From assembly GCF_026339875.1 (NCBI RefSeq), contig NZ_JAPEPZ010000001.1:4650001-4714000 (forward strand): a DNA stretch of 64,000 nucleotides, written 5' to 3'. This document shows, piece after piece, positions 1-64,000 of this stretch. The stretch is from Streptomyces sp. NBC_01571. GTDB taxonomy: Bacteria > Actinomycetota > Actinomycetes > Streptomycetales > Streptomycetaceae. The notes under the pieces are model-generated. The model was given only the letters and a program-made list of their open reading frames with translations. It was not told the DNA's origin and ran no database searches. Position 1 is the first letter of the stretch. Every line of letters starts with the position of its first letter. Position numbers and translations under genes: made by a program.

Positions 1-57
1 TTACGTCGCCCTCGTCACGTCGGCCCCGTCACACCGCCCCCGTCACGCGGACCCTCG

Positions 58-1059
58 TCACGCCGCCGCGTCGAAGCCCGTGTCGCGAGCCAGCTTCTTC
101 AGCTCGAGCAGCGCGTGCTTCTCGATCTGGCGGATGCGCTCACGGGTGAGGCCGTGCTCCTTGCCCACCTCGGTGAGCGTGCGCTCGCGGCCGTCGTCGA
201 TGCCGTACCGCATCTTGATGATCGAGGCCGTGCGCTGGTCGAGGCGGCCGATGAGGTCGTCCAGTTCCTCGCTGCGCAGCAGCGTCAGGACCGACTGCTC
301 CGGCGAGACGGCGGAGGTGTCCTCCAGGAGGTCACCGAACTGGGTGTCGCCGTCGTCGTCCACCGCCATGTTCAGCGAGACCGGGTCGCGGGCCCAGTCC
401 AGCACGTCACCGACGCGCGCCGGGGTCGAGTCGAGCTCGGCGGCGATCTCCGCGTGCTCGGGCTCCCGGCCGTTCTTCCGGTTGAACTCGCGCTGCACAC
501 GGCGGATCCGGCCCAGCTCCTCGACGAGGTGCACGGGGAGACGGATCGTGCGTGACTGGTCGGCTATGGACCGGGTGATGGCCTGACGGATCCACCACGT
601 CGCGTACGTCGAGAACTTGAAGCCCTTGCGGTAGTCGAACTTCTCGACCGCGCGCACCAGGCCCGCGTTCCCTTCCTGGATCAGGTCCAGCAGCGGGAGG
701 CCGCTGCGGGGGTAGCGGCGCGCCACCGCGACGACCAGCCGCAGGTTCGAGCGGATGAAGACGTCCTTGGCCCGCTCGCCCTCGACGATGAGCGCCTCTA
801 GTTCCTCACGGGTCGCGTCCGCCTTGGGGGCATCCACCTCGCCGTCGATGATCTGCCGCGCGAACACACCCGCCTCGATGGTCTGGGACAGCTCGACTTC
901 CTTGGCGGCGTCGAGCAGGGGTGTGCGCGCGATCTCGTCGAGGTACATGCCGACCAGGTCGCGGTCGGCGATTTCGCCGCCTACGGCGCGAACACTGCGT
1001 GCCGCGTCGCTGGTCTCGCCGGTGGCGGACTGACGACGGGCGACGGCACGGGTTGCCAT
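58..1059 (-). CDS. hrdD: Principal-type RNA polymerase sigma factor HrdD
   Basis: Sigma-70 group 1/2 factor of 333 residues that directs core RNA polymerase to -10/-35 promoters. Region 1.2 is near residues 28-60 (DRDLVGMYLDEIARTPLL). Region 2, with the -10 recognition helix (FSTYATWWIRQAITRSIADQ), is near 150-185. The region 4 helix-turn-helix (LTEVGKEHGLTRERIRQIEK) is near the C-terminus. The start is the ATG at 1059, preceded by GGGAG at good spacing; a longer in-frame reading to 1170 lacks such a site. The sequence and the adjacent PAT-like gene match my memory of Streptomyces hrdD loci. The family is certain; the paralogue name is slightly less so. Confidence 0.93.
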   Translation of the reverse strand: MATRAVARRQSATGETSDAARSVRAVGGEIADRDLVGMYLDEIARTPLLDAAKEVELSQTIEAGVFARQIIDGEVDAPKADATREELEALIVEGERAKDVFIRSNLRLVVAVARRYPRSGLPLLDLIQEGNAGLVRAVEKFDYRKGFKFSTYATWWIRQAITRSIADQSRTIRLPVHLVEELGRIRRVQREFNRKNGREPEHAEIAAELDSTPARVGDVLDWARDPVSLNMAVDDDGDTQFGDLLEDTSAVSPEQSVLTLLRSEELDDLIGRLDQRTASIIKMRYGIDDGRERTLTEVGKEHGLTRERIRQIEKHALLELKKLARDTGFDAAA

Positions 1060-1268
1060 GCGTGCTCCCTTGCGTATGGAGGTTCCCCCTGCTCCAGCCG
1101 GGGCCGAGAGCTCGGGGGAGGGCTTGCGGATCCTGGTGGCGGCTCGGTCACTCACCCGAGTGCCCGGCATCCGAAGGAAACAACGACTGGAATCCGGACA
1201 GAATTCCCAACCCGTTCCCCTATTTTTCTGATCATGCAGTACCCTGTGCCGCCACAGCAGGGGGTCAG

Positions 1269-1814
1269 ATGACGTCAGAACGTACAGATGTGCAGGTCAG
1301 GGCCGGAGTCGAGGGCGATCTCGTCGGCCTCACCGAGATCTACAACCACTACGTGCGCGAGACGCCGATCACCTTCGACACGGTGGCCCTCACTCCGGAA
1401 GACCGCCGTCCGTGGCTGCTCTCCCACCTGGAAGACGGTCCGCACCGCCTGATGGTTGCCACGGACACGGACCCGGAAGCAGGGGATCCGGAAGCAGGGG
1501 GCGGGCGGATTCTGGGATACGCCACCTCCAGTGGCTTCCGCCCGAAGGCCGCCTACGTCACCTCGGTCGAGGTGTCCGTCTACCTCGCCCCCGACGCGGG
1601 CCGCCGCGGCATCGGCACGCTCCTGTACGAGGCACTCTTCGAGGCGCTGGCCGGCGAGGATCTGCACCGCGCCTACGCGGGCGTCGCGCAACCCAACGAA
1701 GCGTCCGTGCGACTGCACGAACGCCTCGGGTTCCGGCACGTAGGCACGTACCGGGAGGTGGGCCGCAAGTTCGGCCGTTACTGGGATGTCGCCTGGTACG
1801 AGAAGGAGCTCTGA
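1269..1814 (+). CDS. GNAT acetyltransferase, phosphinothricin N-acetyltransferase-like
   Basis: A 181-residue GNAT-fold enzyme expected to transfer acetyl from acetyl-CoA to the amino group of a phosphinothricin- or methionine-sulfoximine-like compound. The acetyl-CoA loop GRRGIGTLLYEAL lies near residues 105-118, after the YVTSVEVSVYL strand. The C-terminal GFRHVGTYREVGRKFGRYWD is typical of the PAT/Bar family, as is the length. The start ATG at 1269 gives the normal family N-terminus; the frame is open further upstream but unlike any family member. It is divergent from the hrdD-like gene. The true substrate is not shown by sequence. Confidence 0.9.
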   Translation: MTSERTDVQVRAGVEGDLVGLTEIYNHYVRETPITFDTVALTPEDRRPWLLSHLEDGPHRLMVATDTDPEAGDPEAGGGRILGYATSSGFRPKAAYVTSVEVSVYLAPDAGRRGIGTLLYEALFEALAGEDLHRAYAGVAQPNEASVRLHERLGFRHVGTYREVGRKFGRYWDVAWYEKEL

Positions 1815-1892
1815 CCCGGCGGCTGCCTGGCTCGGCCCCGACGCCACCCGACGCCGCCCCTCCGGTGACTCCGCCTCGCCGGTGCCCGGACC

Positions 1893-2705
1893 TCAGCCGA
1901 ACTGCACCGACCGCTTCGCCAGCCCCATCCAGAAGCCGTCGATCACGGACTTCTGGCCGTCGAGCTCGCCGGTGGCGTCCGCCGCGCCCATCGTCACGAA
2001 CAGCGGGGCGAAGTGCTCGGTACGGGGGTGTGCCAGCAGACCGGCCGGCGACTTGTGGGTGAAGTCGAGCAGGGAGTCCCAGTCGTGGGCGTCCAGGGCC
2101 CGGTGACCCCAGTCGTCGAACTCGGCCGACCAGGACGGGACGCCGCCCTGCCGCAGCGCCGCCAGATTGTGCGTGAAGAATCCGGAGCCGACGATCAGGA
2201 CGCCTTCGTCACGGAGCGGGGCCAGCTTGCGGCCGATGTCCATCAGCTTCACCGGATCGAGGGTCGGCATCGAGATCTGCAGGACGGGGATGTCGGCCTC
2301 GGGGAACATCTCGACCAGGGGCACGTAGGCACCGTGGTCGAGGCCGCGGTCCGGGATGTCCTGGACGGGGACGCCGGGTGCGCGCAGCAGCTTTCGTACG
2401 GACTCGGCGAGCCGGGGGGCACCGGGGGCCGCGTATCGCACCCGGTAGTAGTGCTCGGGGAAGCCCCAGAAGTCGTACACGAGCGGCACGGTCTCCACCG
2501 CGCCGAGGGCCAGCGGGGCCTCCTCCCAGTGGGCGGAGACCATCAGGATCGCCTTGGGGCGGGGCAGTTCGGCGGACCAGGCGGCCAGCTGGCCGGGCCA
2601 GACCGGGTCGTCGGCCAGCGGCGGGGCGCCATGACTGAGGTAGAGGGCGGGCATGCGCTCCCGCGGGGCACGCCCCTCGGTGACGTCGGACATGGCGACA
2701 GACAT
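1893..2705 (-). CDS. Class III extradiol ring-cleavage dioxygenase, LigB/YgiD (DODA) type
   Basis: Non-haem iron dioxygenase of 270 residues, in the family that opens catechol rings such as DOPA. Metal-site motifs are visible: YLSHGAPP near the N-terminus, SAHWEEAPLA near residue 60, GLDHGAYVPLVEMFP mid-protein, and GSGFFTHNL. The start at 2705 follows GGAGGGAG; an extension to 2747 is open but lacks that site. It is divergent from a MarR gene across an operator-like region, so induction by a phenolic ligand of that regulator is a reasonable inference. The physiological substrate is unknown. Confidence 0.9.
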   Translation of the reverse strand: MSVAMSDVTEGRAPRERMPALYLSHGAPPLADDPVWPGQLAAWSAELPRPKAILMVSAHWEEAPLALGAVETVPLVYDFWGFPEHYYRVRYAAPGAPRLAESVRKLLRAPGVPVQDIPDRGLDHGAYVPLVEMFPEADIPVLQISMPTLDPVKLMDIGRKLAPLRDEGVLIVGSGFFTHNLAALRQGGVPSWSAEFDDWGHRALDAHDWDSLLDFTHKSPAGLLAHPRTEHFAPLFVTMGAADATGELDGQKSVIDGFWMGLAKRSVQFG

Positions 2706-2754
2706 GGCGGCTACTCCCTCCGGGGGTTCCATCGTAGGACCGATCATCCCGTTA

Positions 2755-2810
2755 TTTGAAGTCTCAAGCTCTCCTGCCCGACTCTACCCCCGACTTGTTT
2801 AAGCTTCAAG
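2755..2810. promoter_or_regulatory. Divergent promoter region with two MarR-type inverted repeats
   Basis: Two AT-richer palindromic elements lie between the divergent dioxygenase and marR genes. TTGAAGTCTCAA spans 2757-2767 and CTTGTTTAAGCTTCAAG spans 2794-2810. Both carry TTGA/TCAA-like half sites of the type MarR dimers bind. The second sits about 24 bases upstream of the marR start, which suggests autoregulation together with control of the dioxygenase. Confidence 0.55.
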
Positions 2811-2833
2811 AAGAGGCTCGTACAGTGGAGTAC

Positions 2834-3343
2834 ATGAACACGGCATCCGCACCCGCTGAAGAGCCGCGCTGGCTCACCGACGAGGAACAGCGCACCTGGC
2901 GTGCGTACATGCACGCCGCCACCCTCCTCGAGGACCACCTCGACCGGCAGCTGCAGCGCGACGCGGGCATGCCGCACGTCTACTACGGGCTGCTCGTCCA
3001 ACTCGAGGAGGCTCCGCGCCGACGCCTGCGGATGACCGAGCTGGCGATGAACGCCAAGATCACCCGCTCCCGCCTCTCGCACGCGATCGCCCGCCTGGAG
3101 AAGAGCGGGTGGGTGCGCCGGGAGGACTGCCCCTCCGACAAGCGCGGGCAGTTCGCGGTGCTCACCGACGAGGGCTACGCGATGCTGCGCAAGGCGGCCC
3201 CGGGCCATGTCAGCGCCGTGCGCCAGGCCTTCTTCGACCGGCTCACCCCCGAACAGCACAAGTCCCTCGGCGACGCCATGCGCGTCATCGCCGAGGGACT
3301 CCAGCCGAAGGACGCGGGCGCGGATCTGCCCTGGCTGCGGTAG
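2834..3343 (+). CDS. MarR-family transcriptional regulator
   Basis: A 169-residue winged-helix protein. The recognition part MTELAMNAKITRSRLSHAIA lies near residues 68-88, followed by the wing VRREDCPSDKRGQFAVLTDEG, a standard MarR arrangement. The start is the ATG at 2834, giving the usual family length; the open frame further upstream runs into the promoter region. It is divergent from the dioxygenase, so it probably represses that gene and itself until a small aromatic ligand binds. A long hairpin follows the stop codon and separates it from the convergent exporter. Confidence 0.9.
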   Translation: MNTASAPAEEPRWLTDEEQRTWRAYMHAATLLEDHLDRQLQRDAGMPHVYYGLLVQLEEAPRRRLRMTELAMNAKITRSRLSHAIARLEKSGWVRREDCPSDKRGQFAVLTDEGYAMLRKAAPGHVSAVRQAFFDRLTPEQHKSLGDAMRVIAEGLQPKDAGADLPWLR

Positions 3344-3374
3344 CGCTCCGCCGGGTGCGCCGGCCCCCGGACGC

Positions 3375-3417
3375 GGGTCCGCCCCGGCTCCGACGAAGTC
3401 GGAACCGGGGCGGACCC
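3375..3417. terminator. Bidirectional rho-independent terminator
   Basis: A 20-bp stem (arms 3375-3394 and 3398-3417) with a 3-nt GAA loop and one C-A mismatch. It lies between the convergent marR and MFS exporter genes and can serve both. Confidence 0.85.
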
Positions 3418-3483
3418 TGGGATTCGTACGGGCGAGGCGTCCCCACCCCGCGCCCGTACGCGAAGTACCCGCGCCACGGGTGA

Positions 3484-5028
3484 TCAGTGGGCGATTACCG
3501 GCACCTTGATCTCGTCCTCGGCGCCCTCACCCGAGCCCGCCGTCGAGGACATGTCCGGACGGCCGGTGTTGACGAGGGTCACGGCGATCGCGGAGGCGAG
3601 CACCAGGATGCCGACGGCGAACCAGATCGCGTTGGTGTAACCGTTCACCAGCCCTTGCAGCTGGACCAGCTGCTGCTGCGGCTTGGAGGCGGCACCACCG
3701 ATGTGGTCCGCGATGTACGACGTGGTCGCCGAGGCGGCGATCGTGTTCAGCAGCGCCGTACCGATCGCGCCGCCGACCTGCTGCGAGGTGTTGACCATCG
3801 CGGAAGCGACACCGGCGTCCTGCGGCTGGACACCGTACGTGGCCAGGGACATGGCCGGCATGAACGCCGTACCCATGCCGAGGCCGAGCAGCAGCTGGGC
3901 CGGGAGCAGCAGACCGGCGTACGAGGAACCGATCTCCATCTGGGTCAGCAGGAGCATGCCGATCGCGGCGGTCAGGAAACCGGGGGCCATCAGCAGCCGG
4001 GGCGGGACCCGGGTCATCAGGCGGGCACCGATCTGCGTGGAGCCCGTGATCATGCCCGCGATCATCGGCAGGAAGGCGAAGCCGGTCTTGACCGGCGAGT
4101 AGCCCTTCACGATCTGCAGGTAGTAGGTAAGGAAGAGGAACAGGCCGAACATCGCGATGATCGCGAGACCGAGCGAGAGGTAGACACCGCCGCGGTTGCG
4201 CTCGGTGATCACGCGCAGGGGCAGCAGCGGAGCCTTGACCTTGGACTCGACGAGGACGAAGGAGGCGAGCAGCACCGCCGAGGCGACGAACAGGCCGATC
4301 GTGCTGGAGTCGCTCCAGCCCGCCGACTCGGCGCGGGTGAAGCCGTAGACGAGGGAGACCAGACCGAGGGTGGACAGGACGACGCCCGGGATGTCGAGCG
4401 GCGAGCGGTTGCGGCCGCCGGCCGGCTCACGGATGACGAAGTACGCGCCGAGGGCGGCGACGATCGCGAACGGGATGTTCACGAAGAACGTCCAGCGCCA
4501 GTTCAGGTACTCGGTGAGGAAACCGCCCAGGATCAGACCCACGGCACCGCCGCCACCGGCGATCGCACCGTAGATGCCGAAGGCCTTGGCGCGCTCCTTG
4601 GCGTCCGTGAACATCACGGCGAGCAGGGAGAGCGCGGCGGGCGCGAGCAGCGCGCCGAACGCGCCCTGAAGGGCGCGGGCCCCGAGCAGGAGGGCCTCGC
4701 CCTGTGCGGCGCCGCCGAGGGCGGAGGCGCCGGCGAAGCCGATCAGGCCGGTGACGAAGGTGCGCTTGCGGCCCCACAGGTCGGCGATGCGGCCGCCGAA
4801 GAGGAGCAGGCCGCCGAAGGCCAGGGCGTAGGCCGTGATGACCCACTGCCGGTTGCCGTCCGATATCCCCAGGTCACGCTGGGCGGAAGGCAGCGCGATG
4901 TTCACGATGGTCGCGTCGAGGACGACCATCAGCTGGGCGAGCGCGATGAAGGCGAGGGCCTTCCAGCGGTTGGAATGCGCGTCGGCCGCTTCCGCCGCCG
5001 TCGCTGTCGGTGTTGCTGATGAAGACAT
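3484..5028 (-). CDS. MFS drug:H+ antiporter, DHA2 (EmrB/QacA) family
   Basis: Proton-driven efflux pump of 514 residues with about 14 predicted membrane spans. LDATIVNIALP in the first span is the DHA2 motif D1 and GGRIADLWGRKRTF is MFS motif A; both are near the N-terminus. The central part GGFLTEYLNWRWTFFVNIP is also characteristic. The start ATG at 5028 leaves a cytosolic tail of about 23 residues; the longer frame to 5166 encodes an Arg/Pro-rich stretch typical of non-coding DNA. The upstream TetR gene on the same strand is the probable local regulator. Substrate unknown. Confidence 0.92.
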   Translation of the reverse strand: MSSSATPTATAAEAADAHSNRWKALAFIALAQLMVVLDATIVNIALPSAQRDLGISDGNRQWVITAYALAFGGLLLFGGRIADLWGRKRTFVTGLIGFAGASALGGAAQGEALLLGARALQGAFGALLAPAALSLLAVMFTDAKERAKAFGIYGAIAGGGGAVGLILGGFLTEYLNWRWTFFVNIPFAIVAALGAYFVIREPAGGRNRSPLDIPGVVLSTLGLVSLVYGFTRAESAGWSDSSTIGLFVASAVLLASFVLVESKVKAPLLPLRVITERNRGGVYLSLGLAIIAMFGLFLFLTYYLQIVKGYSPVKTGFAFLPMIAGMITGSTQIGARLMTRVPPRLLMAPGFLTAAIGMLLLTQMEIGSSYAGLLLPAQLLLGLGMGTAFMPAMSLATYGVQPQDAGVASAMVNTSQQVGGAIGTALLNTIAASATTSYIADHIGGAASKPQQQLVQLQGLVNGYTNAIWFAVGILVLASAIAVTLVNTGRPDMSSTAGSGEGAEDEIKVPVIAH

Positions 5029-5099
5029 GGGGATACCCACTCCGGTACTTCGCAGTGAAAAAAGGTGAGGGAAAGAGACGGCTCGTCCTCGTCGACGGC

Positions 5100-5255
5100 C
5101 GAAGGCTTTGGGGAGTCCGGGGTCCGGAGTCCGACGTCCGGCACCCGCGGTCCGGAAGCCGTGCACGGATCACAAGGTACGGACTGCGGATTACGGGTTA
5201 TGGACTACGGGTTACGGGTCGGGACTACGGCTACGGGCTGGCTGTCGGGCCATGG
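5100..5255. repeat. Degenerate short tandem repeats between tetR and the MFS exporter
   Basis: The first part (about 5113-5155) repeats GTCCGG with small spacers. The second (about 5176-5250) repeats units resembling GACTACGGGTTACGG. No convincing coding frame exists. The pattern looks like replication-slippage DNA within the leader of the exporter gene. Confidence 0.5.
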
Positions 5256-5296
5256 ACCGGCGCCTCGCACCGGACTCATCGCTCGGGTCTGGTCGG

Positions 5297-5941
5297 TCAG
5301 GCGGTTCGCAGGCCCTCCACGGTGGCCGCCACTCCGGGCAGTACGGAGCGGGCCGGTGCCCGCAGACCGTCCAGGAACAGCTGCAGATGACGGTGTACGA
5401 ACCGGTCGATGCCCTGACACGCGGTGCCGGGCAACGGCCGGGTGAGCTGGCTGACGGCGACCATCAGGTCACCGGACTCCACGTCGGAGCGCAACTGGCC
5501 GGCCTCGCGGGCACGCCTCATCAGCGCTTCGATCAGGTCCATGGTCCGTTCGCGCGCCGCGTACAGATCCGGATGGTTCTGGTCGAAGGCCGCGGAGAGC
5601 ATGGGGCACAGGGCGCCGATCCGCTCGTCCGCCGAGAAGTGCACGAAGCGGCTCAGCGCGTCGAAGGCGTCGCCGCCCTCGACGAGTGCCGCCTCGATCC
5701 ACTCGGACGTGCGGTCCATGACCGAGCAGACGACCTCCCGCGCGAGCGCGTCGCGGTCGGGGAAGTTGCGGTACACCGTGGCGTTGCCGACACCGGCGCG
5801 GCGGGCGATCTCGTCGAACGGCACGTCGGGGCCGAACTCGACGAACATCTCGCGCGCGGCGGCGACGATCCGCTCCCGGTTGCGCAGCGCATCGGCTCGG
5901 GGCCGGGGCATCCGACGCTTCACGGGGGTGGCGGTCTCCAC
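5297..5941 (-). CDS. TetR-family repressor, probable regulator of the MFS exporter
   Basis: A 214-residue regulator. The N-terminal helix-turn-helix (VPFDEIARRAGVGNATVYRNF) lies near residues 38-60, followed by an all-helical ligand domain with a SBP-like region (PMLSAAFDQNHPDLYAARERTMDLIEALM). The start is a GTG at 5941 preceded by GAGGAG; the frame stays open to 6034, but that part overlaps operator-like repeats. It is tandem with, and upstream of, the exporter, so repression of the pump is the natural inference. Confidence 0.88.
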   Translation of the reverse strand: METATPVKRRMPRPRADALRNRERIVAAAREMFVEFGPDVPFDEIARRAGVGNATVYRNFPDRDALAREVVCSVMDRTSEWIEAALVEGGDAFDALSRFVHFSADERIGALCPMLSAAFDQNHPDLYAARERTMDLIEALMRRAREAGQLRSDVESGDLMVAVSQLTRPLPGTACQGIDRFVHRHLQLFLDGLRAPARSVLPGVAATVEGLRTA

Positions 5942-6024
5942 GGCGTGCTCCTCGGAAGTAGGTGAAGGCTCTGGTGCGATCCGGGGATTCCCTCCCCGTT
6001 TCACTCGGACACCTATGCCAAACG

Positions 6025-6053
6025 GGGAAACCATCCCCGGTTATTTCCCCGAC
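6025..6053. promoter_or_regulatory. Inverted repeat, candidate TetR operator
   Basis: CGGGGAAA at 6025-6032 and TTTCCCCG at 6046-6053 form a perfect 8-bp inverted repeat. Related GGGGA/TCCCC elements occur closer to the tetR start (about 5982-6000). The position upstream of tetR suits autoregulation. Confidence 0.45.
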
Positions 6054-6207
6054 CCCCGCCCACTTCCTGTGACCCGCGTCACATCTTCCTCGCCGAGAAA
6101 CCCACGATCGGGCTCTTCCAGCGAGCACCCGCGCATCCGTCGACACAGGGTGATCGCACAGGGTGCAGTCGGTGACCGGGCGGCTGCCGTGAGCGAAGGA
6201 CCCCTGC

Positions 6208-7482
6208 ATGCAGCCGACCAGCCACCGGATACGCCGGCGTCGCCTGGCCGCCCTGGCCTCGGTGACCCTCCTCACGCTGGCGGTCAGCACCTCCGCCGGC
6301 ACCGGGCACCTCACGGTGGGCTCCACGGCGGCGGGCTCCATCGCGCTGGCCCGGTCGACGGCGCTCGGTCCCTGCATGATCAGCGGCGCGAAAGGCGTAC
6401 AGATGGGGGAAGGGATACCCACCCTGCCCGGCTACGCCCGCTCCACCGGCACGGTCCGGGCCCTCACCGTGATGGTCGACTTCTCCGACGCACCCGGTCA
6501 GGGCAGCGCGCTCGACCGGCTGGGCGAGTTCTTCCCGCAGACCCAGGACTGGTTCCGCACCAGTTCCTACGGCCGCCTCGACTACCGCCCCGAGACCCCG
6601 ATACGGCACTGGCTGCGCATGCCCAAGCCGTTCAGCGCGTACGGCATAGAGCGCGGCGCCCCCTTCGACCCCGGGTACCGCGGTCTGGTCCAGGACATCG
6701 TGGCCGCGGCCGACCCCGAGGTGGACTTCCACTCGTACGACCTTCTGAACGTGCTGGTGACGCCGAACGCCGGGCCCTCCGCCCTGGACACCGTCCTGTC
6801 CGTCACCTTCGCCGGCAACGCCGAGGCCCCGGTCGCCGACGGTGTCCCCGTCTCCAACGCGTCCTTCGTCTACAGCCGCCAGGACGACGGCTCCGGCTCC
6901 TACGCAGACACCGGTTTCCGGGTGCTCCCCCACGAGAACGGGCACACCTTCGGCCTGCCCGACCTCTACACCCAGGACGGCGGCGGCTCGGTCGGCCACT
7001 GGGACATCATGAGCGAGGACTGGGGCGCCGACAACGATCTGCTCGGCTGGCACAAATGGAAACTGGGCTGGCTCGACGACTCGCAGGTCAGCTGCGCCGC
7101 TCGGCCCGGGACCACGCGGTACACACTCACCCCGCTGTCCCGGCCCGGCGGCGCCAAGCTCGTCTTCGTCCCCACCGGCGCCCGGACGGGCTTCGCCTTC
7201 GAACTGCGCACCCCCGGGGGCAACGACACCGCGATCTGCCGCCCCGGCATCCTCGTCTACAAGGTCGACGCGGGGGTCGACACCGGCAGCGGCCCCATCA
7301 CCGTCTACGACTCCCACCGGAACAGCGGCGGCTGCACACGCAGCCCCAACGTCCACGCGGAGCTGTCCGACGCGCCCTTCGCCCCCGGCGAGTCCTTCAA
7401 GGACCACGCGACCGGCGTCACGATCGCGGTCACGGGGGCGAATCCCGCGGGCGACTACCAGGTGTCCGTGACACGGCGCTGA
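6208..7482 (+). CDS. Secreted M6-family (immune inhibitor A-like) metalloprotease
   Basis: Zinc endopeptidase of 424 residues, exported by an N-terminal signal peptide with an Arg-rich n-region (RIRRRR) and hydrophobic core to about residue 30. The catalytic HENGHTFGLPD at about residues 237-247 matches HExxHxxGxxD, with two His and the Asp as zinc ligands and Glu as base. The early segment ALTVMVDFSD is typical of M6 peptidases. It is shorter than full InhA proteins and shows no C-terminal PKD or carbohydrate domains. It probably degrades extracellular protein. No partner gene is evident. Confidence 0.88.
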   Translation: MQPTSHRIRRRRLAALASVTLLTLAVSTSAGTGHLTVGSTAAGSIALARSTALGPCMISGAKGVQMGEGIPTLPGYARSTGTVRALTVMVDFSDAPGQGSALDRLGEFFPQTQDWFRTSSYGRLDYRPETPIRHWLRMPKPFSAYGIERGAPFDPGYRGLVQDIVAAADPEVDFHSYDLLNVLVTPNAGPSALDTVLSVTFAGNAEAPVADGVPVSNASFVYSRQDDGSGSYADTGFRVLPHENGHTFGLPDLYTQDGGGSVGHWDIMSEDWGADNDLLGWHKWKLGWLDDSQVSCAARPGTTRYTLTPLSRPGGAKLVFVPTGARTGFAFELRTPGGNDTAICRPGILVYKVDAGVDTGSGPITVYDSHRNSGGCTRSPNVHAELSDAPFAPGESFKDHATGVTIAVTGANPAGDYQVSVTRR

Positions 7483-7686
7483 CCTCCTCGCCCCCCGGCG
7501 CCGGCCTCGCGCCGACCGTGCGCACGGACGCCGCCGACCTGCTGAGTCGACCGGGTAAGCACTACCGTGTCTCTTCCGGGCCTCTGCCCACGGAGGGCCC
7601 CGACGGTCCCTTCCGCATCATCACCTCCGCATCACTTTCCGCATCACTTCCGAACAGCCTCCACCGAGAGCCGCAACGGAGACCAC

Positions 7687-9726
7687 ATGCCAGCGAACGT
7701 CGAGGCGGCCCCGGGCAGCGGCGGGGCCGGGGGCCGGACCGGGAGCGAGTGGACCGGACAGGCGGGAGCCGAGGACGGGGCCGAGGGCGGGCACGAGACG
7801 GAGCCCGAGACCGAGGCCGAGACGGAGGCCGGGGCCGAGGCCGCCGTGCCCGTCGAGGCCGTCGCCCCGCTGATCCGCGGTCTCGCGGTGCTGCGGCGGC
7901 TGACTGAGGCCGACGGGGTGTCCAGCCTCAGCGGTCTGGAGCGGTCCACCGGGCTCGCGCGATCCACCGTCGACCGCATCACGGCGACCCTGGCGCGCCG
8001 GGGGTACGTACGTCTCGACGGCCGGGACGCCGTACTGGCACCCCGCCTGATGGAACTCGGCAACGCCTATCTGGCCGCCCTGCGCCTGCCCCGCCTCCTC
8101 GACGCGCACGCCGACGCCCTCGCCGACGAGCTCGACGAGTCGGTGTCCCTCGCGGTCGGCGACCAGGACGGCATCCGCTTCATCCACCAGGCGACCCGTC
8201 GCCGCGCCATGTCGCTGAGTTTCCGCATCGGTGACCTGCTGCCCGCCGAACGCACCGCGCCGGGACCACTGTTCGCCACCGAGTGGGGCGAGCGGGAATG
8301 GGCACGCTGGCGGGAGCGGCGTGCCGCGGATCCCGAGGACCGCGGCTTTCCGGCCGTCCCGGCACGCAGCCGGCCGATCGAGACCGACGCCGGCTCCGAG
8401 ACGGGCTCCGAGGCGGGCTCCGAGGGACGGAACGCCTCCGGCGCGACGCCCGCCGACCGGTCCGCCACCCCGGACGACCCTCGGTCCCCCGGCCCGGACG
8501 ACCATCCGTCTCCCACCCCTGACGACCGCCTGTCCCCCCGCCCTGAGGACCGTCTGTCCGCCGCCCCCGCCACGGGCGGTGGCGGGATCGTCCCTCCGGC
8601 CGCCGGTCGGCCTCCCTTCCCGGAAACACGTCTGCTCCCCACACTCGGCGACGACTTCGAGCGGCGTACGGCCGAGGCGCGGGAGCACGGTTGGGCGCTG
8701 GACGACCAGCTGATCGAACCGGGCCTGGTCGCCATCGCCATGCCCGTCCGGGAGGCGGGCCGGATCGCCTGTGTGGTGAGCGTGGTGAGCCACACCAGCC
8801 GGCACACCGCCGCCGATCTGCGCGACACCCTGCTGCCACGGCTGCGGGCGGCCGTCGCCGCGATGGAGCGGGAGCTGAGCGAGGTCCCGCCCGCCGCGCC
8901 CGCCGCACCCGCCGCCCCTTCCGGCCTCGCCGTCTGGACCGGCGCGTCCAAGCAGGAGCTGGGCCGGGACTTCATCGAGTCGCTGGCCCGCGGTCTGACA
9001 GTGATCACCGCCTTCGGCGAGGGCCGCTCCGAACTGACCCTCACCGACGTCGCGCGGGCCACCGGGCTGGCCCGCGCGACCGCCCGCCGCGCGCTGATCA
9101 CCCTGGAACACCTCGGCTACGTCACCGCGCACGCCCGCGTCTTCCGGCTCACCCCCCGCGTGCTGGGCCTCGGCTTCCCGCCGCTCTCCCGTACCTCGCT
9201 CGCCGAGATCGCGGCCCCGCACCTCACCGGGCTCTCGGAGCGACTGCGCGAGTCGGTGTCCCTGGCGGTGCTGACCGGCGACGAGATCCAGTACACGGCC
9301 CGCATCACCACCAGCCGCATCCTGAGCGTCCACATCACCGTCGGCACCCGCCTGCCCGCGTACGCGACCTCGCTGGGCCGGGTGATGCTCGCGGACCTGC
9401 CCGAGCCCCCGCTCTCCGAGCTGCGCCCCCTGACCCCGCGCACGATCACGGACCCCGGCCGGCTGAAGGCGGTGCTGGACCGCGTACGGGACGAGGGGTA
9501 CGCCCTCGTCGACGAGGAGTTGGAGCAGGGGCTCCGCTCGATCGCCGTCCCGGTGCGGGAGCGCGGCGGGCGGGTGGCGGCCGCCGTCAATGTCGCGATG
9601 CACAGCAGCCGTCGTACGACCGCGCAGTGTGTCGACGAGGTGCTGCCTGAGCTGCTGGCCACGGCGGGGAGCATCGAGGCGGACCTGCGGGTCGCGGGGC
9701 GGTTCCGGCGGGTCCCGAGAACGTGA
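7687..9726 (+). CDS. Tandem IclR-IclR fusion transcriptional regulator
   Basis: A 679-residue protein with two full IclR modules in one chain. Module 1 has its helix-turn-helix (LSGLERSTGLARSTVDRITA) near residue 80, then an effector domain interrupted by a Pro/Asp/Arg-rich low-complexity insert near residues 235-300 (repeated PDDRLSP-type units). Module 2 has its helix-turn-helix (LTDVARATGLARATARRALI) near residue 450 and an effector domain resembling PcaR/PobR regulators of aromatic acid catabolism. The ATG at 7687 is chosen because upstream sequence is unlike the family. An acidic Glu/Ala stretch precedes module 1. Targets are not shown by the neighbours. Confidence 0.85.
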   Translation: MPANVEAAPGSGGAGGRTGSEWTGQAGAEDGAEGGHETEPETEAETEAGAEAAVPVEAVAPLIRGLAVLRRLTEADGVSSLSGLERSTGLARSTVDRITATLARRGYVRLDGRDAVLAPRLMELGNAYLAALRLPRLLDAHADALADELDESVSLAVGDQDGIRFIHQATRRRAMSLSFRIGDLLPAERTAPGPLFATEWGEREWARWRERRAADPEDRGFPAVPARSRPIETDAGSETGSEAGSEGRNASGATPADRSATPDDPRSPGPDDHPSPTPDDRLSPRPEDRLSAAPATGGGGIVPPAAGRPPFPETRLLPTLGDDFERRTAEAREHGWALDDQLIEPGLVAIAMPVREAGRIACVVSVVSHTSRHTAADLRDTLLPRLRAAVAAMERELSEVPPAAPAAPAAPSGLAVWTGASKQELGRDFIESLARGLTVITAFGEGRSELTLTDVARATGLARATARRALITLEHLGYVTAHARVFRLTPRVLGLGFPPLSRTSLAEIAAPHLTGLSERLRESVSLAVLTGDEIQYTARITTSRILSVHITVGTRLPAYATSLGRVMLADLPEPPLSELRPLTPRTITDPGRLKAVLDRVRDEGYALVDEELEQGLRSIAVPVRERGGRVAAAVNVAMHSSRRTTAQCVDEVLPELLATAGSIEADLRVAGRFRRVPRT

Positions 9727-9799
9727 GGAGGCGGGGGGCGGAGGCGCCCTCTCGTATGCGTGACCACACACACGCGTACACGTGTCCCGTTTCGCGTCA

Positions 9800-10222
9800 G
9801 CGGTTGACGTCGGCGAGCCGGGCGGTCTATTCGGAAGTGGCGCGCCGACCAAGGAGGTACCGTCCGCGACCGGCCTGACGTCCCGCATCAGGAAGACGGC
9901 GAGGACCGCCGCGACCACGACTCCCCCGGCGCCGGCCAGGAAGCTCGCCGACATGACGCTGGTGAAGGCGTCGTGGGCGGAGGCCACCAGCGAGGTGTCG
10001 CCGGCGCGGCCCGCCACGGAGAGGGCGTCGCCGATGGAAACGGCGGCCCTCGGCCGGGGCGTCGGCGGGCATGTGGCCGGTGAAGGTGCTGGAGAGGACC
10101 GCACCCAGTACGGCGACTCCGAGGGCCGCGCCGGCCTGCTGGACGGTGTCGTTCAGCGCGGAGCCCACTCCGGCGTGTTCGTCGGGAATCGCCCCCGTCA
10201 TGGCCGCCATCGCCGCGGGCGG
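9800..10222 (-). pseudogene. C-terminal remnant of a DHA2-type MFS exporter, frameshifted
   Basis: Minus-strand translation gives AAMTGAIPDEHAGVGSALND followed by QQAGAALGVAVLGAVLSSTF, a classic DHA2 exporter segment. A one-base shift near 10050 moves the reading frame. The last transmembrane span (VVVAAVLAVFLMRDVRPVAD) continues in the other frame and no normal stop follows. The N-terminal 400 or so residues are missing. It meets a plus-strand TetR fragment head to head. Confidence 0.75.
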
Positions 10223-10390
10223 GTCGACAACGTCTGGCCCACCGCCGAACGGGCCGCCGAGTCCTACCCGCACCTTCGCGACGGCTACGCCGAACGACGC
10301 AGCAAGGACCCCCGCGCGTCCCGCGACACGAACTTCCGGTACGGCCTGGACCGCGTCCTGGACGGCCTGGAAACCCGAATCACCCACTGA
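10223..10390 (+). pseudogene. C-terminal remnant of a TetR-family regulator
   Basis: The plus-strand frame ending at 10390 encodes ERAAESYPHLRDGYAERRSK and NFRYGLDRVLDGLETRITH, like the C-terminal ligand domain of exporter-linked TetR repressors. The DNA-binding N-terminus is absent. The fragment abuts the MFS remnant at about 10220, as expected if one deletion removed the shared divergent promoter and both N-termini. Confidence 0.65.
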
Positions 10391-10756
10391 CCGGACGCCC
10401 CGACCCCCGCCCGCCCGCATCCGCTACGCTAGTCGCCGGACCTGAGATCCGTCCCGCCTTCGCGCCTTCGTGGGATGTGTCGAAAACCCTTGAAGCCCAG
10501 GTCAGCGCCTTAGCGCGCAGAGCCACCAAACGGCCCACCCTGGTTTTCAAAACGCCCCAGCCTGTGCGTACCGACCGGTCGGCGGACCGCCCGTCGCGAG
10601 CGAAAAACTCCAGGCTTCCCCACCCGGATCACCCTCTTGTCCTGAGGCCTGCCCTCGCCCCGAGCACCCCGAGTTGCTTCAGCTGCCCCCTTCAGGGTCG
10701 GCATGGTGCCTCTCGTCCATCACCAGGTTCAGGCAGTTGTGGACGAGTACGTCCCA

Positions 10757-10801
10757 GGGCGGCGTTCCCCTCCGATGTGCTTCCGGAGAGAAACGCCGCC
10801 C
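10757..10801 (-). terminator. Hairpin downstream of the toxin/immunity operon
   Basis: The 10-bp arms GGGCGGCGTT (10757-10766) and AACGCCGCCC (10792-10801) are perfectly complementary. They lie about 55 bases beyond the stop of the last minus-strand gene of the toxin locus. The rest of 10391-10855 shows no convincing gene. Confidence 0.5.
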
Positions 10802-10855
10802 CTACCGCTATTGCTGTTCGATCAGGTACCTGACGGAATCCACAACGAATTCGCC

Positions 10856-11149
10856 CTACCGGAGAGCCGATCCGATGGCCTCCAGCCTCGTGTACTGCTC
10901 GGGGGACAGCGTGGGGTAATCAGGGGCGCATGTCATCGCTCTCAGCAGCACTCGGAACGCCACCTCCGGGGTGCAGTGGGTCGCGCAGTCGGTGAGCGCC
11001 GCACGCACCTCGGCCTCCAGGAACTGCGTGGCCTCGATCTCGGCGACGACCGCATCGAGGCAGCCCACGCCATCCTCGACGTCCGCCCCCGCGAGCGGGC
11101 GTCCAGTCGGTTCCCAATACCACAACTGGGTCTTGGGAACCGACGTCAC
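10856..11149 (-). CDS. Small acidic protein downstream of Imm1, function unknown
   Basis: About 97 residues if started at the GTG at 11149, or 116 from 11206. I do not recognise the family. The sequence is helical and acidic in the middle (ADVEDGVGCLDAVVAEIEAT) with a Cys/Trp-bearing N-terminal part (TQLWYWEPTGRPL). It is the last gene of the minus-strand toxin locus, after the Imm1 gene. A second immunity protein left from an earlier toxin tip is a plausible inference; an unrelated hypothetical protein is equally possible. Confidence 0.5.
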   Translation of the reverse strand: MTSVPKTQLWYWEPTGRPLAGADVEDGVGCLDAVVAEIEATQFLEAEVRAALTDCATHCTPEVAFRVLLRAMTCAPDYPTLSPEQYTRLEAIGSALR

Positions 11150-11334
11150 GCGAGACCCCGAAATAACCAACAGCGTCACCAGCGGAGTTCGGGGCCGAAT
11201 CCACACTTACACGGTCCATCCAGTTATCGGATGATTTAACATGGTGGATATTGATGGCGATGGCCTCCTATCGAAATTATTCCGGCAGGCAACCAGCGGT
11301 CGGCTCCGCCCGGGACAGCGCGACAGGATGAGAA

Positions 11335-11841
11335 TCACTCATGCCTCTGTCCAGTCATTTCTCCGTGAACCCATCGAATACACTCGGGTCGATCGCCGGT
11401 TTCATGTCGACAGAACTCTTCAAGTGCGGTCCGAACTTGATCAATCGGCAGAGCACTTCTGGGATCAAAGAAGAACGGAACCCCGGGGTCGGACACAACA
11501 CGCGGATCGAAGTTTGGAGGATTCGGGTTATCGGAAACCCAAATGTGCTCCGAAATTTCGTCTTTCGTTGCGCGCTCTTGGGTTACGAACCAGACGAGGC
11601 CGCCGTAACCGCTCTCCAAGTTGACTGCAACCTGCAGAGTGTTGTCAGGCCACCAATCGTCTACGGACTCTGAATGACGCCTGTCCGCGAACATGAGCGT
11701 TGCAACCTCTCCTGGACTGATCCAAGGCTGGTCACGGCGCTCTGACCGCATGTTCTCCATGACCTCGTCCACTATCCTGACCTTTTCCGGCCAGCTTTCC
11801 GCATAGTGATAGCGACCATGGATCACTGCATTCAAAATCAC
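11335..11841 (-). CDS. Imm1-family immunity protein for the upstream deaminase toxin
   Basis: A 168-residue cytosolic protein expected to bind and neutralise the deaminase tip encoded just upstream. The C-terminal pattern FFFDPRSALPIDQVRTALEE followed by GDRPECIRW is what I know of Imm1 proteins, which are commonly paired with SCP1.201-like deaminases. The start is the GTG at 11841, overlapping the toxin stop as GTGA, so translation is coupled. The DNA is clearly lower in GC than the flanking genes, a sign of recent exchange together with the toxin tip. Confidence 0.78.
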   Translation of the reverse strand: MILNAVIHGRYHYAESWPEKVRIVDEVMENMRSERRDQPWISPGEVATLMFADRRHSESVDDWWPDNTLQVAVNLESGYGGLVWFVTQERATKDEISEHIWVSDNPNPPNFDPRVVSDPGVPFFFDPRSALPIDQVRTALEEFCRHETGDRPECIRWVHGEMTGQRHE

Positions 11842-14800
11842 GGTGCGGCGGCCTCTCCGATAATGACTTCCGGCTTTAGTGCGCCAGGGTACCATACAGT
11901 CATCCTTGAACCTTCCGGCAGGATTACTTTGACTGCCCTCAGGCACCCGTATGGACCTCCGCATACACCTTCGGCGTTGTTCATTACCACCGTGGAATTG
12001 GTTACTCCATTTTGCCGCATCCACATGGCATATTGTGATTCAACATGCTGCGCAGCCGGGTAGTATTTGGCCTTCGGATGGATGGCGGTTCCGTATTTTC
12101 TCAGATACTCATCGGTAGCATCAACGAGAGCGCCGCCACCTCCGGCTTCTATCTCCTTGAAAACCTCTTCGCCCGATGAATCGAAAATTCGACCGGTCGT
12201 CACGCGCTTGTCGGCAAGCTGCGCCAGCACCTTCGCGACATTAACGCATGCCGTGTTGTGCACGAGGATTGGGGTCGCCCCGGCTAGCACATAGTACGTG
12301 TGGAGGTTTTCAACAGTGAGGTTGTAGGCCGAATGGAGCTGATGGTAGCGGTGGACGCGAGCCACCATGACGGTCGCGCCGTTGCTGGTGCGCAGGGTCT
12401 GGCCGGGCTTGAGGTCACCGGCGTCGATCCAGCGGTGGGCGCTGGGCGACCAGAAGGGGTGGTGCTGGGTGGCGGTGATCCGTGCCTTGCCGACGTTGAT
12501 CGTGATGTCGGCAAAGTCGGTGTCGTCCGACGTGTAGATGGTGCGGGTGACGCTGTGGCTTTCGGTACGGCCGCTTTCGGGATCGGTGGCGAGGACCGCA
12601 TCGTCGACCCGGACGTCCTGGATCTGCTTCGTGGTGCCGTCTGCCATCAGCACTCGTGTGGTGCCGGGAAAACTGTTGGTGCGCTCGCACACCTTGGCAA
12701 GAGCCGCAACGGCTTTTGCGGCAATACCGGCGATGACCTCATCGGACAGGTTGTAGGTGCGTAGCGCCTTCCAGGCGTCCTCGAACCCGACTCCGGTTTT
12801 GGCAGCCGTGTTGAGTGCCTTGACGGCACGCGCGATCGGGGTAAGCAGGCCTTCGACCGGGACGTATGTGGCGATGCTCCAAGCACAGGCGGACTTGTCG
12901 CCGTGCCAGCAGTCCATCAGGTCTGCGGCGAAGAAGTGGAACAGGATCGATCCGGCCGTATCACCGAAGAGGCTCTGCCATCCGGCTTCGACGATCTGTT
13001 TGCCGGTGAACTTGTGCGTCCAGCCGTCGATCTTGATGTTCTTCAGCGTCGCCCGCTGGAGGAACTGCCACGCCGATTTCGGGCATCCGTCCGCGGTGGC
13101 CTGGGCCTGGTCGTCGGTGCACAGGTAGAAGTCGGCCTCGTAGGTGACGACCAGGTCGTATGCAGCGTCGCAGCCGCTGAAGGCTGCTTCCGGCATCGGC
13201 GGGCATGTGCCGATCTGCTTGGAGCTGACGATCTTGACGGTGGACTCGTCCGGGACGGCGAACACACCGGGAATGCCCGTACCGGACCCCTTGGACGCCT
13301 CCTTGTTGGTCTCCGCCCTTTCCGTCCTGTCGGCTGCTTCCTGGGCTTCCTTGGCGTATTTGTCGGCGTCTTTGGCGGCCTGTTCGGCTTCGGTGGCGGC
13401 GGTGTCGGCGCGGGTGGCGGCGGCTCGGGCGTCCTTGGCGTCCTGTTCGGCCTGGGTGGCGGCGGAGCGGGCGGCTGTGGCGTCGAGTTCGGCTGCGTCG
13501 GCGCTGTCGCGGGCGTCCTTGGCGTAGCCCTCGGCATTGCTGGCGGCCTTGTCGGCGGCCGCGGCGTCGATGGTGGCCTGGGTGTCGTAGTCGATGGTGC
13601 GGGCCAGTGAGGCCGCGGCGGCGGATGCGGCTTTGGCGGCGTCGGCGGCGTAGCCGAGGGCGTCCTTCGCGTACGTGCGGGCGTCCGACGCGTATCCGGC
13701 GGCGTTGGCAGCGTGTTGGTAGGCCTCCTTGGCGTCGCCCTTGGCCTGGTCGGCGAGGTTCTTGGCGGCCTGGGCCTCGGCGGCTGCGTTCTTGGCGTGG
13801 GCGTCGGCGACGGCCTGCTGCTGGTCGGCGATCGTCTTCGAGCCCTGTCCGGTCAGGACGACGAGGCCGGCGGCGGAATCGGTGTCGACGTAGGCGGAGC
13901 CGAGCTGGACGGCGTCGTTGGCCGGGTCGGCGACCCGTTTGGCGGCTGCACCGGCGTCGACCGCGGCCTGGGCAGTGACGTGGGCGTAGCCAGCCGCCTT
14001 CGCCGCGGCTGCGAGTGCCTTGGCGGCCTCTGCGTTGGCACCATTGGCCTGGGTTTTGGCGTCCTTGGCGTGCTGTTCGGCTTCGTCGGCGAGCTTGACC
14101 GCGGCCTTGGCCTGGGCGGAGGCGTCCTGGGAGGCCTTGATGGCGTCGGCGACCGCGCTGGTCGCGGTCTTGACGGCGGCGTCGGCCTTCAGCTTGTCGG
14201 CCTGGGCGGCGTCGGAGTCGGAGCGGGCGCGTTTGGCGGCGGCCTCGGCGCGGGTGGCCGCGGCGTCCGCGTCGGCCGCCGCCTGGGTGGCGGCGTCGGC
14301 CTCGGAACGCGCGTTGGTCGCTGCCGTTTCGGCGTCGTCGGCGTGCCCGTCGGCCTCGTCGGCGGCGGCGCGGGCCGCGGTCGCCGCGTCACCGGCGTCC
14401 AGGGAGTCGGCGTACGCCTCTTTGGCGTCCGCCTTGGCGCGGGCGGCGTCGGCCTTCTGCTCGGCGTCCCAGGCGTCGTCGCGCAGGGACTTGGCGTGGT
14501 CCTTCGCCTTGACCGCGTCGTCGCGCCGGTCCCCGGCGGTCTTCTCGGAGGCTTCCGCCTTGTCCTTGGCGTCCTTCGCCTTCGTCGCCTCGGACTCGGC
14601 GTTCTTGCGGTGCTCGGAGGCCTCGGACCGCTTGACGGCGGCGTTCTCCTTCTCCGCCCTGGCCGTCTTCTCCTCGGCCTCCGCCGCGAGCCGCTTGGCG
14701 TGCGCGTCGGCGGCGGCCGCCTTGGCGTCGCCCTCGGCCGTCAGCGCGCCGGTGAGCTTGGCCTCCGCGGTCTCCTTGTCCTTCTTGGCGTCGTCCCGGT

Positions 14801-16784
14801 GCGCCTTCGCGGCGTCGGCGGCGGCCTTGGCCTGCAGCTCGGCCGTCTCGGCGGCCTTCTTGCGGAACTCGGCCTTCGACTGGGCAGCCTGCGCGAGCGC
14901 CCGCTGGGCGATGGTCGCGCTGTCGCCGGCGGAGGCGCGGGTGGCCGCCTCGGCCGTCTCACCAGCCTTCTCCAACGCCGCGAGGGCGGCGGCGGCACCC
15001 TGCGTGACCTGGTCCTTCTGCTGCCCGACCAGCAGACCACGGCCACGCGGCGCCCCGTTTCCGTCGGCGACGCCGTAGGCGGCCTGGACCGCCGTGTCCG
15101 AGGTGGTCGCCGCCTTCTGCCCGGCGGCAAGCTGCGCCTTCAGGACAGCGAGCTGCTTCTTCGCGGCGGCCTGCGCGGCGGCGATGCCGGCTGTCGCCTT
15201 GGTGAACTGCGCCTTGTCCGGGTAGTCAAGCTGTCCGGTGCCGTTGTGGCCGGACGGCTTGATGTCGAACTGCTGCGCGGCGCTGTCGTTGCAGGTGTAG
15301 AGCTTGGCGTCATTGCCGTTGTCGAAGGTGTGCAGGTCCAGGCATTTGCCCGTACCGACACTCTTCAGGCTGGTGGCGCCGCGCAGTTCGGACGCCCAGG
15401 TCTGCGACGTGGATTCCTTGCACGACGAGATCTGGATGTTCGTGCCGTTCGCCGTGTTGTTCCCGGCCACGTCCAGGCACTTGAGCGAATTGACGTTCTG
15501 CAGGTGCAGCTTGTCCTCGCTGCCCAACAGCACCCATTTCTGCGCCGCGGAGCCGTTGCAGGTATAGACCTGGACCGGCGTGCCGTTGTCCTTCTTGCCG
15601 CCCTGGACGTCGAGGCACTTGTCCTGCGCGGCGTGCACCTCGATGACGGTGGGGCTGTCGCCCACCCAGCCCAGACCGCCCGGCATCCAGTAGTCCTGCC
15701 ACCGGGTGAGATGGTCGGCGTCCCAGGACTGGCCCAGCATGTCGCTCAGAGCCTTCGCACCCTTGGACAGGGCGTTGACCGCGTCCTTGTTCGCGCCCAG
15801 GATCTGGTTGCGCTGCACGGCCTGTGAAGTGACCTCCTGCTGCCACTCGCCGGCCGCCGTGGAGGTGATGTCGCCCAGCACGCTGTCCGGGTCGATCGGA
15901 TCCCGCCAACCACACGCGGCGAAACGGGACTTCACATCCTCGACGGCGATGCGGTACTCCGGCGTGCCGGGCTGCGGCGCGCTGTGCGGGAAGCCACCGG
16001 AGGACAGGAAGAGACGGGCGTCGTCCGCGCCCGCGTTCGTCGCGGGGCCCCCATGCATCCACTGAAAGGCACTGCGCTCGGCGAGCGCGCGATTCCACTC
16101 CGTCGGCGTCGTCCCGGTGGGATCGGGGTCCTTCCCGTAGAGGGGGTTGCCCACTTGGTCGACGGCCTTGAGGGTCTTGTCGTCGGCCTTCGGGGTGGCG
16201 TCGTCGTAGAAGTCGGAGTCGGTCTTCCAGAACCGGTCGGCGACCCAGGCGGACAGACCGGTCTGGGAGTAGAAGCTCTTGTCGCCGTCGGGCGGCCAGT
16301 GGAAGTCGGTGTCGGTGAATCCGCCGGGCGTCGCAAGACCCTCCAGAGGCTTCTGCCAGGCATCCTGCTGAGCGGAAAGGGCGTCCATCTCCTTGCCCGC
16401 CGCGTCGCGGTCGTTGGTGTACGCGACGGCGAGCGGTGTCCGTTCCCAGTTCTTGCGGTCGGCCAGGACGTGGAGCTTGTCCGGCGTCTGGTTGAGGCCG
16501 TCCTGCGCGGCCGCGGCCATCGACGGGCCGCCCAGGCGCAGTACGTCGGCCATCAGGCACTGGTCCTGGCGCAGTTGCTCGGCGGCGGTGTCGTCGTACC
16601 AGGGGTAGGAGTCGGCCACCGGCTCGGTGTTCGGCCTGATCGAGCCGGGCTGCACCGCGAGAGCGGCCAGAACGGCCAGCGCGGCTGCCGAGGTGACGGC
16701 GGAGGTGAGCTTTCGCGATCTTCGTGCTGCGGGCAGCCGGAACCATGGTCTGGGGTGCAAGAAGGCATCCCTTTCTGCGTTCAC
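11838..16784 (-). CDS. Secreted polymorphic toxin: ricin-B lectin, coiled coil, Hint and DddA-like deaminase
   Basis: About 1,650 residues. The N-terminus is a signal peptide (SRKLTSAVTSAAALAVLAAL). Three ricin-B QxW-type repeats (AAQKWVL, TSQTWAS, AAQQFDI; about 15250-15660) probably bind surface glycans. A very long Ala/Lys/Glu-rich helical region (about 13290-15230) looks like a stalk. A Hint domain runs from Cys at 12687-12689 to His-Asn at 12255-12260 and should release the tip. The tip has QHVES at 12036-12050 and a C-x5-C pair (CGGPYGC), the zinc/catalytic motifs of SCP1.201-like cytidine deaminases, the family of DddA. Start is GTG 16784 or, with a better AAAGGG site, TTG 16760. GC falls at the tip. 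Confidence 0.85.
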   Translation of the reverse strand: MNAERDAFLHPRPWFRLPAARRSRKLTSAVTSAAALAVLAALAVQPGSIRPNTEPVADSYPWYDDTAAEQLRQDQCLMADVLRLGGPSMAAAAQDGLNQTPDKLHVLADRKNWERTPLAVAYTNDRDAAGKEMDALSAQQDAWQKPLEGLATPGGFTDTDFHWPPDGDKSFYSQTGLSAWVADRFWKTDSDFYDDATPKADDKTLKAVDQVGNPLYGKDPDPTGTTPTEWNRALAERSAFQWMHGGPATNAGADDARLFLSSGGFPHSAPQPGTPEYRIAVEDVKSRFAACGWRDPIDPDSVLGDITSTAAGEWQQEVTSQAVQRNQILGANKDAVNALSKGAKALSDMLGQSWDADHLTRWQDYWMPGGLGWVGDSPTVIEVHAAQDKCLDVQGGKKDNGTPVQVYTCNGSAAQKWVLLGSEDKLHLQNVNSLKCLDVAGNNTANGTNIQISSCKESTSQTWASELRGATSLKSVGTGKCLDLHTFDNGNDAKLYTCNDSAAQQFDIKPSGHNGTGQLDYPDKAQFTKATAGIAAAQAAAKKQLAVLKAQLAAGQKAATTSDTAVQAAYGVADGNGAPRGRGLLVGQQKDQVTQGAAAALAALEKAGETAEAATRASAGDSATIAQRALAQAAQSKAEFRKKAAETAELQAKAAADAAKAHRDDAKKDKETAEAKLTGALTAEGDAKAAAADAHAKRLAAEAEEKTARAEKENAAVKRSEASEHRKNAESEATKAKDAKDKAEASEKTAGDRRDDAVKAKDHAKSLRDDAWDAEQKADAARAKADAKEAYADSLDAGDAATAARAAADEADGHADDAETAATNARSEADAATQAAADADAAATRAEAAAKRARSDSDAAQADKLKADAAVKTATSAVADAIKASQDASAQAKAAVKLADEAEQHAKDAKTQANGANAEAAKALAAAAKAAGYAHVTAQAAVDAGAAAKRVADPANDAVQLGSAYVDTDSAAGLVVLTGQGSKTIADQQQAVADAHAKNAAAEAQAAKNLADQAKGDAKEAYQHAANAAGYASDARTYAKDALGYAADAAKAASAAAASLARTIDYDTQATIDAAAADKAASNAEGYAKDARDSADAAELDATAARSAATQAEQDAKDARAAATRADTAATEAEQAAKDADKYAKEAQEAADRTERAETNKEASKGSGTGIPGVFAVPDESTVKIVSSKQIGTCPPMPEAAFSGCDAAYDLVVTYEADFYLCTDDQAQATADGCPKSAWQFLQRATLKNIKIDGWTHKFTGKQIVEAGWQSLFGDTAGSILFHFFAADLMDCWHGDKSACAWSIATYVPVEGLLTPIARAVKALNTAAKTGVGFEDAWKALRTYNLSDEVIAGIAAKAVAALAKVCERTNSFPGTTRVLMADGTTKQIQDVRVDDAVLATDPESGRTESHSVTRTIYTSDDTDFADITINVGKARITATQHHPFWSPSAHRWIDAGDLKPGQTLRTSNGATVMVARVHRYHQLHSAYNLTVENLHTYYVLAGATPILVHNTACVNVAKVLAQLADKRVTTGRIFDSSGEEVFKEIEAGGGGALVDATDEYLRKYGTAIHPKAKYYPAAQHVESQYAMWMRQNGVTNSTVVMNNAEGVCGGPYGCLRAVKVILPEGSRMTVWYPGALKPEVIIGEAAAP

Positions 16785-17627
16785 TGGGGGGTACGAGCCC
16801 GAGGAACGGCCGAACAGCGGAGAGCGGTGATCTGCTTCTGAGGGGTGCTCAGGAGCACGCTGGACCAACCGCATCGATACATGTGCCGAGCCGCTAAGGC
16901 GGCATGGCGACGCAACCTATCCCCGTGAGCGACAGTGTTCCCCCGGTCGCTGAAATGACGTGCGCGAACGCGGAACTGGTCAGGTTTCGCGTCATGCGCG
17001 GCGTCACCCTATGCAGGCATACACGGGTCCGTACAGAGGTTCGATACTCCCGTGAGGGCGCTGGCGTGAAACCTTCTGCCGTCCAACGGTCCGTGGTCGA
17101 GGTCCCGGTGGCCCGGCGGCGCATGGATTTTCTGTGTGCTTCCTGTGTCCAAGAGGTGGAGTGCGGTCCGTGTTCGTCCGGCAAAGTATGGCCGGTTTTC
17201 GACTCCGCCCAAGTGGCCTGCGTGGGGCGCAACCGCGCCCCGTCGGCTGCGACTGTCAGGCGAGGCAAGTTCCGGCGCCGGGGTGGTGAGCACGGCAGCA
17301 TCCGCGGCGAGCAGGCACCCTCACCGACGAGGAGATCGGCAGCCTGCTCGCCCCACTCCGCCCGGCCGGCACCAGGCAACAAGGCGGACGCACATGTCTG
17401 GCGCGAGTCGGACCTGCCGGCCGTGGCAGCAGGCACGCCGGTGATCACAGACGGCGCTCACCTCGGCACCGAGGTCTGACGGACTGAGTCGCCCGGCCCA
17501 TTCGTGAGCGTTCAGAACGGTCTTTTCGTCCGGGCTGAACACGCAGGCGCGCAGTTCAGCACCGAGTGGCAAATAATGGATCTCGTTCGCACTGCCCGCT
17601 TCGGCGCCAGACCGATAGTGTGCCGCT
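16785..17627. other. Gap without a convincing gene
   Basis: Open frames exist on both strands, but none has family-like sequence, a good ribosome site or consistent codon use. A short plus-strand stretch near 17440-17479 reads [12 protein letters not shown] before a stop, faintly like the DDE-domain region of IS5-type transposases; that is too little to call. It includes the promoter side of the toxin gene on the left. Confidence 0.5.
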
Positions 17628-18712
17628 GTGGAGAGCGGATACCTGGTCATACGCCGTCAAGGCAACGGTAAGGGTGATGACTGCACCGGCGTGGTCCGCC
17701 GGGTAGAAGACGACAGTGCGGTCGTCCAGTGGCCGGAAGGACAGCTCACCCGAATTCCGTTGCCCGTGCCTTCCAACATCACCGTGGTACCGCTCGGATC
17801 GCTGCGCTACCGCTCACTGAGGGACGCCACGGCACTGCGAAAGGAGTTCGCGCAGTCGCCAGTGTCCGTCCTGGTGGCGCTCCTTGGGGAGATGGACGGG
17901 GAGGCGACCATCAAGCAACTACAGCGCCGGACGCGGGAACTTGGGCTGGCAAGCGAACACAACAACACCTGGTGGGACCGCATGCGAGGACGGCTGCTCG
18001 CAGACCCGCGGGTGGCGGAGACCAAGCCGGGAGGACCTATGAGACTCCTCGAACAGCCTGTTGATCCGTTCGCCGAGGAAAGGGCCCTACCGGCGCGGGA
18101 GGCCTTGGAGGCGTTGGCTATACCTGCCACCAAGCGGGCGAGGGGCCGACAGCAGGCCCTGCGCGAAGCCGTCGTAGCGGGAGCGTCGGAACTGACCGCG
18201 TACGAGCATGTCGCAGCCCACGCTCTTGGTGTGGCTCTGCAGTCGTGGCCGTTCGACGACACCGAATACACAACGCGAGGTGTGTCGGAAAAGGTTCTCG
18301 GCGCGGCCGTTGAGTTCCTGGCCACCGCGACTAAGGGCCAGCGTCGCGCGAACAACCCGGTGCCTGACCCTTCGTCGGAATTACGCAAGCAGGGTGCTCC
18401 GTCATCCAACGCCATCACGCCCCTCCTTGTGGGTTTGGTGACGACCTCGGCGGACAGCTCCGCGACAGATCAGGCAGCGAAGTTGCCGCGTGGCCTGGCC
18501 GCGCAGGAATGCGTCATGGCGGTCATGGCGGAGTTCGCGAAGACGGATCAACCTGCTGGCAGTGAGCGCCTTCTGCGTCGCGGCACCATGCTGCTCCAGT
18601 GGGCACTCGCCGAGGACACCCTGACGACTGCCGAGCAGCGTGATGCGTTCGGGGAGGAGCTCGCAGGCGACAGTTGGTACGGGCCGGGACTCGGCGGGAG
18701 ACCTGTCACAAA
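17628..18712 (+). pseudogene. Uncharacterised protein truncated by a junction near 18.7 kb
   Basis: A good frame of about 360 residues begins at the GTG at 17628. An SH3-like start ([33 protein letters not shown]) is followed by a winged-helix-like stretch (LVALLGEMDGEATIKQLQRR) and a helical region. After about residue 360 (GEELAGDSWYGPGLGGR) the frame turns into Pro/Arg-rich nonsense to 19046, while a different frame becomes protein-like. I do not recognise the family. The N-terminal part resembles the accessory domain of a DNA-acting protein, but that is only an impression. Probably broken by insertion or deletion. Confidence 0.5.
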
Positions 18713-19413
18713 CAATCCGCCACAAGTCGGCCACGCGCGACCCCCACCGCGACGACGAAGGCACCGCCTTCGTCAAGCTCGCCCGGTACGTCCTCGGCCG
18801 GGCCCCTGGCCTGCGCGCCATCACCTACGACACCGCCCTCCGCGGATCCCACCGTGCACCCCTCATCGCGGACGGCCTCGTCGTCTTCACCACCCAGCAC
18901 GGCGGACTCGCACCCGAGTCCCTCCAACGTTTCGAGGACGGTCCCTGCCGCCACGACCTCTACGTCGCCGAGGGCCGCGTCTGCAAACGTCTGATCACCG
19001 ACGACGGCACCACTCACTACACGCCGCTTCCCGTGGAAGAACTTGAGCGCCGCGAGTCGAAGCGGACCCGCTTCTACCACCGGCTGACCATCCCCTGTCG
19101 GGTGAAGAACCACACCCTGCGCATCCGAGTCGACGAAACCCCGGAGGACCGGGAGATCGACCCCTCGACCAAGCGGCAGCGCTTCAACCGCACCGAGCAC
19201 CTGAGGCAGATACCGCCGGACACCCATGCCGGCCGCCGCCTCAAGGGCTTCCGCCAGGACAGCGAGTCCCAGCACTCCCGCTTCGACCAGAGCTACCCCC
19301 ACAAGAGAGTCCCTGCCTACGGGGCCGACGCGGCCCTGCTGATCTACATCGGCTACGCCTGGCTGAGCAACTCCGTCGCCCGAGCCAAGATCACCCACGC
19401 GCTCGCCGCCTGA
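18712..19413 (+). pseudogene. C-terminal fragment of a DDE transposase-like protein
   Basis: From about 18712 the frame ending at 19413 encodes FVKLARYVLGRAPGLRAITYDTALRGSHR in pieces, then a central region and QDSESQHSRFDQS. The Asp in ITYDTALRG and the Glu in DSESQ are placed like acidic residues of an RNase H-fold transposase, but I infer this only from pattern. No start or N-terminal domain is present, and the fragment is fused out of frame to the preceding gene. It lies just before a tRNA gene, a common landing place for mobile DNA. Confidence 0.5.
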
Positions 19414-19572
19414 GCCATTGCGCACGTCTCTCCGCCCTTGGATCAGATACCACCCGCTACACTGACCGCGGTGGCTACGCCCTCACGGCTGCCACCACGA
19501 CCTGTCGCCAAGCAAGCCTGAGCGGTCCGCCAATCTCGGTAGACTTTCAGACACGTTTTCCGACAGATCCCC

Positions 19573-19645
19573 GCCTTCGTAGCTCAGGGGATAGAGCACC
19601 GCTCTCCTAAAGCGGGTGTCGCAGGTTCGAATCCTGCCGGGGGCA
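19573..19645 (+). tRNA. tRNA-Arg (anticodon CCU)
   Basis: The 73-nt cloverleaf is complete. Acceptor arms GCCTTCG and CGGGGGC pair with two G-U wobbles, the D-arm is GTAGCTCAGGGGATAGAGC, the anticodon loop CTCCTAA contains CCT, the T-arm is GCAGG/CCTGC with TTCGAAT, and the discriminator is A. The 3' CCA is not encoded. Its 3' end faces the prophage, so it is the probable integration site. Confidence 0.95.
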
Positions 19646-19660
19646 CAAGGGAAGTAGCGG

Positions 19661-19704
19661 CTGCGGCCCAGGTCACGGAGCAAGTCTCCGGTCCTGGGCC
19701 GCAG
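19661..19704 (+). terminator. Terminator after tRNA-Arg
   Basis: The arms CTGCGGCCCAGG (19661-19672) and CCTGGGCCGCAG (19693-19704) are perfect, with an inner CGGAG/CTCCG extension. It lies 16 bases after the tRNA. Confidence 0.8.
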
Positions 19705-20194
19705 TTGTGTGCACTCTGGCTACCGCTCTGAGCACTCTCGATACACCCTCACTGCCGGAGCTCAACCCCTAAATCCCCCCTAAATGATCAAGGGGTTTCC
19801 GCAGGTGGGACGGCGGGAGACGCGACAGGCGGCCCCTGCGCCGGGCGTCGACCGGAGCGCAGAGACCGCCCTAGGTGCCAGGGCGCCCGAGGAGGGGGGC
19901 ACCAAGTCTGACGACCTGACACGTTTGCGGGTAAGAATCCCTTACCTGCGTGTATGCATCTTGCAGTTGTTGAGCCTTAAAGTCAGTCACCCATTCGTGT
20001 GAACATGCGTGCGATTTTTCGCTCACACCAGAGGGCCCCGCGACCTGCATCGGACGGTCACGGAGCGGCAAATGCCGGGAGTACTTGACGAGCACAGCAC
20101 TGGTGTCAACACGTCATGCCCAGCAAGTAGCAAGATCACTCAATTTAGGGTCGACCCTAATCCTTTTCGATCTTGGGCTCTGGAGTGTGGACGA
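19705..20194. other. Intergenic region, possible attL side and regulatory DNA
   Basis: No supported gene. It contains a small inverted repeat GGTAAG-aatcc-CTTACC at 19930-19946, an AT-richer stretch around 19960-20030, and the 16-bp palindrome at 20145-20160. The phage-host junction may be near the tRNA end, but no second copy of the core is present to prove it. Confidence 0.5.
20145..20160. promoter_or_regulatory. Perfect 16-bp palindrome upstream of an XRE regulator
   Basis: TTAGGGTCGACCCTAA reads identically on both strands and ends 35 bases before the GTG start of the XRE gene. It is a natural candidate for a dimeric repressor operator, possibly autoregulatory. Confidence 0.6.
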
Positions 20195-20431
20195 GTGTCT
20201 CGTCCCTCCCAGCCCGATGACCGGGTCCTCGCCCGCCGCCGTGCCGTGGGCGTACAGATCCGCCGGGTCCGCGAGCACCACAACCTGACCCAGCTCGACG
20301 TCTGTTCACGGTCCGGGATCGACGTGGCCACCTACAGCCGCATCGAAATGGGGCACTCATCTCCCCTACTGGACACCCTGATCCGCATCTCCGACGCCAT
20401 CGGCTGCTCGCTCGCCGACCTCGTCAGCTGA
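20195..20431 (+). CDS. Small XRE-family HTH regulator
   Basis: A 78-residue protein that is little more than a Cro/CI-type helix-turn-helix: VGVQIRRVREHHNLTQLDVC, then SGIDVATYSRIEMGHSSP and LLDTLIRISDAIGCSLADLV. The GTG at 20195 follows GGAG at nine bases; the open frame upstream covers the palindromic operator. It could be a phage immunity or excision-control regulator, or a chromosomal small regulator; the lack of a dimerisation tail is consistent with either. Confidence 0.78.
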   Translation: MSRPSQPDDRVLARRRAVGVQIRRVREHHNLTQLDVCSRSGIDVATYSRIEMGHSSPLLDTLIRISDAIGCSLADLVS

Positions 20432-20438
20432 CCGCCCC

Positions 20439-20708
20439 TCAACGACCGACGTACTCCTGCGTCCTCTGGATCGGCACCGGCCGGCACCCGCCCACATGCA
20501 GGTACACGACGTCACCGCCAACCGACGGCGAGTCGATGGGGTGCTCCGTGTACGGCTGGCCCGGACGAATCGGCCTATCGCAGCGCCCGCAGAACTTCAC
20601 CGGGAACTTCCACCGGCAGTAGCCCTGCGGCGTGCGGCATTCCACGCCCGGCGGAGAGCTCCAGCCCTGGGACACTCCCGTTCCGTGACGGTCCGGCAGG
20701 AGAAGCAC
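20439..20708 (-). CDS. Small zinc-ribbon-like hypothetical protein
   Basis: Up to 89 residues. FCGRCDRPIRPGQPYTEHPI supplies one CxxC pair and a late Cys (HVGGCRPVPI) could complete a zinc site. The start is unclear: GTG 20708, or an internal GTG before ECRTPQGYC. It is convergent with the XRE gene, with only eight bases between stops. Function unknown; such proteins recur beside Streptomyces regulatory genes. Confidence 0.5.
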   Translation of the reverse strand: MLLLPDRHGTGVSQGWSSPPGVECRTPQGYCRWKFPVKFCGRCDRPIRPGQPYTEHPIDSPSVGGDVVYLHVGGCRPVPIQRTQEYVGR

Positions 20709-20787
20709 CTCGTGCAGTGGCTCAGGAGAGCTTGGTACTCCGGGTCAGCGACAGGCTGTATGACTCGGAGGCCCATGGCTGAACGCG

Positions 20788-21186
20788 TCATCCGAAGTGC
20801 TCCGCTCCCAGCCGTGGCCGCGGGCTCGCCAGGCCGTCCTCAAGCGCGGCCTTCAGCGCGTCGGCGTCGGTGAGCCACCTGTCCTCGCCCGGGCACATCC
20901 GCCAGTGCGGGCCCGGGCCCTCCGTGCGACGGGTCGGCGGGATTGCCACCGTGCTGCCCTCGCCGAGCGGCCGGGTGGTGTCGACGTCCCACACCTCAGC
21001 CGTCCCAACGCGCACGAAGAAGTACAGACTCGTGGTGACCGGGTCGTCGACGACAGCGCCGCAGCGCGAGCCGAGGATTTCCATAACCGTCAGGCCGGTG
21101 CTGCGGGTCACGCGGATCGCGTCCCAGTCCGCGCCGGCGTCCTGGAGCGTGCAGCCTGCGGATGTGTGTAAGCGCGTCGTCGGCAT
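20788..21186 (-). CDS. Conserved Streptomyces hypothetical, possible prim-pol-like fold
   Basis: A 132-residue protein from the ATG at 21186. Segments such as ADWDAIRVTRSTGLTVMEIL, a mid-protein DPVTTSLYFFVRVGTAEVWD and GSTVAIPPTRRTEGPGPHWR resemble small conserved Streptomyces proteins sometimes annotated as related to bifunctional primase/polymerase N-termini. I see no catalytic acidic pair I could defend. It is divergent from the larger XRE regulator across 188 bp, a frequent arrangement for regulator/effector pairs in this genus. Confidence 0.55.
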   Translation of the reverse strand: MPTTRLHTSAGCTLQDAGADWDAIRVTRSTGLTVMEILGSRCGAVVDDPVTTSLYFFVRVGTAEVWDVDTTRPLGEGSTVAIPPTRRTEGPGPHWRMCPGEDRWLTDADALKAALEDGLASPRPRLGAEHFG

Positions 21187-21374
21187 CTTGGCTCCCTGCG
21201 GCACCGGGTGGTCAGGTGCATATAAGGGTGGCCCTTGCAATTACAGGATTCGAGGACTTCTAGAGGTCTTTCTCCCGCACCGAAGAGGACTTTTGATGCA
21301 CCGTAAGAGTCACTGCTGGCCAACGAGAGGGCCTACCGGGACACTGGTAGCACGCACAAGCAGGGAGACCCGCC

Positions 21375-22592
21375 GTGGCTAACAACCGTCTCAAGTCCGC
21401 CCGGATCGCGGCCGGCTACCGGTCACAGCAGGACCTCGCCGACGCCCTCGGCGTCGGCGTCCGCCAAGTCCGCCGCTGGGAATCCGACACCCCGCCATGG
21501 CCGCAAGGCGACGCGGCACACGCTCTCACACGCGCCCTCGGCCAAGAGCTCGAACACCTCGGATTCACCCCGCCGGATGGCATCGTGCCCGACCGTGGCC
21601 GCCGAACCATGCTCACAGTGGGCGCGGCCGCCGTCGGCCTGGCCGTCGTTCCCGCGCAGGCCGTCGCCGCCATGCAACCCGCCTCCGTCGCCGCCGACTT
21701 CCAGGCCGTGACCCGCTCACACCGGCGCCTCTACTGGTCCGTCGCCCCCGCCACGCTGCACCCATCCGCACTCGCCCACGCCACCCTCGGCTGCGCACTC
21801 CTGCCCGAGACCGCAGGCCAGACCCGAGCTGCCGTCGCGGCCGCACTCGCCGAGACGTGGCTCCTCGCCGGCCGCATCGAGTTCTTCGACATGCGCGAGC
21901 CAGACCGCGCCGGCCAGACCCTGCTCCGGGCCCTCCAGGCCGCTGGCGAGGCCGACGATGTGCTCCTCGGCGCGGCGATCCTCGCCCACACCGCCTTCAT
22001 CCCCGCGTGGGCCGGAGACCGGGACTCAGCTGTCGAGCGGATGGTCGCCGCGCGGACCTACGCCCGCCGCGGCCCGGCATCGGCGGAGCTCCTCGCGTGG
22101 CTGGACGCAGTGGAGGCCGAGTGCGAGACCCGCTGCGGGAACACACGAACCGCGCTGCACCTGATCGGCCACGCCGAAACCGTCCTCGCAGGCGGCATCG
22201 AGCACTCGTCCCCGGAGTGGCTCGACTGGTTCAGCGGGGTCCGCCTGGCCGCCTTCAAGGGCAACACCCAGCTCAAGGCCGGACACCTGCCGCAGGCCCG
22301 CACCACGCTCCTCGAAGTCCTCGACGACCTCGGCCCGGGTGCCGACAAGCAGATGACCGTCGTCCTCGGCGACCTCGCCGCCGTCGAGGCCGCCGCCGGA
22401 CAGCCGGAGGCCGCGTGCGAGTACGCGGTCCGAGCACTCGACCAGCTGGAACGCACCTGGTACGCCATGGGCATGGACCGGGTCCGGGAAGTACGGCGCG
22501 CCCTCGCCCCGCACCAGCACGAGCGGTGCGTCCGCGATCTCGACGAGCGGCTCTACGGGTGGTCGACGACCGTCAGCGCACTGAGCCGTTGA
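21375..22592 (+). CDS. XRE-family regulator with C-terminal TPR-like helical domain
   Basis: A 405-residue protein. The helix-turn-helix (QQDLADALGVGVRQVRRWES) is at residues 18-38. A hydrophobic link (TMLTVGAAAVGLAVVPAQAV) lies near 78-98 and the remainder is TPR-like helices rich in Ala (LAETWLLAGRIEFFDMREPD and so on). The GTG at 21375 has AGGGAG seven bases upstream. Large XRE-TPR proteins of this length are common Streptomyces developmental or signalling regulators. The C-terminus overlaps the convergent HAD gene by 20 bases. It may be host rather than phage. Confidence 0.8.
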   Translation: MANNRLKSARIAAGYRSQQDLADALGVGVRQVRRWESDTPPWPQGDAAHALTRALGQELEHLGFTPPDGIVPDRGRRTMLTVGAAAVGLAVVPAQAVAAMQPASVAADFQAVTRSHRRLYWSVAPATLHPSALAHATLGCALLPETAGQTRAAVAAALAETWLLAGRIEFFDMREPDRAGQTLLRALQAAGEADDVLLGAAILAHTAFIPAWAGDRDSAVERMVAARTYARRGPASAELLAWLDAVEAECETRCGNTRTALHLIGHAETVLAGGIEHSSPEWLDWFSGVRLAAFKGNTQLKAGHLPQARTTLLEVLDDLGPGADKQMTVVLGDLAAVEAAAGQPEAACEYAVRALDQLERTWYAMGMDRVREVRRALAPHQHERCVRDLDERLYGWSTTVSALSR

Positions 22593-23235
22593 AGTGGGCG
22601 ATCAGCCCGGACAGTTCGAGGAGGCTCTCCACCCGGAAGGTGGGGAGCTCCTTGGCCTCCTGGCCGTGCCACTGGATCGTCGCCCACGGGCCGCGGCGCA
22701 CCAGGGCGGTCGGCATCCCAGCTGCGACGGCCGGCCGCAGGTCGTTGTCCACCCGGTCCCCGACGTACAGAATCTCCTCGACCTCGAACGGGACGACCTC
22801 CGCGACCCGGTCGAAGAAGGCGATGTCCGGCTTGCTCGCCCCCCAGTCGTCCGAGGTACCGATCAGGTCGACGTCATTGCTGAACAGCCCCCGGAGGATC
22901 GTTCCCGCGCGGATCGTCTGGTTGCCCGCGATGCCCAGCCACAGGCCATCCGCACGCAACTGCGTGAGCGCCGGCCGAACGTCCGCGTACAGGTCCTCCT
23001 CGCCGAACGTCTCGGGCTGGCCCGCGGCCGCGCGCGCCTCGCGCTGCTCGTAGAGGTCGAAGCCCGGCTGGAATTCCTGGAACACCTCGCGGTAGTCCCG
23101 TCCTTGGGCGATGACGGCTCCGAACATCGAGTGGAAAGTGTGCCGAGGGACACGGAGCCAATCGGCCCATGTGCCGTACTCCCGGGTCTCGTCCACCAGG
23201 CACTCACCGACGTCGAACACCACCGCACGAATCAT
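22573..23235 (-). CDS. HAD-superfamily hydrolase
   Basis: A 220-residue phosphatase-like protein. Motif I is FDVGECLVDE at residues 7-16, where the usual second Asp of DxD is Gly, as in some HAD-IA members. A long cap follows. Motif II is IAGNQT near 110, motif III Lys is in GASKPDIAFF, and motif IV is YVGDRVDNDLRPA. The ATG at 23235 gives the canonical N-terminus. Substrate unknown. It reads towards and overlaps the XRE-TPR gene, and a terminator separates it from the phage lysis module, so it may belong to the host flank. Confidence 0.85.
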   Translation of the reverse strand: MIRAVVFDVGECLVDETREYGTWADWLRVPRHTFHSMFGAVIAQGRDYREVFQEFQPGFDLYEQREARAAAGQPETFGEEDLYADVRPALTQLRADGLWLGIAGNQTIRAGTILRGLFSNDVDLIGTSDDWGASKPDIAFFDRVAEVVPFEVEEILYVGDRVDNDLRPAVAAGMPTALVRRGPWATIQWHGQEAKELPTFRVESLLELSGLIAHFNGSVR

Positions 23236-23263
23236 GGCCGCAGCGTATCCGTACACGACAAAG

Positions 23264-23294
23264 CGGCCCCCACCGCCCGCAGGCGGAGGGGGCC
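23264..23294 (-). terminator. Terminator of the phage late operon
   Basis: A GC-rich stem of about 13 bp with a 5-nt loop, followed on the minus strand by CTTTGTCGTG. It stands just beyond the stop of the last lysis-region gene and marks the left limit of the phage late transcript. Confidence 0.75.
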
Positions 23295-23302
23295 GGAATC
23301 GT

Positions 23303-23689
23303 TCAGCGGGAGTCGCGAGCTGCGACCAGTTCGGGGGCCATCGGGACCAGGGGCATCCCTGCGGCTCGCAGCCGGTCGTCCTGCTTGCTGATGTGGTCGA
23401 GGGCCAGGCCGAGGAGCCGTTCGGTCCGATCGGCCCGCGACCGTGATTCGCGCTCGGCCTCTTCGAGGGCTCGCATCCGCCCGTACAGATCGGCCATCTG
23501 TTGCTGGAACCAGTGGTACATCTCCGGGCTGACGGTCCACGTGCCCTCGGGCTGCGGTGGCGCCTGGGGCAGACCATCCGCCGGGATCTCCTGCACCGTC
23601 GTACGGGTCCGGCCCAGCCACGCCCCGCCGAGCGAGCCGAGCGTCGACACCACGACCGCCAGGAGCCCCAGCCAGCTACTCGCCTCCAC
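23303..23689 (-). CDS. Membrane-anchored coiled-coil protein of the lysis module
   Basis: A 128-residue protein. One N-terminal membrane span (LGLLAVVVSTLGSLGGAWLG) is followed by a Pro-rich link and a charged helix (MRALEEAERESRSRADRTER). This topology recalls inner-membrane spanin or gp17-like lysis accessories, but no family is recognised. The start GTG 23689 overlaps the upstream gene by 14 bases. It is the last gene of the late operon, directly before the terminator. Confidence 0.6.
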   Translation of the reverse strand: MEASSWLGLLAVVVSTLGSLGGAWLGRTRTTVQEIPADGLPQAPPQPEGTWTVSPEMYHWFQQQMADLYGRMRALEEAERESRSRADRTERLLGLALDHISKQDDRLRAAGMPLVPMAPELVAARDSR

Positions 23690-24113
23690 GCGTCACCATC
23701 CTCGGGACGATCAGCCGTGGCCGGGTCACGTACGCCACGATGGCGATGATGAGCGCGTGCGACGCCCACGGAGCGACCGAGCCCCACGCGGTCGGCGACG
23801 TCCCCACCGCGCCGCCGAGCGCGTACGCCAGGGCCCACAGCAGGGGCGGCCCCATTGCCGCGAACACCCCGACCAGGTCCCGCCCCGCCCGGGCCACAGA
23901 GAACCCGAGCGCCAGGACGCCGGCCCCGATCCACAGCCACCCCCAGGCGGCCATGCACATCAGGTCCAGGAGGACGCTGATCCCCCGGACCGTCCCGTAC
24001 CGCGGTTGGACGGTGATCGAGGCGCCGTAGCTGATCCAGGCGATTCCGGTGGTGGCGAGGGCGAGGCCGCGCCAGCCCAGCCGCCCCCACGCCCGAGCCG
24101 ACGCGGCCCCCAT
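23676..24113 (-). CDS. Polytopic membrane protein, possible second holin
   Basis: A 145-residue protein with about four hydrophobic segments (GLALATTGIAWISYGASI, WLWIGAGVLALGFSVA, MGPPLLWALAYALGGAV, ALIIAIVAYV). The ATG at 24113 overlaps the holin stop as TGATG, so it is translationally coupled to the lysis genes. Function is inferred only from position and topology: a holin partner or antiholin. Confidence 0.55.
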   Translation of the reverse strand: MGAASARAWGRLGWRGLALATTGIAWISYGASITVQPRYGTVRGISVLLDLMCMAAWGWLWIGAGVLALGFSVARAGRDLVGVFAAMGPPLLWALAYALGGAVGTSPTAWGSVAPWASHALIIAIVAYVTRPRLIVPRMVTRGGE

Positions 24114-24340
24114 CAGACGTCCGAGCGGGGAGTGTGCGGCGCCACCCATCCGGCGACCCACGAGGCAGCCGCCGGAATGAGCGCCAGGACGAAGGGCTCC
24201 AGCGCGTCAGGCATGCCGGAGATCAGCGACGGATCGTTGCTGACGCCGCCAAGGACGGCCAGGCCCGCGAGGCTGGCCAAGTAGGCGAGGACTGAGCCCG
24301 CCTTCACCTTCGTCTCAACCGGAGCAGAGGGAGATGCCAT
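24113..24340 (-). CDS. Phage holin
   Basis: A 75-residue protein with two hydrophobic segments (LAYLASLAGLAVLGGVSN; FVLALIPAAASWVAGWVAP) and short charged ends, the size and topology of small actinophage holins. It starts eight bases after the endolysin stop. It should form lesions in the cytoplasmic membrane that release the amidase to the cell wall at lysis. Confidence 0.75.
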   Translation of the reverse strand: MASPSAPVETKVKAGSVLAYLASLAGLAVLGGVSNDPSLISGMPDALEPFVLALIPAAASWVAGWVAPHTPRSDV

Positions 24341-24347
24341 TGCTGCC

Positions 24348-25097
24348 TCACTTCTTGGGGAGCTTGAGGACCTGGCCGGGCGTGAGTGCGCCCGCGTCCC
24401 GGATCTTGTTGAGGGCGGCGATCTCCGTCCACCGGGAGCCGCTGCCGAGGTGGGACACCGCGATCGACCACAGGCTGTCCCCGACCTGCACCGTGTACGT
24501 CTCCGTCGGCCGCAGCCGCTCGCCCACCCGGGCCCGCATCGACGACATGGTGAACCCGCGCGGGTCCGGCTTCCCGGGCTGCCACTCCAGGTGGCCGATG
24601 ACCGAGCGCTCCGTCCAGCCGTGATGCCGGCAGATCGCTGCCGCCACCCGCTCGATGGCGAGCAGCTGCGCCTCCGGCCACGGGTCCTTGCCGTCGCCGC
24701 GGTTCTCGCACTCGAAGCCGTAGAAGTGGCGGTTCCCGTCCGTGTCTGCCTCGTTGTCTGCGGGCAGCGCGGTCTCGGCGATGACGGCCTGGAGCACGTC
24801 GCCGTCGCCCAGGCCGGCATGGTTCGCGCGCCCGTAGCCGACCAGGTGCACGATGCCCTTCTTGTCGATGACGCCGTGGCACAGCGGGCCCGGCAGGTCC
24901 GGGCGTCCGGCCCGGCAGACCTCGACCGTGCTGGCGGTGCCCGAGGTCGCGGTGTGGTGGATCATCACCCCGTACACGGGCCCCCACGGGCCCTTGTGGT
25001 TCCGGTTGTGGGCCTCCCAGTTGCCGACCTCGACGACCGTCAGGCCCTCGCTCCGGAGCATGGCGAGGAACGTGGACGCGGCGGGCGGAGCAGCCAT
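24348..25097 (-). CDS. Endolysin: N-acetylmuramoyl-L-alanine amidase with C-terminal LysM
   Basis: A 249-residue lytic enzyme. An Amidase_2/PGRP-type domain occupies about residues 15-185, with zinc-ligand motifs IHHTA near residue 45 and GHLEWQPGKPDP near 170. A LysM peptidoglycan-binding domain (YTVQVGDSLWSIAVSHLG ... LTPGQVLKLP) fills residues 200-248. No signal peptide is present, consistent with holin-dependent release. The ATG at 25097 overlaps the previous stop as TAATG. Confidence 0.92.
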   Translation of the reverse strand: MAAPPAASTFLAMLRSEGLTVVEVGNWEAHNRNHKGPWGPVYGVMIHHTATSGTASTVEVCRAGRPDLPGPLCHGVIDKKGIVHLVGYGRANHAGLGDGDVLQAVIAETALPADNEADTDGNRHFYGFECENRGDGKDPWPEAQLLAIERVAAAICRHHGWTERSVIGHLEWQPGKPDPRGFTMSSMRARVGERLRPTETYTVQVGDSLWSIAVSHLGSGSRWTEIAALNKIRDAGALTPGQVLKLPKK

Positions 25098-25558
25098 TAC
25101 GCGCGCCCCTTCCGGGTCCACACCGCGGGGACGCCCTCGATGCCGTCAAGGTCCTCGCGGTAGGTCAGGGAGCCGCGCCAGGTGACCGCATCGCCGTCGT
25201 GCAGCACGCGGACGTTCACCGTGGACGCGCTCCAGACCCGGGTGACGACCGCCGGCGCCTCGCCGGAGCCGTTGTTCTCGGCCGGATCGACCGGGACCAG
25301 GACGACGTCGCCGACCTCCGGCGTCGGCGCGGGAGCTTCCTCGAGGACGCCCGCGCTCGCGGCCGCCAGAACCGCCCAGTTCTTCGAGTCCCACAGACGC
25401 TCAAGCGCGCGCGTCACCTCCGGGCCGGTGAGCGTGCCGGTGAGGTGCTGCGCCAGGTCGCGGAACGGTCGGCTCACCGCCTGGAGGTGCCCGGGCAGGT
25501 GGTCGACCCGGAACGTATCGAGCAGCCGGGCGACGGCGGGATGGATCTCTGCGGCCAT
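25097..25558 (-). CDS. Phage hypothetical protein before the endolysin
   Basis: A 153-residue protein with a helical N-terminal half and a C-terminal half that reads like a small beta-barrel (VGDVVLVPVDPAENNGSGEA, VVTRVWSASTVNVRVLHDG). The ATG at 25558 follows GGAGG at five bases. It sits between the tail and lysis genes, where actinophages carry accessory tail or lysis proteins. Function unknown. Confidence 0.65.
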   Translation of the reverse strand: MAAEIHPAVARLLDTFRVDHLPGHLQAVSRPFRDLAQHLTGTLTGPEVTRALERLWDSKNWAVLAAASAGVLEEAPAPTPEVGDVVLVPVDPAENNGSGEAPAVVTRVWSASTVNVRVLHDGDAVTWRGSLTYREDLDGIEGVPAVWTRKGRA

Positions 25559-25581
25559 GCGTGCCTCCAGGGCATGAGAAA

Positions 25582-25606
25582 CGCCCCGGCCGGACGGCAC
25601 GGGGCG
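25582..25606 (-). terminator. Hairpin between tail and lysis genes
   Basis: CGCCCCG (25600-25606 on the minus strand) pairs with CGGGGCG (25582-25588) and is followed on the minus strand by TTTCTC. It may attenuate transcription into the lysis module. Confidence 0.5.
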
Positions 25607-25622
25607 AGCGGGAGAGGGCGGG

Positions 25623-26132
25623 TCAGGCTGCGGCCTCGTACTGGCCCCACGCCCGGAGAGCGTCTGTGTTTGCCCAGGTCCACGGGCTGACCGCGTCGAT
25701 GATGCCGCCCGCAGTCACCGCAGTCGCATCCACGCGGCCCGTCGACACCTCGAACTCGAAGGTGGTCGCGGTAGTCAGCCTCACCCGCAGCCCCAGACGG
25801 CCCGCCGTGTTCGCCACGGACACGTCGTGCGCCTCGCCCTGGCCGCAGATGCCATTGATCGCGGCCGCCGCCACAGGCGCCGAGATCCTCCAGTTGTCGG
25901 ACCCAGACCCGCCGCCGAACGACGTCGTGTTCCCGAAAGTGATCTCCAGCTTCCAGAAGACGGTCAGCGCGGACTGCGCGAACCTGGCACTGATCACCGC
26001 GTTCCCGAAACTCGGGGTGTTCGCGCCGGTCGACGTCGTCCACACCGGGGACCAGTCGCCCCACACCGGGGAGATCGAACCCAGCCTCCCGGCTGTGATC
26101 GCCATCCCCGGTTGCCACGGTTCGTACGCCAC
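25623..26132 (-). CDS. Phage tail-tip/appendage protein, beta-rich
   Basis: A 169-residue beta-rich protein. The start pattern MAYEPWQPGMAITAGRLGSI and the middle VFWKLEITFGNTT resemble small proteins found after tail-fibre genes in Streptomyces phages. The GTG at 26132 follows GGAGG. It is downstream of the 1,099-residue tail protein in the same direction, so a minor tail or receptor-binding role is likely but not proven. Confidence 0.6.
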   Translation of the reverse strand: MAYEPWQPGMAITAGRLGSISPVWGDWSPVWTTSTGANTPSFGNAVISARFAQSALTVFWKLEITFGNTTSFGGGSGSDNWRISAPVAAAAINGICGQGEAHDVSVANTAGRLGLRVRLTTATTFEFEVSTGRVDATAVTAGGIIDAVSPWTWANTDALRAWGQYEAAA

Positions 26133-26144
26133 GAGCCCTCCTCT

Positions 26145-29100
26145 CTACAGTGCGACACGGGCAGGGTTGGACAGCGAGATGGCCTCGCCCGCAACCTGGG
26201 CTTTCACGACCCCGTTCGACGAGCGGGCCACCGTCCACTTCTGTGGATTGACGACCTGGAAGTTGTCGTAGCGGATCACCGGATTCACGTTGGTGTTGCC
26301 CGCGTTCGAGACACTCCTGGTCCCGACGTTCGCGGCGGCCGCCAGCGCCGTGTCCGTGACCTCAATGCCCCAGAGGTTCGGCTCCGGGTCCGTGACCGCC
26401 CACATCCGCGCCCGCAGCGTCGACCCGACGATCTGCACCCTCACCCGGTAGAACGTCCCCGCCACGTGCGTCAGGTTCGGGGTGTACGCGCCGAGCTGCG
26501 TCTCGACGCCGGCCACCCGCTTGCGCAGGGACAGGCCGATCGCCGCCGACGTAGGAAAGTCCACTCGGGCGTGGTAGTTGTTGTTGTCGTCGACCAACCG
26601 AACGGCCAGGCCAGCGAAAAGGCTTGAGCCCGTCGCGAGTGCGCTCGTCGCGACGTCCACGTACACGTCGACATCCGCCGCCGGCGCCGGAGCCAGCGTC
26701 ACGCGCGAGCTACTCGTCGCGGGGAGCGTCACCGACCCCACGCCACTGCCCACCGAGAAGTTCGCCGCGGTGCCGACGACGGTCCACGCCTGTCCGCTGT
26801 CCGCCGTCCCCCACCCGTTGCTGACCGTACGGCCGAACGCGTCGACGACCGAGGACGCGATCGCGCTCACGGTGACGTCCTCGCCCCCGACCTTCGCGTC
26901 GAACGCGACCTCCCACTTCCACACCGGGCCGACGACCGCCGACACCAGGAGGCTCGTGTCCGTGGCAGTGGCCGCCGCGGCGAGCGCGGAGCCGTCGGTG
27001 TCGACGATCCCGAGCACCGGGTCCCCCACCGAGGCGATCCGCCAGGGCTCCCCAGGCGCGCACACGAAGCTGATCTCCCAGGTGCGGATGCCGATCTTCT
27101 CGGTGTAGCCCTGCACGATCAGGTCCAGCGGCCCGGGTGGCAGCCAGTCGGGGAGGTCCGTGATCCGGATGAGGTCGCCCTCGGTGATCTCACGGACCGT
27201 GTCGATCAGCGCGGGCGCCTTGTGCAGGCGGATCGTCAGGACCGGGTACCGGGCCTGGTCGGCGCTTCCAATGGCAGCCATCCAGTACGCCATGGGCTCG
27301 GCCTGGTCGTCGCTGAACAGGCTCAGCGAGACGCTGTCGTCGTACCGGCCGATCCCAAGTGGCGGGTCCTGTACCGACAGCGGACCTTCCGTCACCTCGG
27401 CGCGCCCGGATGATCCGCCGATGCGGGTCACGGTTACATCGTTGGTGATGTCCATGTCGTCATCGGTGGGTTCCAGGCGCCCGAGTCCCACGGATCCGTA
27501 CGGCAGCGTCAGCGTGGGCGTCTGGCTGTACATCGACGTCCGCGACCGGTATCGCAGTCCGAGCCGCTCCCGGTCCTCCACCAGGACCCCGCCATCGGCG
27601 GCCTCGGCCTGCTCTAGCTGCTCCAGCAGGGTGGCCGGCCGCTGCGGGCCCATCTGTGCGGTGGCCGTCTGGATTCCAGTGACGGAGATCGGGAGGGCCT
27701 CCTCGGAGGACAGGCGGAGCATGCGGACTGCCGCTGTCTCCCCGTTGTAGCCGTCGTCCGACCCGTTCATGATCTTCGTGTCGGTGGCCTGGAAGACCGC
27801 GAGGTGGCCCATCACGGTGCCGTCCATGCCGGACCCGAACGAGCTGCTCACGCTACGGACGCGGCCGACCTGTCCGGTGAACGAACCGGTCGCGGAGTGG
27901 CCGACGTTGTTGTCGGTGTTGAGCCAGGCGATGTCGACCTGGACGGCCGTGCCGTTCTGCCGGGCGAAGACGCGTACGCGGTTCCAGTTGCCGAAGAAGT
28001 TGGGGGCTGTGCCCGCGGTGAGGTTGTGGAGGAGTACTTGCGTCCCGTCCGCATCGAGGACCTGGAGGCGCACGTTGTTCGTCTGGACCTGCACGATGTA
28101 CCGAGCCCCGGTGCCGGTGGCAGCGATCTCGAAGAAGGTGACGAGGCTGCCCGGCGCGGTGGGGATGCGGTAGACGAGCTCGACCTGCCATGGCCCGGTC
28201 CCGGACGGCGGCGGGGGCACCTCTGCCGAGAAGCTCGCGGATGGCTGGACGACGGGCAGCGCCGACGATCCGCCGAGGCTGTCGTCGCTGGCGAAGGTGA
28301 GGTTCTTCGTCCTCATCGGCTTCACGCCCGGGACCGGGCTGTACGCCTGCACCGCCTGGTCGTCGTCCTCCATCGGCCAGTACGCGATCAGCGTCGGGTC
28401 GGACGGGATACGGCGCCGCAGCGTGGACGCGAGAGGCTTGGTGCCCTGGTTGAGGCGTCGGAGAATGCCCGCGCCCTCGCCCTCCACGGTGATCAGGTGC
28501 CCGCCTCGGCTCGTCGCCGAGGGCCAGTCGCTGTACTCCCCAGAGAAGCGGGTCCTGCGGTTGGTGATCGACGCGTCGCCGACCAGCGTCCACGTCAGCC
28601 CGGTCGCGTCCACGAACGACGTGGCGCCGATGGCCGGCGCCGTGAAGTCCGTGTTTGCCACGAGCGTGGTGTTGTTGCGCAGTTGGAAGGCGTAAACGCT
28701 GCCGACGGGCGGGTCGACCGTCGCGGTCTGGTCGATGTCGCCGATCTGGACAGCGGTCGTGGACGCGAAGATCGTGCCGCCCGTCCCGGGGATCGTGTCG
28801 CCGAGCTGCGTCCACGGTCCGGCGATCGACGTGGCGGTGTAGTGGATGAACGCGCCGGTGGAGGCGTTCCAGGTGCTGCGCAGAGCGATGCGGCCGTTGG
28901 ACGGCACGGGGATGGGGACGGTCGAGGTGGCCGTCTGGGTGTTCGTGCCGTCCGGCGAGATGCGGAGCAGGAGCTGGCCGCCCGCCTCTACGTACATCAG
29001 CCAGCTGCGCTGTGTCCCGACGCTGATCCACTTCCCGCACAGCTCCCGCGCGCCCCGCACGCCCCAGTTGGTGAGCCCGACCTCGATGCGCACGTCCAGG

Positions 29101-29444
29101 GAGCCGGACACGTTCAGGGCGGTTGCGCTCGGCGTGGACGCGCGGTGCCCCAGACCGTCCGGGAGGACGAGCCGCTGCTGCCCGGATGCCACGCTGAGCC
29201 GCATCGGCGTGTTCCTGCCGATCAGCCCGTAGTACGGCGAGCGCGGGTTCCGGCGCGAGAACAGCCCGTTCGGCGATTTCAAAGTGATGGCACAGGAGGC
29301 CGGATCAGCCTTCGACCCGTCTGCCTTGCGGCCGCGCGTGTGCGTGATGATGTCCCGCGTCATCGCGTACCTCGTGACGTCGGTCCACACGCCACCGATG
29401 CCAAACTCCACCATCGCGTCGAGCGCATCCTCGGGAAACGCCAT
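26145..29444 (-). CDS. Large minor tail protein with lectin-like domains
   Basis: A 1,099-residue protein. The N-terminal 60 residues ([19 protein letters not shown]) look like the conserved attachment part of siphovirus minor tail proteins. The body contains at least two concanavalin/LamG-like sandwiches ([17 protein letters not shown] and [20 protein letters not shown]) and a third near the C-terminus ([20 protein letters not shown]). It directly follows the tape-measure gene with a one-base overlap, the usual place for distal tail and baseplate components. It probably contributes to host adsorption. Confidence 0.8.
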
Positions 29445-32400
29445 CAGCCAGACCTCCGTCCAGTGAGCGCAAGGTCGACGTCGCCGCCGGCCGAGTTGCG
29501 GATGCTGCGGCGCACTTTGCCCATCAGGTAGTCGGTCTCTCCGCGCCCGTCGCCCCGGAACTCGACGACAACCCTCTGGGCTGCGGATGCCCGCGCCCGC
29601 GACGAGGCGCTATCCCACGAGCCCGGCGCCGGGGTGTCGACCAGCGACTGCATCGACGAGTTGACCGCGCTGCGCTGCGAGTCCACGCCCTTGATGAGGC
29701 CCTGCGCCGTGTACGCGCCCACCAGGGCCATGACCCTGGACGGACTCTTGATCCCGAGCGCGGCCCGGATCGACTTGGACATGCCGCGGGCGATCGTCAG
29801 CATCTGCCGCTCGATCGCCTTCTGCTGCGACGCCAGACCGGAGACGAGGCCCTGCGCGGCACGAATGCCCGCCCCGTACATCGCATCGCCAGCTGTCGCC
29901 CCGGCCTGCCCCGCAGCCTTGACCAGTGCCGCCTGTTGCGAGTTGATCTGCCGGACCTGGCCCGAGTTGGCGTTCGCCAGCGCGGCCGCCGCGGACGAGC
30001 CCTGGTCGACGCCGGCCTGGGCAATCTGAGAGATCAGGTCAGCCCTGACCCCCTTCTTCCGGAGCGCCGCCAGGTTCTTCGCGAAGAGCTGCGCCGCCGC
30101 CGTGTCCTGCTTCAGCCCGGAGAGGATCGTCTCCGCCGTCTGCGGCCATCCGTCGGACTGCTGCTTGGTGATGTTGGCCGAGTCGAGGACACCCTTGGCG
30201 ACGTCCTCGGCGAGCTTCTGCCTGGCCTTACGAAGGCCGTCGAGCTTCTTCGTCGCGGTCTTCGACTTCGCGGCGAGGGACTCCTCCTGCTTGGCCAGCT
30301 TCAGCAGCTGCTTGCTGCCGGCGGACAGCTTCCCGAGGGCCTTCGACCTCTTGGCGCCGGGGGCCAGGGCGTCGGCGATGATGTCCGACAGCTTCAGTGA
30401 TGCGGCCTTGACCTGCTTCGACGACCCGGTGAGGCCTTCGATGAGGCCGCGGGCGATCCAACGGCCCTGCGCCGCCGTGACCTTCGAGGGGCTGTTGATG
30501 CCGAGGGCCTTCGCGATCGGGCCCGGGATCATCGACTTCGCCCAGCCGATGAGCTTCGAGCGGATCCACCCGCCCATTCCCTGGATACCGACCCACAGAC
30601 CCTGGACGATGTTGCGTCCCTTCTGGGTCAGCAGCGATCCGAGGGAACCCATCGCGGCGGAAATCCGCCCCGGAAGGCCGCGCACCCAGGCGAGCATTTC
30701 CGTGGCCTTTTTGACCGTGCCGTTCTTGATGGCAGACCAATGCTTGATGATCAGCCCAGGGAGTGTCCAATTCAGGAACGCGCTCGTCAGGAAACCGGGA
30801 ATGGCCTTGACGAATGCGACCACCCAGTTCCATGCCGAGGAGGTCGCGGACTTGATCGCATTCCAGTGGCTGATGATCAGGCCGGGCAGGCTGAAGTTCA
30901 TGAACGCGGCAACGGCCATGTCCTTGACCCACGTCAGCTTCGCGACTACCCAGTCCCACACGGCCAGCGTCGCGGACTTGATCTGGGACCAGTACGTGAT
31001 CACCAGGAACACGAGGGCGCCGATTGCCATACCGATCCAGCCGATCGGGCCAAGGCCGACGATCCAGGCCCAAGCCATCTGGGCTCCCGCGACGAGGGCA
31101 GCGGCTCCGATGGCGACAAATGCCGCGCCGATTACAACAGCGGCAGTGGTGAATTCGGTTTTGTGTTGCTGGACGAATCCGAAGAATGTCATCAGCTTCG
31201 GAATGACTGTCGTGCCCAGGAAATCGACGAGCTTCTGTTGCAGGCCGCGCTTGAACTGCTCGATCTGTACGCCAGCGTTATTGCGGAGTCCGTCACCGAG
31301 CTTCCCCGCGCTCCCGGCCGCCTTGTCCATTCCTGACGAGGCGGCAGCGCTCGCTGGGTCGAGGGCGAGGAGGGCGTCGCCCATCACGGTGCCCGGGTCG
31401 CCGAACAGAGCTGTGGCGGCGTTCAGGCGGGTTGTCTTGTCGGTCGTCTTGCGCAGGGCGTCCGTCGTCATCTGGAGGGCCTGCTGGCCGGACTTGCCGC
31501 CCTTCTTCAGCTTCGCCGCGACCTCCGACGAGCTGAGCCCGATGGACTTGAACGCGTCCTTCACGCCCTGGCTCTGGCCGATCGCCAGCTCGCCGAACTG
31601 ACCGAGCGCGTCGGCGACCTGGTCGGAGTCGCGGGCGCCGCCCTTGATGGCCTGGTCGATCAGGCCGACAGCCGTTGCCCCGTCGAGGCCGACTCGCTTG
31701 AACTGGACCGAGTACTCGTTGAGGGTGTCGAGCAGGTCGTCGCCCTTGTTCGCGCTGGTGGAGAAGCCCTTCGCGACGATGTCGAGGGCCTCGGTCGCGT
31801 TCGCCGCGAGTCCGGTCCGCATGAGCTGGGACACGGCGTTGGTGACGCCGCCGAGCTCCTGGTCGAAGGTGCTCGCAAGATCCGACACCTTCGTACTGAT
31901 CGACTCGATCTGGCCGTTCGTCGCCTCCGGCTTCAGGAGGCCCGAGCCCATGACCGCGCCGATCGCGTCGGCGGCGCCCTGGAAGTCCTCCGTCACCGCG
32001 TGCGCGTACAGCTGGCCGGCGATGTGCCCGTACCGCTGTGCGTCCGGGCCCGTCGCGCTCAGCTGCGCGCCGAGGCGGCCGGTGATCTGGCCCTGCTCCA
32101 TCGCCTGCCCGAAGGCGTCGATCAGGACCGCGCCGGCCGCAGCTCCGACACCGAGCGCGGCCGTCTTCAGCCTGGACAGCTTCGACTCGGTCTCCGCGAC
32201 CGCGCTGTCCGCGCCGTCCGCGGCGCCGTCGGCGAGACCATCTCCGAGGGCGTCGCCCGCCTGCTGCCCGGCCCGCGCGGCGTCGGTGCGCAGCCCGTCG
32301 AGACCGTTGTCCACGCCCGCGGCGATCCGCTGGCCGCCGCGACGCGCCTGGGACTCCGCTTCGAGCGTGGCGGCCGTGACCGCGTCGACGAGCTGCGCCT

Positions 32401-32602
32401 GCATGTTGCGCCACTGGCCGTCAGCGCCACGGACGAAGCCGCCGCCGAGCTGCTGCCCGGCCTGCTGGCCGGCCCGTTCGGCGTCGTTGCCCATGGTGCT
32501 GCCGGCCTGACGCAGGGCCTGCTCGGCTCGGCGCAGCGCGGGGTTCACCGCGCGGTCGTCGATGCTGATGATCCCGTTGAGTTCGCCGACGGTCAGCGCC
32601 AT
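29444..32602 (-). CDS. Tail tape-measure protein
   Basis: A 1,052-residue protein that sets tail length. An N-terminal helical region rich in Gln and Ala ([20 protein letters not shown]) precedes a TP901-like core near residues 150-430, hydrophobic segments near 500-560 ([20 protein letters not shown] and the following [18 protein letters not shown]), and a long helical tail. The ATG at 32602 is preceded by GGAGGTGA lying inside the end of the GT frame. Its length implies a tail of roughly 150 nm if the 1.5 A per residue rule holds (inference). Confidence 0.92.
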
Positions 32603-32605
32603 GAC

Positions 32606-32974
32606 TCACCTCCGTCGGGTCTTGGGTGGTTCCTCGGGAGGGTTGAAAAGGCGCTGCATCCGCGACTCGGTGGACAGCAGCATGAGGATGCGGTTTTGGA
32701 GCCAGCGCCATGTGCGGCGCTGGAGGATGCCGTCCTCGATGTCGATGCCGTACACCTGGTGGAGGTCGGCCTCGATCAGCGCCCACTGCTGGAGGAGCTT
32801 CGTCCAGCTCAGGTCAGCCGGGGGCCTTTGCCGTGTCCGCCCCGCCTTCTGCGCTGGGATCCCGCCCTCGTACCACTCGTAGAGGCCGGTGACTGGGTCC
32901 CGTTCGCCGCAGCCTTTGCCGAGGAGCCGCGCGAGATCTGACGGCGCTCCGCCCGGTTCCGTCCCGCTTTTCCC
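32606..32974 (-). CDS. Tail assembly chaperone T extension, read by -1 frameshift as GT
   Basis: This frame has no start of its own. After a -1 slip at 32968-32974 it stays open for about 120 codons, encoding ERDPVTGLYEWYEGGIPAQK and LSWTKLLQQWALIEADLHQV, and stops six bases before the tape-measure ATG. In lambda-like phages the equivalent GT fusion binds the tape measure through its T part. Translation across the G stop at 32809 by any other route is unlikely, because the T reading overlaps G for about 165 bases. Confidence 0.85.
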   Translation of the reverse strand, partial: GKSGTEPGGAPSDLARLLGKGCGERDPVTGLYEWYEGGIPAQKAGRTRQRPPADLSWTKLLQQWALIEADLHQVYGIDIEDGILQRRTWRWLQNRILMLLSTESRMQRLFNPPEEPPKTRRR

Positions 32975-33339
32975 GGGGCCTCACCAGTGCGCCAGTACTC
33001 CAGCGCGGTGTCCTCGTCGGTGGTGATCCAGAACATGCAGGTCAAGGCGACGTGCTTGAACATGGACCACGACGTCTCGGCCATGAGCGACTCGTAGGCG
33101 TCGCCCAAGCACAGCTTGTACAGGTCGAGTTCCTCGTCGTTGTCGAGGACAGGCTGCTTGGGTGCGGTGCCACCGGCAGCGAGCCGAGCCGCGAGAGAGG
33201 TGACCCTCTCGATCTTGATACCGGCATCGGCGGACGGGTCGGGGATGTGGTACTCCCTGGTGATCCCGTCCTTGCCCTTGACCGGCAGGGTGAGGCCTTC
33301 GGACAGGAAGTCGTCGAGGGCCTCGAAGCCGTTGGCCAC
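32809..33339 (-). CDS. Tail assembly chaperone G
   Basis: A 176-residue protein starting VANGFEALDDFLSEGLTLPV with a helical core (LYKLCLGDAYESLMAETSWS) and a basic C-terminal tail. Position between the major tail protein and the tape measure, plus the in-phase slip site, identify it as lambda G-like. The start is the GTG at 33339, seven bases after GGAGG. Another GTG at 33345 overlaps the preceding stop but lies too near the ribosome site. Confidence 0.85.
   Translation of the reverse strand: MANGFEALDDFLSEGLTLPVKGKDGITREYHIPDPSADAGIKIERVTSLAARLAAGGTAPKQPVLDNDEELDLYKLCLGDAYESLMAETSWSMFKHVALTCMFWITTDEDTALEYWRTGEAPGKAGRNRAERRQISRGSSAKAAANGTQSPASTSGTRAGSQRRRRGGHGKGPRLT
32968..32974 (-). promoter_or_regulatory. 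Programmed -1 ribosomal frameshift site GGGAAAA
   Basis: In the G frame the codons read ccG GGA AAA gcg, so the heptamer is in the correct X XXY YYZ phase and is like lambda G GGA AAG. The -1 frame beyond it is open to 32606 and encodes the conserved-looking T domain. Confidence 0.85.
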
Positions 33340-33341
33340 TG

Positions 33342-33818
33342 TCACGCCTCCGGGTTGGCGATCAGGTCGAGCGCGCCGTCGCCCGTGATGGTGACCTCGA
33401 CCTGGTCCAGCGCGGTGTGCTCGCCGCCGCTCGGCTCCCACTTCACGATGCCCGAGCCCTCGTAGGCCTCGGGCAGGCCGTCGCGGTCGTACCAGCGCAG
33501 GTGGGCCATCGACTGGGAGCCGAACAGCCACGCCGCCTGGCGGAGCTTTTCGTGCGTCGGGGGGAAGACCTTCACCTGGTCGTTCTCACGGCGGTTGATG
33601 GTGAACCCGAGTTCCCAGCCCTGCGCAGTCTTCGTGTTGCCGTTCCACCCCTCCGACTCGTAGTCCGAGGAGTCCTCGATGTTGGGGTCCGGCGCCGGGG
33701 GCTTGAAGTCCGTGACGCCGATGACGGTCTGCCAGTCGCTGCCGTCCTGGTCGATGCTCATGTCGAGCTGGAGCCTGAAGCGCCGCGCGAGTGCGGTCGT
33801 CTCGGTGGGGGTGGCCAT
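33342..33818 (-). CDS. Major tail tube protein
   Basis: A 158-residue beta-rich protein with the tail-tube hallmarks of actinophages: FRLQLDMSIDQDGSDWQTVI, SSDYESEGWNGNTKTAQGWE, and an Ig-less end DQVEVTITGDGALDLIANPE. It lies immediately upstream of the G/GT chaperones. The ATG at 33818 follows GGAGG. It is expected to polymerise as hexameric rings around the tape measure. Confidence 0.88.
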   Translation of the reverse strand: MATPTETTALARRFRLQLDMSIDQDGSDWQTVIGVTDFKPPAPDPNIEDSSDYESEGWNGNTKTAQGWELGFTINRRENDQVKVFPPTHEKLRQAAWLFGSQSMAHLRWYDRDGLPEAYEGSGIVKWEPSGGEHTALDQVEVTITGDGALDLIANPEA

Positions 33819-33829
33819 AGCGGGTCCTC

Positions 33830-34264
33830 CTAGTCGATCAGGTGAGCCCCGGACCTGGTCGTCCGGAAGTAGTAGTTGCTGGTCAGCTCCATGCGCTTCT
33901 GCGCGTCCTGGCCGATCCATGCCTGTGACTGCCGCCAGGACAGGGCGACGAAGATGCCGCCGATCCGGTACTGGCGGCGGTTGTGCAGCTCGTCGAACAC
34001 CACGTCGGCGAGGTTGTCGATCGCGTCCGGGTCGCGGCCCGCACGCATGCGGATCTGCACCGCCGTGATCGCGTTGGTGGTGTCGTCGTCGGTCACCGGG
34101 TACGCGGTGATACCGAGGGCGCGCTCCGGGGAGTCGGGCATGACGCCCCGGAAGATCCCTGTGTCCGGGTCCTGGACCACCGCGTCGGGCGTGAACACAC
34201 CGACGCCGGCCTCAGCGAGGAGGCCGGCGATTCCGTCGAGGAGGCTGCTGGTGTATCCGCTCAC
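33830..34264 (-). CDS. Tail terminator / minor capsid-type connector protein
   Basis: A 144-residue protein from a GTG overlapping the previous stop as GTGA. Motifs LGITAYPVTDDDTTNAITAV, MRAGRDPDAIDNLADVVFDE and SNYYFRTTR match the minor capsid/tail-terminator proteins found next to tail tube genes in phages of Gram-positive hosts. It is expected to cap the tail tube and join it to the head-closure proteins. Confidence 0.75.
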   Translation of the reverse strand: MSGYTSSLLDGIAGLLAEAGVGVFTPDAVVQDPDTGIFRGVMPDSPERALGITAYPVTDDDTTNAITAVQIRMRAGRDPDAIDNLADVVFDELHNRRQYRIGGIFVALSWRQSQAWIGQDAQKRMELTSNYYFRTTRSGAHLID

Positions 34265-34611
34265 CGCATCGCCCGCCTCAGCTGGGCGGCGATGATGGCG
34301 AGGACCTCGGTACGGCTCGCGTTGAGGGGCTGCTCCAGGTACTTGGCGGTGCGGCCCGGGGCGTGCCGGTAGGTGAGGTCCTCGTGCTGCCGCACCGCGT
34401 AGGGGGTGTCGAAGGACACCATTCCGGTCAGCGAGGGCTCGTCCACGCTCGCCGTCCCCGACTGCATGAGCGGGCTCTCGTCGAGCGGGACGAGGGCCTG
34501 GGCCTGCCCGAGCACGTGCTCTGCCGAGAGGAACACCCCGCGCGCGGCAGCCTGACGCAGCGCCCTCTCCACAGCGGGTCCATTCCACGTGAGCCGGAAG
34601 CTCTGTGCCAC
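34261..34611 (-). CDS. Minor capsid / HK97 gp10-like tail-completion protein
   Basis: A 116-residue protein. The pattern LSAEHVLGQAQALVPLDESP, DTPYAVRQHEDLTYRHAPGR and KYLEQPLNASRTEVLAIIA is characteristic of the Minor_capsid_2/HK97-gp10 group. The GTG at 34611 follows an AGGGGGTG-type site. It overlaps the next gene by four bases, so the connector cluster is translationally coupled. Confidence 0.8.
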   Translation of the reverse strand: MAQSFRLTWNGPAVERALRQAAARGVFLSAEHVLGQAQALVPLDESPLMQSGTASVDEPSLTGMVSFDTPYAVRQHEDLTYRHAPGRTAKYLEQPLNASRTEVLAIIAAQLRRAMR

Positions 34612-34621
34612 GACGCACCCC

Positions 34622-34942
34622 CTACTGGAGAAAGACCTGCGTGTTGGACGGGACGGGCAGTGCGCCGCCGTCTGCGCGAGCGATCGTGATGACCGTCGTC
34701 CGGCGCCCATCGGGCAGCGTCACGCGACTGTTCGGCGGGGGCCGATGATCGGGGCGAGTGATGTACGAGGACCCAGAAGTGACGGTCTGTCCGCCTGGCG
34801 AGGTGACCTGCTGCGTCTTCTCGTCGATCAGGCAGCGCACCGTCACCGGGGGCGCGTACAGATCGCCCTTGCTGCCGGACCCGAGGTATGCCTCCACGGT
34901 CACCCGGTGCTGGAGCAGGAAGCCGGGGATCTGCCTCACCAT
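34622..34942 (-). CDS. Head-closure (stopper) protein
   Basis: A 106-residue beta-rich protein (FLLQHRVTVEAYLGSGSKGD; VRCLIDEKTQQVTSPGGQTV; PPNSRVTLPDGRRTTVITIA). Size, composition and place between the connector and the gp10-like gene fit the SPP1 gp16/HK97 stopper group. The start is ATG 34942 or GTG 34939; the latter overlaps the preceding stop as GTGA. Confidence 0.72.
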   Translation of the reverse strand: MVRQIPGFLLQHRVTVEAYLGSGSKGDLYAPPVTVRCLIDEKTQQVTSPGGQTVTSGSSYITRPDHRPPPNSRVTLPDGRRTTVITIARADGGALPVPSNTQVFLQ

Positions 34943-35634
34943 GAGGGCAGCACCATCCCGGGCCACGCTGCGCTCGTCACGCCGGTCTGGAACTCACACG
35001 AGGGCAGCCGGCTCAGGGCGGCGGCCGCGCGCGGGGGCAGGGCGCCGGCGGCGATCGGTGTCGCGGTGGAGCCGCCAGAGGAGCGGCCCAGGGCGACGGG
35101 CCCGGCGGAAACGGTGTCCCAGCCACTGTCCGCGCCGATCGCGTCCCCGGTCTCGCCCCACCACTCGACGATCGCGCAGACCGCCTCGGCGAACGCCTCC
35201 GCGACGGTCGCGCTGGTGGGCATGCCGTCGTCGTCGGTGTCGTAGACCGCCGTGAGCAGCGCGTCGTCGAGGGCCTTGGACGCCTCTGCCAGCTGCTTCG
35301 GGGAGTCCAGGGGCGCCGCAGCGTGCAGGTAGTTCGCGAGTTGCGTCGTGGACGCGTACACGTGCGCCTGCGGACCCACGGCGGGGGCCGGGGCCACGGA
35401 CACCAGCTCGTGCTCCACGCTTGCGCCGGTCCCGGTCACCGTCCACGACAGGCGCCAGATCCCGGCGAGCGTGTACGTGACCGGAGCCGTCCAGGCTGCG
35501 CCCCCGTCAGACCCCGTCACGACGGGCGTCACGGTGGAGCCGTCAGGGCGCGTGACGACCAGGCTGACGCCCGTCGTGACGTCCGCCGGGGACACCGTCA
35601 GCCGTGCCGTGACGAGGTCTCCCACATCGGGCAT
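34936..35634 (-). CDS. Head-tail connector protein with N-terminal Ig-like domain
   Basis: A 232-residue protein. Residues 1-85 form an Ig-like beta sandwich (ARLTVSPADVTTGVSLVVTR; AGIWRLSWTVTGTG). The remainder is the all-helical connector type (LANYLHAAAPLDSPKQLAEA; AVCAIVEWWGETGDAIGADS) seen in SPP1 gp15-like adaptors. The Ig-like fusion on a connector is uncommon. The ATG at 35634 follows GGAGG. Confidence 0.75.
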   Translation of the reverse strand: MPDVGDLVTARLTVSPADVTTGVSLVVTRPDGSTVTPVVTGSDGGAAWTAPVTYTLAGIWRLSWTVTGTGASVEHELVSVAPAPAVGPQAHVYASTTQLANYLHAAAPLDSPKQLAEASKALDDALLTAVYDTDDDGMPTSATVAEAFAEAVCAIVEWWGETGDAIGADSGWDTVSAGPVALGRSSGGSTATPIAAGALPPRAAAALSRLPSCEFQTGVTSAAWPGMVLPSW

Positions 35635-35636
35635 CG

Positions 35637-38051
35637 TCACCCTCCTCCGGTCGTGGTGGCCGCCAGGTGCGGCCCGCTGCTGGACGTCGACAGGCCCGGG
35701 CCGCCGGTGCTCGGCGTGAGTACCGGTCCAGACGTGCTGCTGTCGAGTTGGTCGGCGGGCCGCTGCCGGTGGCCGCTGAGGGCGAGCGCCTGGGCGTGCT
35801 CGACGGCTGGCGTGAGCCGGATCTTCGGGCCGATGAGCGCCCGGTTGATCTCGTGCGCGGTGCCCAGCTGCACGCGCGAGACGGTGCCGAGCTGCTCGGC
35901 GGACTCGAGCGCACTCGCGGTGCCGAGAGTCAGCCGGCCTGCTCCCGCCAGGGCCTGCGCCGTGTTGGTCTCGGCCGCCGTGCCGAGGGCCAGCCGTTTC
36001 CGGCCGAACAGTGGCTGCGCTGTGGCCACCTCGCCCGCGGCTGCGACCGCACGCGTCTTGCCCCCGGTGAGCGGCCTCGCCGTCGTCGTCTCGGCGGCAG
36101 GGACGATGCGGCCGGGGATGGTGAGTGCCCGGGCCGCTGTCGTCTCGATTGCGGCCGTGAGCGGCAGCTGCTTCGCCGCGGTGAGCGGACGCGCGGCCGC
36201 GGTCTCGGTCGCCGTGCCGAGCGTGGTCCGCTTCGTGCCGGCGAGTGCCTGCGCGGTGTCTGTCCCGGCAGCCGGTCCCAGCGTCCGCGCCTTGTGCGCG
36301 GGCAGGGGCTGCGCGGCCGCGGTCTCCCCGGCGAGGCCGAGGACGCCCGCAACGAGGCCGGTGAGTGCCTGTGCTGCGCTGCTCTCCACGGCGCTCGGCA
36401 GGGTCTGCCGCTTGGCCGTGGTGAGGAGTCCGGCCCCAGAGGACTCCTCACCCGGCGTCAGGGCCTGCCGCTTACGCCCCGAAAGCGGCAGCCCGGTCGT
36501 GGTCTCAGCCGCGGGGGCGAGGTCACGACGTCGTGCCCGACCGAGTGGCCGGGCGGTCTCCGTGGACTGGGCAGTGCCCAGTGCCATGGTCTTGATCTGG
36601 CCGAGGGCCCGGGCGGTACTCGTCTCGCTGGCGCCGACGATGCCCGACGCCGAGGCCAGCGTGAGCGCCGTCTCCGTGCACTCCGCGGTCGTGAGCGCCT
36701 GCCTCTTCGCCCCGGTCAGTGGCCGCGCGGTGGTGGTCTCGGCTGCGGCCTGGAGGCCGGTGGCCGGTACGAGCGGGAGGCCCGTGCTCGTTTCGGTGGC
36801 CGGGCCGAGAACGAGCCGCTTGGCCGTGCCCAGCGGGCGCGCGGTCTCCGTGGCGGCCGCGGCCCCGAGCGCGCGGGCCTTCCGGCGCCCGGCCGGCTGC
36901 GCGGTCTCGGTCGCCTCGCCCGTGGTGAGCGGCTTGGTCTTACGGGCGCCGAGGGGTTGCGCGGTCTCGGTCGCCTGGCCGACGCCGAGTGTGCGGCGCC
37001 TGCTGTGCGCGAGAGCCTGCGCCGTGTCCGTCTCGACCGCAACCGGAAGAGCGCGGCTGCGGGCGCCCGCGAGAGGCTGCCCGGCCGAGGTCTCCACCGC
37101 GGTGCCGAGCGTGCGGCGCTTAGTCCGGCCGAGGGCCTGCGCCCCGTCGGTCTCCGCGGCCAGGCCGAGGGCGCGCTGCTTCGCGCGCCCTGGTGCTTGC
37201 GCGGCCGTGGTCTCCGCGGCGGGTGTGAGCGCGCGGATGACGAGGCGGGTGAGGGGCCGTCCGGCGTTGCTCTCCGTCGCGGTCCCGAGGGCCTTCGTCT
37301 TGGCCTTGGCGAGGGCCTGGGCCGTGTCCGTCTCGCCTGCGGTCCCGAGCGCCTGGGAGGTACCGGACGTAGCGACCGCGACCAGCAGGTGGTAGAGGTT
37401 CGCTTCGGTGGCGCGCGCCGCACCCTGGTTGATCGTCTGCGCGCCCGGGGCGACGGTCCCGCTCTGCGCCAGCCGGTAGGAGAGGCTGGCCCCGACCTGC
37501 CGGGTTGCGTTGGTCGTTCCAGTGGCCGTGGACGTGTCGCCGCCGGTCGGTTCGGTCCAGTTGGTGGGCGGGGTAGTGACGACGGCCGAGCTGCCGAGGA
37601 TGTCCGCGCGGGTCGAGTTGAGGACGACGCTGGTCACCGAACTGGACACTGCGGCAACTGAGTTAGGGGTGTGGGATTCAGCTGCGGCCGTGACGATCTT
37701 CGCTGTGGCGACCGCGTCGACTGCGATGGTCTCCCCCGCGCCCGGCGCGAGTGCGATCGCGGCCCACGCCCACTTCCCGGCGGCGGCCGCCGTGAACGTG
37801 GGGTTCCCGTCGCCGGACTGCATGACGCGCCGGTACACAGCACCGGTGTGCCCCGCCCCGCCCGAGTTCGAGTTGTCGTGGACCTCCGTCCACCCGGCCG
37901 ATCCCGTCCACGAGGTGGAGGCGCCGACCGTGAGGACGACGAGGACCAGATCCCCGGCCGCCCACGACGTGCCGGCCAGGGTGGGGGTGATGGCGGTGGC
38001 CGTGGCTGACCCGCCGTTGGCGGATGTGGCGCCGCGGAAGCTGACGGCCAT
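35637..38051 (-). CDS. Repeat-rich phage structural protein (about 26 repeats of 20 residues)
   Basis: An 804-residue protein in two parts. Residues 1-230 form a beta-rich domain (SWAAGDLVLVVLTVGASTSW; GKWAWAAIALAPGAGETIAV) like actinophage appendage proteins. Residues 234 to about 755 are tandem 20-residue repeats, consensus ALGTAxETxTAQPLxxxKxR, followed by a short Pro/Thr tail. The strict 20-residue period with alternating hydrophobic, acidic and basic positions suggests a repetitive solenoid or trimeric fibre. The gene lies among capsid accessory and connector genes, so a head fibre or neck appendage is my inference. Not a family I can name. Confidence 0.7.
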   Translation of the reverse strand: MAVSFRGATSANGGSATATAITPTLAGTSWAAGDLVLVVLTVGASTSWTGSAGWTEVHDNSNSGGAGHTGAVYRRVMQSGDGNPTFTAAAAGKWAWAAIALAPGAGETIAVDAVATAKIVTAAAESHTPNSVAAVSSSVTSVVLNSTRADILGSSAVVTTPPTNWTEPTGGDTSTATGTTNATRQVGASLSYRLAQSGTVAPGAQTINQGAARATEANLYHLLVAVATSGTSQALGTAGETDTAQALAKAKTKALGTATESNAGRPLTRLVIRALTPAAETTAAQAPGRAKQRALGLAAETDGAQALGRTKRRTLGTAVETSAGQPLAGARSRALPVAVETDTAQALAHSRRRTLGVGQATETAQPLGARKTKPLTTGEATETAQPAGRRKARALGAAAATETARPLGTAKRLVLGPATETSTGLPLVPATGLQAAAETTTARPLTGAKRQALTTAECTETALTLASASGIVGASETSTARALGQIKTMALGTAQSTETARPLGRARRRDLAPAAETTTGLPLSGRKRQALTPGEESSGAGLLTTAKRQTLPSAVESSAAQALTGLVAGVLGLAGETAAAQPLPAHKARTLGPAAGTDTAQALAGTKRTTLGTATETAAARPLTAAKQLPLTAAIETTAARALTIPGRIVPAAETTTARPLTGGKTRAVAAAGEVATAQPLFGRKRLALGTAAETNTAQALAGAGRLTLGTASALESAEQLGTVSRVQLGTAHEINRALIGPKIRLTPAVEHAQALALSGHRQRPADQLDSSTSGPVLTPSTGGPGLSTSSSGPHLAATTTGGG
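35792..37352 (-). repeat. About 26 tandem 60-bp coding repeats
   Basis: Degenerate 60-bp units in phase with the reading frame encode the ALGTAxETxTAQPL-type motif. Most units are exactly 20 codons; a few are 19. Divergence is high, so the array is old or selected for variation rather than recently expanded. Confidence 0.85.
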
Positions 38052-38065
38052 CGCTCACCCCCGGG

Positions 38066-38515
38066 CTATGCGGCGGAGCTGGAGCGGACGATGTCGGCGA
38101 CCGTCAGCGTGAAGTCCGACCCATCGGGGGTCATCGACACGTCGTGCTTGGTCAGCGGGATCAGGTCGCTGTCCGTGCCGGTCGTGGTGTCCGGGTCGTA
38201 GCAGATGACCACCGCGCCAATCGCGTTGCCAGTGGCGGCCGTCCATGTGACGTCCGCGCTGTCGATGGCGACGCGGTCGTTGGTGTCATCGACAGTCACG
38301 GTGACGCTGGTGAGGGTCTTGCGGGTCATGTTGCTGGTCTGCTCGTTGGTCGCGCCGGCGAGCAGGGTCGACAGGTCGTCATAGTCGCGCATCGTCGAGT
38401 CCGCGACGAGGCCGCTTGCCTCCAGCGGAACCATGATCAGTGCGTCGTTGGTGGCGGGCAGCGACGCGTAGTACGCCAGCCGCCCGAGGGCGATGTTGAA
38501 GACGATGTTCGCCAT
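38066..38515 (-). CDS. Phage virion protein, probable head accessory
   Basis: A 149-residue beta-rich protein (VFNIALGRLAYYASLPATND, TNMTRKTL-like turn, GAVVICYDPDTTTGTDSDLI). The ATG at 38515 follows AAGGGA. Proteins of this pattern occur in Streptomyces phages among capsid genes; a role in head decoration or appendage assembly is inferred from place only. Confidence 0.6.
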   Translation of the reverse strand: MANIVFNIALGRLAYYASLPATNDALIMVPLEASGLVADSTMRDYDDLSTLLAGATNEQTSNMTRKTLTSVTVTVDDTNDRVAIDSADVTWTAATGNAIGAVVICYDPDTTTGTDSDLIPLTKHDVSMTPDGSDFTLTVADIVRSSSAA

Positions 38516-38540
38516 CGCGTTTCCCTTCAGGAACGCGAAA

Positions 38541-38560
38541 GGGAGGCCCGAAGGCCTCCC
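38541..38560 (-). terminator. UUCG-capped hairpin between head genes
   Basis: On the minus strand GGGAGGCC-TTCG-GGCCTCCC is followed by TTTCGCGTTCC. This is a perfect 8-bp stem with the very stable UUCG tetraloop. It may partly terminate after the highly expressed capsid genes or protect their mRNA 3' end. Confidence 0.65.
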
Positions 38561-38578
38561 GTATCGCTGGGCTGTCGG

Positions 38579-39091
38579 CTACGCGGACGCGCCGATGATG
38601 TGGATGTCGTAGGTCACCGGGGTGCCGGAACTGCTGTTGGCGATCTTCAGCAGGTCGCCCGTCGACGCCGTCACCGCGTAGCCGACCGCGTCCGCCACCC
38701 CGGTCCCGACCGCCACGAAGGCGCCCGGCCGCAGGGTCAGCGTGTGCGTCGAACCGAGCAGCGTCGCCCACGGGTTGGACGATGCGGCCCCGACGACGAC
38801 GTTGTTCGTGTTCCCGGCCGCCGCCGCGACGATCAGGCCCTTGATCCGGGCGAACGTGATCGCTGCGCCGAACGCGTCGAGCAGGACGCCCGCCAGGTCG
38901 AGATCCTCGGTCGCCGATGCGGCCAGGGTGCGCCGGTCGGAGAAGATCCGGTCCGCCTTGCCGACGCCCGTACCTGACGCGAGAGACATCGACTTGGACA
39001 GAGACTGCGGCGCGCGGCCAGTACCCATGTCGAGCGCGTTGGTCAGCTCGCCGTACGCGCTGACCGCGAGCATTGCTCCAGAGAGAGGCAT
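38579..39091 (-). CDS. Phage head accessory or structural protein
   Basis: A 170-residue protein rich in small and beta-forming residues (LLDAFGAAITFARIKGLIVA; LGSTHTLTLRPGAFVAVGTG). The ATG at 39091 follows GAGGGG. Sequences of this kind follow major capsid genes in several actinophages and may be decoration or minor virion proteins; I cannot assign the precise role. Confidence 0.65.
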   Translation of the reverse strand: MPLSGAMLAVSAYGELTNALDMGTGRAPQSLSKSMSLASGTGVGKADRIFSDRRTLAASATEDLDLAGVLLDAFGAAITFARIKGLIVAAAAGNTNNVVVGAASSNPWATLLGSTHTLTLRPGAFVAVGTGVADAVGYAVTASTGDLLKIANSSSGTPVTYDIHIIGASA

Positions 39092-39104
39092 GTCCGATCC
39101 CCTC

Positions 39105-39671
39105 TCAGGTCGCGATGACGAGCGGCACGGCCCGCTTGAAGGCGGGCGTGGCGATCGTCGCCGGGGCGGTGGCCGTAAGACCGGAGCCGGACGTCTGGGA
39201 GAGGTTGCCCTCGCCCGTCAGGACAGGCTTCGCTCCGAGCGTGCCGACCAGCGTCGGAACCGTGGACGCGGCGACCGACAGCGCCGCGTAGTAGATCCCG
39301 GACTTGGTGATCCGCTGCGCCGTGGCCAGCGCGAACGTCTTCGCCGTGTCGGCCGCCCACGCCTCGCTGGTCCTGTCCGTGGACTGCGCGAGCAGCGCGC
39401 CCGCCCCGCTGTACAGGGCCGCGAACTGGTTCGTCAGCGTGGCGCCTGCGGTGCCCGCGCTGATGAACGTCAGGTTGCTGACCACGTCGCCGTCCTGGAG
39501 GTACAGGGCGACAGAGCACAGGACGCCCGTGGCCGCTGCGGCCACGTCGTCGAGACCCGTGCGGGGGAGGTTCGCCCGGTGGAACAGAGCCTCGGGGTCG
39601 GGGCGGCCGGCGGTGTTCAGCCAGCCGAGTTCGTTGCGGGGGTTCCCGCGGAATGCGCCGAGGACGGTCAC
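39105..39671 (-). CDS. Phage virion protein near the capsid gene
   Basis: A 188-residue protein with a conserved-looking N-terminal arm (VLGAFRGNPRNELGWLNTAG) and a beta-sandwich body (CSVALYLQDGDVVSNLTFIS; YSGAGALLAQSTDRTSEAW). The GTG at 39671 overlaps the previous stop as GTGA. The body resembles small jelly-roll modules of phage appendages. Function inferred from neighbourhood only. Confidence 0.6.
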   Translation of the reverse strand: MTVLGAFRGNPRNELGWLNTAGRPDPEALFHRANLPRTGLDDVAAAATGVLCSVALYLQDGDVVSNLTFISAGTAGATLTNQFAALYSGAGALLAQSTDRTSEAWAADTAKTFALATAQRITKSGIYYAALSVAASTVPTLVGTLGAKPVLTGEGNLSQTSGSGLTATAPATIATPAFKRAVPLVIAT

Positions 39672-40072
39672 TTCTCGTCTCCCTGCTTCTGCTCGCCGCG
39701 GGCGAGGATCGACTTGCGGGCCTTGCCGTCGCGTTCGGCGGCGATGACGCGGTCGTACTCGGCGTCGCTGTCGCTGTCCTTGTTGGCCAGCGAGTCGAGG
39801 TAGGCGAGGACCTCGTCCTGGTTGTGCTTGGACGGGTCGTACTCCGTGGCCGGGGTGATGGCCGCCGGGGGCTGCGGGTTGTCCTCCGCTTCCGGGCCGC
39901 CCTCGGGGGTGAGGGCGTAGCCCTGGCGACGGAAGTACTCGATGGCCGCCCGGCCGTCCTTCGTGGAGTCGTCCACGTGGCCAGTGCCCTTGGAGAACTG
40001 CACGCCCACGGACTCGCCGCTGAACGTACGGACGGGGGCTTCGACGGTGTACCTGTTCGTCATGTCGGTCAC
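39668..40072 (-). CDS. Small acidic head protein downstream of the major capsid gene
   Basis: A 134-residue protein. The N-terminal beta segment (YTVEAPVRTFSGESVGVQFS) contains features of head-completion or FI-like proteins, while the C-terminal half is acidic and charged (EVLAYLDSLANKDSDSDAEY). The GTG at 40072 overlaps the capsid stop by four bases, so expression is coupled to capsid synthesis. Confidence 0.62.
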   Translation of the reverse strand: MTDMTNRYTVEAPVRTFSGESVGVQFSKGTGHVDDSTKDGRAAIEYFRRQGYALTPEGGPEAEDNPQPPAAITPATEYDPSKHNQDEVLAYLDSLANKDSDSDAEYDRVIAAERDGKARKSILARGEQKQGDEK

Positions 40073-41133
40073 CGCACCTTCACGTTGCGCAGGACGCCGC
40101 AGGCCTTGGTGTTGCGGAGGACCGCAGCGACCGGGCCCATCTCGACCTCGCCGGTCTTGACCGCGCCCGGCTGTGAGAAGTCCGGCAGGTAGGTCTCGAC
40201 GAGCGGGGTGCCCGCCATCGAGGCGCCGTGGAACGCGTCCAGGCCGAGGCTCACGGCGTAGATGTCGGTGAGGCCGGTGATGTTGCCGCCGCCGCCCGCT
40301 CCGTCTGCGTCGCGCGTCTGGATCGGGATGATCGGGGCCGAGCCGTCGGCACGGTCGCCGAGGTCGACGAGGACCCAGTCGCCGTACTTCTCGATCAGCA
40401 TGCCGAGGGCGTCGCGCTCCGAGGTGTACTGCGAGGCGCGGCGGGCCAGGGACTTGATGCGGGAGATCGACTTCGTGTTGCCGAGGATCCCCTTGACGCC
40501 GGCCGGGATGGAGCCGTCCGCGCCCTGGTCTCCGGAGCCGGTCTGCGAGCCCATGATCCGCGACAGGAAGTCGTCGAACGCGTCGAACGCGCTCATGGCG
40601 ATGTCCTCGGTGGTCACCGTCGCCGGGGACCAGTCGAGGTACCCCGCGGTGATGCCTTCGTTGACCGGCAGGTACTCCGTGGACTGCCCGGTCAGCGCCT
40701 TGTCCAGGCCGTCGAAGCCTGCGTCGTCGACGGCGGTGTCGCCGAGGATCAGTTCCTGCTGGAAGCGGGTCCGCATCGAGGTCAGCTTCTGTGCGAGCTG
40801 GAACGAGATTTCGTTCGAGGCGGCCGGGCCGAGGTTGGCCAGCTTCCGGTCGACAGTGAACGCACCACCGAGAGGGTGCAGGTCGACGGTCTTCCGCTCC
40901 CTGCTCGCCTGGTTGGGGACGTACTCCTCGTTGAACCGGCGGAAGCTGGCCGCCGAGGCGGCGAGCAGCCGGGTGTACCCGTAGGTGAGGGAGCCGCCGC
41001 CCGTGCCCGGGGTGACGGTGTCATCCCACACCATGTTCCGGAACAGCCACGAGTTGCGGCGGAGGTTGTCGATGACGGCGAAGTCGATGTCCGCCTGAGT
41101 GTTGAGCGCCGCCTGGGCGAGCGTCACGGGCAT
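40069..41133 (-). CDS. Major capsid protein, HK97-fold
   Basis: A 354-residue protein with the N-terminal helical arm (ALNTQADIDFAVIDNLRRNS), the E-loop-like region (RKTVDLHPLGGAFTVDRKLA), spine helix (EISFQLAQKLTSMRTRFQQE) and P/A-domain strands of HK97-fold capsids in actinophages. It lies directly after the scaffold gene. The ATG at 41133 follows AGGAG. It builds the icosahedral shell. Confidence 0.88.
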   Translation of the reverse strand: MPVTLAQAALNTQADIDFAVIDNLRRNSWLFRNMVWDDTVTPGTGGGSLTYGYTRLLAASAASFRRFNEEYVPNQASRERKTVDLHPLGGAFTVDRKLANLGPAASNEISFQLAQKLTSMRTRFQQELILGDTAVDDAGFDGLDKALTGQSTEYLPVNEGITAGYLDWSPATVTTEDIAMSAFDAFDDFLSRIMGSQTGSGDQGADGSIPAGVKGILGNTKSISRIKSLARRASQYTSERDALGMLIEKYGDWVLVDLGDRADGSAPIIPIQTRDADGAGGGGNITGLTDIYAVSLGLDAFHGASMAGTPLVETYLPDFSQPGAVKTGEVEMGPVAAVLRNTKACGVLRNVKVR

Positions 41134-41149
41134 GGGTTACTCCTGAAGG

Positions 41150-41950
41150 TCAGGTCTGGTAGTGGTTCGAGATCGCCCCTGCGAGCGATCCGGAGCGCTT
41201 CTTCGCGGCTCCCTCACCCGTCCCGCCGGACAGGTCGCCGCCGGACTTCCCGGCGGGCTGAGCAGTGCCGAACGCGGTGGAGTTCTCCTTCAGCGCGTCC
41301 TTGATCGCGGTGTCGAGCGCGGTGGTGAAGCCCTTTTCGGAGGGGTCGAGTTCGGCGATCTCGCGGAGGAAGGACCGGGAGTCGAGGAGCGCGCCGGCCT
41401 TCGCCTGGAGCTTCTCGGCCCGCGACCAGACGGCGAGCTCGACGTCCTTCGCGCGGAGCGCCGCGTCCCTCTCGCTGATCGTGGTGTCCTTCTGCGCGAT
41501 GGCGTCCGCAAGTGCCTTCGGGTCCGGCGGCGCGTCGTCCTTCACGAATCCGAGCGCCTTGCCGAGCTGCTTGGTGATGGCCGAGACCGCGTCGTCCGCG
41601 GCCTGCTTCTTCGCGTCCGTACGGGCCTTCCCGGCGTCCTTGCGGGCGTCGGCGAGTTCCTTCTCCAGCCGCTTGACCGTGGCCGCGAGGTCATCGCCCC
41701 CGTCCTTGCCCTGGCCGGTGTCCTTGCCGGAGCCACCTCCGGTGCCCGCGCCGCCCTGGCCGCCGTCACCGCCGCCCGAGCTCCCGCCGTCGCCGGTTCC
41801 ACCGCCTCCGTCACCGCCCCCGTCGCCGCTGCCGGATCCGGAGCCGTCGCCGTCCCCTCCGTCCGCGTACAGGAACGGGGAGAAAGGGCCGTGGCCGTAC
41901 GGGTGCGCCCAGCCGCCCCCCGCGAGTCGGGGCAGAGTCTTCTTCCGCAT
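41150..41950 (-). CDS. Capsid scaffolding protein
   Basis: A 266-residue protein. After a short basic N-terminus comes a Gly/Asp/Ser-rich low-complexity stretch at about residues 30-75. A long coiled coil (LAATVKRLEKELADARKDAG) and a C-terminal helix that would contact capsid (AKKRSGSLAGAISNHYQT) follow. This layout and position before the capsid gene are typical of scaffolds. The ATG at 41950 follows GGAGGG. The upstream open frame covers a hairpin array and is not considered coding. Confidence 0.85.
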   Translation of the reverse strand: MRKKTLPRLAGGGWAHPYGHGPFSPFLYADGGDGDGSGSGSGDGGGDGGGGTGDGGSSGGGDGGQGGAGTGGGSGKDTGQGKDGGDDLAATVKRLEKELADARKDAGKARTDAKKQAADDAVSAITKQLGKALGFVKDDAPPDPKALADAIAQKDTTISERDAALRAKDVELAVWSRAEKLQAKAGALLDSRSFLREIAELDPSEKGFTTALDTAIKDALKENSTAFGTAQPAGKSGGDLSGGTGEGAAKKRSGSLAGAISNHYQT

Positions 41951-41972
41951 GCGCCCTCCAAGGGCAGGTGTC

Positions 41973-42111
41973 GCCCGCGCCTGGCGGGCATTGGGGGTTC
42001 GGGCCGCAACCTGGCGTGCCCGTGGTGGTGCTGTGTGGCCCGCGCCTGGCGGACCTTCAGGAGTGACCCGCACCAGGCGGATCGGTGTCCCCGGCCGCGC
42101 CCGGCGGCCGG
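41973..42111 (-). repeat. Array of five RNA stem-loops with a shared pentaloop, upstream of the scaffold gene
   Basis: Hairpins lie at 42091-42111, 42067-42081, 42037-42055, 42001-42021 and 41973-41989. On the transcribed (minus) sense all have the core CCGC-CNGGY-GCGG or close: loops CGGGC, CTGGT, CAGGC, CAGGTT and CAGGC. Stems are 6-8 bp; one has a single bulged base. Centres are 27-35 nt apart. Several outer pairs are G-U only in the minus-strand RNA, which argues for RNA function. No U-tract follows, so they are not ordinary terminators. Confidence 0.75.
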
Positions 42112-42116
42112 AAGTC

Positions 42117-43238
42117 TCAGCGGGCGCCCGCGAGCTGCTCGCGGTGGCCCTTGCGCGGGAGCCCGGTCTCGGCGACCAAGGCGCGGATCCGGCCCTGGTA
42201 GGCGCGGACCTTCGCGTTCGCGGCCGCCTTCTTCTGGTCGTCCATCGCCCCGGCGGCCTCGCGCTTCCACTTGCGGACCTGCCGCTCTAGGTAGCGCTGC
42301 TGCTGTGACTGCTCGTACGTCGCACGCGTCCGCTCTGCCTTCGGAGGCAGCGGCTTGGTGACGCCTGGCAGGTAGATCGAGATGGAGTGCCGGCAGTTCG
42401 GATGCATCAGCCCAGCCGCGCGGGCCTCCGGGAGGGACCCGGCGACGTGGACGCGGACCATGCGGTCGTCCTCCGTCGCGTGCTCCATCTCCTCGACGCC
42501 GGCCCCGGCCGCGCCCTCCCGGCGGAGGATCTTCCCCTCCCACGGCTTGCACCGCGGGCACTCCTCCGGGGCGTCAGAGACCACGACGAGGTCGATCCCC
42601 GCAGCACCGAGCCGGTCGGTGTGCGCCTGCACCGCCGCCCGTCCGAGCGCGGACCGACTGGCCATCTCCGCGTACGAGGTGAGGTTCCAGGCGCGGCCGG
42701 ATCGGTCCACGAATCCCGTGACCCCGCGGCCGGCGAATTTCGCGAGGGCCTGCTCGGCCGCTTGCCGCCGTGTCGTAGCTCCGAGCAGCGGCGCCGCTGA
42801 TGCCTCGGCGATCACCTGGCGGTATACGTCCAGCCCGGTCCGCAGGATTCGCGCGTGCGTCGCCCCTGTCTCCGAGACGAGCGCGGCGGCGAGCCGGTCC
42901 ACGGCCGGAGCTGTCGGCAGCGCCTCGGCCGCCGCGAGTGCGGGACCGGTCGCGACCGCGCCGAGTTCGAGCACTGCCGCCTGCTGCCCGCGGTCGTACG
43001 CCTCGGCGACGGCCTTGTGGATCGCTCCGGACGCGTTGGTCTGGAGTACGGAGATGATCTCGTCGATCGCACTGCGCAGGTTCCCGAGCGCGGCGAGCTT
43101 CAGCTCCACCCACAGCGGCGAGTCGATGCCCTCGGCCAGCGCGCGCGTGACTTTCTCGATCAGGGCAAGTTCGGCCTGCTCGTACAGCGTGGACACCGCA
43201 GCCGCGAGGTCCTCGGCCATGTCGGGGCTGACGGCCAT
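42117..43238 (-). CDS. Phage minor capsid protein (minor capsid 2 / MuF-like)
   Basis: A 373-residue protein. The helical N-terminal two thirds is followed by ECPRCKPWEGKIL and, about 60 residues later, MHPNCRHSISIYLPG; the Cys/His pattern is diagnostic of the phage minor capsid 2 group. The C-terminus is a charged helix. It lies between portal and scaffold, where such proteins are packaged or help head assembly. The ATG at 43238 follows GGGGGTGA. Confidence 0.85.
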   Translation of the reverse strand: MAVSPDMAEDLAAAVSTLYEQAELALIEKVTRALAEGIDSPLWVELKLAALGNLRSAIDEIISVLQTNASGAIHKAVAEAYDRGQQAAVLELGAVATGPALAAAEALPTAPAVDRLAAALVSETGATHARILRTGLDVYRQVIAEASAAPLLGATTRRQAAEQALAKFAGRGVTGFVDRSGRAWNLTSYAEMASRSALGRAAVQAHTDRLGAAGIDLVVVSDAPEECPRCKPWEGKILRREGAAGAGVEEMEHATEDDRMVRVHVAGSLPEARAAGLMHPNCRHSISIYLPGVTKPLPPKAERTRATYEQSQQQRYLERQVRKWKREAAGAMDDQKKAAANAKVRAYQGRIRALVAETGLPRKGHREQLAGAR

Positions 43239-43251
43239 CCGGTCACCCCCG

Positions 43252-44871
43252 CTACTGCGTCGCGGTCACGTCCTCGCCGAGGTCGTCCTCGGCTGCGGCA
43301 TCCTCCGCGGCCGGGTCCGGCTCGTTGGCGGGCGGCTGCTCCCCGAAGTCGGGCCGGTCTGCGCCGAGCCTGAGCGGGTCCTCGACGAGGCGCCCCGTCT
43401 CGCGCATGATCCGTTGGACTTCGGCCTCCTGGTCGTCCTCGTCCCAGTCCGGGTGCAGCAGCGCCACCTTCGCCTCGGTCGACGCGGCTTCCGCACGTTG
43501 CAGCAGCTCGGCGGTCTCGGCGAGGGTCTTGATGTCGTCCTGGACCGAGTCCTGGAACTTCACGTCCGGCCGCTCGACTTCCACCCCGGTGATCCCGGGG
43601 AACATGCCGGAGGCCTCCAGCATGAGCAGGGTCTCCACGATGTCCGCGATGCCCGTCGCCGCGAGCTCGGCCTTACGCGCGCGGGTGGACATGCTCCGCG
43701 CGGTGCGGGCCTTGATCTCAGTCGCCGTGACCGCGGCCCCGCTGGAGTCGTCACCGAACGTACCGCCGGAGTAGCCCGCGTTCCTGATCACCTTGCCCAC
43801 CAGCTCCTCGATCGTGGCCCGATGCTCCTCGTGCCGGATCAGGAACTGGTTCAAAGTGATCTGCTGCTCGCTGTTGGGCGGGACGTTCATCGGGGCGTAC
43901 ACCTCGCGGTCATCCCACACCGCGCCCATCCCCGGACCGTTGTTCAGGAGGTACCCGGACGGGACGATGATCCGGCTCTTGGCGAGGCGGATGTCCCGCA
44001 TCCACGAGGTGTACGTCTCATCGACCGCGGACAGGAACGTCTCCGCGCCCTGGTAGTCCGAGGTGCCGAGGCCGGCCGCTCCCGGGATGTCGTCCCAGTC
44101 CGGGGCGACCATCGTGTTCGGGATGTAGGCGACGGCAAGCCGCTTCCCGATCGGCAGGGCGCGGGTGGGCTCCAGGTCCTTCGTCTCCGGGAACGCGGCG
44201 AGGTCGGCGGGCTTGCCGAGGTTCGTCTCCGTGCCGTCGTACACGCCGTGCAGGATCAGGCCCGGCTCGTGGCGCTCCAGGTGGCGGACGACCCGCTGCC
44301 CGTCGACGACGAGGACCGTCCAGAACGTGACCGCGCGGAGGATGTCTCCGTGCGCGAACTCGGGGACGGCGTTGTCGGCCTGGACCATGCTGATCCACGG
44401 CCGGTCCCGGACCGCGTCGTCCCACACGATCCGCAGGTAGGCGCCGCCGAGCGCGGCCCCGGTCTCGCCGGCCGCGATGAGAGTCCGCGTCAGCCCGCAC
44501 TCCATCAGCTCTTCGAGGCGCTCCTGCGTGTCCGGGTCGTCGACCTTCAGGGCCGGCGGCTCGGAGTACAGGAGGTCGCTGCTGGTGCGGGCGATATCGC
44601 GGGCGAGCGGCATGTGCAGTGCGGCGCGCTTCTCGCCGAGGGGCGTGGGGGTGCCCCAGAACCAGCGGGCGACACGGCCGACGACGCCTCCGCGGTAGGT
44701 GCTCGGCCGGTTCATGGGCGGCCCGTAGCGGGAGGCGTCGCGGTGGCGGTTCATGTACCGGTAGGTGAGGCGGTCGGGGTTCGCGGAGAACCAGGCGCGC
44801 CAGTCCTCCATGTCCGCGCGGATCGCGGGGTGGACGGGCGGCCACGGGGTGCCCTTAGCGGGGAGCGGCAT
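43252..44871 (-). CDS. Portal protein, SPP1 gp6-like
   Basis: A 539-residue protein that forms the dodecameric DNA channel at one capsid vertex. Recognisable parts are YRYMNRHRDASRYGPPMNRP near the N-terminus, LEELMECGLTRTLIAAGETG, FAHGDILRAVTFWTVLVVDG, and the late GKVIRNAGYSGGTFGDDSSG followed by the long helix ATEIKARTARSMSTRARKAE. An acidic tail ends the protein. It sits directly after terminase, as in most siphoviruses. Confidence 0.9.
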   Translation of the reverse strand: MPLPAKGTPWPPVHPAIRADMEDWRAWFSANPDRLTYRYMNRHRDASRYGPPMNRPSTYRGGVVGRVARWFWGTPTPLGEKRAALHMPLARDIARTSSDLLYSEPPALKVDDPDTQERLEELMECGLTRTLIAAGETGAALGGAYLRIVWDDAVRDRPWISMVQADNAVPEFAHGDILRAVTFWTVLVVDGQRVVRHLERHEPGLILHGVYDGTETNLGKPADLAAFPETKDLEPTRALPIGKRLAVAYIPNTMVAPDWDDIPGAAGLGTSDYQGAETFLSAVDETYTSWMRDIRLAKSRIIVPSGYLLNNGPGMGAVWDDREVYAPMNVPPNSEQQITLNQFLIRHEEHRATIEELVGKVIRNAGYSGGTFGDDSSGAAVTATEIKARTARSMSTRARKAELAATGIADIVETLLMLEASGMFPGITGVEVERPDVKFQDSVQDDIKTLAETAELLQRAEAASTEAKVALLHPDWDEDDQEAEVQRIMRETGRLVEDPLRLGADRPDFGEQPPANEPDPAAEDAAAEDDLGEDVTATQ

Positions 44872-45028
44872 CGGGTACCTCCCCCTCGTCGCGCTTCTCG
44901 ATCGCTTCGGCCAGGTCCCGCAGCAGGGCGGGAAGTTCGGTCTGCATCTCTTGCCAGGTGTCGCCTTCGGCCTCGCCGACCACGGCGGCGAGTTGTCCCT
45001 CGGTCTGGAGGAGGACCTCGATCCTCAC
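44855..45028 (-). CDS. Small acidic protein between terminase and portal
   Basis: A 57-residue protein from a GTG overlapping the terminase stop as GTGA and itself overlapping the portal start by 17 bases. It is a single acidic helix-rich unit (TWQEMQTELPALLRDLAEAI). The tight coupling argues that it is real. Function unknown. Confidence 0.65.
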   Translation of the reverse strand: MRIEVLLQTEGQLAAVVGEAEGDTWQEMQTELPALLRDLAEAIEKRDEGEVPDAAPR

Positions 45029-46320
45029 GCTGCGACCTCCAGGCTGGTCACGGGCAGCAGGTGCCGCCACTCGTTCACCGAGCTGTGCAGCCCGTACCGG
45101 AGACCGTCCACGCTGTGGTCGTTGACCTTCAGCGGCTTGTCCTCGCCCTTGGCGGACGCCTTTTCGTCCCACACGTAGGCGGGCAGCTCGTCGAGGAGTC
45201 CTTCGCAGGAGCGGTGGATGCTCAGGATGTTCTCGCCGAAGGCCGTCCCCACGCTGCGGATGCCGTCCTTCACGTCGTTGTCGGCCTGGGCGACGCCGGG
45301 TACTCCGTCGCTCCACAGCTGCGTCATGAACGACGCGGCGGACGGGTCCACGAAGATCCACGAGGGGGCGACGCCCTTCGTGCCGCGGTGCTCGTACGAG
45401 GCCAGCCAGCGCCGTACGCCGACGCTGTACTGCGCGTCGGTGAGCTGCCTACGAGCGATCCGGGAGTCGTGCCGGTACTCCGAGGCGACGTACAGGCGAC
45501 TGTCGGCGCCGACCCCGATCAGCAGCGCGGCGAACGGGTTCACGGTGCCGTAGTCGATTCCGACCGCCATCCAGCGGCTGATCTCCGGGACCAGGTCGAC
45601 GACGTGCTTTGCCTCATCGAACCCGTCGAAGATCACGCCCTCTGCGAGGCACCACTCGCCGAGGATGTACCGCCGGTAGAACAGGCCCTGGTGGGACCGC
45701 TTCAGCGAGTCGACGTACGAGGCCGGCAGCGACGGGTTGTCTTGCAGGACGAACGAGAACCGGTGCAGGTCCAGGGCGGTCGGGTCCTGGCTCTCAACGA
45801 GGGTTCCGTCACGGCGGAGGTGCAGCCGGGCGCGGTCGAGGATCTGCTTCTTCAGCCAGTGGTTCGGGCCCTCTGGGTTGGTGGTCCCGAACCATTGCGC
45901 ACCCTCGACCGACAGGCGGGTCTCGAGCATCTGGAAGAAGCTCTGGGGGTACGTGGTCACTTCGTCCATGTATGCGCCTGCGAGCGTGAGGCCCTTGATC
46001 TTGTCGGCGGCGCGCTCGTCATTCGCGCCGGCCACGTAGATCGTGCGGCCGAGGATCACGACCTCGCCCGCGCCGGCCTTGTAGACGCAGCGCTTCACGC
46101 CGAGCATCGAGACGATGACGTCGATGATGTTCCGCTTCAGCGTGCGCTCGGTCTTGCCGACCATGAGGAGCGCGCCGGGTGGCCCGGTGCGGATGTACTT
46201 GATCCACACCATGATTGAGCCGATGGTCTTGCCTGACCGGACCGCGCCCTCCCAGAGGTTTCCGCGCGCGGCTGCGAGCTGGGTGGCGCGGAGCGACTTC
46301 CCGGCGAGGGCGGTGAACAT
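45025..46320 (-). CDS. terL: Terminase large subunit
   Basis: A 431-residue packaging motor of the PBSX/SPP1 type. Walker A is GAVRSGKT near residue 27, Walker B is AGAYMDEV near residue 117, and the coupling motif GTTNPEGP follows. The nuclease domain begins with VGIDYGTVNPFAALLIG near residue 240 and has further acidic positions (FVDPSAASF; NDHSVDGLRYGL). It pumps DNA into the prohead through the portal and cuts it. ATG at 46320. Confidence 0.93.
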   Translation of the reverse strand: MFTALAGKSLRATQLAAARGNLWEGAVRSGKTIGSIMVWIKYIRTGPPGALLMVGKTERTLKRNIIDVIVSMLGVKRCVYKAGAGEVVILGRTIYVAGANDERAADKIKGLTLAGAYMDEVTTYPQSFFQMLETRLSVEGAQWFGTTNPEGPNHWLKKQILDRARLHLRRDGTLVESQDPTALDLHRFSFVLQDNPSLPASYVDSLKRSHQGLFYRRYILGEWCLAEGVIFDGFDEAKHVVDLVPEISRWMAVGIDYGTVNPFAALLIGVGADSRLYVASEYRHDSRIARRQLTDAQYSVGVRRWLASYEHRGTKGVAPSWIFVDPSAASFMTQLWSDGVPGVAQADNDVKDGIRSVGTAFGENILSIHRSCEGLLDELPAYVWDEKASAKGEDKPLKVNDHSVDGLRYGLHSSVNEWRHLLPVTSLEVAA

Positions 46321-46329
46321 GGCGCCCCC

Positions 46330-46812
46330 TCACTCGCCGGACGGCATCATCCCCTTCAGCCAGGCGTCGACGGCGGCCAGGCCCTCGGTGTCCTGCTCCG
46401 GCGGGGCGAGCTTCAGCGACCGGTCCAGGGCGGTGGCGACGACACCCATCAGGGCCCGCTTGTCGGCCGGTGTCGGCTCCGGGGCCTCGTAGGTGTCGAA
46501 GTCGTGATCTTTTCCGCCCCAGTCGAAGTACGTGTGGGGCTTGTCGAGCTTCTCCAGCTCGCGTTCGGCGACGTCCTGAAGGCGTTGCGCGGTGGCGGCG
46601 CGGCGGTCGGCGAGGTCGGCCTGGCGGATCTCGGTGGCCTGTTGGACCTGGGCGGCGCGGGCGAAGGAGAGACCGAGGCTCTTGGCGATCTCGCTAATTG
46701 TCCGGCCGGAGCGGCCGAGCTCGGTGGCGATCTCGTTGCGCCCGCGCCCCTGCGCGTGCAGCTCGCGGACGCGCTGCCGCTCCTGGTCTGTGACGGGGTT
46801 CGAGCTGCCCAT
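46330..46812 (-). CDS. Terminase small subunit-like HTH protein
   Basis: A 160-residue protein. The N-terminal helix-turn-helix (VRELHAQGRGRNEIATELGR SGRTISEIAKSLGLS) precedes a helical region of oligomerisation type (RRAATAQRLQDVAERELEKL) and a Trp-rich acidic part. It is directly upstream of the large subunit with nine bases between. It should bind the packaging site and load the motor. The cos or pac site is not visible. Confidence 0.8.
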   Translation of the reverse strand: MGSSNPVTDQERQRVRELHAQGRGRNEIATELGRSGRTISEIAKSLGLSFARAAQVQQATEIRQADLADRRAATAQRLQDVAERELEKLDKPHTYFDWGGKDHDFDTYEAPEPTPADKRALMGVVATALDRSLKLAPPEQDTEGLAAVDAWLKGMMPSGE

Positions 46813-46836
46813 GGGTGGTCACCCCCTGGACATGGC

Positions 46837-46862
46837 GAAGGCCCGCACGGCGGCGGGCCTTC
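46837..46862 (-). terminator. Terminator between early and late regions
   Basis: The 10-bp arms GAAGGCCCGC and GCGGGCCTTC with a 6-nt loop separate the accessory lipoprotein gene from the terminase operon. Confidence 0.7.
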
Positions 46863-46957
46863 GGGCTGCGCACGTGGCGCGATCTACGAGTGTGGGATGT
46901 CCGGGCACGCCGGACTTGCGCTCAGGATGAAGCAGATGATCCCGAAATGCAACTACG

Positions 46958-47338
46958 TCACAGCTCGCTCTTGTGCTGCGGGCAGAGCTGGCTGACGGCC
47001 GCGCCGACGAGGTAGCCGGAGGCCGTGAGGCCGATCTGTGCGTTCTTCTCCACGGTCGCGGCGACTGCGGTGGGCGAATTGCCCTCGTCGATCGCGTCGC
47101 AGGAGGAGTGGCCGACGTCGAGGATCTGATCGTCGGGTGCCTTGGCCAGTGCGGGGATCTTCGAGTGCACGGCGAGGAGGAACGCGGTCTCGGGCGTGCT
47201 GTGCTCGGGCGTCTTCGGCTTGCTGGTGGCGGCCTTCGGCTTGTCGGCAGTAGTGCCGGTGTCGGTGCTGGCTGCGGTGCACGCGGTGAGCGCGAGGGCG
47301 GCGACTGCGAGGGCGGCGGCGGTGATGTGGTGGCGCAT
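46958..47338 (-). CDS. Phage-borne DUF732-type lipoprotein
   Basis: A 126-residue protein with a lipoprotein signal (AVAALALTACTAAS; lipobox LTAC, Cys 20), a Thr/Lys/Pro linker and a compact domain with three later Cys (VGHSSCDAIDEGNSPTAVAA; VSQLCPQH). That domain matches my knowledge of DUF732, widespread in actinobacterial exported proteins. The ATG at 47338 follows GGGGGA. Surface lipoproteins expressed from prophages often block superinfection, but here that is only a hypothesis. Confidence 0.75.
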   Translation of the reverse strand: MRHHITAAALAVAALALTACTAASTDTGTTADKPKAATSKPKTPEHSTPETAFLLAVHSKIPALAKAPDDQILDVGHSSCDAIDEGNSPTAVAATVEKNAQIGLTASGYLVGAAVSQLCPQHKSEL

Positions 47339-47380
47339 GGTTCCCCCTGGGACGGTGGTTACGAGGGGGCATCGTCGCGT

Positions 47381-47424
47381 CAGCGTCACGGGCGCCGGGC
47401 CGTTGTGGCGCTTCCGTGACGCTG
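47381..47424. promoter_or_regulatory. 11-bp inverted repeat upstream of the lipoprotein gene
   Basis: CAGCGTCACGG at 47381-47391 and CCGTGACGCTG at 47414-47424 are perfect inverted copies, 22 bases apart. They lie about 43 bases upstream of the lipoprotein start and just beyond the stop of the preceding gene. Could be an operator pair or an RNA hairpin. Confidence 0.5.
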
Positions 47425-47448
47425 CGTTCGAGCCGCTTGCACGCTGAG

Positions 47449-47697
47449 CTACTCGACCGCGGGGTCTTCCTGCGCGTGGCGTACGGCTTTCTTCGCGGCC
47501 TGCTCGATCTCGTACCGGGACATGGTCACGTCGTCTCGCCGGGCGTACTCGGTGACCGCGGCCTGGAAGGCGGTGGATGCTTCGCGCCAGGCTCGCCACT
47601 GGGCGTCGTACTCATCGCCGGTGAGGCCGGCCATTCTGGCGCGGGCGGTCTCGGCCGCGCACTCAAGCCTGATCAGATCATCGGGGATATCGGTCAC
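47449..47697 (-). CDS. Small helical phage hypothetical protein
   Basis: An 82-residue, mostly helical protein (LIRLECAAETARARMAGLTG; WREASTAFQAAVTEYARRDD). No recognised family. It is part of the leftward early operon. Codon use fits its neighbours. Confidence 0.6.
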   Translation of the reverse strand: MTDIPDDLIRLECAAETARARMAGLTGDEYDAQWRAWREASTAFQAAVTEYARRDDVTMSRYEIEQAAKKAVRHAQEDPAVE

Positions 47698-47837
47698 GAC
47701 CTGGGAGCTTAGGTCGAACAGGCGCGCGTCCCGTCTCGGCGCGCTGAGGTCGACACGTCCGCACGAGCGGAGCGCCCGCCCCGCCAGATGTCGGCGTGAC
47801 GGGCGTCAGTGCCGTCGTGACGGTGCCTGACGGGGAT

Positions 47838-48131
47838 TCAGGCGGGGGTCGGGCCCGTGCCCTGGAGGTAGACGGTCCAGGACTGACCGTCGAACTGGGT
47901 GTTCTGGATCAGCACTTGGGCGCTGCGACCTTCGGGCAGTTCGATCTTGACGGGCTGGCCGTCTCCGAGGTTCCCGGTGAAGCCTTCGGGAGCGTCCGCG
48001 GCGCGGAAGGACGACATGCCGCTCCAGGACTGAAGGCTCTCGCCGGGGCCGGTGTCCTCCTGGAGCAGGACGACGGGGAACTGAACGCCGTCGATGGCGG
48101 CCGGGCCGCGATACTTGAATGACTGGCTCAT
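47838..48131 (-). CDS. Small phage hypothetical protein
   Basis: A 97-residue, beta-rich protein (FKYRGPAAIDGVQFPVVLLQ; GQPVKIELPEGRSAQVLIQN). Family unknown. The region after its stop (47793-47835) holds two or three degraded copies of the dispersed GTGACGG palindrome, and the region before its start holds a strong copy at 48167-48183. Confidence 0.6.
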   Translation of the reverse strand: MSQSFKYRGPAAIDGVQFPVVLLQEDTGPGESLQSWSGMSSFRAADAPEGFTGNLGDGQPVKIELPEGRSAQVLIQNTQFDGQSWTVYLQGTGPTPA

Positions 48132-48166
48132 GGATCTATCCTCCCGACGGTGTCAAACAGCGTCAG

Positions 48167-48183
48167 CCCCGTCATGACGGGCG
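48167..48183. repeat. Dispersed palindrome copy, CCCGTCATGACGGG
   Basis: CCCCGTCATGACGGGCG lies in the divergent gap between a leftward and a rightward gene, the only strong copy in clearly intergenic DNA. Confidence 0.7.
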
Positions 48184-48254
48184 CCGGATGGGAACTGTGA
48201 CGGGGTGGGCGAGCGTCTGGCTGGCGAGACTGAGCACGAAGTGAGGGGTGGGGT

Positions 48255-48860
48255 GTGGGCCCATTGCAGTGGGGCGATGTACCGACGTGGATTGCGTCGG
48301 TGTTCGCAGGCATCGTCGCGGTGTTCGCGTATCAGACGATCAAGAGTCAGCGGCACCAGATCGGCGAGCAGCGCCAGTTCATCGGCGAGCAGCTCCGGTT
48401 CATGGCCGAGCAACAGGAGAACCTGACGCTGGAGCGGGCGGAACTCCGCGCTGCTGCCGAGAGTCGACGGGTGGCACAGGCCCTCCAGGTTCGGATGACG
48501 GACACGTTGGTTCCGGTCGGCGCCCAGGGCGCGGCACTACGCTCGGCCGAGGTGGTCAACGGTAGTGACAAGCCAATCCGGGACCTGGAAGTCCGCTACG
48601 GAACCGCGTACATCGCAGCTGAGGTATACGCGGCCATTGGAAGCCAGGACAGCGGACCCCTGGCTCTCGGCGAGCGATGGATCACCCCGCTTCCGCTCCT
48701 TGGCGCGGGACGAGCGGCCGTGTTCCGGTCCCAGGCGTGGCCAGACTCGACCGCTCACAACAACCGGCCCACCCTGTGCTTCACGGACGACGCAGGAGTC
48801 CGCTGGTCTCTCGACTCGTACGGGAAGCTGGACGAGGTCGCGGACGACAGCGTGTCGTGA
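48255..48860 (+). CDS. Membrane-anchored coiled-coil protein, opposite-strand accessory gene
   Basis: A 201-residue protein. One N-terminal membrane span (WIASVFAGIVAVFAYQTI) leads into a Gln/Glu coiled coil (QRHQIGEQRQFIGEQLRFMA) and a C-terminal beta-rich domain (SAEVVNGSDKPIRDLEVRYG). It runs against the leftward phage operons, so it may be a lysogeny-expressed accessory gene (moron). The GTG at 48255 follows GAGGGG. Host-defence or surface functions are possible but not shown. Confidence 0.68.
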   Translation: MGPLQWGDVPTWIASVFAGIVAVFAYQTIKSQRHQIGEQRQFIGEQLRFMAEQQENLTLERAELRAAAESRRVAQALQVRMTDTLVPVGAQGAALRSAEVVNGSDKPIRDLEVRYGTAYIAAEVYAAIGSQDSGPLALGERWITPLPLLGAGRAAVFRSQAWPDSTAHNNRPTLCFTDDAGVRWSLDSYGKLDEVADDSVS

Positions 48861-48866
48861 TGCCCG

Positions 48867-49046
48867 TCAGCTCCGATCGACGTCGACAGCGACGGTGATC
48901 TCCTTGATCTTCCCGCTCGACGAGAGCTCGGCCCGGAGCGGGTTGTCCCCGGGGACGTCCGCCCTGCGCGCGGCCTCGACGAACGCAGCGAGCTCGTCGA
49001 GCGTCAGATCTTTGTCCTCGCCGGTGAAGCGGAGCGCAGCAGGCAT
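48867..49046 (-). CDS. Small phage hypothetical protein
   Basis: A 59-residue protein (TGEDKDLTLDELAAFVEAAR; KIKEITVAVDVDRS) convergent with the membrane gene, six bases apart. The start is ATG 49046, or 49064 with six more residues. Family unknown. Confidence 0.5.
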   Translation of the reverse strand: MPAALRFTGEDKDLTLDELAAFVEAARRADVPGDNPLRAELSSSGKIKEITVAVDVDRS

Positions 49047-49163
49047 GCGCCCAGGATGACGCACGAAGGCCCCGCCGCGACGGGGGATGCGCGACGGGGC
49101 CTGCTCCAGCCTGCCAGGGTCGCCGTGCGACCGCAGCGCAACGAGCGATCGGGCGCGGCCGGA

Positions 49164-49568
49164 TCAGTTCTCGGGGCTGCGCCGGTAGCCGCGTCGTCTC
49201 GTCAGCGCCGTCGTGACGGTCTCGCCGTACCAGCGGTGCGCGCGGCCCGAGGTGTCGTCGGGTGCCGGCCACCGGTCCTTCGAGACGTCGGCGCGGATCG
49301 TGGCGGCCGTGACGCCCGTCAGGGCCTCGATCTCCTTCGCCGTGTAGAGGCGGCGGGGCTCCAGCTCGGTGGCCGGGCGGGCGAAGTGCTCAGCGATGAC
49401 CCGGTCGACGGCGGCGGGGTCGTAGACGAGACTGCGGCCGCGCTTCTCGGGGAGCGGGTCGGGCCAGGCCTCGTGCCGGGACCACTGGTTTCGAAGGGTG
49501 TTGTACGCCCGGCCGTGGCGGTCGGCGATCTCTCGGAGGGTCTCGCCCTGCGGCTGGCTGGCTACCAT
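49164..49568 (-). CDS. Double helix-turn-helix DNA-binding protein
   Basis: A 134-residue protein with two HTH-like parts: ETLREIADRHGRAYNTLRNQ at the N-terminus and LYTAKEIEALTGVTAATIRA in the middle, the second of MerR/excisionase type. WYGETVTTALTRRRGYRR suggests a DNA-binding wing. It could be a phage transcription regulator or recombination directionality factor. The ATG at 49568 is preceded by AAAGGG. Confidence 0.7.
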   Translation of the reverse strand: MVASQPQGETLREIADRHGRAYNTLRNQWSRHEAWPDPLPEKRGRSLVYDPAAVDRVIAEHFARPATELEPRRLYTAKEIEALTGVTAATIRADVSKDRWPAPDDTSGRAHRWYGETVTTALTRRRGYRRSPEN

Positions 49569-49678
49569 GGTTGTCCGGCCCTTTCGGCTGGGTGGGACCG
49601 GCGGCTTTTCGCGAGCGCCCTTCGGGGTGTCTGGGCTTCGGCTCGGGGCCGCCGGTCGCTTCTGTTCTTGGATATGGG

Positions 49679-49707
49679 GTCGCCCCCGGCTGGGTGCCGG
49701 GGGCGAC
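49679..49707 (-). terminator. Strong hairpin terminator
   Basis: GTCGCCCCCGGC and GCCGGGGGCGAC are 12-bp perfect arms with a 5-nt loop, nine bases beyond the stop of the minus-strand gene ending at 49716. Confidence 0.75.
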
Positions 49708-49715
49708 GGGGTGGG

Positions 49716-50090
49716 TTACTGCTGGTCGACGAGCCAGGTGCCGAGGTCCTTCAGCGCGTCTCCCGAGATGGAGAGGGCGCCGAGGGCCTGGTAGGCGCGG
49801 GCGTCCGTCCATTCGTTGGCGACGATGATGCCGAGCAGGTCCATTGCCGTGAGCCAGAAGATCGCGGCGGTGAAGAGGTGGGCCTGGACCTCTTCGGGCA
49901 TCGGCTGCTCTTCGGCGAGGTCGACCACGCGCTGGACGGCCGGGATGGTGTCTAGGTTGCTCAGGGTCACGCTGGCCTCGGGGAGGGCGATCGGGACGGG
50001 GAGCATCTCGCAGGAGATCTGGAGTACCGCGTACTGCCCGGCGATCTTGCGGGCGATGGCCTCGATGCTGAGGTCTCCGGAGTCTGCCAT
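49716..50090 (-). CDS. Helical phage hypothetical protein
   Basis: A 124-residue protein, largely helical (LSIEAIARKIAGQYAVLQIS; VQAHLFTAAIFWLTAMDLLG). The ATG at 50090 is preceded by AAGGAAGGAAG. It forms a single-gene unit with terminators on both sides (49679-49707 and 50201-50233). Family unknown. Confidence 0.62.
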   Translation of the reverse strand: MADSGDLSIEAIARKIAGQYAVLQISCEMLPVPIALPEASVTLSNLDTIPAVQRVVDLAEEQPMPEEVQAHLFTAAIFWLTAMDLLGIIVANEWTDARAYQALGALSISGDALKDLGTWLVDQQ

Positions 50091-50200
50091 GTCGGCTTCC
50101 TTCCTTTTTGGGTGGTGGGTTGGGGTTCGCGGCCCCTTCCCGTTTACGTCTCTATTGTCGCATGCTGGTGCACTGAAATGCAACACCTACGGGCAAACGG

Positions 50201-50233
50201 AAGGCCCCAATCCGAGGAACGGATCAGGGCCTT
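50201..50233 (-). terminator. Hairpin terminator
   Basis: AAGGCCC (50201-50207) and GGGCCTT (50227-50233), with inner TCCG/CGGA pairing, lie ten bases after the stop at 50243. Confidence 0.65.
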
Positions 50234-50242
50234 GACCAGCCA

Positions 50243-50458
50243 TCAGGCCCGGCGCCAGCCGGACAGTCGATCACCAGGCCCAATCTCGGCCGTCAGCCGC
50301 GCCCCAGGGAGCTGCGCCCGGTCCAGCCCGACCGCCTCGGCGATCTCGGCCACCGGGTACCGCACGGGCGCCTCTCGCTCCTCCGGCGGGACGTCCGCCA
50401 CGATCTCGGCCTGGTCCCCGAAGACCAGCAGGACCCTCACTGTCACGCGCTCGCTCAT
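50243..50458 (-). CDS. Small phage hypothetical protein
   Basis: A 71-residue protein (VTVRVLLVFGDQAEIVADVP; VAEIAEAVGLDRAQLPGARL) from the ATG at 50458, which follows GAGGGTGG. Probably a small alpha/beta domain. Family unknown. Confidence 0.6.
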   Translation of the reverse strand: MSERVTVRVLLVFGDQAEIVADVPPEEREAPVRYPVAEIAEAVGLDRAQLPGARLTAEIGPGDRLSGWRRA

Positions 50459-50529
50459 GCTGTCCACCCTCTCGTGATCACAGAATCTTGCTGTCGTCCG
50501 CCCGGGGCGATCGAGTGGGAGGCGGCGGG

Positions 50530-51201
50530 TCATCGACCGCGCCCCTCGCCCTCGTTGGGCTTGACCGGGCGGATCTTTCCGATCTCGGCGGCCATACGTC
50601 GACCAAGATCGTGAATCAGGTAGCCGCTGTCCGTGCGCTCTACACGAATCCCCTCCCCTGGGCCCTCGCCGTCCGCGTTGTTGCCGTTGCCGTTGTCGCC
50701 TGACCTGCAACAACAACCCTCACCATGGGAGTCGTCGGCAACGGGAGAGGGCGCGGGCGGGATGGCTTCCCGACGTACGGCCGGCCCATTCCCCTCTCGT
50801 GTGCGCGACGGCTTCCAGGGGATGCCCGCAGCCTCCAGGAGAGCCTTCACGGCCTTCGTGTCGGGGAGCTTCAGGTCGTCTCGGAGCACGGTGAGGAGCA
50901 CGCCCTTGTCATCCCGGATGAGGCGGCGCAGCGCCTCGCCGACGTCCGGCGGCTCGGCCTCCGCCTGGCCCTCGGCGTCCCGTCCCTCGCGCCAGGCGGT
51001 GAACTTCTGCCAGCCGACCGCCCCGAGGATGCCGACCACGATGTACGCGACCTCCGGGAAGGCGGCGACGATGCGCCAGGCCGCCACGATGCCCACGACG
51101 AACAGCACTACGACGCGGCTGCGGCCGCTCGACTCGTCGGACTCCCCCGCCGTCTCGTCTGCCTGCTCCGCCGGTTCCTCGTCCGGCTGCTGCGCCTTCA
51201 C
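50530..51201 (-). CDS. Membrane protein of a conjugative-element-like cassette
   Basis: A 223-residue protein. After an acidic N-terminus come two hydrophobic spans (VVVLFVVGIVAAWRIVAAF; VAYIVVGILGAVGWQKFTAW), then a soluble helical domain (LLTVLRDDLKLPDTKAVKAL) and a CCC-containing Gly/Asn tail. The GTG at 51201 overlaps the upstream stop as GTGA. With the following three genes it resembles the membrane cassettes next to spread (Spd) genes on Streptomyces integrative elements; a role in DNA or plasmid spread is not shown. Confidence 0.65.
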   Translation of the reverse strand: MKAQQPDEEPAEQADETAGESDESSGRSRVVVLFVVGIVAAWRIVAAFPEVAYIVVGILGAVGWQKFTAWREGRDAEGQAEAEPPDVGEALRRLIRDDKGVLLTVLRDDLKLPDTKAVKALLEAAGIPWKPSRTREGNGPAVRREAIPPAPSPVADDSHGEGCCCRSGDNGNGNNADGEGPGEGIRVERTDSGYLIHDLGRRMAAEIGKIRPVKPNEGEGRGR

Positions 51202-51731
51202 AGCAGCCCCATCACGTAGTCGCCAGCCCAGGACACGGTCGGTGCGACGACGATGCCCACGGCTCCGGCGATGCTGGAGGCCAGGCCGAGGCTGATCCCG
51301 GCGAGGATCTGGCGGACGAAGTCCCAGCGGAATCCTCGGCGGCTGCACACGGCGGTGATCACGACCGTGATGATGATGACGGCCGCGTGCCCGCCGGGGG
51401 TGAGCGCGAGGTGGCCGGCTCGGGTGACGTTCGGCGCGGGTGCGCCGAGGCCGTAGACGAGGACGATGTCCCCGACCTGGTTCGTTCCCCACAGGGACCA
51501 GTCGACCAGGGCGCCGATGATCCCTCCGGCGCACAGGATGAGGAGCGCGCCGTACGCCAGGCAGAGCACCTGTGGCAGGAGCGCGCTCAAGGACTTCACG
51601 GCGAACCGCTTCTTGTGGCTGGCCCACCAGCGGGTGAAGTCCCAGGCCAGCAGGCTGAGTCCAACGGTGACGCCTCCGAGGGAGACGAGACCGTACGTGG
51701 GCAGGTCGAGGGGCGACAGGGCCAGGGGCAT
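51198..51731 (-). CDS. Polytopic membrane protein, Spd-cassette-like
   Basis: A 177-residue protein with about four membrane spans (GLVSLGGVTVGLSLLAWDF; LCLAYGALLILCAGGIIGAL; AAVIIITVVITAV; GLASSIAGAVGIVVAP) and a basic loop. The ATG at 51731 is preceded by GAGGACC. It is coupled to the next gene by a GTGA overlap. Similar proteins occur on actinomycete conjugative elements and some prophages. Confidence 0.68.
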   Translation of the reverse strand: MPLALSPLDLPTYGLVSLGGVTVGLSLLAWDFTRWWASHKKRFAVKSLSALLPQVLCLAYGALLILCAGGIIGALVDWSLWGTNQVGDIVLVYGLGAPAPNVTRAGHLALTPGGHAAVIIITVVITAVCSRRGFRWDFVRQILAGISLGLASSIAGAVGIVVAPTVSWAGDYVMGLL

Positions 51732-51741
51732 GCGGAGGTCC

Positions 51742-51900
51742 TCAGTGGAGGATGGCCGCGACAAGCGCGGTGATGGCGAGGATGGCGGCGCCGGTGGCCG
51801 TGACCGGGAGGACGGCGTGGGGCGCTGTGCGGGCGAGGGCGGCGAGCGCGCTGATGGCGCTCGCCGCGTAGGCCGCGCCGACGACGACGGTCACGGGCAT
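51742..51900 (-). CDS. Tiny membrane protein
   Basis: A 52-residue protein with two hydrophobic helices (AYAASAISALAALARTAP; AAILAITALVAAIL). It starts two bases after the DUF2637 gene stop and uses an AGGGGGG site inside that gene. Its placement in a tightly spaced membrane-protein run supports it as real; too small for family assignment. Confidence 0.65.
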   Translation of the reverse strand: MPVTVVVGAAYAASAISALAALARTAPHAVLPVTATGAAILAITALVAAILH

Positions 51901-51902
51901 CG

Positions 51903-52907
51903 TTAGGCCCCCCTGGCGAAGGGGGACGAGGAGGGCAGGCCTTCAAGGTGGGGCTCGTACCGCTCGACCTCGGCGCGCAGGACTCCGCGGATCGTCCCGT
52001 CGGACGCCTCGGGGTGGCCTGCGGCAATGATCGCGGCGCGCATGGCTGCGGTGCCGGGGCGAGTCGGCGGAACCGTGTCGTACAGCGCGCGGATCACTGC
52101 GCATCGCGGGTCGCTGTACTGGATCGGTGCGGGGTCCTGCGCGGGTACGGGCGCCTGCGAGGCCGCAGGCCGGGCGACGATCGGCAGCTGGCGCGCGCCG
52201 ACCGGGACAACGGGCGGCCGCGGCGCGGGCCTGCGCGCGGGCGGAGGAGGCGGCGGGGTCGGCGAGCTGGGCAGGGCCGGCGGCGCGGGCGGGGCCGTCA
52301 CGGGCGTCATGACGGGGGGCGTCACCAGGGCGTCAGGAACCCTGTCGACGCTGGTCACGGCCGTCACAGGCGGAGTGACGGTGTCCAGGGTCTCCAGCCG
52401 GGCCCTCACCGCTGTCCGCAGCTTCTGCCACGACAGTGCAGGGAACATCACCCAGGCCAGCAGGGGGATGTACGGCATGCGCTCCGCGACCAGGCCGCGG
52501 GCGGCGCGCTGTTCGTCCCTCACGTCCCGGCGGTGCAGCTCGAAGAGCAGCTCCACGGCGAGAGAGATGCTGGCGAGGCCGATGCCGCCCACGGTGCCGC
52601 CGAGCTCGACGCCTTCCGACCAGTTCAGGACTCCGGAGACGGAGACGAAGCCGAAGACGGCGAGGCGCGGGAGACCGGACGGGGTGCCGCGCATGATGGC
52701 GCGCTCGGCGTAGACGGCGCAGATGAGCCCGGCGAGGTCGAACATCAAGGACAGGGTCCAGGCCAGCCATTCGACCATGCCCCAGCCCATGAGCTTGCCG
52801 CTGATGGACCAGGCTGCGGCGGCAAGCATCATCAGCAGGACGATGGCCCAGGCGCCGCGGACGCTGCCTCCGAGGCGGCGGCCGGCGCCGACGGGTGGGG
52901 TGCTCAA
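51903..52907 (-). CDS. DUF2637-type membrane protein
   Basis: A 334-residue protein. Four N-terminal spans (WAIVLLMMLAAAAWSISGKL; MVEWLAWTLSLMFDLAGLI; LAVFGFVSVSGVLNW; IGLASISLAVELLFEL) match the DUF2637 family of Streptomyces conjugative elements. A Pro-rich linker and a C-terminal winged-helix-like domain (CAVIRALYDTVPPTRPGTAA; GTIRGVLRAEVERYEPH) follow. The start is TTG 52907, preceded by AAGGAG. In such elements these genes lie beside replication and spread functions; here they lie in a tailed-phage genome. Confidence 0.78.
   Translation of the reverse strand: MSTPPVGAGRRLGGSVRGAWAIVLLMMLAAAAWSISGKLMGWGMVEWLAWTLSLMFDLAGLICAVYAERAIMRGTPSGLPRLAVFGFVSVSGVLNWSEGVELGGTVGGIGLASISLAVELLFELHRRDVRDEQRAARGLVAERMPYIPLLAWVMFPALSWQKLRTAVRARLETLDTVTPPVTAVTSVDRVPDALVTPPVMTPVTAPPAPPALPSSPTPPPPPPARRPAPRPPVVPVGARQLPIVARPAASQAPVPAQDPAPIQYSDPRCAVIRALYDTVPPTRPGTAAMRAAIIAAGHPEASDGTIRGVLRAEVERYEPHLEGLPSSSPFARGA
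52302..52318. repeat. Dispersed palindrome copy
   Basis: GGGCGTCATGACGGGGG in the Pro-rich linker of the DUF2637 gene, next to several CGTCAC/GTGACG half-site-like elements. Confidence 0.55.
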
Positions 52908-52968
52908 GGGGGCTCCTTGGGAGGAAGGGCCGCCCCGCGGATGGTGGGGCGGGGGCGGCCCGGTGCGG

Positions 52969-53046
52969 TCAGATGCCGCGGACGATCGCGAAGATCAGCG
53001 CGGCGATGGACGCGAAGATGCCGAGGGCGTAGAGGAAGCGCTCCAT
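52969..53046 (-). CDS. 25-residue membrane peptide
   Basis: A single hydrophobic helix (YALGIFASIAALIFAIVRG) after MERFL. The ATG at 53046 overlaps the preceding stop as TGATG and GGAGG stands eight bases upstream, so it is translated with the row of small genes. It could be a membrane-active or complex-stabilising peptide. Confidence 0.55.
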   Translation of the reverse strand: MERFLYALGIFASIAALIFAIVRGI

Positions 53047-53237
53047 CAGCGGCCCCTCCAGGTCCAGACGCTCGTGCCGGTGCGGGCGCGGTCCTTCGCT
53101 TCCCAGTCGTCGGCCTCGGACTGTGCGGCGCGGGCGCCGGTGGTCCGGGAGCGACGGAAGCGACTGGCGTCTCCGGTGACGGTGACGCCGGCGGCTGGGT
53201 AGCTGCGGCTGCTCTGGCTCCGCGAGAAGAGGCCCAT
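53046..53237 (-). CDS. Small basic phage protein
   Basis: A 63-residue protein, Ser/Arg-rich (GLFSRSQSSRSYPAAGVTVT; ADDWEAKDRARTGTSVWTW). The ATG at 53237 follows GGAGG at six bases and overlaps the previous stop as TGATG. Family unknown. Confidence 0.55.
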   Translation of the reverse strand: MGLFSRSQSSRSYPAAGVTVTGDASRFRRSRTTGARAAQSEADDWEAKDRARTGTSVWTWRGR

Positions 53238-53338
53238 CAGCAGCCTCCACACAGGGTCAGGGCGAGGTTGGCGAGGGACAGCGCGAGGGCGAGGACGGCG
53301 AGGATCGGGACGATGTGGCGCCCGGGCGGGCGGCTCAC
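53237..53338 (-). CDS. 33-residue membrane peptide
   Basis: Begins SRPPGRHIVPILAVLALAL and ends LTLCGGC; one hydrophobic helix with two terminal Cys. The GTG at 53338 overlaps the upstream stop as GTGA, and its own stop overlaps the next ATG as TGATG. Coupling on both sides is the main evidence. Confidence 0.55.
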   Translation of the reverse strand: MSRPPGRHIVPILAVLALALSLANLALTLCGGC

Positions 53339-53676
53339 GCGGTCGCGTCCGGGGCGTCCTGGCTGCCGGTCTCTCCGGCGGCGGTCCGCTTGAGTTCGGC
53401 GAGCCACTGTTCGGGGGTGCGGTAGCGGACCGGGGCGGCCGACTTCTTGCGGAGGTACTCGGCCTCCCAGTGCATGTCGGTGGAGTCGTCGCCGAGGACG
53501 TCGTGGATCGCCAGCTGGACCAGGTGCATGCGCTCGGCTGCGACGCTCTGGTGGCGGGAGAGGTCTTCGAGGGTGCCGGCCGGGCCGGGGAGGGTGACAG
53601 CCTGGCGGATCGCGACGAGGAGGTCGCGGATGGGGGCGGGGATCTCGCCTTCGGTGGTTTGCGTCGGCTCGGTCAC
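53335..53676 (-). CDS. Helical phage hypothetical protein
   Basis: A 113-residue protein (IPAPIRDLLVAIRQAVTLPG; RMHLVQLAIHDVLGDDSTDM; RYRTPEQWLAELKRTAAGET). The GTG at 53676 overlaps the previous stop as GTGA. Family unknown. Confidence 0.6.
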   Translation of the reverse strand: MTEPTQTTEGEIPAPIRDLLVAIRQAVTLPGPAGTLEDLSRHQSVAAERMHLVQLAIHDVLGDDSTDMHWEAEYLRKKSAAPVRYRTPEQWLAELKRTAAGETGSQDAPDATA

Positions 53677-53828
53677 GTGGTCACCGTCGGGCGCGGGAAG
53701 GGGTGCGCGGCGAGGTGCTTGGTGAGGGCGCGGCCGGCGGCGGCCTGGGCGGGGTGGCGGAGGACACCGCAGAGGCGGCAGGTCGTGGGGTGGTGCTTCG
53801 GGTGGGGCTGGTGGATAGGCTCTGGCAC
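53673..53828 (-). CDS. Small zinc-finger-like protein, first gene of a coupled operon
   Basis: A 51-residue protein containing CRLCGVLRHPAQAAAGRALT followed by KHLAAH, a CxxC...H...H pattern. The GTG at 53828 has AGGAG at good spacing. It opens the leftward row of five translationally coupled small genes (53828 down to 52969). Confidence 0.62.
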   Translation of the reverse strand: MPEPIHQPHPKHHPTTCRLCGVLRHPAQAAAGRALTKHLAAHPFPRPTVTT

Positions 53829-53862
53829 GGTCGTTTCTCCTGGTAGCTCAGGGGATCTGACT

Positions 53863-53896
53863 GGCCCCGGCGGGAGTTGCTGCTCCCGCCGGGGCC
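53863..53896. terminator. Perfect 14-bp hairpin in a divergent promoter region
   Basis: The arms 53863-53876 and 53883-53896 are fully complementary with a 6-nt loop, followed on the plus strand by TTCTCGTTG. It may insulate the divergent operons. Confidence 0.6.
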
Positions 53897-53925
53897 GTTC
53901 TCGTTGTCGCGATGCCAGACTGGCA

Positions 53926-53952
53926 GAACCTCTTTACAACGTCAAGAGGTTC
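53926..53952. promoter_or_regulatory. 9-bp inverted repeat before a rightward HTH gene
   Basis: GAACCTCTT and AAGAGGTTC separated by nine bases lie 16 bases upstream of the GTG at 53968, just before its GGAGG site. A candidate autoregulatory operator, or a translational hairpin. Confidence 0.5.
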
Positions 53953-53967
53953 AGGGAGGATGTTGCC

Positions 53968-54390
53968 GTGCCCAAGAGCCCAGAGGGGAGCCCGCGCTTG
54001 ATGACCGTCACCGAGATCGCGGCCGAGCACGGGGTCAGCCGGCAGACGGTGCACACGCACCGGAAGCGAGGCGCCTTCCCGAAGCCTGTCGAGGGCGAGG
54101 GCAGCACTCGGCCCCGTTGGCGCGAGGGCGATGTCGCGGACTTCTTCGCGAAGAACCCGCCGACACCTGGGAAGCGGACGGACCTCCCCGCCAAGCAGCA
54201 AGGAGACACGGCAGTGAGCGAACAGCAGACCAGCAGCCTGACCCGCGAAGACGTCGAGGCGTGCGAGCAGCTGCACGCAACGGCTGACCTGATCGAGGCC
54301 CGGTGGCCGGGCACCCACCCGACGCTGGTCCGGGATCTGCGCGACCTCGTTGACACGATCAGCGAGGAGGCGGGGGCGACCGATGGATGA
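53968..54390 (+). CDS. AlpA/MerR-type HTH regulator, opposite strand
   Basis: A 140-residue protein. The helix-turn-helix (MTVTEIAAEHGVSRQTVHTH RKRGAFP) lies near residues 12-38 and ends with PRWREGDVADFFAKNP, typical of excisionase-like proteins. The C-terminal half is helical (VEACEQLHATADLIEARWPG). The GTG at 53968 follows GGGAGG; ATG 54001 is the alternative. It overlaps the DUF6221-like gene by eight bases. Likely a regulator of the divergent operons or of excision. Confidence 0.72.
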   Translation: MPKSPEGSPRLMTVTEIAAEHGVSRQTVHTHRKRGAFPKPVEGEGSTRPRWREGDVADFFAKNPPTPGKRTDLPAKQQGDTAVSEQQTSSLTREDVEACEQLHATADLIEARWPGTHPTLVRDLRDLVDTISEEAGATDG

Positions 54391-54778
54391 GCTGATCGAG
54401 TGGTACGGCGCGCAGCTCGACGAGGACGAGCGGATCGCCAACGAGGCGGGTGGCCAGCGCGGGCAATGGCGGCTCGCGACACCGCTCGATGATGCGGAGC
54501 TGGGAGACGCGAGCTGGCTGCGCCCGCCGTATCTGAGGCACGTCGAACGGCATGATCCGGCCCGGGTGCTGCGCGAGGTCGAGGCGAAGCGGCAGATCCT
54601 CGCCCTGCACGTCCCGACCCCGCACCAGGACGAGGGCGACATGTGGCCGGGATGCACGACCTGCTCATGGCGGGATGAGATGGAAGCCTTGCGAGTCCGG
54701 TACCCGTGCAAAACGGTCCGCCTGCTCGCCCTGCCCTACGCGGACCGTCCTGGCTACCGCGAGGAGTGGCGTCCGTGA
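54383..54778 (+). CDS. DUF6221-like protein
   Basis: A 131-residue protein. DELIEWYGAQLDEDERIANE at the N-terminus, RHDPARVLREVEAKRQILAL in the middle and TVRLLALPYADRPGYREEW at the end match the DUF6221 proteins common in Streptomyces genomes and prophages. Function unknown. Coupled to the HTH gene; a terminator follows at 54813. Confidence 0.75.
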   Translation: MDELIEWYGAQLDEDERIANEAGGQRGQWRLATPLDDAELGDASWLRPPYLRHVERHDPARVLREVEAKRQILALHVPTPHQDEGDMWPGCTTCSWRDEMEALRVRYPCKTVRLLALPYADRPGYREEWRP

Positions 54779-54812
54779 GCGACATCGCCTAGGGCGACGC
54801 TCCGGATGCGAT

Positions 54813-54842
54813 GAAGCCCTGGCTGGGTGCGGCCGGGGCTTC
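54813..54842 (+). terminator. Terminator after the HTH-DUF6221 pair
   Basis: GAAGCCC and GGGCTTC arms with GGC/GCC inner pairs, followed by TGTCGTGTG. Confidence 0.6.
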
Positions 54843-54885
54843 TGTCGTGTGGTGAGGGGTGTCGTGACGCCTTACTATCGAACGC

Positions 54886-55317
54886 ATGAGCGATTTGCCT
54901 CCGGATCCGCAGCGACTCCGTGCGATCCTGGCGCACCTCGACCAGCAGCTCGCCTCCCAGGCGACCGTGGCCACCTACCTCCAGCTCCAGCGGGACGCCG
55001 TCCGCCGCGCCCTGGCCGCGGCCGAGCGCCCGACCCGGGCACCCGTCCGGCACGGGCGACAGGAGCGGCGGGCGCAGCGGACGGCCGAGCCGCCGGCGTC
55101 GAAGCTGCGCCCGGGCACGTACATGCTGGAACCGAAGCTCGGCCCGCAGCACCCGCGCGCGCCGTACATCCACGTCGGCGGCTGCCCCATGACGCAGCGA
55201 GACCCGAGCCCCTGCACCCCCGAAGAAGCGCGCCTGGCGCTCACGCAGTCGACGGTCGGTGCCGAGCCGTGCGATTTCTGCAGGCCCGACACCGCCCTCG
55301 GCATCGACGTGGCGTGA
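54886..55317 (+). CDS. DUF6233-like protein
   Basis: A 143-residue protein with an N-terminal helical pair (LRAILAHLDQQLASQATVAT; LQLQRDAVRRALAAAERP) and a C-terminal part with PYIHVGGCPM and CDFCRPDTALG, as in DUF6233 proteins of Streptomyces. The Cys residues may bind zinc. It is transcribed rightwards with the HTH/DUF6221 pair but separated from it by a terminator. Function unknown. Confidence 0.75.
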   Translation: MSDLPPDPQRLRAILAHLDQQLASQATVATYLQLQRDAVRRALAAAERPTRAPVRHGRQERRAQRTAEPPASKLRPGTYMLEPKLGPQHPRAPYIHVGGCPMTQRDPSPCTPEEARLALTQSTVGAEPCDFCRPDTALGIDVA

Positions 55318-55323
55318 CGTTCG

Positions 55324-55599
55324 TCAGGGGCGCGCCCGCCGGCGGCGCGCACGACGCTTCCGGAACGCCTTGAAGATCAGAACCCCCCAGCCGCCGATCA
55401 GCGTGCCGAAGCACACGGATGCCGTCGTGAGGGGGCCGTTGCCGTGGAGAGCCCAGTACGCGACTCCCGTGTAGCACGTGGCCGCGACGCCCCATGCGAG
55501 GATCGCGAGGCTGAGAAGGACGCGTTCGTCGCGGCGCCGGTACTGGTCCAGGTCCTCGGCCATGGCCGTGACCTGTCGTTCGGTGTACGTCTCACACAT
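55324..55599 (-). CDS. Small two-span membrane protein
   Basis: A 91-residue protein with two membrane spans (LLSLAILAWGVAATCYTGVA; ASVCFGTLIGGWGVLIFKAF) and a strongly basic C-terminal tail (RKRRARRRRARP). ATG 55599 or an internal Met after 12 residues. Convergent with the DUF6233-like gene, seven bases apart. Confidence 0.6.
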   Translation of the reverse strand: MCETYTERQVTAMAEDLDQYRRRDERVLLSLAILAWGVAATCYTGVAYWALHGNGPLTTASVCFGTLIGGWGVLIFKAFRKRRARRRRARP

Positions 55600-55717
55600 G
55601 ACGACCTCGCCCGAGGTCGTCGTTGACGTAGTCGTGAGGGTCGCTGGGATGGGTTCGCTTCCCGGATTCGCGCCGGGCGAACGTGATGAGGATCGCGCCC
55701 GAAGACGCGTAATCCAC
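55592..55717 (-). CDS. Possible very small phage protein
   Basis: 41 residues from the GTG at 55717 (DYASSGAILITFARRESGKR), overlapping the following membrane-protein start by eight bases. The overlap supports coupling, but there is no clear ribosome site. Confidence 0.35.
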   Translation of the reverse strand: MDYASSGAILITFARRESGKRTHPSDPHDYVNDDLGRGRHV

Positions 55718-55779
55718 CGCAGCGCCTTGTGTACTGTCCAATGTGGGTCCGGTTCTGTGATCGCGGAATGTGGCCCACC

Positions 55780-55822
55780 AGGGCCCGCCGGCGTGACCTC
55801 TCACAGTTCACCGGCGGGCCCT
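55780..55822 (-). terminator. Long hairpin
   Basis: The 11-bp arms GGGCCCGCCGG (55781-55791) and CCGGCGGGCCC (55811-55821) with some inner GTGA/TCAC pairing. It ends a leftward transcript entering from about 56.1 kb. Confidence 0.65.
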
Positions 55823-56101
55823 TGCGGTTCCATGAATGTTCCTGCGCACACCTGCCTCAATGCCAACTCGAACCGCCTGTTTGAGATGCTTCACACACTG
55901 CTTCCAAGTCGGGCATTTCGGCACAGAGTTGACGCTGTGTCGGATTTCATAGACGACCGAGTGGGAATCACCGCAGCTCAGCAACACTTTCGGGCAACAA
56001 CCGCGTCGAACTCCTGCCCGGACGTGCGGAGTTGGTGAAAGCCTGCTGCTGGGCTGCAGGTGAGGGAGCGTTCGTGCGTGCAGATCACCACGGGACTTCA
56101 C
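55808..56101 (-). CDS. Possible gene in a lower-GC segment
   Basis: 97 residues if read from 56101, Cys-rich and basic (CCPKVLLSCGDSHSVVYEIR; VPKCPTWKQCVKHLKQAVRV). The segment is visibly poorer in GC than its neighbours and its stop codon falls inside the terminator stem. It could be a recently acquired gene or an AT-richer regulatory region (55.6-56.1 kb). Start and coding status are uncertain. Confidence 0.3.
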   Translation of the reverse strand: MKSRGDLHARTLPHLQPSSRLSPTPHVRAGVRRGCCPKVLLSCGDSHSVVYEIRHSVNSVPKCPTWKQCVKHLKQAVRVGIEAGVRRNIHGTARARR

Positions 56102-56122
56102 TGATGAGCAGGGCGCCGTCCG

Positions 56123-56827
56123 TCAGTCCGTTTCGTCAGATCGTTCCGTCCAGGTCCGTCCGCAGCCGCGGCATCGCACGGTCGGGGTCTGGCCGTCGCC
56201 TCCCTCGATGCGCAGCTGGCCGCGGCAGTTCGGGCACGGGCGCTCCAGGGCCTGCGTCTGCCGGGCCATGTCCAGGGCGTGGTCGATCTGGCCCGCGGCC
56301 CATCGGGCGGCCGTGGCGATGGCGTCCTGGTGGAGGCCGGTGAGCTTGGCGAACGGGCCCGGGGCCCCGTCATGACGGGCCAGGAGCCAGGCCGCGGCGA
56401 ACGGCGCGCTCCGCCGGCGAGGGTCGGTGTACGACCAGCGGCGGGCGTCGGCCTCGTCCTTGAGGATCAGCGTCCGCAGCGCCAGGGCGACGTCGTCTCC
56501 GGGGCCGGCTACCCGCACCCTGCTGGGGGTGGGGTCCCGCTGCACGTGGCTGGCGATGATGTCGGCCCCGTCGACCAGGCGCTGGTCGATGGCGGTCATG
56601 GTGTCGAGGATGGCGATGCGGAGGGGGGCGGTGGTGGCGCCGAGCTGGTCGGGGCTGCGCTCGAGCGCGCGCTGTTCCCAGGCGTCTTCGTCGGCCTGGA
56701 GGTGGTCGTGGAGTCGGGCGATGCCCATGACGGGGGGCCAGGTGTCGGCCTGGCTGGTGGCGAGGGCGGTCTGGAGGTCGGTCCAGTGGTTGAGGACGGT
56801 GTGCAGGTGGTTGGCGGTGGTGGTCAT
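56123..56827 (-). CDS. Phage protein with C-terminal zinc ribbon
   Basis: A 234-residue protein. A long helical N-terminal region (LNHWTDLQTALATSQADTWP; ILDTMTAIDQRLVDGADIIA) is followed by CPNCRGQLRIEGGDGQTPTV and CRGCGRTW, a four-Cys zinc ribbon. The ATG at 56827 follows AGGAG. Such proteins are frequent in Streptomyces phage early regions; DNA or RNA binding is likely but unproven. A strong dispersed palindrome lies inside the gene at 56364-56381. Confidence 0.68.
   Translation of the reverse strand: MTTTANHLHTVLNHWTDLQTALATSQADTWPPVMGIARLHDHLQADEDAWEQRALERSPDQLGATTAPLRIAILDTMTAIDQRLVDGADIIASHVQRDPTPSRVRVAGPGDDVALALRTLILKDEADARRWSYTDPRRRSAPFAAAWLLARHDGAPGPFAKLTGLHQDAIATAARWAAGQIDHALDMARQTQALERPCPNCRGQLRIEGGDGQTPTVRCRGCGRTWTERSDETD
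56364..56381. repeat. Dispersed palindrome copy inside a coding region
   Basis: GCCCCGTCATGACGGGCC; here read in a frame giving RHDGAP, unlike other copies that encode PVMTG. Confidence 0.7.
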
Positions 56828-56919
56828 CGCGGCTCCTGGGGCGTGCGGGGGCGTACGGTGATCAACACCGGGGGGCGCGCTTCGTCCGGCCAGACTGTGA
56901 GCGCGCCCCTACGTGCTGC

Positions 56920-57270
56920 TCAGGGACGGCCGCTGTGCCAGGGCAGGGCGAGGCCGTCGCCCGCGGCGCGCGGTACGAGGTGCAGGTGCAGGTGGAACAC
57001 GGACTGCGTGGCTTCCCGACCGCGCGAGGTGATCAGGTTCATGGGCCGGTCCATCCGCCGCATGAGCTGCGCAGCGTGCAGCATCGCGTCGGCCGACACC
57101 TCAGGGACGCTGGCGAAGTCGCGGACGTGGCGCTTCGGAATCACGAGGGTGTGGCCGTCGACCACGGGGCGGAGCGGGACGATGGCGATCACGTCGGACC
57201 ACTCGTGGACGACGGTTGCGGGGGCGCGTCCGGCTGCGATCTCGCAGAACGGGCAGGGTTCTTCGGGCAC
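56920..57270 (-). CDS. HIT-family nucleotide-binding protein
   Basis: A 116-residue histidine-triad protein. CPFCEIAAGRAPATVVHEWS at the N-terminus carries the Zn-type CxxC, and the active-site triad is SVFHLHLHLVPR near the C-terminus. Members hydrolyse AMP-linked or dinucleoside polyphosphate substrates. The GTG at 57270 follows GGAGG. A phage-encoded HIT protein may adjust nucleotide metabolism during infection; the substrate is not known. Confidence 0.88.
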   Translation of the reverse strand: MPEEPCPFCEIAAGRAPATVVHEWSDVIAIVPLRPVVDGHTLVIPKRHVRDFASVPEVSADAMLHAAQLMRRMDRPMNLITSRGREATQSVFHLHLHLVPRAAGDGLALPWHSGRP

Positions 57271-57271
57271 G

Positions 57272-57493
57272 TCAGTCCTCCCAGGTGATGCCGTTGTTGG
57301 CGAAGGCGCGGACGATCGCCGGGTCGTCGAGGAAGAGCTGGAGCGAGTCGAGCTCGGTGTCCCAGTCCTCGCTCTGGAGGTTGGCGATCAGGTCGCCGAG
57401 GACCTTCTCTTTCATCTCGTCGGTGGCGCCGGCCTCGATGAGGGAGCGGGCGACGGGGTCGAAGAACGTGAGTCCTGCGCTGCCGAATCCCAT
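57272..57493 (-). CDS. Small acidic phage protein
   Basis: A 73-residue protein (GLTFFDPVARSLIEAGATDE; TELDSLQLFLDDPAIVRAFA) from the ATG at 57493, preceded by AAGGAG. It ends one base before the HIT start region, so the two are probably co-translated. Family unknown. Confidence 0.62.
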   Translation of the reverse strand: MGFGSAGLTFFDPVARSLIEAGATDEMKEKVLGDLIANLQSEDWDTELDSLQLFLDDPAIVRAFANNGITWED

Positions 57494-57495
57494 GG

Positions 57496-57834
57496 TCAAC
57501 GGCTCCTTCGTGCGGGTCCGTACGGTGACTGCCAGGCGGGCCGGTCCCGCCGGGTGACGGGTCGGCCCTGCTCGTCGATGAGGCCGGCCTGGCGGAGCGC
57601 GCAGCCGTACGCCTCAATGCCGCGCGCCGCGGCCTCGACGATGGGTCGGGCGGCCTCGACGTAGGCCTTGGCGAACTGGACGTAGGCCTCGCGCAGCGGC
57701 CGCGTCTCCTCGACGAACAGCTCAAGGGGTGTGGGCACCTGCTCGGGCTCCTCGGCGTGCAGCTGGACTGAGGTGATGCCGGGCACCTCGCGCCACTCGC
57801 CGTCGTCGCCGAGGACCTCCAGGCGGGCCGTCAT
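57496..57834 (-). CDS. Phage hypothetical protein
   Basis: A 112-residue protein with a beta-rich start (TARLEVLGDDGEWREVPGIT) and a helical rest (AYVQFAKAYVEAARPIVEAA). The ATG overlaps the upstream stop as ATGA. Family unknown. Confidence 0.62.
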   Translation of the reverse strand: MTARLEVLGDDGEWREVPGITSVQLHAEEPEQVPTPLELFVEETRPLREAYVQFAKAYVEAARPIVEAAARGIEAYGCALRQAGLIDEQGRPVTRRDRPAWQSPYGPARRSR

Positions 57835-58229
57835 GACTGATCTTTCGGGACCGGGCCGTTGATGGCCGTGCAGAGTTCGAGGAGGCGGGCGTCCCACCAG
57901 CGCGCCATGGACGTGCCGAGCGGCGGCGGTCCGGCCTTCACCCACCGCTCGTACAACTCAGAGACGCGCCGTACGTCAGCCGTGACCGTGCCGATCGGGC
58001 ACTCGGGGTGCGGGTGGACCTCCTCGCCCTGCTCCTCGTAGCAGTAGCCGCAGGCGAGGAGGCGGGCCTCGGGGATGGGGATGCTGAGGTCGCGGGTGCC
58101 CTGAAGGATCCAGTCGGGGCCCGTCGTGACGGGCTTGACGGCCGTCACCGCGTCGGCGATGCGCCGGGCCTGCGCGGTGAGTGCCTCGGTGGCGCGGACG
58201 ATGGCTCTGGTGTCCTGGGACAGGCTCAC
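57831..58229 (-). CDS. Phage hypothetical protein with CxxC motif
   Basis: A 132-residue protein. The helical start (IVRATEALTAQARRIADAVT) is followed by LLACGYCYEEQGEEVHPHPE with a Cys, a potential metal site, and a conserved-looking YERWVKAGPPPLGTSMARWW. The GTG at 58229 overlaps the upstream stop as GTGA. Contains a strong dispersed palindrome at 58119-58134. Confidence 0.62.
   Translation of the reverse strand: MSLSQDTRAIVRATEALTAQARRIADAVTAVKPVTTGPDWILQGTRDLSIPIPEARLLACGYCYEEQGEEVHPHPECPIGTVTADVRRVSELYERWVKAGPPPLGTSMARWWDARLLELCTAINGPVPKDQS
58119..58134. repeat. Dispersed palindrome copy
   Basis: GCCCGTCGTGACGGGC inside the gene ending at 57831; reads PVTTG in that frame. Confidence 0.7.
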
Positions 58230-58363
58230 GTGGTGCTCCAGAGGGTGTCGGTGCGGGCTCGGATGGCGCGCGCGGCGGCCGCGGCGGCGACGACCAGGGC
58301 GCCGATGCCGAGGCCAGCGAGCACGAGGTAGAGGGCGGTCCAGCCGTCGATGTCGTAGGTCAT
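58226..58363 (-). CDS. 45-residue membrane protein
   Basis: One membrane span (ALYLVLAGLGIGALVVAAAA) between short hydrophilic ends. The ATG overlaps the previous stop as ATGA and its own stop overlaps the next GTG as GTGA. Confidence 0.62.
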   Translation of the reverse strand: MTYDIDGWTALYLVLAGLGIGALVVAAAAAARAIRARTDTLWSTT

Positions 58364-58467
58364 GAGAGCTTCTTCCGGGTGCAGTGGCGGGCGCCTTCGC
58401 CGTGGTGGCAGCAGAGGAGGCCGGCGAGGGCGATGACGGTGGCGACGTACGCGACGACGACCGTCAT
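58360..58467 (-). CDS. 35-residue membrane peptide with Cys/His cluster
   Basis: One hydrophobic helix (VVVAYVATVIALAGLL) followed by CCHHGEGARHCTRKK. The ATG at 58467 overlaps the previous stop as ATGA within a dispersed palindrome. Coupling on both sides supports translation. Confidence 0.6.
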   Translation of the reverse strand: MTVVVAYVATVIALAGLLCCHHGEGARHCTRKKLS

Positions 58468-58475
58468 GACGGGCC
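58459..58475. repeat. Dispersed palindrome copy at a coupled start
   Basis: GACCGTCATGACGGGCC spans the ATGA stop/start overlap of two early genes. Confidence 0.65.
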
Positions 58476-59060
58476 TGCGGCGTACAGGCGGCCGGCTTCG
58501 TCCCAGGGCAGCCAGACCCATTGGTCGTAGTTGCCGGTGGGCCAGCCGGCCGCGCGGCCGAGCTGCTCCCAGATGCCGCCCTCGGCGTGCAGGGTGCGGG
58601 CCCAGTCGACCCGCCAGCCGCAGGCGGTGCGGTCTTCGGAGACGGCGGACATCGCTTCGACCAGCTGCTCGCGATGCCGGTCGAGGTCGGCGAGGGCGGG
58701 ATCGGGCTCGGGTGGCGTCAGGCCGACCATGCCGAGGAGCGCGTCGGCAGCGCGCTTCACGCCCTCGGCGGCCTTCTGGCCCATGTCCTCGTAGACGGCG
58801 TTGAAGACGTCGGTGCGGAGGTAGTGGGCGCCGATCCTGAGTGCGCCCTCCCGGAGCTCGGCGCGCTCCTGGGCTTTCGCCTCGCGGACCTTCGCCTCGA
58901 TCGGGGCGAGGAGTGCCCGGGCGCGCTCGGTGGACTGCTGCTCCTGATCAGCAATCACTTTGGCTGGGGAGGCGATGGGGTCGGTGGCTTCGTCCTCGTC
59001 GGGGAGGGCTTCGGTGATGGCGCCGAGGAGTCCGTCGAGGGCCTCGGGACGATCTTGCAT
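58464..59060 (-). CDS. Phage early hypothetical protein
   Basis: A 198-residue protein. An acidic N-terminus (LLGAITEALPDEDEATDPIA), a charged helical middle (LLAPIEAKVREAKAQERAEL) and a Trp-rich end (WPTGNYDQWVWLPWDEAGRL). The ATG at 59060 follows AGGAG. Family unknown; common in appearance among Streptomyces phage early regions. Confidence 0.62.
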   Translation of the reverse strand: MQDRPEALDGLLGAITEALPDEDEATDPIASPAKVIADQEQQSTERARALLAPIEAKVREAKAQERAELREGALRIGAHYLRTDVFNAVYEDMGQKAAEGVKRAADALLGMVGLTPPEPDPALADLDRHREQLVEAMSAVSEDRTACGWRVDWARTLHAEGGIWEQLGRAAGWPTGNYDQWVWLPWDEAGRLYAAGPS

Positions 59061-59137
59061 GGAAATCTGCTTCTCCTGGGTAGTGGGGTGGGGCCGGCCG
59101 TCCGCGTCTCCAACCGCGGGCGGCCGGTGCTGTGCGA

Positions 59138-60199
59138 TCAGGCGTCGGGGGCGTCCGGGCCCGGGCAGGCGTCCGCCGGGTGTGACTGGCGCGTGCTCTT
59201 GGTCGTGCCGTGCTCGGTGCACTCGGGAGAGGTCTCGGAGACGAGGCCGCAGGGCGCTTTCTTGCAGGGGCAGTTGTCCTCGATGGCGTGGCCTGCCCAT
59301 GCGCGGCCGAAGTGGTAGTTGCCCGTCATGACGGGCTGTGACGGGCCGTCGAGGGCGGCGAGGACGGCGGACGGCCAGAGGGCGTCGGCATCGCTCGGCT
59401 GGCCATCCGTGCCCGGGGCCTGGGCGACAGCGGCCTCGGCCTGCTTCGCCAGCTTCACCACGTGGGCCGCGCTCTGGGCGTTCGCCAAACCGGATCGAAG
59501 GAGGTGTAGGACCTGGCGCAGCCTGTCCCGCTCACGCTCCGCGTCCTCCAGCGCGATGGCGGCCTCGACGTACATGCCCACGGCGTGCTGCGCGCGGCCT
59601 TCCACCGTCATCTCGTACGGCTGGCGGCGAGTGGCGGCGTCGTGGACGTCGCGGGCCCAACGTGCGTCGCCGAGCGCGGTGTGGGCGACGTCCTCGGTGG
59701 GCGGCTCGACGCCGACCGCGCGGGACAGGACGTGCGTGCGCCACGGGAGCGGGCCAGCCTGCTGCGCGCCGATCTTCGCGGCGGCAAGCTGGACGACGTC
59801 GTACGGCCGGTAGTGCCACTGCGCACCACCAGGGCCGACGAGCTTGCGGAAGAACCGCTCATCAAAGCCAGGGTTGGAGCCGACGAGGACAGCGCCGCGG
59901 AGCACGCTGACGACGGCCTCGACGGCCTCGGCACGGCTCATCGGCACAGCCGGGACGCAGCCGGTGAAGGCAGCCCCGCCACCCATCGCCAGCTGGCGTC
60001 GCTCGCGGAACCGGCCGATGCGCAGGGCCTCCGGGTCGGCCGCAGTGAGGTCGATGGCGAACTGCCAGACGTACTCCGTGTCGGTGGCCGGGTCGCCGTT
60101 CTCGCGGAGGATGACGGCGACCTCCCACGCCTCGCCAATCTCGGCGGACAGATGGGTGGTCTCGCAGTCCACGAACGCGATGGGTAGGGGCTCAGGCAC
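59138..60199 (-). CDS. DEDDh 3'-5' exonuclease fused to a Cys-rich C-terminal domain
   Basis: A 353-residue protein. A DnaQ-like fold fills residues 1-195: motif I AFVDCETTHL (Asp, Glu), motif II GSNPGFDERFF (Asp), motif III AHTALGDARW (His, Asp), so all DEDDh ligands are present. A coiled-coil segment follows (AERERDRLRQVLHLL). The C-terminal CPCKKAPCGLV and ECTEH plus CPG form a probable zinc domain seen in other actinophage proteins. It overlaps the next gene by eight bases. Likely phage DNA or RNA processing. Confidence 0.85.
   Translation of the reverse strand: MPEPLPIAFVDCETTHLSAEIGEAWEVAVILRENGDPATDTEYVWQFAIDLTAADPEALRIGRFRERRQLAMGGGAAFTGCVPAVPMSRAEAVEAVVSVLRGAVLVGSNPGFDERFFRKLVGPGGAQWHYRPYDVVQLAAAKIGAQQAGPLPWRTHVLSRAVGVEPPTEDVAHTALGDARWARDVHDAATRRQPYEMTVEGRAQHAVGMYVEAAIALEDAERERDRLRQVLHLLRSGLANAQSAAHVVKLAKQAEAAVAQAPGTDGQPSDADALWPSAVLAALDGPSQPVMTGNYHFGRAWAGHAIEDNCPCKKAPCGLVSETSPECTEHGTTKSTRQSHPADACPGPDAPDA
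59321..59336. repeat. Dispersed palindrome copy, perfect 16 bp
   Basis: GCCCGTCATGACGGGC is a perfect palindrome, encoding PVMTG in the exonuclease gene. Confidence 0.75.
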
Positions 60200-60821
60200 T
60201 GCGCACCTCCGAGCCCGTCATGACGGCCGTCGACGACCCGTCACCGATGGCCGCGAGCGCCAGGAGCCGGACGTGATTCCTGATCCGCTCGCCCCGCTGC
60301 ATCGACCCATGGCCGTCCCACTGCGTACGGACGTCGGTCACGTCGACCGGGGTCACGTGCCGGAACAGGCCGGCGTACTCGGCGGCGAGGGTCCAGCGCA
60401 TCTGCCATCCGCCGGCCACGACGTACAGGTCCTGCGAGTCCTCCCCGTCGTACGCCGGGGTGATCACGGCGGTCGCGGGGTGGAGGGCTGCGATCCACGC
60501 GAGGAGCTGCGCGCACTCCTCGTACGCGTCGTCGCGTTCCTGGGTGCGGTCGGCGAGCGCGTTGGTGGTCTCGCGGAGGTCCTTCTCGAAGGAGTCGGCG
60601 TGACGCTTCCAGCGCGCGGCTTCCTCCCGCGCGGCGCGGAGCTCGTCGGCCTGGCGGATGCCGGAGGCGAAACCCTCGGCGGCCATGCGGCCGGCCTTGG
60701 CATACGGGGAGGGTTCAGCGGCGAGGGCCTCTCGGCTCGGGCGCCGGAACAGGCGCGCGAACCAGGGGCGAACCGGTTCCGGTTCCTGGTTCCTGTGGAG
60801 ACGGTTTGCTGTCGTGGACAT
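60192..60821 (-). CDS. Phage early hypothetical protein with coiled coil
   Basis: A 209-residue protein. A basic start, a coiled coil (RQADELRAAREEAARWKRHA; KDLRETTNALADRTQERDDA) and a compact C-terminal domain (LLAWIAALHPATAVITPAYD; WTLAAEYAGLFRHVTPVDVT). The end AVMTGSEVRSA contains a dispersed palindrome. Family unknown. Confidence 0.62.
   Translation of the reverse strand: MSTTANRLHRNQEPEPVRPWFARLFRRPSREALAAEPSPYAKAGRMAAEGFASGIRQADELRAAREEAARWKRHADSFEKDLRETTNALADRTQERDDAYEECAQLLAWIAALHPATAVITPAYDGEDSQDLYVVAGGWQMRWTLAAEYAGLFRHVTPVDVTDVRTQWDGHGSMQRGERIRNHVRLLALAAIGDGSSTAVMTGSEVRSA
60213..60228. repeat. Dispersed palindrome copy
   Basis: GCCCGTCATGACGGCC at the end of the gene stopping at 60192. 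Confidence 0.65.
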
Positions 60822-60879
60822 GGTGGCTCCGGTGTGTGGCCGGAGGTGGGTCCCTGCGTGGGGCCCCTGTCCTCGGTGG

Positions 60880-61056
60880 TCAGTGCTTGGGTGGTGGGAG
60901 GAGGTCGAGGCTGTCGCCGATGTCGTGGGCGAGGGTGCGCCAGCGTGCGGCGATCTCGGGCGCGGTGTCGGCTCTGGCGTCGGCTCCTGCGAGGAGTCCT
61001 TCGACGATCTCGGTGAGGTCGTCGATGCCGCCGGGGAGTCGGAGGAGTGTGGCCAT
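60880..61056 (-). CDS. Small phage hypothetical protein
   Basis: A 58-residue helical protein (IDDLTEIVEGLLAGADARAD; AARWRTLAHDIGDSLDLLP). The ATG overlaps the lipoprotein stop as TGATG. Confidence 0.6.
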   Translation of the reverse strand: MATLLRLPGGIDDLTEIVEGLLAGADARADTAPEIAARWRTLAHDIGDSLDLLPPPKH

Positions 61057-61334
61057 CAGTCGTCGTCGCAGTCGTGGTGGTCGTGGTGGTGGACGTGGTG
61101 CGTCGTCGGCTTGCTCCTGGTCGTCGACTTCGTGAGCTTCGGGGTCTTGCGTGGGCTGGCCGGCCGTACGCGCGGCTGCGGGGGGTGTGGTCGGTCGGGG
61201 GCGAGCGGTGCGGTCTGCGCGACGGGCGAGGGCAGGATTGCTGCGCCCTCGCAGTCGTGGTGTCCGGCGTTGTCGCAGGCGGTGAGGAGTGCGGCGGTGA
61301 CGATGCCGGCGGCGAGGACGTTGCCGAGTCTCAT
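61056..61334 (-). CDS. Phage lipoprotein with His/Asp-rich C-terminus
   Basis: A 92-residue exported lipoprotein: signal peptide MRLGNVLAAGIVTAALLTAC with lipobox LTAC (Cys 20), a Pro/Lys/Thr-rich wall-spanning linker, and the tail HHVHHHDHHDCDDD, a likely metal-binding patch. It lies in the replication gene run beside ssb. Superinfection exclusion or metal binding at the cell surface are possible; neither is shown. Confidence 0.75.
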   Translation of the reverse strand: MRLGNVLAAGIVTAALLTACDNAGHHDCEGAAILPSPVAQTAPLAPDRPHPPQPRVRPASPRKTPKLTKSTTRSKPTTHHVHHHDHHDCDDD

Positions 61335-61343
61335 GGCGCCGTC

Positions 61344-61844
61344 CTAGAAGGGGGGTTCGTTGCTGTAGCCGTTGGCGGCGTCGACGGCCCAGGGGTCGTC
61401 GGCGGGCGGGCTGGCGGGGCGGGAGCGCTGGGCCTGGCCCTGCTGGGGCTGGCTGCGCTGGCCTCCGCCTTGGCCGTTCTGCTGGCTCGCGGCGTCCTTC
61501 GAGACCTTGGCGATGACGAAGGCGAGGTTCGGCGCGATGCTTCGGATCAGCAGGTCCGGCCGCTCGTGCTTCTGGCCGTCCTTCTCCCATCGCTCGGTGC
61601 GGACGTCACCGGTGACGATGACTTCCATGCCCTTCTCAAGGGTCTCGGCCGCGTTCTCGGCGAGGCGCTCCCAGACGGTTCCGCGGATGTAGAAGACGTC
61701 TCCGTCCTCCCACTGGTTCGTCTGCTTGTTGAGGCGACGGGAGTTGAAGGCGAGGGGGATGGAGGCGACGGCCTTCGAGGACTGGGTGTAGCGGAGTTCA
61801 GGGTCGCCGGTGAGTCGGCCGACTCCGGTCAGGGTGGGAAGCAA
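61344..61844 (-). CDS. ssb: Single-stranded DNA-binding protein
   Basis: A 166-residue OB-fold protein: GVGRLTGDPELRYTQSSKAV, NQWEDGDVFYIRGTVWERLA, GMEVIVTGDVRTERWEKDGQ. A Gln/Gly/Pro linker and an acidic tip (NEPPF) follow, like the DEPPF tip that recruits replication partners. The start is a TTG at 61844 after AAGGAG. It coats phage ssDNA during replication. Confidence 0.9.
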   Translation of the reverse strand: MLPTLTGVGRLTGDPELRYTQSSKAVASIPLAFNSRRLNKQTNQWEDGDVFYIRGTVWERLAENAAETLEKGMEVIVTGDVRTERWEKDGQKHERPDLLIRSIAPNLAFVIAKVSKDAASQQNGQGGGQRSQPQQGQAQRSRPASPPADDPWAVDAANGYSNEPPF

Positions 61845-61846
61845 GA

Positions 61847-62056
61847 TCAGTTCTCCTTCGGGAGAGTGGGCTGGATGGGGATGGCGGTCTGGCCGGGGTG
61901 GACGCCCGTCGTGACGGGCTTGACGGGTGCCGTCAGGGCACGGTGACGGGGCGTCGGCTTGGGGATCAGACCGAGTTTCTGGCCGCAGATCAGGCCGTAT
62001 CCGCGGTCCTTGGACTCCTTCGTGCGGAGTCGGCGCGGGCAGTAGCGGCACTTCAT
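61847..62056 (-). CDS. Small zinc protein (DUF6011-like)
   Basis: A 69-residue protein. KCRYCPRRLRTKESKDRGYG followed by LICGQKLG gives a Cys pattern I associate with DUF6011. The tail PVKPVTTGVHPG contains a dispersed palindrome. Coupled with neighbours by an ATGA overlap. Confidence 0.68.
   Translation of the reverse strand: MKCRYCPRRLRTKESKDRGYGLICGQKLGLIPKPTPRHRALTAPVKPVTTGVHPGQTAIPIQPTLPKEN
61904..61919. repeat. Dispersed palindrome copy
   Basis: GCCCGTCGTGACGGGC in the DUF6011-like gene, followed closely by TTGACGGG. Confidence 0.7.
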
Positions 62057-62349
62057 CGGCGCTTCCTTCGGCGGTGCTCGGCGAGGCTGGTCACGCCCAC
62101 GGGGAGGGCGAGCTGCTCGACGCGGGCGGGACAGGTAGCGATGTGCGGCATGTGGAGTCGCTCCCAGCCGCAGAGGGGGAGCTCGGCGGAGGGGCGGCGG
62201 GACCGGAGGGCGCCGGTTCCGTCGCGCCAGATGGCGGCGTTGCCCTTGTCGTCCGGGGTGGGGTCGACGGCCAGGCGCTTCCCGGCCTCCGTGATGGTCC
62301 ACAGGACGGGGCGCGAGCAGTCGTGGCACGCGGCGGGATGTCTGGTCAT
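62053..62349 (-). CDS. Small Cys/His-rich phage protein
   Basis: A 98-residue protein with CHDCSRPVLW near the N-terminus and LCGWERLHMPHIATCPARVE, a possible zinc site of four Cys/His. ATGA overlap on both sides. Function unknown. Confidence 0.65.
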   Translation of the reverse strand: MTRHPAACHDCSRPVLWTITEAGKRLAVDPTPDDKGNAAIWRDGTGALRSRRPSAELPLCGWERLHMPHIATCPARVEQLALPVGVTSLAEHRRRKRR

Positions 62350-62633
62350 GGCCTGGTGGTGGGGATGGAGGCCGCGGTGATGCGGGCCTGGTGGGCGTCG
62401 GGGGTGATGGTGCAGGGATGGCCGGCGGGGGCCTGGCAGATACGCTCGGGGCACTGGGTTGACATGACCCTGACCCAGTCGGTTTGCCGGGCGCCGTGCA
62501 CGTCGCGGCGGCGGTCGGCAGTGCCGCGCTGGTTCGAGCACAGGTCGCCGACGCGCGCACGGCACCAGGTGCACTGCACTCCCATCGCGGCGAACCTGTA
62601 CGGCTTGCGCTGACGGGGTACGGGGGTCGTCAT
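62346..62633 (-). CDS. Zinc-finger phage protein
   Basis: A 95-residue protein. CTWCRARVGDLCSNQRG and ICQAPAGHPCTI form two Cys motifs as in actinophage zinc-finger proteins. The ATG at 62633 overlaps the upstream stop as ATGA in a dispersed palindrome. Confidence 0.68.
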   Translation of the reverse strand: MTTPVPRQRKPYRFAAMGVQCTWCRARVGDLCSNQRGTADRRRDVHGARQTDWVRVMSTQCPERICQAPAGHPCTITPDAHQARITAASIPTTRP

Positions 62634-62642
62634 GACGGGTCG
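62626..62642. repeat. Dispersed palindrome copy at a coupled start
   Basis: GTCGTCATGACGGGTCG spans the ATGA overlap of two early genes; weaker arms than other copies. Confidence 0.55.
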
Positions 62643-63328
62643 ACCTCCTGCTCCTGGCCCTGCTCCTTGAGCGCGAGGGCGGCGGCGGCCGCGGCCTTGA
62701 TCCGGGCCTCGTCGGCGTCGGGGTCGAGCAGCGGGAGGCCGGCGGCCGCGCGCTGCATGTCCTGCAACCGGATCGGGTGCGGGTCCTTGAGGCGGCGCTT
62801 CCCGGCGGTGCAGCTGCTGCCGGGGGCGGCTCCGCACCGTCGGCAGGCGCGGCCGCGGGGGTCCTTCGTGGCGTCGCGGCCGGTGGGCATCTTGCCGAGG
62901 GCGGCCCGGGCAGCGGCTGCGCGGCCCTCGTACGGGCCATGATCGGCACCTGGGGGCAGCGCGAGGCGCTCAGCGGTACCGAGAGACCCGGCGATGCTGC
63001 TGGGGCCCGTGAGGCCGTCTCCAGCGGCTCGGATGATCTCCCGGAGGGCGGCGGCGGACTCCGCGCCGGTGTGGGTCGGGTCGCCATCGACGACGATGTT
63101 CGCCAGCTCGATGCGCTCGGCACGACGGGCCTTGACCTCGGCGATGATCTCGGCCGGGGCGACGAACGCCTGCCGCGAGGCGACGGTGACGACCGCGGCG
63201 CGGGCCTCGTCGAGGCTGTACGGGCCTAGGACATCGCCCCAGACGTCGGGAGTGTGCTCGTTGAAGCGCTGCTGAGGACACAGCTGGTGGACGTAGGCGC
63301 AGAGGGCGGTCGCCTCCTGGCTGTTCAT
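62630..63328 (-). CDS. Replicative helicase loader/inhibitor-like protein with zinc finger
   Basis: A 232-residue protein. The N-terminal part (EATALCAYVHQLCPQQRFNE; YSLDEARAAVVTVASRQAFV) resembles the G39P-type helicase loader domain of actinophages. The later RACRRCGAAPGSSCTAGKRR is a Cys-finger. The ATG at 63328 overlaps the stop of the upstream gene as ATGA. Its place next to the replication gene and close to ssb fits helicase loading at the phage origin. Confidence 0.7.
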   Translation of the reverse strand: MNSQEATALCAYVHQLCPQQRFNEHTPDVWGDVLGPYSLDEARAAVVTVASRQAFVAPAEIIAEVKARRAERIELANIVVDGDPTHTGAESAAALREIIRAAGDGLTGPSSIAGSLGTAERLALPPGADHGPYEGRAAAARAALGKMPTGRDATKDPRGRACRRCGAAPGSSCTAGKRRLKDPHPIRLQDMQRAAAGLPLLDPDADEARIKAAAAAALALKEQGQEQEVDPS

Positions 63329-64000
63329 GTGGTGCCTCCTTCTGCGGCTGCTGCGGCTGCTTCGTCTCGGGCCTTCGCGCGTTCCATGGCGCGGTCGAAG
63401 AGGTCCGTGCCGGTGGCGGGGTCGTAGCCGGGGCCGGCGGACTGGCGAGACGTGGCCGAGCTGGTGGTGTTCATGACCTCGTTCACGACGCTGGGGAGCG
63501 TCGAGGGGTGGAGGCCCTTGCGCATCCAGTGCGCGATGCCACGGCGGATCCAGTCGGGGTCGATCCGGTCCTCGTCGAGGAGGACCTTGATCTCTTTCGA
63601 GAGCTGGCCGATCACGCGGGACGGCGGGCGCTCGGTGCAGCGCTCCAGCCACTCGCCGACGATCGTCTGCGCGGTGACCGGTGCTTCGCCGTCTTCGGGC
63701 GGGGCGTCGTCGACGGGCTCTCCATCGAGGACCTCGTCTGGTGCGTCTCCTGTGTCACCGGGGGTCGGTGTGGCGGCGGCACCGGAGGCGTCGGCGGGAC
63801 CCGGGAACGGTTCCTGGTGGTTCTGCTGGTGGTTAATGACGGTTAGGGGGGCACTGAGTGCGTGACATTCGGACGCAGAGTGCGTGACGTCACGCATTTC
63901 GAGTGCGTGACTCACGGACTCTGAGTGCGTGACGCCCCCCTCTGTCACGTCGTCTGAGTGCGTGACAGTCACGGACTCTCCGTGCGTGACAGTCACGGAC
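63325..64000 (-). CDS. Phage replication initiation-type protein, 5' end outside the window
   Basis: The visible part is about 224 residues and may continue beyond the right edge. The N-terminal visible stretch is Thr/His/Ser-rich and encoded by iteron DNA. A helical domain follows (IVGEWLERCTERPPSRVIGQ; IDPDWIRRGIAHWMRKGLHP; LPSVVNEVMN), resembling the C-terminal domain of phage replisome organisers or O-like proteins. The gene is followed in coupled fashion by the helicase-loader-like gene, as in lambda O-P. Any DNA-binding domain upstream cannot be seen. Confidence 0.6.
   Translation of the reverse strand, partial: SVTVTHGESVTVTHSDDVTEGGVTHSESVSHALEMRDVTHSASECHALSAPLTVINHQQNHQEPFPGPADASGAAATPTPGDTGDAPDEVLDGEPVDDAPPEDGEAPVTAQTIVGEWLERCTERPPSRVIGQLSKEIKVLLDEDRIDPDWIRRGIAHWMRKGLHPSTLPSVVNEVMNTTSSATSRQSAGPGYDPATGTDLFDRAMERAKARDEAAAAAAEGGTT
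63858..63990. repeat. Six phased GTGCGTGAC iterons, candidate origin
   Basis: GTGCGTGAC occurs at 63858, 63880, 63903, 63925, 63958 and 63982 (spacings 22, 23, 22, 33, 24). Five copies are preceded by GA. A perfect 16-bp palindrome TGCGTGACGTCACGCA lies at 63881-63896. Spacings near whole helical turns and not multiples of three show DNA-level rather than protein-level selection. Confidence 0.75.

Follow-up and report, generated by a model that had tools for sequence, protein, structure and literature searches.

What role do repeated RNA hairpins play ahead of the genes for a phage scaffold and capsid? Tailed phages must produce the right amount of scaffold per capsid. In an actinobacterial prophage of Streptomyces sp. 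NBC_01571, the 166-nt leader that runs from a MuF-like minor capsid gene to the scaffold gene had been predicted from its sequence to carry five tandem stem-loops. We analysed this leader within a 64-kb stretch of DNA (64,000 nt in all, here called the window) and compared it with the leaders of related phages and prophages.

The scaffold locus

The leader and its neighbours all lie on the minus strand, and the following features define the locus:

42117..43238, minus strand: MuF-like minor capsid gene, directly upstream of the leader (PF06152, E 1e-64; phrog_12049, head morphogenesis)
41955..41959, minus strand: Shine-Dalgarno (SD) core GGAGG of the scaffold gene, read from the sequence
41150..41950, minus strand: scaffold gene, 266 amino acids, ATG at 41950 (phrog_8952, unknown function, E 4e-77)
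40069..41133, minus strand: major capsid protein gene (phrog_212, major head protein, E 2.5e-66)

A Pfam search with the window's scaffold protein gave no match, and its identity rests on relatives in phages Ignacio, SoJo and Darolandstone that are annotated as scaffolding proteins; the scaffold of phage Raleigh matches phrog_233 (head scaffolding, E 1.5e-4). The window's protein consists of an N-terminal tag, a low-complexity stretch, a central module ("ARKDAGKARTDAKKQAADDAV...GKALG") and a C-terminal part. A mechanical reading frame from a GTG at 42073 (41150-42073, minus strand) would cross the leader, and the ATG at 41950, which has its own SD, is the likelier start. Further downstream in the structural block, an 804-aa protein (35637-38051, minus strand) contains many LGxAxETxxAxPL-like motif repeats.

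Five strong hairpins and a weaker sixth one in the leader

The predicted series of five hairpins with CNGGY loops between the minor capsid and scaffold genes is real, and both loops and coordinates were reproduced on the minus strand. The row is incomplete in one respect: a sixth, weaker hairpin that holds the SD had been overlooked next to the five strong ones. From the minor capsid gene towards the scaffold start, the hairpins are:

42089..42113, minus strand: hairpin 1 (H1), loop CGGGC, core 42091-42111 of 8 bp, up to 10 pairs with wobbles
42065..42083, minus strand: hairpin 2 (H2), loop CTGGT, 7 bp including one U-G pair
42037..42055, minus strand: hairpin 3 (H3), loop CAGGC, 7 bp including one U-G pair
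42000..42022, minus strand: hairpin 4 (H4), loop CAGGTT (6 nt), with a bulged A in the 5' arm
41972..41990, minus strand: hairpin 5 (H5), loop CAGGC, 7 bp, loop 22 nt from the SD loop
41952..41966, minus strand: hairpin 6, UGCCC-UUGGA-GGGCG, 5 bp, SD in loop and 3' arm, absent from the window's minimum-energy fold

The loops of H1 to H5 are all closed by GC...GC and follow one another at steps of 27, 27, 36 and 30 nt. H1 occupies a position common to many relatives, and A-containing forms similar to the bulged H4 are also present in relatives. Such a series is not expected from composition: the gap holds four CNGGY loops of five nt, each on a stem of 6 bp or more, against a maximum of two in 20,000 dinucleotide shuffles, 19,776 of which have no CNGGY hairpin at all.

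Global folding energy was dropped as evidence, being no better than that of shuffles (z -0.43 for the 166-nt gap, not unusual for such GC-richness, and z -0.22 for the whole region of 196 nt). When pairs were limited to 40 nt, the gap reached z -2.5, with 2 of 200 shuffles as low. Because only this local-pair energy is unusual, it is the loop motif and its repetition, not stability, that carry the case. In the minimum-energy fold of the gap alone (-84.0 kcal/mol), H1 to H4 form and one longer stem replaces H5 and the SD hairpin, likewise covering the SD; all six hairpins form only with pairs limited to 30 nt (-79.2 kcal/mol), and adding the end of the upstream gene to the fold rearranges the first hairpins too. 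The longer stem (41952-41990, minus strand) is thus a possible alternative state in the predicted fold of the window. A two-state RNA switch may operate in the window's clade, to which it would be limited because the corresponding regions in relatives of other clades are, by eye, not complementary.

Conserved loops and covarying stems among relatives

To build the comparison set, the capsid protein was searched in 392 genomes of the window's genus, 36 of which matched, and in viral contigs, from which the best 80 were taken; further loci came from a tandem-hairpin scan of viral contigs (IMG/VR), a scaffold search and ten phage records. The resulting 240 loci were reduced to 176 with a capsid start, 164 with a scaffold frame, 140 that are non-redundant and finally 128, the last 12 being dropped for a mis-called scaffold start or frame (L029, L030, L031, L040, L084, L092, L099, L151, L161, L181, L327 and L329). 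The choice of 41 of the 128 is biased, 37 having come in through the hairpin pattern and 4 through the type B scaffold search; the other 87 were not chosen for hairpins (the window itself, 79 loci that the capsid search brought in and 7 annotated phages, some of which were first met through a DNA search whose query included the leader). A scan of genome contigs, in which at least 119 stretches matched, was judged by titles and supports no claim.

Leaders were typed by their loops as A (CNGGN; 76 of 128), B (GNAY or GAAAC; 16 of 128) or neither (36), and the 87 loci split into 39, 12 and 36. A CNGGN hairpin lying upstream, at a distance of over 25 nt from the start, is present in 76 of the 128 leaders (a count that includes L069, of type B, and excludes L072, of type A) and in 39 of the 87, compared with about 4 of 128 expected from shuffled leaders. 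The CNGGY consensus holds in the window itself; in relatives the fifth base can also be A, which widens it to CNGGN.

When motif occurrences were collected by their nine-nt core, pairs 3-7 formed in 72-91% of 89 distinct cases in leaders, against 38-45% of 844 controls from other parts of these loci, in raw counts that, like all our conservation and covariation figures, ignore relatedness. Over all 89 segments, pairs 3-7 are paired at 0.838, against 0.677 in shuffles (maximum 0.712). In an alignment of 59 of the 89 segments, hand-chosen and mostly hairpin-looking, the covariation score was 0.200 compared with 0.074 when shuffled, and none of 500 shuffles reached it; the number of paired cells also lay above all 500 shuffles, and two weaker measures, pairs and pair types, were reached by 35 and 15 of 500. 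Covariation among relatives had been named with the original prediction as a check, and it came out positive: the loop is conserved and the stems change yet stay complementary, with a score above every shuffle. We are all but certain that the element is real and selected.

The exact tandem pattern turned up in 85 viral contigs of IMG/VR. In 74 of them a homolog of the scaffold or capsid protein is encoded on the same strand no more than 2.6 kb further downstream; among the other 11 contigs, four end less than 150 nt from the hairpins (L167, L169, L170 and L200) and seven do not end there (L125, L140, L143, L156, L159, L162 and L173). Other hairpins of a loose kind are scattered over ten whole phage genomes. 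The commonest step between upstream hairpins is 28-29 nt in the window's group and 36-38 nt in type A leaders of the Raleigh group. A translated leader is not favoured, because the loop spacings (27, 28, 29, 30, 36, 37, 38 nt and others) hold no triplet phase.

Some loci, for example L011, L041, L049 and L054, have a few hundred extra bases between the MuF gene and the hairpins. The extra DNA is on the MuF side, and the array therefore stays with the scaffold gene. Rfam had no match up to E 1 in the window between 36000 and 48000, nor any at the gathering score in L039, L324, L331, L370 and L371; a blastn search with the leader returned four Mycobacterium phage records with matches of 21-26 nt (E 0.5).

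A further hairpin can enclose the ribosome site

By a test set, like the module patterns and the loop classes, after the same sequences had been viewed, an SD hairpin of at least 4 bp with a GGA loop is possible in 71 of the 76 type A leaders, compared with only 10 of 175 control genes that bear an SD (10 of 285 in total), all forward-strand genes of six phages. The loops of these 71 are CNGGA in 52 cases and TGGA, TTGGA (as in the window) or AGGA in 19. In many relatives the loop of the SD hairpin matches the upstream ones in kind, and the stems differ and still pair, as in gcac-CAGGA-gtgc (Raleigh) and gccc-CAGGA-gggc (Ignacio). A looser version of the test, with the SD in the loop or 3' arm, accepted 72 of 76 type A and 15 of 16 type B leaders, compared with 12 of 36 other leaders and 44 of 210 control genes, again on the forward strand. 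Among the 70 type A leaders measured, 51 have 20-24 nt between the SD loop and the last loop upstream of it.

Minimum-energy folds of the last 180 nt of type A leaders contain 97 of 149 upstream hairpins, and the last upstream one in 40 of 75 cases. The SD hairpin appears in 19 of the 71 leaders able to make it, and two or three GGA bases are paired in 50 of 76. Because these folds seldom contain it, the SD hairpin is predicted to be weak alone and would need a partner to hold. A site of the CsrA/RsmA type has a GGA within a hairpin loop; the five loops of the window read GGC or GGT, and GGA is found in the SD loop and in the CAGGA upstream loops of many relatives.

Since the SD can lie in a further hairpin of this kind, translational control is the leading option, and we consider it probable that the element controls translation of the scaffold gene.

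Other loop classes share the layout

Type B leaders have a layout similar to that of type A. Their start-nearest hairpin overlaps the SD in 15 of 16, and a step of 19-21 nt separates their last two loops in 15 of 16 (36 nt in L069); type B leaders with two GCAC hairpins, from the set fetched by scaffold, have a spacing of 24 nt, and a third hairpin stands 36-38 nt further up in REQ3, L116 and L366. Two Gordonia phages outside the 128, GMA1 (three hairpins) and TinyDot (two), have GCAT/GCAC loops and, by eye, module B, the TinyDot leader having been known before its module was read and that of GMA1 not.

A search with a type B scaffold fetched 34 loci, of which 4 are also among the 128 and at least 4 more are on the same contigs as L040, L048, L052 or L059. 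At least two strict type B hairpins are present in 25 of them, and CNGGN in none of the 34; 23 of these 25 have module B by pattern, and in the remaining 2 the module was missed by the pattern or cut short. Of the 9 others, seven show, by eye, a single GCAC hairpin together with a variant of the GAAAA or GCAAC form, L363 carries GCAC along with others, and L364 lacks them.

Still other leaders have GNRA loops (for example ctctcGCAAggagag over the SD), GAGAA/GAGAG loops or GAGAT loops (L066, L074, L076 and L079; L086; L115). Their sequences suggest further loop classes. In pMLP1, leader and module are both different.

Loop class follows the central module of the scaffold

Leader type and scaffold central module agreed in every locus where both could be assigned (75 of 75: 59 A-A, 16 B-B, none crossed), including 47 of 47 in the set of 87. 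Independent pairs on the capsid-protein tree, which covers 89 of the 92 type A or B loci and in which one long branch joins two unrelated capsid families, agreed in 8 of 8 cases (sign test p 0.008).

The capsid protein does not divide the leaders in this way. Capsid proteins of eight type B loci are 82-89% identical to the window's, and those of type A loci are likewise. Conversely, Ignacio (L326:6287-7141) and Austintatious (L328:6011-6865) have a phrog_544 capsid in place of phrog_212, the scaffold belonging to the same family and the leaders to type A; the Austintatious protein compared with the phrog_212 type gave a BLASTP E of 0.9. With two unrelated capsid families, one scaffold family and type A leaders, the capsid protein was rejected as the main ligand candidate.

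The N-terminal tag of the scaffold comes in at least two exchangeable kinds, ..WxHPY.. and ..HPLA..GYRRDG... Type A leaders go with 32 WxHPY and 19 HPLA tags, type B leaders with 3 and 9 (Fisher p 0.025; among independent pairs, 4 agree, 2 show no difference and none is opposed, p 0.125). The tag lies between leader and module, and it tracks leader type less well than the module does. In the type B locus L012, 28 of 32 tag residues are, by eye, those of the window. The same tag is only 21-30% identical to the tags of L045, L047 and L052, to which L012 is 79-81% identical in the leader and 60-81% in the module. More broadly, tags of the forms WxHPY...YADGG and HPLATH...GYRRDG...IAGG (41855-41950, minus strand, in the window) are swapped between otherwise similar phages.

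We infer that the central module is helical. In type A it has near-invariant basic residues, R103, K108, R110 and K114, in sequences that were picked by a pattern covering part of that basic stretch; net charge does not separate the groups. The association has its ragged edges. The strict pattern missed the module in 17 type A leaders, mostly in a worn form (RAEAAxxRTRAQ), and L026, with a type A leader, has no trace of it. Nine loci have neither module nor upstream CNGGN (L018, L020, L021, L023, L024, L025, L085, L103 and Picard), and five of them still have an SD hairpin. Module pattern A occurs with three leaders of neither type, one with a CNGGN motif and a stem mismatch (L065) and two that look unrelated (L032, L104); SV1, which has CNGGN motifs with mismatches, was also counted as neither. 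The scaffolds of Hiyaa, Galactica and Keanu are 48-52% identical to that of Raleigh over the module stretch, and that of Spocter 34% over a longer stretch including the module. The loops predicted beforehand for these four phages from their A-like module were not found: each has two hairpins with other loops (AGGTC/AAGTC, TTGAC/TGGAC).

Leader and scaffold gene are adjacent, and linked exchange could give the same correlation. Even so, because loop class is coupled to the scaffold module, the scaffold is the first candidate for the ligand.

A candidate translational operator read by the scaffold protein

Altogether, these comparisons favour reading the leader, which heads the scaffold-capsid gene pair, as a multi-site translational operator of the scaffold gene with the scaffold protein as its putative ligand, to which we assign a probability of roughly one half (0.52). 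One of three options offered with the prediction was that the hairpins are copies of an RNA element bound by a protein, perhaps one through which a virion protein exerts feedback. Such an element fits the conserved loop, the complementary stems, the fixed place and the SD hairpin, with the binding itself putative; feedback of this kind fits as well, and the data favour the scaffold over the capsid protein as that virion protein. A possible structure overlapping the ribosome-binding site, compensatory changes and co-divergence of putative operator and repressor, as expected of members of the operator class, were all found at the sequence level.

The starting points of the model are conserved pairing, a possible SD hairpin, constant placement and the association with the module, all observed in the compared sequences. 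From these we infer binding, repression and release on assembly as further steps. Free scaffold protein would bind the hairpin loops through its central module, and the strong upstream hairpins would collect it and raise its local concentration. Ribosomes could open the weak SD hairpin, and a protein gripping its loop would close the ribosome site. Once scaffold is taken into procapsids the site would reopen, and scaffold supply would follow capsid assembly. Feedback by free scaffold would be the natural use of such a device, since scaffold is needed only until procapsids form.

A broader proposal, which we advance tentatively and at somewhat less than even odds, is that the scaffolds of many actinophages, a large group, are sequence-specific RNA-binding repressors of translation whose short, helical central module reads the loops of tandem hairpins, that of the SD hairpin among them, module and loop class having been swapped together on several occasions. 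The exchangeable classes would be CNGGN and GNAY, and perhaps GNRA, GAGAN and others.

Alternative explanations

The same operator might instead serve another ligand, either a phage protein, such as an RMF-like protein encoded upstream, or a host RNA-binding protein. We regard this as unlikely. In Raleigh, SV1, Ignacio and SoJo the gene immediately preceding the leader codes for a protein of the ribosome modulation factor (RMF) family (PF04957, E 7e-11 to 4e-16), and of 48 type A loci that do not belong to the window's clade, 41 have a homolog. Within that clade, however, it was found in 1 of 28 type A loci, as far as the sequence extends, and not within the 64-kb window, and outside the clade it also occurs with 10 of 30 leaders of neither type. 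A host ligand would leave unexplained why loop class switches with the module among phages whose capsid proteins are so similar (82-89% identical), and the host genome shows no enrichment of the 15-nt motif (14 hits, compared with 12 when the pattern was reversed as a control).

Many Streptomyces phages have an RMF-family gene between the MuF gene and the leader, for example at L324:5158-5319, L323:4991-5155, L326:5322-5492 and L329:5239-5418.

Hairpins at this place could also attenuate or terminate transcription between the packaging and the scaffold/capsid genes, perhaps with relief by a factor, which is quite unlikely as an account of the window's array. In other clades (for example Raleigh and Austintatious) a TTT comes after the first hairpin in 38 of the 44 leaders where one was found, which suggests a termination role for that hairpin there. 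In the window's clade this holds for 1 of 23 first hairpins, it holds for none of 38 later hairpins in any clade, and the statement that no U-tract follows in the window was correct for each of the five. A terminator, moreover, requires neither a conserved loop, nor a preferred SD spacing, nor an SD within a hairpin.

That the array stabilises or processes mRNA, protecting a highly expressed scaffold-capsid transcript at its 5' end, seems to us very unlikely. Strong hairpins in several copies, bordering a presumably highly expressed gene block on its 5' side, would suit such a role, which leaves unexplained the conservation of the loop, the switching of its class with the module and the weak hairpin over the SD.

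The U-G third pairs noted in the prediction are present in H2 and H3; the strand argument drawn from them was dropped, since 17 GU against 11 AC in relatives retrieved by capsid protein (25:18 in all) is too weak as proof. A repeat acting at the DNA level, such as sites for a DNA-binding protein with no RNA role, would sit well with so slight a skew towards the transcribed strand, and is highly improbable given a loop that is kept while the stems change complementarily and a last copy that holds the SD in the sense strand.

Relation to known systems

A translational operator bound by scaffold protein would have relatives in kind. The coat protein of MS2-type phages represses its own mRNA through an RNA structure at the initiation region. 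Gp32 of T4 and RB69 likewise represses its own mRNA via structured RNA at the initiation region, and related phages can have diverged operators (PMC535899). Unlike in these systems, several hairpin copies precede the SD hairpin here, the gene is that of a tailed-phage scaffold, and loop class appears to switch with one module of the protein, whose binding is putative.

In P22, a phage of Salmonella, unassembled scaffolding protein (gp8) lowers its own synthesis post-transcriptionally and procapsid-bound protein does not; we know of no RNA operator or target defined for this autoregulation. The scaffold feedback proposed here would resemble that of gp8 in its regulation. The boxB/nut hairpins of lambda are short, with GNRA-like loops read by a basic peptide, and act in the antitermination of early operons. 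Type B and GNRA-loop leaders resemble them, whereas the present element overlaps the ribosome site before scaffold/capsid genes and has CNGGN loops in the window. Intrinsic terminators, too, are GC-rich intergenic hairpins, and the first hairpin of other clades mostly has a T-run; unlike them, the window's array has no T-run and has a conserved loop at a preferred distance from the SD.

Autogenous translational operators (gp32) and scaffold feedback (P22) are thus known in kind; what seems to be new is an operator of tandem hairpins, located in scaffold leaders, whose loop classes can be exchanged. The element is not described in the parts surveyed of the open-licence literature, which included sections of PMC7881722, PMC3741392, PMC6316719 and PMC535899. 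Phages growing on laboratory Streptomyces offer here a compact and widespread candidate operator with natural specificity swaps, which makes it directly testable. If the reading is true, an exchangeable RNA code would tie scaffold synthesis to the assembly of procapsids, and the leaders and modules would form a new family of small RNA-loop/peptide pairs, with natural variants that differ in loop preference and could be useful as tools. An upstream gap likewise precedes the scaffold gene of SPP1, as a table in PMC6316719 indicates.
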